11,629 nt of DNA from an uncultured Deinococcales bacterium (GTDB taxonomy: Bacteria > Deinococcota > Deinococci > Deinococcales > Trueperaceae): positions 1 through 11,629 of the forward strand of contig CALGZD010000121.1 in NCBI GenBank assembly GCA_937934635.1. The letters run 5' to 3'. How positions within the stretch are numbered: position 1 is the first letter of the stretch; each line of letters begins with the position of its first letter. Position numbers and translations under genes: made by a program. Positions 1-11,629 of this stretch are shown one piece after another. The notes beneath the pieces were generated by a model. That model saw only the letters and a program-made list of their open reading frames with translations. It searched no databases and was not told the origin of the DNA.

Positions 1-756
1 AGACAATGTTGAGCTTGCAAGACTTGCTTCATAAGCAGCGTCCATTTGTGCTGTAATTTCTAAGAACTTAGTTACTAACTCAGGGTGATCTTCAGCAAAT
101 TCATCTGTTACAGAAACAATATCAAATGCTGTAATACCAGCAGCGAACTTTTCATCTTGAGTAAGAAGTGCATCGCCATTTTCACGCATTGCAAATACAG
201 GATCACCATAACCACATGCCATTGCTACGTCACCGTTTTCTAGTGAGATAGCACCGTCAGGTGGCGCTTGGTCAACAATGTTCAATGAACCAGTATCTAC
301 ACCTAAGTACTGCATAGCAAGACGGAACTCGTAGTCAGCCATTGTGCCTACAGGAACAGCAACTGTCTCACCTGCAAGATCTGCTGCATCAGTAATACCT
401 GAAGCGGTACTAACAACACAGTCGTTGTTACTTACATAAGCCATTGCCATACCAACCATTTTGATTGGTACGCCAGATGAAACAGCAAGTGCAAATGGTG
501 TGGCACCTTGTGAGTAAGCAATATCTACATCGCCAGCTTGCATAGCAGTTGACATTTCAACACCAGTGTCGAAAGCAACCCAGTTTACTTTTACGCCCAT
601 AGCGTCATCAAAGGTTTTTTCCACCTGAGCGATTTGGTTAGGTGTTGCCCAACCAAGGAAGTAAGCCACGGTGATTTCATCGTCGTGACCTGCTGCGAAT
701 GCGCTGCAAGTGAGTGCAGCTAGTAGTAATACAGCTGCTCTTTTGAGTAATGCCAT
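1..756 (-). CDS. tauA: TauA-like taurine/sulfonate ABC transporter periplasmic substrate-binding protein (3' part missing)
   Basis: Binds the substrate in the periplasm and delivers it to a TauBC-type ABC importer. The 252 visible residues begin with a Sec signal peptide (Lys5-Arg6, hydrophobic core to about residue 20, likely cleavage after the AFA motif ending at 21). The mature protein opens with an EITVAYFLGWATPNQ stretch and continues with VNWVAFDTG (58-65) and MQAGDVDIAYSQGATPFA (72-89), the layout of TauA/SsuA-type binding proteins and closest in feel to alphaproteobacterial TauA. The ATG is set by a strong GGAGG about 8 nt upstream (minus strand, 765-769). The C-terminal part, perhaps a quarter of the usual length, runs off the window edge. 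The gene is divergent from a MocR-type regulator, as expected for taurine genes controlled by TauR. Taurine itself is inferred: another sulfonate or amine remains possible. tauB and tauC would lie outside the window. Confidence 0.87.
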   Translation of the reverse strand, partial: MALLKRAAVLLLAALTCSAFAAGHDDEITVAYFLGWATPNQIAQVEKTFDDAMGVKVNWVAFDTGVEMSTAMQAGDVDIAYSQGATPFALAVSSGVPIKMVGMAMAYVSNNDCVVSTASGITDAADLAGETVAVPVGTMADYEFRLAMQYLGVDTGSLNIVDQAPPDGAISLENGDVAMACGYGDPVFAMRENGDALLTQDEKFAAGITAFDIVSVTDEFAEDHPELVTKFLEITAQMDAAYEASLASSTLS

Positions 757-878
757 ATATAGAACCTCCAAAATAGTTCTTGTTTCAAAGTCTCTGTAGT
801 ATGTCTCAAGCACTAAGCAGATAGTTGTTTAAAAACTTCTGTTAGCGAGGTTAAGAATTACTTAAGACCGAACACATA

Positions 879-908
879 ACTATAACAAAAAATTGTGAGA
901 TTTAACAA
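879..908 (-). promoter_or_regulatory. Candidate promoter for tauA
   Basis: On the minus strand, TTGTTA (908-903) lies 18 bp before TATAGT (884-879), a plausible but non-consensus -35/-10 pair. It would give a leader of about 115 nt before the tauA ATG. The call rests on hexamer matching alone, and A/T-rich DNA gives many such matches. Confidence 0.3.
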
Positions 909-1043
909 TCCTTTGAAAATACCAAAAAATTGAAAGAAGCTATGCCTTACGAGCTTTTTGCGAGCCAAAAACTTTATTGATTTAGTGATGGCTTGAACAA
1001 AAATTATATTGAGACTTCGATACCTCTATAGTATTCGTTGGGA

Positions 1044-1091
1044 ATTGGTATGCAAGAAAGCACCATTAATGTATAATATGGCTATACCAAT
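1044..1091 (+). promoter_or_regulatory. mocR promoter with flanking ATTGGTAT...ATACCAAT inverted repeat
   Basis: A perfect TATAAT (1072-1077) faces the regulator gene with no good -35 at the normal distance. It sits between ATTGGTAT (1044-1051) and its exact inverse ATACCAAT (1084-1091), whose starts are 40 bp apart, close to four helical turns. ATACCA is the core half-site reported for the MocR-family regulator GabR, where two copies stand in direct orientation about 34 bp apart. Here the pair is inverted. The right half-site covers the expected transcription start, which would fit autorepression. Operator function is inferred. Confidence 0.45.
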
Positions 1092-1166
1092 AGTTAGTGT
1101 TGAGCTATTAACCTGTATTGATAGCTTGTTGTAATTAATAGCTTGCAGAAAGAATGATGATATTCA

Positions 1167-2684
1167 GTGCCTAAAATTGCTGCCTACTTTAGTTTAGCAA
1201 CATTGCCACTCGATAGAGAGGCAGAGAAACCATTGCATAGGCAGCTCTATGAAAAGTTACAAAAAGAGATTTTAGAAGGGCGTTTACCACCTGGTACACG
1301 CTTGCCACCAACGCGTGCTTTAGCGACAGAATTATCACTATCCAGAAATACTGTAGGTCGTGCCTATGAGCAGTTGGTGGATGAGGGCTACTTAGAAAGT
1401 AAGATTGGTTCAGGAACAAGAGTTATGCAAACGCTGCCTGAGCAGATGCTGAGTGTGCTTAGTAATGAGCCTGAAACCTATATAGAAGACAAACCTGTTG
1501 TTAAAAAAGACGTTAAGCTTTCAAAACGTGGGGAGGCTGTTGTAAATGCCAAAGGATATTACTGGGGGTCGGGGGAGGCTCGAGCCTTCTCTCCAGCCCT
1601 CCCAGCACTTGACGCCTTTCCATATAAAGTGTGGGAAAAGTGCTTACACCAAAGTTTGCGACAGCTCAATACCAATCATTTAGGCTACCAAGATGTCATG
1701 GGTTTTTGGGGGCTTCGTGAGGAGCTTTCTAACTACTTAAAAGTTGCTAGAGGTGTGCGTTGTAACCCTGAACAGATCATGATTACAGGAGGCACACAAC
1801 AAGCATTAGAGCTTATCACCAGTCTTTTAGTTGATGAAGGTGATGAAGTCTGGGTTGAGAATCCAAGCTTTAGTGGTATTCAAGTTGTGTTGCAATCACA
1901 GCTCGCTAAGCTTGTTCCTGTTAGTGTTGACAGTGAAGGTTTAGTTGTCGATGAGGGCATCGAAAAAGCGGAAAGTGCCCGTATGGTCTATATATCTCCA
2001 TCGCACCAATACCCTCTAGGTGTCACCATGAGCCTGACCCGTAGGTTAAAGCTGTTGCAGTGGGCACAGGAGCAGACTGCATGGATTATAGAAGATGATT
2101 ACGATAGCGAGTACCGTTATGAAGGCTATCCACTAGCTGCACTTCAGGGTTTAGATACGTCAGGGCAGGTTATTTATTTAGGAACGTTTAGCAAGATTAT
2201 TGCCCCAACATTACGAATCGGCTATATTGTTGTTCCTCAAGAACTTATCGAGCCTATAAAAGCTGCAAGGCGCATACGTGATCGTGGTCAAAACCTTTTG
2301 GTGCAAATTGCTTTAGCTAACTTTATCAAAGAAGGTCATTTTGCAAGGCATATTAGACGGATGCGTGCGCTTTACGTAAAGCGTCAAAAGCTATTAATTC
2401 AAGAAATAAATAAAGAAGGGCAAGATGTTCTAACAGTAGAACCTCATGCAGCAGGTCTGCACCTTATAGCTTGGTTCAAAAAGCCAAACAGTACTATTAA
2501 TGAGGTAACACTGTCACAGCGATTACTACAAAAAGACATTGATGCACCTCCGCTATCACGCTTTGCCTTTAATGACTTAGACAGACAGGGATTACTGCTA
2601 GGCTATAGTGCGCCAGAACATGAAATTATTGCTGCAGCTAGGATGCTTAGGATTGTTTTAGCAGAGATGCAAAAAGAGGAATGA
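1167..2684 (+). CDS. MocR/GabR-family (TauR/PdxR-like) transcriptional regulator
   Basis: A 505-residue PLP-binding regulator. An N-terminal GntR-type winged helix (about 22-90; PLHRQLYEKLQKEIL, then LPPTRALATELSLSRNTV) is joined by a linker of about 45 residues to a fold-type I aminotransferase domain (about 135-500). In that domain GGTQQALELI (208-217) is the phosphate-cradle region, EDDYDSEY (309-316) carries the Asp expected to bind the PLP ring nitrogen, and GTFSK ends in the PLP-binding Lys343. Length and architecture are normal for the family. The start is GTG at 1167: an in-frame TGA at 1158 forbids extension and no ATG lies close downstream. The ribosome binding site is weak. Divergence from a TauA-like gene makes a TauR-like role the best guess, and control of the neighbouring BKACE gene is also possible. 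The effector is unknown. A stretch at 1577-1586 carries an RGCTCGAGCY decamer. Confidence 0.93.
   Translation: MPKIAAYFSLATLPLDREAEKPLHRQLYEKLQKEILEGRLPPGTRLPPTRALATELSLSRNTVGRAYEQLVDEGYLESKIGSGTRVMQTLPEQMLSVLSNEPETYIEDKPVVKKDVKLSKRGEAVVNAKGYYWGSGEARAFSPALPALDAFPYKVWEKCLHQSLRQLNTNHLGYQDVMGFWGLREELSNYLKVARGVRCNPEQIMITGGTQQALELITSLLVDEGDEVWVENPSFSGIQVVLQSQLAKLVPVSVDSEGLVVDEGIEKAESARMVYISPSHQYPLGVTMSLTRRLKLLQWAQEQTAWIIEDDYDSEYRYEGYPLAALQGLDTSGQVIYLGTFSKIIAPTLRIGYIVVPQELIEPIKAARRIRDRGQNLLVQIALANFIKEGHFARHIRRMRALYVKRQKLLIQEINKEGQDVLTVEPHAAGLHLIAWFKKPNSTINEVTLSQRLLQKDIDAPPLSRFAFNDLDRQGLLLGYSAPEHEIIAAARMLRIVLAEMQKEE
1577..1586. repeat. RGCTCGAGCY palindrome, copy 1 (inside mocR)
   Basis: GGCTCGAGCC, a perfect 10-bp palindrome, read here as Ala-Arg-Ala codons (GCT CGA GCC). 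It is one of six copies in the window. Confidence 0.8.
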
Positions 2685-2724
2685 CAATTAATTCCTAGTT
2701 TTGTATCTAGTTTTTCTCATAGTC

Positions 2725-3633
2725 CTATCGAGGTGGACGTTTTGTTAAACCTAACTTCTTACGAACATCTTCTGGACCCATGATTTTAGCCCCTAAACTT
2801 TCAATAATGCCAACAGCATGTGCAACTAGCTGCTCATTAGTAGCCAACTCACCTCGTTTAATCATGAGGTTATCTTCTAAGCCAACACGCACATTACCCC
2901 CTGCTAGAACTGCAGCAGCAACATATGGCATCTGGTGTCTTCCTAAGCTAAAAGCTGACCAGTTCCAGTCCGAAGGAACGTTGTTAACCATGGCCATAAA
3001 GGTATTTAAGTCATCTGGTGCTCCCCATGGAACGCCCATACAAAGTTGTACAAGCGCTGGGCTTTTTAAGATGCCATCATTGACAAGCTGTTTTGCATAC
3101 CACAAATGACCTGTGTCAAAGGCTTCAATCTCAGGGCACACCCCTAAGTCAGTCATCATTTGCCCCATAGCTTGTAGCATACCTGGGGTATTTGTCATGA
3201 CGTAATCAGCTTCTGCAAAGTTCATGGTGCCACAATCCAGTGTGCAAATTTCAGGTAGGCAATCTGCTATGTGTGCCACACGTTCAGTTGCACCTATCAT
3301 GTCTGTACCGTCTTTTGGAGGTAATGGATTTTCAATGCCACCAAATACTATATCGCCACCCATACCTGCTGTTAAATTCAAAACCACATCGACATCAGCA
3401 TCACGAATGCGCTCGGTGACTTCTCTATAAAGTTTTAAGTCACGTGCAGGTGTACCTGTGTCAGGGTCGCGAACATGACAATGAACAATAGCTGCCCCAG
3501 CCTTTGCAGCAGCAATAGCACTTTCTGCAATTTGTTGTGGGCTACGTGGTACGTGTGGACTACGGTCTTGGGTACTTCCTGAACCTGTAACAGCACAAGT
3601 GATGAATACATCTCTGTTCATTTCGAGTGGCAT
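2725..3633 (-). CDS. Beta-keto acid cleavage enzyme (BKACE, DUF849/Kce family), dehydrocarnitine-type
   Basis: A 302-residue TIM-barrel Zn enzyme. The family transfers the cleaved acid part of a beta-keto acid to acetyl-CoA, giving acetoacetate and an acyl-CoA. His51 and His53 in HCHVRDPDTG and Glu253 in RVGLEDN match the Zn ligands known from Kce, and Arg249 and Asp254 match its catalytic neighbours. The length is normal. Stretches such as NLTAGMGGDIVFGG and CTLDCGTMNFAEADYVMTN resemble the group that cleaves dehydrocarnitine to betainyl-CoA (CdhC-like), so carnitine breakdown is the preferred role. This is a recollection of family sequences, not a search. The ATG at 3633 has AGGAGA 7 nt upstream, which decides it over Met5. 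The gene is convergent with the MocR gene with 40 bp between stops. No carnitine dehydrogenase or thioesterase is visible here. A different beta-keto acid substrate cannot be excluded. Confidence 0.9.
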   Translation of the reverse strand: MPLEMNRDVFITCAVTGSGSTQDRSPHVPRSPQQIAESAIAAAKAGAAIVHCHVRDPDTGTPARDLKLYREVTERIRDADVDVVLNLTAGMGGDIVFGGIENPLPPKDGTDMIGATERVAHIADCLPEICTLDCGTMNFAEADYVMTNTPGMLQAMGQMMTDLGVCPEIEAFDTGHLWYAKQLVNDGILKSPALVQLCMGVPWGAPDDLNTFMAMVNNVPSDWNWSAFSLGRHQMPYVAAAVLAGGNVRVGLEDNLMIKRGELATNEQLVAHAVGIIESLGAKIMGPEDVRKKLGLTKRPPR

Positions 3634-3691
3634 AATTTTCTCCTAAATTTGTGTTTGGAGTTTACCTTTTTGCGGTATCGACTATCAAGCT

Positions 3692-3846
3692 ATTAGACGT
3701 TTGAAGGTGCATTCTTGTATTGGATGCCAAGCTAAAGCTAGTTTGCAAGATAGGTCTTGAAACGTTGCACCTTGGCGGTTTTTGCACTTCGTTTAAAAAC
3801 ACGCTAACTCAATCAGCATCCAATTTGCGTATGCACCCGACGTTAA
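3692..3846. repeat. Long imperfect inverted repeat upstream of the BKACE gene
   Basis: GGTGCAT...ATTGGATGC (3706-3727) is the imperfect inverse of GCATCCAAT...ATGCACC (3816-3837), with 17 of 22 positions pairing and outer TTA(G)ACGT/ACGTTAA extensions. The loop is about 90 bp. A further inverted TTGCACC at 3765-3771 can pair with the left arm instead, giving alternative hairpins. The element fills most of the gap between the metalloenzyme stop and the BKACE start. It could be a leader structure, a decayed MITE or an operator, and I do not recognise it. Confidence 0.5.
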
Positions 3847-3872
3847 GAGGATATGCTCATTTCTATATAGTT

Positions 3873-4808
3873 CTATGGTTTTTCTTGAGTAAGAAGTGTA
3901 AGGAATAAATCTTTTAGATCTAACAAACTTGATGGTACAGAGAGTATTGGAAGGTCATGACCATATACAATCAGAGGCACAGGATTTCGCGTATGTCCTT
4001 TGGTACTTTTATCTTCTAAATTACTGTGGTCAGAAGTAATGACTAAGGTATGTGACTGAGTTGCATCAAGTTGTTTGATGATACCTGAAATAAATGAATC
4101 AAGTACTTCGATAAGCTTGACGCAGTCAGCAAAGTCAAAGCGGTGCCCTGCTCTATCGCTCAACCAAAAGTCAAATACGGTTAAATCTGTTTCGCTAGCA
4201 ACAGTCACTAAACGTTTAGTTGCTTCAATCGGGGTATATACAAGTCCATTTGAATAGTCTGAAAAATATCTTCCTGTTATATCAGCAGCAATGGCATGAC
4301 CTTGAGCATAATCATCAAAATTGCGTTTTTTGACCCCTGCTTTGTCTAGAGCGTAAGTAAGTGAGCTGAGACGTAGCTTTCTATTCTCTAATGCGTCAAA
4401 GTAGCCCTGTGGATAAGCATTTGCCAACGCCACCCTTTTACCATCGTTGACTAAATCACTAAATAGTGTGCCTTCATCTAAGAACTTGAGCAAGGTAGGA
4501 CCAGGCCATGGTCCTACATGCCGCCCTAAAACTTCAGAAGCATTGCGCCCTGTCACAATCGTTGCTTGTCCTGTGGCAGATTGAGGTAAGCCCTCAGTAT
4601 TCAGATTTGCATCGATAGCTTGGATTAATTTAGTTTTGCTATGTTCAGGTCTAAATGCACTCCTATGCAAGCTGCCTGATAATTCATCTAAACAAGGCGT
4701 TTTTGCTGAAACAAAAGGATTGATAGTGGCATCATCACTACCAATACCTACACCATCAAGAAACAAAAAGATGACTCCTTTTTGTTTTGCTTGCTTTTTA
4801 AGTTGCAA
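3873..4808 (-). CDS. Alkaline phosphatase-superfamily metalloenzyme (phosphoglycerate mutase-like)
   Basis: A 311-residue protein of the binuclear-metal phosphatase/phosphomutase superfamily. Metal and catalytic motifs appear in the expected order: Asp18 in FLFLDGVGIG, the presumed nucleophile Ser77 in LPQSATGQATIVTG, Asp218 and His222 in SDRAGH, Asp260-His261 in TSDHSN, and His272 in GHTRNPVPLIVYG. It is much shorter than cofactor-independent phosphoglycerate mutase (about 510) and lacks room for its inserted domain, so a small phosphatase, mutase or phosphodiesterase is likelier. The substrate is unknown. No ATG is available in frame: the start is taken as TTG at 4808, just 5 bp after the stop of the upstream gene and without a clear Shine-Dalgarno, which points to translational coupling. 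There is no signal peptide, so it should be cytoplasmic. Confidence 0.82.
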   Translation of the reverse strand: MQLKKQAKQKGVIFLFLDGVGIGSDDATINPFVSAKTPCLDELSGSLHRSAFRPEHSKTKLIQAIDANLNTEGLPQSATGQATIVTGRNASEVLGRHVGPWPGPTLLKFLDEGTLFSDLVNDGKRVALANAYPQGYFDALENRKLRLSSLTYALDKAGVKKRNFDDYAQGHAIAADITGRYFSDYSNGLVYTPIEATKRLVTVASETDLTVFDFWLSDRAGHRFDFADCVKLIEVLDSFISGIIKQLDATQSHTLVITSDHSNLEDKSTKGHTRNPVPLIVYGHDLPILSVPSSLLDLKDLFLTLLTQEKP

Positions 4809-4813
4809 GGTGA

Positions 4814-5791
4814 TTATTCGCTATCTTTAGATTTATTGCGTTTGTGGCTGCGTTGATAGCTATCACGACGACTTCGTCCACTTTGAGATGGTCTTGACCG
4901 CTTTGATCGATTTGATTTTTTCGGTTTGCCAGAAGATGGCTTATTGCTTGAGCTGTTTGAGCTGCTTGAATTACTTGAGCTGCTTGAACTGCTTGAGTTA
5001 CTGCTAGCATCTGAGCGGTTTTGCCCTTTGCCCTTTGTAGTTTGTTTATCGCTACGATTGTTACTGCTATTGCTGCCCCGACCTCGACCTCTTTTACTGC
5101 TTTTACTGCGACCACTTCGACGGTTGTTGCGACCACTTCGTCCGCTAGAGCGATTGCGCCTATTGCTATGACGGATATCGTCGTTGAGATAGCCTTCTTC
5201 TTCACTAAAGGATTCAAGCTCTGCTTCGATGACTTGTTGTCCAATGCGTTGATTTAGCTTAAGAATGTTGTGAGGTGCTTCACTGTCTATGTAAACCAGA
5301 CTGCCCCCCGGATGTAACTCGAAAACACGTGCTACTTTGAGCTCTCCTGCTAGCTCGAGCTCAACCTCTGGCAGTTGTCTAATGGTCACGTCTCTTCCTA
5401 GCATCGGCACACGCGTATGTTCCTGCTCAGCAGGAATAAAACGCAATTGGTAGAGGAGTCCTAAAGGATCTTGGTAAGGCAAAAGGTAGGGTGCGCTGGC
5501 ACTATCACCGCCATCTTTAAAGACCTTAACTAAGCCTGCACCTTTATCGAAGCGCACTTCGTAGCTGCGCTTATGGTTTTTATCTTGATTCTCTTCTCGA
5601 AAATACAAGCTATGAAAATCAGGACGATACAAACGGCTGGATTGTTTGACAATTTTCTCGTCAAGACTTCCTTGCAGGTTTAATTTACTTTCTAAATAGA
5701 CAATTCGGCGATTCTCTTGACTACGCAGTACTTGAGAACCAATCGAACGACCTCGTATTTTTAATGTGTAGCGACAACTTTCAATCGTCAT
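4814..5791 (-). CDS. DUF3108-like protein with a long Ser/Arg/Lys-rich disordered tail
   Basis: A 325-residue protein with two parts. Residues 1-195 form a beta-rich domain with an opening like MTIESCRYTLKIRGRSIGSQ and a central YLLPYQDPLGLLYQLR (102-117), which recalls DUF3108-type beta-barrel proteins. Residues about 207-325 are low-complexity: Arg/Ser/Asn-rich (208-260), a Ser/Asn run (263-283), then Lys/Arg/Ser (285-325). The tail is strongly basic and predicted to be disordered, so binding to RNA, DNA or an anionic polymer is possible. No signal peptide is visible, unlike many DUF3108 members. The ATG at 5791 has only a weak AGGG upstream. It is the first gene of a two-gene unit with the metalloenzyme. 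I do not know its function, and the family assignment is tentative. Confidence 0.7.
   Translation of the reverse strand: MTIESCRYTLKIRGRSIGSQVLRSQENRRIVYLESKLNLQGSLDEKIVKQSSRLYRPDFHSLYFREENQDKNHKRSYEVRFDKGAGLVKVFKDGGDSASAPYLLPYQDPLGLLYQLRFIPAEQEHTRVPMLGRDVTIRQLPEVELELAGELKVARVFELHPGGSLVYIDSEAPHNILKLNQRIGQQVIEAELESFSEEEGYLNDDIRHSNRRNRSSGRSGRNNRRSGRSKSSKRGRGRGSNSSNNRSDKQTTKGKGQNRSDASSNSSSSSSSSNSSSSNSSSNKPSSGKPKKSNRSKRSRPSQSGRSRRDSYQRSHKRNKSKDSE
4943..5005. repeat. 9-bp period coding repeat giving a Ser/Asn run
   Basis: On the plus strand the unit CTTGAGCTG and its close variants repeat with a 9-bp period, which on the minus strand encodes the Ser/Asn run at residues 263-283 of the DUF3108-like protein. 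Copies differ by single bases (GCTG, ATTA, ACTG), so the array has drifted since expansion. Because 9 is a multiple of 3, length changes would keep the frame. Confidence 0.75.
5352..5361. repeat. RGCTCGAGCY palindrome, copy 2 (inside DUF3108-like gene)
   Basis: AGCTCGAGCT, read on the minus strand as GAG CTC GAG (Glu-Leu-Glu), a different codon phase from copy 1. Confidence 0.8.
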
Positions 5792-5803
5792 AATTATTAG
5801 CCC

Positions 5804-5827
5804 TGTGTCAAAGATTGTGTCAAAGAT
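5804..5827 (-). repeat. Perfect 12-bp tandem duplication carrying two TTGACA boxes
   Basis: TGTGTCAAAGAT occurs twice head to tail (5804-5815 and 5816-5827). On the minus strand each copy contains TTGACA, the -35 consensus, 13-32 bp before the DUF3108-like ATG. AATAAT (5798-5793) lies 19 bp after the upstream TTGACA, which would place the transcript start at or just inside the ATG, a nearly leaderless arrangement. Promoter function is inferred. Confidence 0.45.
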
Positions 5828-5829
5828 AT

Positions 5830-5882
5830 GGGGTTATCGATGCCTATTATGCAAACCCCCTAATGGGCATAGCCCATCCTAC
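5830..5882 (-). repeat. REP-like palindrome pair with 5' GTAG
   Basis: On the minus strand GTAG (5882-5879) precedes the hairpin ATGGGC-TAT-GCCCAT (5877-5863), the layout of REP elements: a conserved GTAG-type tetranucleotide followed by a palindrome. Next to it is a second hairpin, AACCCC/GGGGTT (5854-5859 with 5830-5835) with an inner TGC/GCA pair. Two adjacent hairpins resemble a REP doublet. No REP-associated transposase is in the window. Confidence 0.5.
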
Positions 5883-6151
5883 AAATTTATGCTACATCTA
5901 ATTTTTGGAATATTTTCAAAAGCAGCAGTGATAGCTATTCTTAGTATAGCAGAATTTAAGTGTAACAGATATTGCGATGTGAGTTTATCAGAGGTGCGTT
6001 TGAAATTTAGTGGATACATCAGACTATTGAGATGTTTTTGTAGCGCAGCGAAAAAAACTCTGAGGTATGTCTGCATAAAATTTTCAAACAGTTTAGGTCA
6101 AACCTAGATATTAATTGCCCTTCACTATGCAGACACGCCATTTTATCAGTT

Positions 6152-7090
6152 TTACCAGTAATTGGTGCAGCTACGTCCAGATGCATCTAAGCTGTATGTT
6201 TTTTGCCAAAAGCTATAGCCAAGGCTATTGGTATAGTCACAGAAATCATCGGCATGATGTTCGTAAATTGCGCCAAAGACAGCTTTGCCCGCTTCGACAA
6301 AGGGCAAGAGCATTTCACATTCTCGGTAGCTGATGCACTCTTCGTTGAGCGCCCAATCAAAGTAAGGCTCGAGCTCACGTACCTGCTCAAGATTATTTTT
6401 TAAGCCAATGGATAAACCACGTTTATGTGCTTCAGTTGCTAGCATGATGTTGTAGCTAAGTTGGTCTTCGGGTGTTAAAGGTCTACCCGTATTGTTGCTG
6501 TAAGCATCAACATTGTCGGGTTCAACCCCATCACAGCCTTTTTTGACTGCTAAGTCCATACGACTAGTCATGATAGCTTTTAGTTCATCAAGGTAGCGAA
6601 TATCAAGCCACCATTCATTCCAGTGTTGCATTTTGTTGGCAAGTAATTCTCTTGGAAATAGATGAGCATCTGAACGCCAAGGCTCAAAACTACCAGCACT
6701 AAAGTAGCAAATCACTACTTTGCCATCAGCTTGAAGTGCTTGGATGGTTGTTTCGTGGGTATCAAATAGGTCAATGTCGTACATGTCTACATCAAGAGAA
6801 GTATCTATACGACCTGTAAGTTGCCAGTGGAAGGTTGTTCCTGGCCTAGGTTGCCATATTTTGCCTGAGCGGACTCCTGGACGGTAGTCTGTTTGCTGTT
6901 TGTAAAACTTGTATGCATAGAGAAACACGACAGCTAAAAGAACGAGTAAAGCAAGAATGGTTAAAATTCTAGACCATTTTGCACCTGCACCTTTTGCACC
7001 TGGACCTTTTGCACCTGCACCTTTTTGATTGGTGTTCGTTTGGTTGGTGTTAGTTGTGTTGTCGTTAGTTTGATAATCTGATTCTTGCAT
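6152..7090 (-). CDS. Membrane-anchored GH114 endo-alpha-1,4-polygalactosaminidase-like hydrolase
   Basis: A 312-residue protein. The N-terminus (1-38) is low-complexity: an Asn/Thr/Gln-rich part, then KGAGA-type pentads. A transmembrane segment follows (about 42-63) without a cleavage site, then the GH114 domain (about 70-312) facing the periplasm or cell surface. The domain has WQPRPGTTFHWQLTG, VVICYFSAGSFEPWR and GCDGVEPDNVDAY. Asp192 and Glu250 are 58 residues apart, the spacing I recall for the proposed catalytic acids of fungal Ega3 (from memory). The family cleaves alpha-1,4-linked galactosamine polymers such as galactosaminogalactan and relates to Pel-type exopolysaccharide. It follows a UDP-GlcNAc 4-epimerase-like gene on the same strand, so a GalN/GalNAc-containing polymer is a reasonable guess. 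The start is uncertain: ATG at 7090 is preferred, TTG at 7099 is possible, and neither has a good ribosome binding site. Confidence 0.85.
   Translation of the reverse strand: MQESDYQTNDNTTNTNQTNTNQKGAGAKGPGAKGAGAKWSRILTILALLVLLAVVFLYAYKFYKQQTDYRPGVRSGKIWQPRPGTTFHWQLTGRIDTSLDVDMYDIDLFDTHETTIQALQADGKVVICYFSAGSFEPWRSDAHLFPRELLANKMQHWNEWWLDIRYLDELKAIMTSRMDLAVKKGCDGVEPDNVDAYSNNTGRPLTPEDQLSYNIMLATEAHKRGLSIGLKNNLEQVRELEPYFDWALNEECISYRECEMLLPFVEAGKAVFGAIYEHHADDFCDYTNSLGYSFWQKTYSLDASGRSCTNYW
6366..6375. repeat. RGCTCGAGCY palindrome, copy 3 (inside GH114 gene)
   Basis: GGCTCGAGCT, read on the minus strand as GAG CTC GAG CC (Glu-Leu-Glu-Pro), the same phase as copy 2. Confidence 0.8.
6977..7021. repeat. 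Three 15-bp tandem repeats encoding Lys-Gly-Ala/Pro-Gly-Ala pentads
   Basis: TTTTGCACCTGCACC occurs three times end to end (6977-6991, 6992-7006, 7007-7021), with one G-for-C change in the middle copy. On the minus strand this encodes KGAGA/KGPGA/KGAGA just before the transmembrane segment of the GH114 protein. It may act as a variable-length spacer at the membrane. Confidence 0.85.
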
Positions 7091-7110
7091 ACTGCCCAAT
7101 AATTGGCGAA

Positions 7111-7181
7111 GCCCTATAAGATGTGTCTTAAAATAATTTAAGTGCGAAACACGTCCCTAATGTGTTTCATCCTTATAGAGC
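7111..7181 (-). ncRNA. Candidate structured leader RNA (three-way junction) upstream of the GH114 gene
   Basis: The minus-strand transcript can form an outer stem of 10 pairs (7181-7172 with 7120-7111, one G-U) that encloses two perfect hairpins: GAAACAC/GTGTTTC (7168-7162 with 7152-7146, 9-nt loop) and CTTAAA/TTTAAG (7142-7137 with 7132-7127, TTAT loop). It ends about 20 nt before the ATG. I could not match it to a known riboswitch class. It may instead be a processing site or a chance fold in the gap between epimerase and hydrolase genes. Confidence 0.4.
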
Positions 7182-7256
7182 TTACAACCAATTCTCCCTA
7201 AAAACCCTGTATTACAACAAGCTTATCTACATGGATAACTCATCAAACACAAAACT

Positions 7257-7277
7257 TAGAGATATGAGATATCTCTA
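7257..7277 (-). terminator. Weak terminator-like hairpin at the end of the epimerase gene
   Basis: TAGAGATAT-GAG-ATATCTCTA is a perfect 9-bp inverted repeat with a 3-nt loop. On the minus strand it begins with the epimerase TAG stop and is followed by AAGTTTTGTGTTTG. The stem is A/T-rich and the T-tract broken, so termination would be partial and the GH114 gene could still be co-transcribed. Confidence 0.35.
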
Positions 7278-8279
7278 GGCGGCATGGGTGAGAAGTTTTT
7301 GCATGTAGGCTTGGTGATACCAAGAAATAGTGGCAGCAATGTCTTTGCTTAAGTTGTTACGTGGTTGAAAGTTCAAGTACTCAATTGCTTTTCGAATATC
7401 TATTTGCTTTCCCTCTTGCTGCTCTAAATACGAAGGTAAAGACTCAGTCTGGCTATTAATAGTTAGTTCAGGATAGTAAGTATCAAAAGCTTTGGTGATA
7501 TTTTCAAAAAGGTTCTGCAAACTTAGGTAATAGCCTGAAGTGATATCGTAGCTTTGACCAGAAGCAGCATCATTAGCAATTGCTGCCAAAATATTTGCCT
7601 GTACGACATCATCGATATAAACAAAATCTCTAGCATTGTTTTTTGAACCATAAAGTGTACATTGCTGGTCATTTAAGAGTTGGTCAATCCAGTAAGGTAC
7701 AAGTGCTGGATTGCTAGAGTGATTTTGTTGGCGTTTGCCAAATACATTGTGATAACGCAAGGCAATGCTTGTTAGAGGCGGACTATTACGATGTGATGTT
7801 GTTGTAAAAAGCTCGTTGATGTAGGTATTTGATGCAAAGGGGGTATTGAGGGCAGCAGCAGGGCTCGAGCTAGCATATACAAATCGTTTTATGCCATTTT
7901 CTTGGGCAGCTTCCATAACATTTAAAAAGCCACATACATTCACACGATTAACTTCACTGCTATCCGCTGATTGACTATTTAACCCTGCGTGATGCAGTAC
8001 ATAATCAACATCTTGTATCGCAGCTTTACATTCTGAAAACCTTGTGATGTCTGCTTTTCGAAAGCTAAAACGTGACCAGCGTCTTTTAGATACAGAGGCT
8101 TGTACGTCTAGTAGTGTTTGGCTCGAGCCAACACTAAAATTATCTAGACCAATAACTTCTTGATCCAACCTGAGTAGGGTTTCCAAGATATTTGAGCCAA
8201 CAAAACCTGCTACGCCAGTAATCAACCAGCGTTTTGGTCGTGCTCTTAAATTTTCTTGTACTCTCAAATAATGTTCCAT
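7275..8279 (-). CDS. WbpP-like UDP-N-acetylglucosamine 4-epimerase homologue lacking the Tyr-Lys catalytic pair
   Basis: A 334-residue extended short-chain dehydrogenase homologue. Homologues such as WbpP interconvert UDP-GlcNAc(A) and UDP-GalNAc(A). The N-terminus matches the WbpP pattern (ARPKRWLITGVAGFVGSN, residues 13-30), with the NAD-binding Gly22/25/28, Asp46 in LDNF, and later LRYHNVFGKRQ (174-184) and RDFVYIDDVVQAN (217-229). WbpP has a Ser-Ser-Ser-Thr-Tyr-Gly motif and then Ser-Pro-Tyr-x-x-x-Lys. Here the region reads YASSSPAAALNTPFASNTYINELF (135-158, shown in parts): the Tyr is Phe148, the Lys is Thr152, and about ten residues between the motifs are missing. The substrate loop after LHHAG is also shortened. 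The frame is open throughout, so this looks like a pseudo-enzyme or a decaying gene. The ATG is supported by homology, though its ribosome binding site is weak. Confidence 0.85.
   Translation of the reverse strand: MEHYLRVQENLRARPKRWLITGVAGFVGSNILETLLRLDQEVIGLDNFSVGSSQTLLDVQASVSKRRWSRFSFRKADITRFSECKAAIQDVDYVLHHAGLNSQSADSSEVNRVNVCGFLNVMEAAQENGIKRFVYASSSPAAALNTPFASNTYINELFTTTSHRNSPPLTSIALRYHNVFGKRQQNHSSNPALVPYWIDQLLNDQQCTLYGSKNNARDFVYIDDVVQANILAAIANDAASGQSYDITSGYYLSLQNLFENITKAFDTYYPELTINSQTESLPSYLEQQEGKQIDIRKAIEYLNFQPRNNLSKDIAATISWYHQAYMQKLLTHAA
7862..7871. repeat. RGCTCGAGCY palindrome, copy 4 (inside epimerase gene)
   Basis: GGCTCGAGCT, read on the minus strand as AGC TCG AGC (Ser-Ser-Ser), the third codon phase. 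It lies in the SSS motif next to the lost catalytic segment. Confidence 0.8.
8120..8129. repeat. RGCTCGAGCY palindrome, copy 5 (inside epimerase gene)
   Basis: GGCTCGAGCC, read on the minus strand as GGC TCG AGC C (Gly-Ser-Ser), the same phase as copy 4 and 258 bp from it. Confidence 0.8.
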
Positions 8280-8463
8280 AATTAACCAGTTGTATCAAAT
8301 GTATGAATTTTGCTGTACGTTACTTCCGTTTGATATTTATTTGGTCTTGAGTAGAAGTTGCACTAAATAATTAAAAAGCGATTCAAAGATTATAGAAGAA
8401 TGCAAGTTAAACGCAAGATACCTGCACTAGTGTGATACGCAGTGTGTCGAAAAAATGTCGAAT

Positions 8464-8485
8464 GAAGGATGTATGAAGAATGTAT
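8464..8485. repeat. 11-bp tandem repeat GAAGRATGTAT x2
   Basis: GAAGGATGTAT (8464-8474) and GAAGAATGTAT (8475-8485) are adjacent and differ at one base. A TATAGT begins two bases later (8487-8492). The 11-bp period equals that of the array before the SARP-like gene, although the sequence differs. Confidence 0.55.
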
Positions 8486-8616
8486 GTATAGTTGGAAATC
8501 TTGAGAATACAGAGATTTACTCATTATCTTTGCATTAAAAACACATAACCCTGCTTAATGGGAAAAGTTTAAAGACAAGTTATGCATTTTGAAGCTCATA
8601 ATTAAGCCACAATTTC

Positions 8617-8622
8617 TATAAT
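8617..8622 (+). promoter_or_regulatory. Isolated TATAAT box before the repeat arrays
   Basis: A perfect TATAAT stands 22 bp upstream of the first TTATCAGTGGCCTA repeat. The nearest -35-like hexamer, TTGAAG (8589-8594), is 22 bp away, which is too far for a normal promoter. Initiation here would give a transcript through both repeat arrays to the terminator at 8986. Confidence 0.25.
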
Positions 8623-8643
8623 GTAAGTCAGTATTTTGCAAGC

Positions 8644-8692
8644 TTATCAGTGGCCTACTATATATCAGTGACTTACTTTTATCAGTGGCCTA
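8644..8692. repeat. Three direct repeats TTATCAGTGGCCTA (17-18-bp spacing)
   Basis: TTATCAGTGGCCTA occurs at 8644-8657 and identically at 8679-8692, with a degenerate copy ATATCAGTGACTTA between them (8662-8675). A partial TTAGTGG follows at 8693-8699. Copies start 18 and 17 bp apart. Iteron-like spacing suggests protein binding, but there is no replication gene here. Confidence 0.7.
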
Positions 8693-8731
8693 TTAGTGGT
8701 TATTGGTAATGTTGCGATTTAGCTAAACTTT

Positions 8732-8852
8732 TTAAAGTTTTGTTAGTTCAAAGCTGTGTTAGTCAAGCCTGTGCTGGTCAAAGCTGTGTTAGTTAAAGCT
8801 GTACTGCTCAAAGCTGTGTTAGTTAAAGCTGTGCTGGTCAAAGCTGTGTTAG
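8732..8852. repeat. 15-bp minisatellite (7 clear units plus a degenerate first) with alternating unit types
   Basis: The unit TCAAAGCTGTGTTAG is identical in units 1, 3, 5 and 7 (8748, 8778, 8808, 8838). Units 2, 4 and 6 are variants (TCAAGCCTGTGCTGG, TTAAAGCTGTACTGC, TTAAAGCTGTGCTGG), giving a 30-bp higher-order repeat. A degenerate unit TTAAAGTTTTGTTAG lies at 8732-8746, one base out of register. It is non-coding by default, though one plus-strand frame stays open through it. Confidence 0.9.
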
Positions 8853-8958
8853 TTACAGTCTTAAGTGTATTGATAGTTGTAAATTTTTATTTGAGACTTC
8901 TCTAAACTAAGTCTTTAAAAAATCGCACTTTAAGAAGTTGTAATTGTTAAACATAAAG

Positions 8959-8986
8959 AGTGTTCACAAAACTGTGAACACTTTTT
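8959..8986 (+). terminator. Strong Rho-independent terminator
   Basis: AGTGTTCACA (8959-8968) pairs perfectly over 10 bp with TGTGAACACT (8973-8982) around an AAAC loop and is followed by TTTT (8983-8986). The T-tract is better on the plus strand. A second, weaker A/T hairpin with its own T-tract follows at 8994-9012. No recognised gene lies upstream on this strand for over 6 kb, so it implies an unannotated transcript or an attenuator. Confidence 0.75.
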
Positions 8987-9067
8987 ATGGCGCAAACATT
9001 AAAATGTTTTTTAGGAGATGGCGTACTTACAAATTTCCATAGCTTAAAGCAAATACTCAAATATCTC

Positions 9068-9102
9068 ACAGATATTATATAGATATTACACAGATTTATA
9101 AT
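9068..9102 (+). promoter_or_regulatory. SARP-type operator: 11-bp direct repeats with TATAAT, candidate promoter of the BTAD gene
   Basis: Three consecutive 11-mers (9068-9078, 9079-9089, 9090-9100) have cores AGATATTA, AGATATTA and AGATTTAT. A TATAAT (9097-9102) starts 8 bp after the second core, overlapping the third. SARP regulators are known to bind direct repeats at 11-bp period, with the last repeat about 8 bp from the -10 element, so the geometry fits. There is no -35 consensus, as in activator-dependent promoters. The leader would be about 140 nt. Autoregulation is inferred. Confidence 0.5.
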
Positions 9103-9249
9103 TGCTTATAACTTGTGTTTATATGTGTATTGAACTTTAGAAGGTGTATAAGAAAGATTTTAGCTATTTGTAAATGTTATTTCGTACGTATTGCTTCTTA
9201 GATGTATGCGCTGATTTGTTCGAAATAGAAAATTTTAGGGAGAAAATAT

Positions 9250-11424
9250 ATGGATGACAAACTATCTAGTAATGGGGCGAAAAGTCCTATTACTATTAAT
9301 AACAGTCCATATGATTCACTCTATGATATTGACCAAAGACAAAATAATCTAAATGATTTTGAGCTTGATAACTTGGAGCTTGATGGTCTTGAATTGGATA
9401 GCCTTGAACTAAATGGACTTGATTTAGATAGTGCTACAGGGGAAGTTGTTCCTACTGATTCTAATCTTGCTGATGCTAATCTTATATTGACTAAACATCA
9501 GAATAAAGAAGACTTAGCTAATCATCTCCAGAGAACTTCTAGTACACGTAATTATGGCGATTCTCGATTTTATCTAAAACTCTTTGGTTCACCACGTCTC
9601 TATTACCTTAATAACCATGTCAAACTTGGAACCCGTAAAGCTATGGCCTTACTGTGCTACTTAGCCATACGCCAAGCACCTGTGCAAAGGCATGAGCTGG
9701 ATGCATTGCTCTGGCCTGAAAAAGACGAAAAGCGTGCAAGACGTAGTTTGCGGGACGAAATTTCAAGAATTAACCGAACCATAGGTGAAGATATTGTTCT
9801 TAGCTCTGGGCAGGAACTGAGTTTATCGACGGATATTGCTGTTGATGTATGGAAGTTTAGTGAGACTATCGAAAGTTTAAGCAGTCTTGAAGAGATTGAT
9901 ATTAGTACCTTTGAAGAGGTTGTATCTTTATATGATGGTCAATTGCTTGCTGGTTTTCATATTCAAAATGCACAACCTTTTGAAGACTGGATTGAGTTAG
10001 AACGAGAAAACTGTCAACATGATTACCTTGAAGCACTGTTAAGCCTTAGCCACGGAGCAAAAAATTATGGTAATTACACCACTGCTGTAAATTATATGCA
10101 GAAGGCTATAGAGGTAAGTCCTTATACAGAAGAGTATTATCTATATGCAATTGAATATGCACTACTCAACGGTGATCGCTCACGAGCACAAAAGTTACAT
10201 CAAGATATTGAAGTAGTTTTACAGAAGGAATTTGCTGAAGGTACTAGCGAAAATTTCAAGACCAGAGTTGCTGCCTTAGGCTTAAATACGGTTGAAAAAG
10301 ACTTAGCTACAGCGATTACGGGTATTGAGCTTAGTAGTGAGACTGTAGTGAAGCAAGCTGAATCTGTAACTGATAGTACGCAATATAAAAACAATCTGTA
10401 TGAAGATGCACTGCCATTCATTGGTAGAGAAGATGAGTTACGACGTTTGGATAATCTTATTTGGGAAGATGACTGCAAACTGATTTCACTGGTTGGTTTA
10501 GGTGGTATTGGGAAAACCCGACTTGCAAAGCAAGCAGCATCGCTATCTCAAGCGCATTTCCCAGATGGTGTTTGGTTTATTCCTATTGAGAAGTTAGATA
10601 CACCGCATGAGCTTTTTTCTGTGATTGCTGATTGTCTTTCTCTAAGCCTAGAATCAATGTCTGCCTATACTGCGTGTATGCAACACTTAAAGTCAAAGCG
10701 AATGCTTTTGATTTTGGATAACTTAACAAATAATCCAACCATTAGAAAACATATCAAAACTATCTTGCTCCTGAGAGCGGGGAAAATCTTGGTGACATCA
10801 ACACAACACTTAGGTCTACAAGAAGAGTGGATATTTGATGTACGAGGTTTAGCTCTACCAAGCAGTGTGTTGCCAGATTTTGACGAAGCCATCTTTGATA
10901 AGTCTAATTCTAGAGATGCCGAACTTTTTGTGGCAAAACTAAAAAGCTTAGATGCAATTCGTTTGTTTATAGAGAGTGCCAAGCAGACGCAACCAGATTT
11001 TAAGTTTTCTACTGAAAATGCTAAAGATGTGATTACAATTTGCGAAGCTACTGACGGTATACCATTAGGTCTACAGTTAGCAGCTCGCCGACTCCGTACA
11101 CTTTCTTGTGAAGAGCTAGCAGAAGAAATTCGACGTGGTAGTGATGTGCTTAGAACCACATTTTGGGACGTACCTGATAATCAGAGGAGCCTTAGAGCGG
11201 TTTTTCAAAGTGCTTATGATAGCCTGCGTGACCCTGAAAAGGAACTATACCGAAAGCTTGCCCAGTTTGAAGGCAGTTTTGATAGGTATCAGGCAAGAGA
11301 ATTGACAGGTGCTACCACAGTTGATTTGGCACATTTTGTTGAACGTTCTTTGCTTATTAAAGACGCAAAAGGCGTGTATCAAATGCTGAATTTTGTTCGT
11401 CATTATATTGATGATTTGGTATAG
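9250..11424 (+). CDS. BTAD/NB-ARC (SARP/AfsR-like) transcriptional regulator, C-terminally short
   Basis: A 724-residue regulator. An acidic, disordered N-terminus (1-105) contains ELDxL pentads (38-61). A winged-helix OmpR-type domain (about 107-200; LFGSPRLYYL, RKAMALLCYLAI, ELDALLWPEKDEKRARRSLRDEISRI) and a bacterial transcriptional activator TPR-like domain (about 201-345) follow. The NB-ARC ATPase starts at FIGREDELRRL (390), with Walker A GLGGIGKT (416-423, Lys422), Walker B MLLILDN (Asp490) and a GIPLGLQLAARRL motif (603-615). The protein stops after a winged helix ending in YQMLNFVRHYI, where homologues normally continue with TPR sensor repeats, so regulation by a TPR-bound ligand is probably absent. 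The ATG has AGGGAG 7 nt upstream. No frame continuation resembling TPR follows the stop. Its target genes are unknown, and the flanking nucleotide-sugar genes are candidates. Confidence 0.87.
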   Translation: MDDKLSSNGAKSPITINNSPYDSLYDIDQRQNNLNDFELDNLELDGLELDSLELNGLDLDSATGEVVPTDSNLADANLILTKHQNKEDLANHLQRTSSTRNYGDSRFYLKLFGSPRLYYLNNHVKLGTRKAMALLCYLAIRQAPVQRHELDALLWPEKDEKRARRSLRDEISRINRTIGEDIVLSSGQELSLSTDIAVDVWKFSETIESLSSLEEIDISTFEEVVSLYDGQLLAGFHIQNAQPFEDWIELERENCQHDYLEALLSLSHGAKNYGNYTTAVNYMQKAIEVSPYTEEYYLYAIEYALLNGDRSRAQKLHQDIEVVLQKEFAEGTSENFKTRVAALGLNTVEKDLATAITGIELSSETVVKQAESVTDSTQYKNNLYEDALPFIGREDELRRLDNLIWEDDCKLISLVGLGGIGKTRLAKQAASLSQAHFPDGVWFIPIEKLDTPHELFSVIADCLSLSLESMSAYTACMQHLKSKRMLLILDNLTNNPTIRKHIKTILLLRAGKILVTSTQHLGLQEEWIFDVRGLALPSSVLPDFDEAIFDKSNSRDAELFVAKLKSLDAIRLFIESAKQTQPDFKFSTENAKDVITICEATDGIPLGLQLAARRLRTLSCEELAEEIRRGSDVLRTTFWDVPDNQRSLRAVFQSAYDSLRDPEKELYRKLAQFEGSFDRYQARELTGATTVDLAHFVERSLLIKDAKGVYQMLNFVRHYIDDLV
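9361..9432. repeat. 15-bp period coding repeat giving ELDxL pentads
   Basis: Codons 38-61 of the SARP-like gene repeat with a 15-bp period, encoding ELDNL, ELDGL, ELDSL, ELNGL and DLDS. Third codon positions differ between units, so the array is old or selected at protein level. Regular Leu with acidic residues suggests an amphipathic acidic surface. Confidence 0.8.
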
Positions 11425-11467
11425 CTACTCAAAGAGCGAAAACAGTATAGAATTAACTTAAACCACA

Positions 11468-11629
11468 TCAATTTAAAGCAATAGACTTAACTGCTTCAAT
11501 GACTTTGTCTTGTTGTTCTTTTGTGAGATTTGGATAGATAGGTAGACATAGGATGCTACTGGCAGCAGCTCGAGCCCGCCCTATATCCCCACGTTCGCAG
11601 CCCTTCAAAGGTGGTAAATCAGCCAAAGT
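11468..11629 (-). CDS. DegT/DnrJ/EryC1/StrS-family sugar aminotransferase, C-terminal end
   Basis: The last 53 residues before a TGA. They contain SSILCLPIYPNLTKEQQDKVIEAVKSIA, shown in two pieces as SSILCLPIYPNLTKE and QQDKVIEAVKSIA. This is the typical C-terminal LP-x-YP-x-LT-x-EQ signature of PLP-dependent nucleotide-sugar aminotransferases (WbpE, PglE, ArnB types), which add an amino group to a keto-sugar nucleotide. The PLP lysine and most of the enzyme lie outside the window. The gene is convergent with the SARP-like gene, 43 bp apart. Together with the WbpP-like gene it suggests a surface-polysaccharide locus. Confidence 0.8.
   Translation of the reverse strand, partial: TLADLPPLKGCERGDIGRARAAASSILCLPIYPNLTKEQQDKVIEAVKSIALN
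11567..11576. repeat. RGCTCGAGCY palindrome, copy 6 (inside aminotransferase gene)
   Basis: AGCTCGAGCC, read on the minus strand as GCT CGA GCT (Ala-Arg-Ala), the same phase as copy 1. Confidence 0.8.

Follow-up and report, generated by a model that had tools for sequence, protein, structure and literature searches.

A CTCGAG-centered highly iterated palindrome in a Deinococcota clade and a candidate orphan adenine methyltransferase

The octamer GCTCGAGC recurs far above expectation in DNA of an uncultured Deinococcales bacterium and throughout the genomes of its close relatives, and apparently is a palindrome of the highly iterated palindrome (HIP) class that evolved apart from cyanobacterial HIP1. 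We favor, with moderate confidence, the explanation that a clade of Deinococcota harbors a second HIP system, whose palindrome is kept by orphan N6-adenine methylation of CTCGAG. CTCGAG would be the target of an orphan gamma-class N6-adenine methyltransferase (M.Eco57I/M.BseCI/CamA type, about 550-600 aa), methylated CTCGAG sites would be gained and kept, and the methylated palindrome would be used by, or would bias, a chromosomal process, for which mismatch repair, recombinational repair, and chromosome organization are candidates.

The window, which is the whole stretch of 11,629 nucleotides that was analyzed, contains six copies of GCTCGAGC (Table 1). The sequence-only reading had counted the same six, its coordinates being those of the decamer, which starts one base before the octamer. 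It had put the chance expectation below 0.2 copies, and both controls agreed: 200 dinucleotide shuffles of the window yielded a mean of 0.08 copies (maximum 2), none of them reaching six, and the order-2 Markov expectation was 0.12. GCTCGAGC ranked first among the 256 palindromic octamers in the window. All six CTCGAG in the window lie within GCTCGAGC and extend to RGCTCGAGCY, the R/Y rule being followed at 12 of 12 flanks. The copies had also been placed inside genes, which holds for the five in listed ORFs and for the sixth. The frame containing the sixth copy runs off the window end on the minus strand, and its 53 residues gave a Pfam match to DegT/DnrJ/EryC1 that is above the cut-off (E 8e-5). 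Individual sites are partly retained between the window and G001, an uncultured Deinococcales MAG of ~3.8 Mb that is the closest named relative: three of the five aligned copies occupy the same place, whereas 11% of 8-mers overall are identical.

Table 1. Copies of the octamer in the window and their conservation in G001
Feature	Position	Location	Remark
GCTCGAGC copy 1 (GGCTCGAGCC)	1578..1585	GntR/aminotransferase gene 1167-2684 +, presumably MocR/PdxR-type	Pfam GntR + Aminotran_1_2; stretch outside the G001 alignment
GCTCGAGC copy 2 (AGCTCGAGCT)	5353..5360	DUF3108 gene 4814-5791 -	same place kept in G001
GCTCGAGC copy 3 (GGCTCGAGCT)	6367..6374	GH114 gene 6152-7099 -	absent from the aligned G001 stretch
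GCTCGAGC copy 4 (GGCTCGAGCT)	7863..7870	NAD-dependent epimerase gene 7275-8279 -	kept in G001
GCTCGAGC copy 5 (GGCTCGAGCC)	8121..8128	NAD-dependent epimerase gene 7275-8279 -	not kept in G001
GCTCGAGC copy 6 (AGCTCGAGCC)	11568..11575	incomplete DegT/DnrJ/EryC1-type frame 11468-11629 -	kept in G001

Genome counts were made in relatives of the window's bacterium, with the reversed GCTCGAGC as the control word. G001 contained 1,724 copies of GCTCGAGC versus 44 of the control word, and the corresponding whole-genome counts were 5,222/102 in G002, 1,592/41 in G009, 2,625/136 in G012, and 3,103/74 in G018. The order-2 Markov observed/expected ratio (O/E) was 28-63 in these five genomes (63 in G001, 61 in G009, and 39 in G012) and 4-8 in G010, G013, G017, and G022. 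The O/E table covers 63 of the 111 genomes of the phylum, the others being G014, whose sample was masked, G030 and G034, which gave no usable sample, and G077, G085, and 43 further genomes, none of which was sampled. The excess over the Markov expectation thus extends beyond the window, and the counts and ratios support the earlier likening of the palindrome to HIP1. Among 19 samples tested, GCTCGAGC ranked first of the 256 palindromic octamers in 12 (the window, G001, G002, G009, G010, G012, G013, G017, G018, G022, G006, and the probable Meiothermus G074) and second in G015 and G029. It was nearly absent from 27 probable Thermus genomes. The strong excess marks a single clade, which probably belongs to the Trueperaceae. 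The gaps between copies had a coefficient of variation of 0.68-1.17 in seven samples, and regular spacing was not clearly seen in them. A search of the open-licence PMC literature turned up no report of GCTCGAGC as an iterated word in Deinococcota.

The excess was compared with a codon control. In the three reading frames of G001, observed/expected copies were 11/0.39, 4/0.05, and 23/0.10, giving an O/E of ~70 against the codon control. Since the excess occurs in all three reading frames over the codon control, the constraint acts on DNA, as the sequence-only reading had argued from the window. That reading had also noted two copies in each codon phase (ARA, ELE, SS), which is true of the window; the relatives use all three phases but favor the Leu-Glu frame nnG-CTC-GAG-Cnn, which accounts for 23 of the 38 copies in long frames of G001.

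Near misses of GCTCGAGC were tallied by position in eight relatives. Those deviating at position 1 or 8 were enriched 13.3x in G018, 10.8x in G009, and 7.4x in G002, and less so elsewhere (2.0-3.0x in G012, G013, and G022, with 2.4x in G012; 1.9x in G001; 1.2x in G010), whereas those at inner positions stood at 0.4-1.7x. The concentration of deviations at the first and last base, a feature of HIPs, was therefore clear in three of eight relatives (G009, G002, and G018), and because the near misses in these three cluster at the outermost bases only, the constrained core probably is the 6-bp CTCGAG. Counting against the favored explanation, the outer-base signal is weak in G001, G010, and G012, where the octamer dominates. 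Outside the core, G..C is preferred to a degree that varies among lineages, and R..Y is preferred weakly: R stood at 58-73% at the flank of GCTCGAGC in eight relatives, versus a background of 44-60% before GCT. The decamer rule held for every copy in the window and is a preference in the relatives, and its strictness in the window, like the even use of codon phases, is partly the luck of a small sample. Position -2, the sole further position tallied, showed no clear base preference, which leaves the suggested mobile footprint unsupported.

The state of the core differs among lineages. In G012 and G001, 85-90% of CTCGAG lies within GCTCGAGC (an octamer-restricted state), and one Deinococcota group is in a hexamer-level state, with 5,900-7,700 CTCGAG per Mb. 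We tentatively suggest, at somewhat less than even confidence, an independent CTCGAG HIP system in Deinococcota whose sister lineages are octamer-restricted, hexamer-level, or, in probable Thermus, near-absent.

The sequence-only reading had proposed a search for an orphan methyltransferase. The search yielded A2, a candidate for an enzyme specific to part of the HIP word, in seven of the nine HIP genomes of the family, and failed to find it in G001 and G009, the two relatives nearest the window, where it is absent or unassembled. A2 has an N6_Mtase-type catalytic domain, as judged by motif, Pfam, and modeled fold: NPP[FY] reads NPPF in seven of eight aligned orthologues and NPPY in G015; Pfam N6_Mtase was assigned in 3/3 orthologues tested, together with the M_Eco57I_C domain; and the structure model (pLDDT 89) best matched CamA and M.BseCI in the PDB, both adenine methyltransferases. 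A2 occurs in nine of the 39 family genomes, and within the family seven of the nine carriers showed GCTCGAGC excess versus two of the 29 sampled non-carriers (Fisher p 9e-5). In G009, dnaG is present without the enzyme beside it, and none was found at E 1e-20; the absence from G001 says little, because this MAG also is without dnaG. The association within the family, which makes methylation of GCTCGAGC sites plausible, has exceptions and is confounded by descent. On a DnaG tree of 29 rows (G001, G050, and eight genomes lacking a complete DnaG locus are missing from it), the co-occurrence of enzyme and motif rests on few events: there are 4 changes, and 3 independent pairs gave an average of 0.8 in agreement and none opposed, the remainder showing no difference.

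The A2 gene adjoins dnaG in three of the nine carriers and lies within four genes of it in two more. No nuclease domain was found in 19 ORFs scanned near A2 in eight of the nine carriers (4/19 without a family above cut-off), and A2 is a putative orphan enzyme. As a point against the favored explanation, plasmid homologues were found in 84 records, with identities of 29-36% among the matches listed, and in five of the six records examined an uncharacterized ORF, which may encode a restriction enzyme, comes directly after the homologue. The five such ORFs tested had no match to Pfam or NCBIfam models, and the one compared with PDB sequences had none; therefore, the specificity of the methyltransferase is not fixed by that ORF. 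No phage homologues of the G013 enzyme were found. A different gamma methyltransferase shared by G001 and G009, or by the G029 group, was also sought, and none of the candidates compared recurred in the appropriate genomes.

The palindrome could instead be bound, independently of methylation, by a protein of the nucleoid or of chromosome segregation, replication, or repair; the methyltransferase would then be a bystander passed down within the clade that has the palindrome. Although we consider this unlikely, it deserves the most weight among the rivals: the highest order-2 O/E occurs in G001 and G009, where the enzyme was not detected, the A2 carriers G006 and G015 have only weak excess, and the confounding by descent counts for it as well. 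CTCGAG also is enriched irrespective of A2 in two groups, since the genomes richest in it (the G029 group) do not contain A2, and in the probable Meiothermus group A2 presence did not go with CTCGAG excess when 12 carriers were compared with 8 non-carriers (p 0.73). The outer-base near misses, however, resemble those of a 6-bp methyltransferase target, and the sister pair G003 and G004, inside the HIP clade, has neither an A2 orthologue nor clear excess (G003 contains a distant A2 relative, 122 bits, 23-28% identity). HIP1 and alternate HIPs likewise track methyltransferases in cyanobacteria, according to parts of PMC4390886.

Elhai's G-methyl-C ratchet, a published account of HIP1 (PMC4390886, in part), would start from a cytosine methyltransferase on CTCGAG and lead, via G-meC beside the site and biased mismatch repair, to GCTCGAGC with no sequence selection. 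It fits both the G..C that borders CTCGAG and the near misses at the outermost bases, and CTCGAG cytosine methylation exists in Halorubrum, as described in part of PMC8112702. We regard it as improbable here: searches for PF00145 and PF01555 over the 39 family genomes gave no common cytosine methyltransferase, a point weakened by MAG gaps. The C5 family PF00145 occurred in seven of these genomes and in two of the nine HIP genomes, one a 109-aa fragment, and the N6/N4 family PF01555 exceeded the cut-off in one HIP genome (G010).

It is equally improbable that the palindrome serves as a signal for DNA uptake or, like Chi, for recombination, and persists through uptake or recombination of related DNA. 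Deinococcota include naturally competent species, and the palindrome resembles uptake sequences in being genome-wide, gene-embedded, and clade-specific, but it is without strand polarity and its flanking rule differs among related lineages; to our knowledge, no uptake or Chi sequence described so far is a palindrome. That codon usage or base composition produces the excess as a by-product has almost no probability, for although CTC GAG is a favored codon pair in GC-rich relatives and the Leu-Glu frame is the most frequent, this is contradicted by the codon control and by order-1 and order-2 Markov models, the excess is strongest in AT-rich genomes, and G003, G004, and G025, with GC like that of some HIP genomes, have little or no excess (order-2 O/E of 2.0, 1.0, and 0.9).

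With its own word in another phylum, the palindrome provides a second system for asking what iterated palindromes are for. With a candidate adenine-type methyltransferase, close relatives that have neither orthologue nor excess, and an octamer-poor sister group, a methylation-driven palindrome, a mutational by-product, and a binding site become separable hypotheses. If adenine methylation drives the excess, HIPs in general would be products of orphan methylation, and the G-methyl-C model would be excluded as their general cause.

The candidate shares the N6_Mtase and M_Eco57I_C domains and NPP[FY] with M.BseCI, M.Eco57I, and CamA, and its sequence identity to its nearest folds, CamA and M.BseCI, is ~16%. 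The targets of the three are ATCGAT for M.BseCI, CTGAAG for M.Eco57I, and CAAAAA for CamA, not CTCGAG. The palindrome belongs with the HIP class by its genome-wide excess in relatives and its presence in all frames unexplained by codon use. It differs from HIP1 proper in its word, GCTCGAGC with a CTCGAG core in Deinococcota rather than GCGATCGC with a CGATCG core in cyanobacteria, and in its enzymes, HIP1 being associated with a cytosine enzyme and a GATC enzyme, whereas here there is one adenine-type candidate and a common cytosine methyltransferase was not detected (PF00145 in only two of the nine HIP genomes). HIP1 was described in 1995, and its role has been open since, with cyanobacteria as the case studied (PMC4390886, in part). 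Parts of the same source describe for HIP1 and alternate HIPs, as seen here, a palindromic octamer with a hexamer core and outer bases that vary in many genomes, sometimes one extra base on each side, and a methyltransferase association in which the expected enzyme is missing from some HIP genomes. The density of GCTCGAGC, which is 277-875 per Mb across G001, G009, and the family's nine carriers, overlaps the 300-2700 octamers per Mb given for HIP1 in cyanobacteria (Elhai 2015, PMC4390886, in part), and the 5,900-7,700 per Mb of the hexamer-level group, against at most 2,700 for HIP1, compares a hexamer with an octamer. An orphan methyltransferase has been assigned to CTCGAG in Nocardia (Blow 2016, PMC4752239, in part), where clusters of the motif reportedly occupy the non-coding stretch that separates dnaA from a DNA polymerase III gene, whereas here the palindrome is spread genome-wide and lies in genes.

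The sequence-only reading had reported six copies of the palindromic octamer GCTCGAGC in the window, and both their number and their positions were confirmed. Shuffled sequences gave an expectation of 0.08 copies, and an order-2 Markov model gave 0.12. Every CTCGAG hexamer in the window lay within the octamer (6/6), every octamer was flanked by R and Y (6/6), and the copies fell inside genes of unrelated families, all as had been claimed. Five were in ORFs and the sixth in an incomplete frame.

Octamer copies (start positions), the GH114 gene and other repeats in the window
Feature	Position	Context
GCTCGAGC copy	1578	ORF of GntR/aminotransferase regulator
GCTCGAGC copy	5353	ORF of DUF3108 protein
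GCTCGAGC copy	6367	ORF of GH114 hydrolase
GCTCGAGC copies, two	7863 and 8121	both in epimerase ORF
GCTCGAGC copy	11568	incomplete DegT-type frame at window end
GH114 gene	6152-7099	
Hairpin-forming interspersed element	3706-3838	inverted ends GGTGCAT..TTGGATGC / GCATCCAA..ATGCACC
Core of the element	~3764-3806	
15-nt tandem array, unit TCAAAGCTGTGTTAG	8733-8858	six overlapping 51-nt copies; in 1-kb gap before BTAD/NB-ARC regulator
16-nt repeat TCTTGAGTAAGAAGTG	155-170 and 3883-3898	identical, 3.7 kb apart

Among the other repeats, the interspersed element looks like a REP/MITE-type family of the clade, and its core occurred at 13 listed places in G001, an uncultured Deinococcales MAG, with 85-93% identity. 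In another relative, G009, the genes directly after dnaG (L305:2044-7810) encode a GH114 protein, a DUF3492 glycosyltransferase, presumably PelF-like, and an Agd3-like deacetylase.

The best match of the window epimerase in the genome collection was locus L001 of G001 (73% identity), which was syntenic with the window for the neighbouring regulator too. We counted the octamer in the 39 genomes of G001's family, which we take to be Trueperaceae, within a phylum set of 111. The excess was genome-wide and not limited to the window: G001 contained 1,724 octamers versus 44 copies of the reversed control. The octamer/control ratio was 19 to 51 in G001, G002, G009, G012 and G018, 12 in G010, 9 in G022, 2.4 in G017, 2.1 in G006, 1.4 in G013 (presumably Truepera radiovictrix), and 1.3 in G015; the remaining 28 ranged from 0.64 to 2.5. 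Markov models were built from samples of 38 of the 39 genomes, one sample being masked. The order-2 observed/expected (O/E) value was 63 in G001, 61 in G009, 46 in G002, 39 in G012, 28 in G018, 7.5 in G010, 5.4 in G022 and 4.1 in both G013 and G017. These nine exceeded 3.6, a threshold picked post hoc with the values known, and single values near 3 are rough since several samples spanned only 3-9 kb. The share of CTCGAG inside the octamer was 90% in G001, 85% in G012, 69% in G009, 59% in G010 and 54% in G002; the remaining sampled genomes of the family had shares of 8-31%.

Under a codon-frequency product model, the G001 octamers were in excess in every frame (11 seen/0.39 expected, 4/0.05 and 23/0.10; total O/E 70), and therefore neither protein nor codon choice explains them, which bears out the earlier claim of a constraint on DNA. 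One-base deviants at the first or last octamer position reached 13.3 times expectation in G018, 10.8 in G009 and 7.4 in G002, and 1.2-3.0 times in the other five of eight relatives; deviants at the six inner positions stayed at 0.4-1.7 times in all eight. Because near misses concentrate at the outer positions, CTCGAG is probably the recognised unit, bordered by G..C and, weakly, by R..Y. The hexamer signal was weak in the octamer-dominated G001, G010 and G012, so the unit may be 8 bp there. The R/Y flanks, strict in the window, were only weakly preferred in relatives, and the near-miss and flank tally in relatives gave no clear base preference at position -2.

In a 6.0-kb alignment of the window with G001 (73% identity), three of five window octamers were at the same place, and three G001 octamers lacked a window counterpart. 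By comparison, 11% of all 8-mers and 8/24 palindromic 8-mers, the five octamers counted in, were identical. Octamer sites were thus retained above average 8-mers yet were turning over, in a small sample. In the dnaG stretch of G002 and G018, none of four G002 octamers was identical, and the CTCGAG core was kept in three.

Methyltransferase family searches of the 39 genomes found no shared cytosine enzyme and one orthologous gamma-class family, A2. All three A2 proteins tested carried N6_Mtase and M_Eco57I_C domains, and the predicted structure (pLDDT 89) best matched CamA and M.BseCI. A profile search placed A2 in 23/111 phylum genomes, nine in the family and 14 in a group we take to be Meiothermus; G003 held a distant relative (122 bits). 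The gene adjoined dnaG in G002, G012 and G017, lay at most four genes away in G006 and G022 and about 11 kb away in G013, and was on a separate contig from dnaG in G010, G015 and G018; V-ATPase genes flanked its other side in G002, G012, G017 and G018. No nuclease domain was found in 19 neighbouring ORFs scanned. A2 is a candidate for the orphan methyltransferase envisaged earlier, one not found in G009.

Within the family, octamer excess occurred in 7/9 A2 carriers versus 2/29 sampled non-carriers (Fisher 9e-5). A DnaG tree of 29 genomes confined strong excess to one 11-genome clade (support 100/100), with too few independent events to test the association. Inside this clade, G003 and G004 had neither an A2 orthologue nor clear excess, G009 had excess without A2, dnaG being present with no A2 beside it, and G006 had A2 with little excess, as did G015 outside the clade. 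The missing A2 of G001 says little, because dnaG is also absent from that assembly.

Three other groups count against a straightforward methyltransferase explanation. Among the probable Meiothermus genomes, of which 20 out of 22 were sampled, CTCGAG was 4-13 times order-1 expectation regardless of A2 presence (p 0.73). In G029, G033, G034, G037, G038 and G041, where the profile search found no A2, CTCGAG reached 5,900-7,700 per Mb, in excess in all frames (codon O/E 12-26, five sampled). The nearest named matches of one G029 protein were Deinobacterium and other Deinococcota, with Myxococcaceae at similar identity. GAGCTC numbered only 2-25 copies per genome in this group, beside strong CTCGAG enrichment. 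In 27 genomes of a sister group (G028, G032 and G086-G110), presumably Thermus, raw counts were 2-33 for the octamer and 1,443-2,513 for CTCGAG, and judged from these the octamer looks avoided.

GCTCGAGC is a real, DNA-level, clade-wide palindrome of the HIP class, and the literature searched contained no earlier report of it as such. Among possible causes, methylation by the candidate orphan adenine methyltransferase has the best support, a reading we hold with belief and doubt nearly balanced; our confidence was slightly higher before we weighed how weak the near-miss signal is where the octamer dominates, and that G003 has a distant relative of the enzyme. For HIP1 of cyanobacteria, near misses at outer bases are reported by Elhai (PMC4390886), like those of GCTCGAGC in relatives. 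The suggested likeness to HIP1 under a different word holds: the anatomy is alike, whereas the sequence differs.
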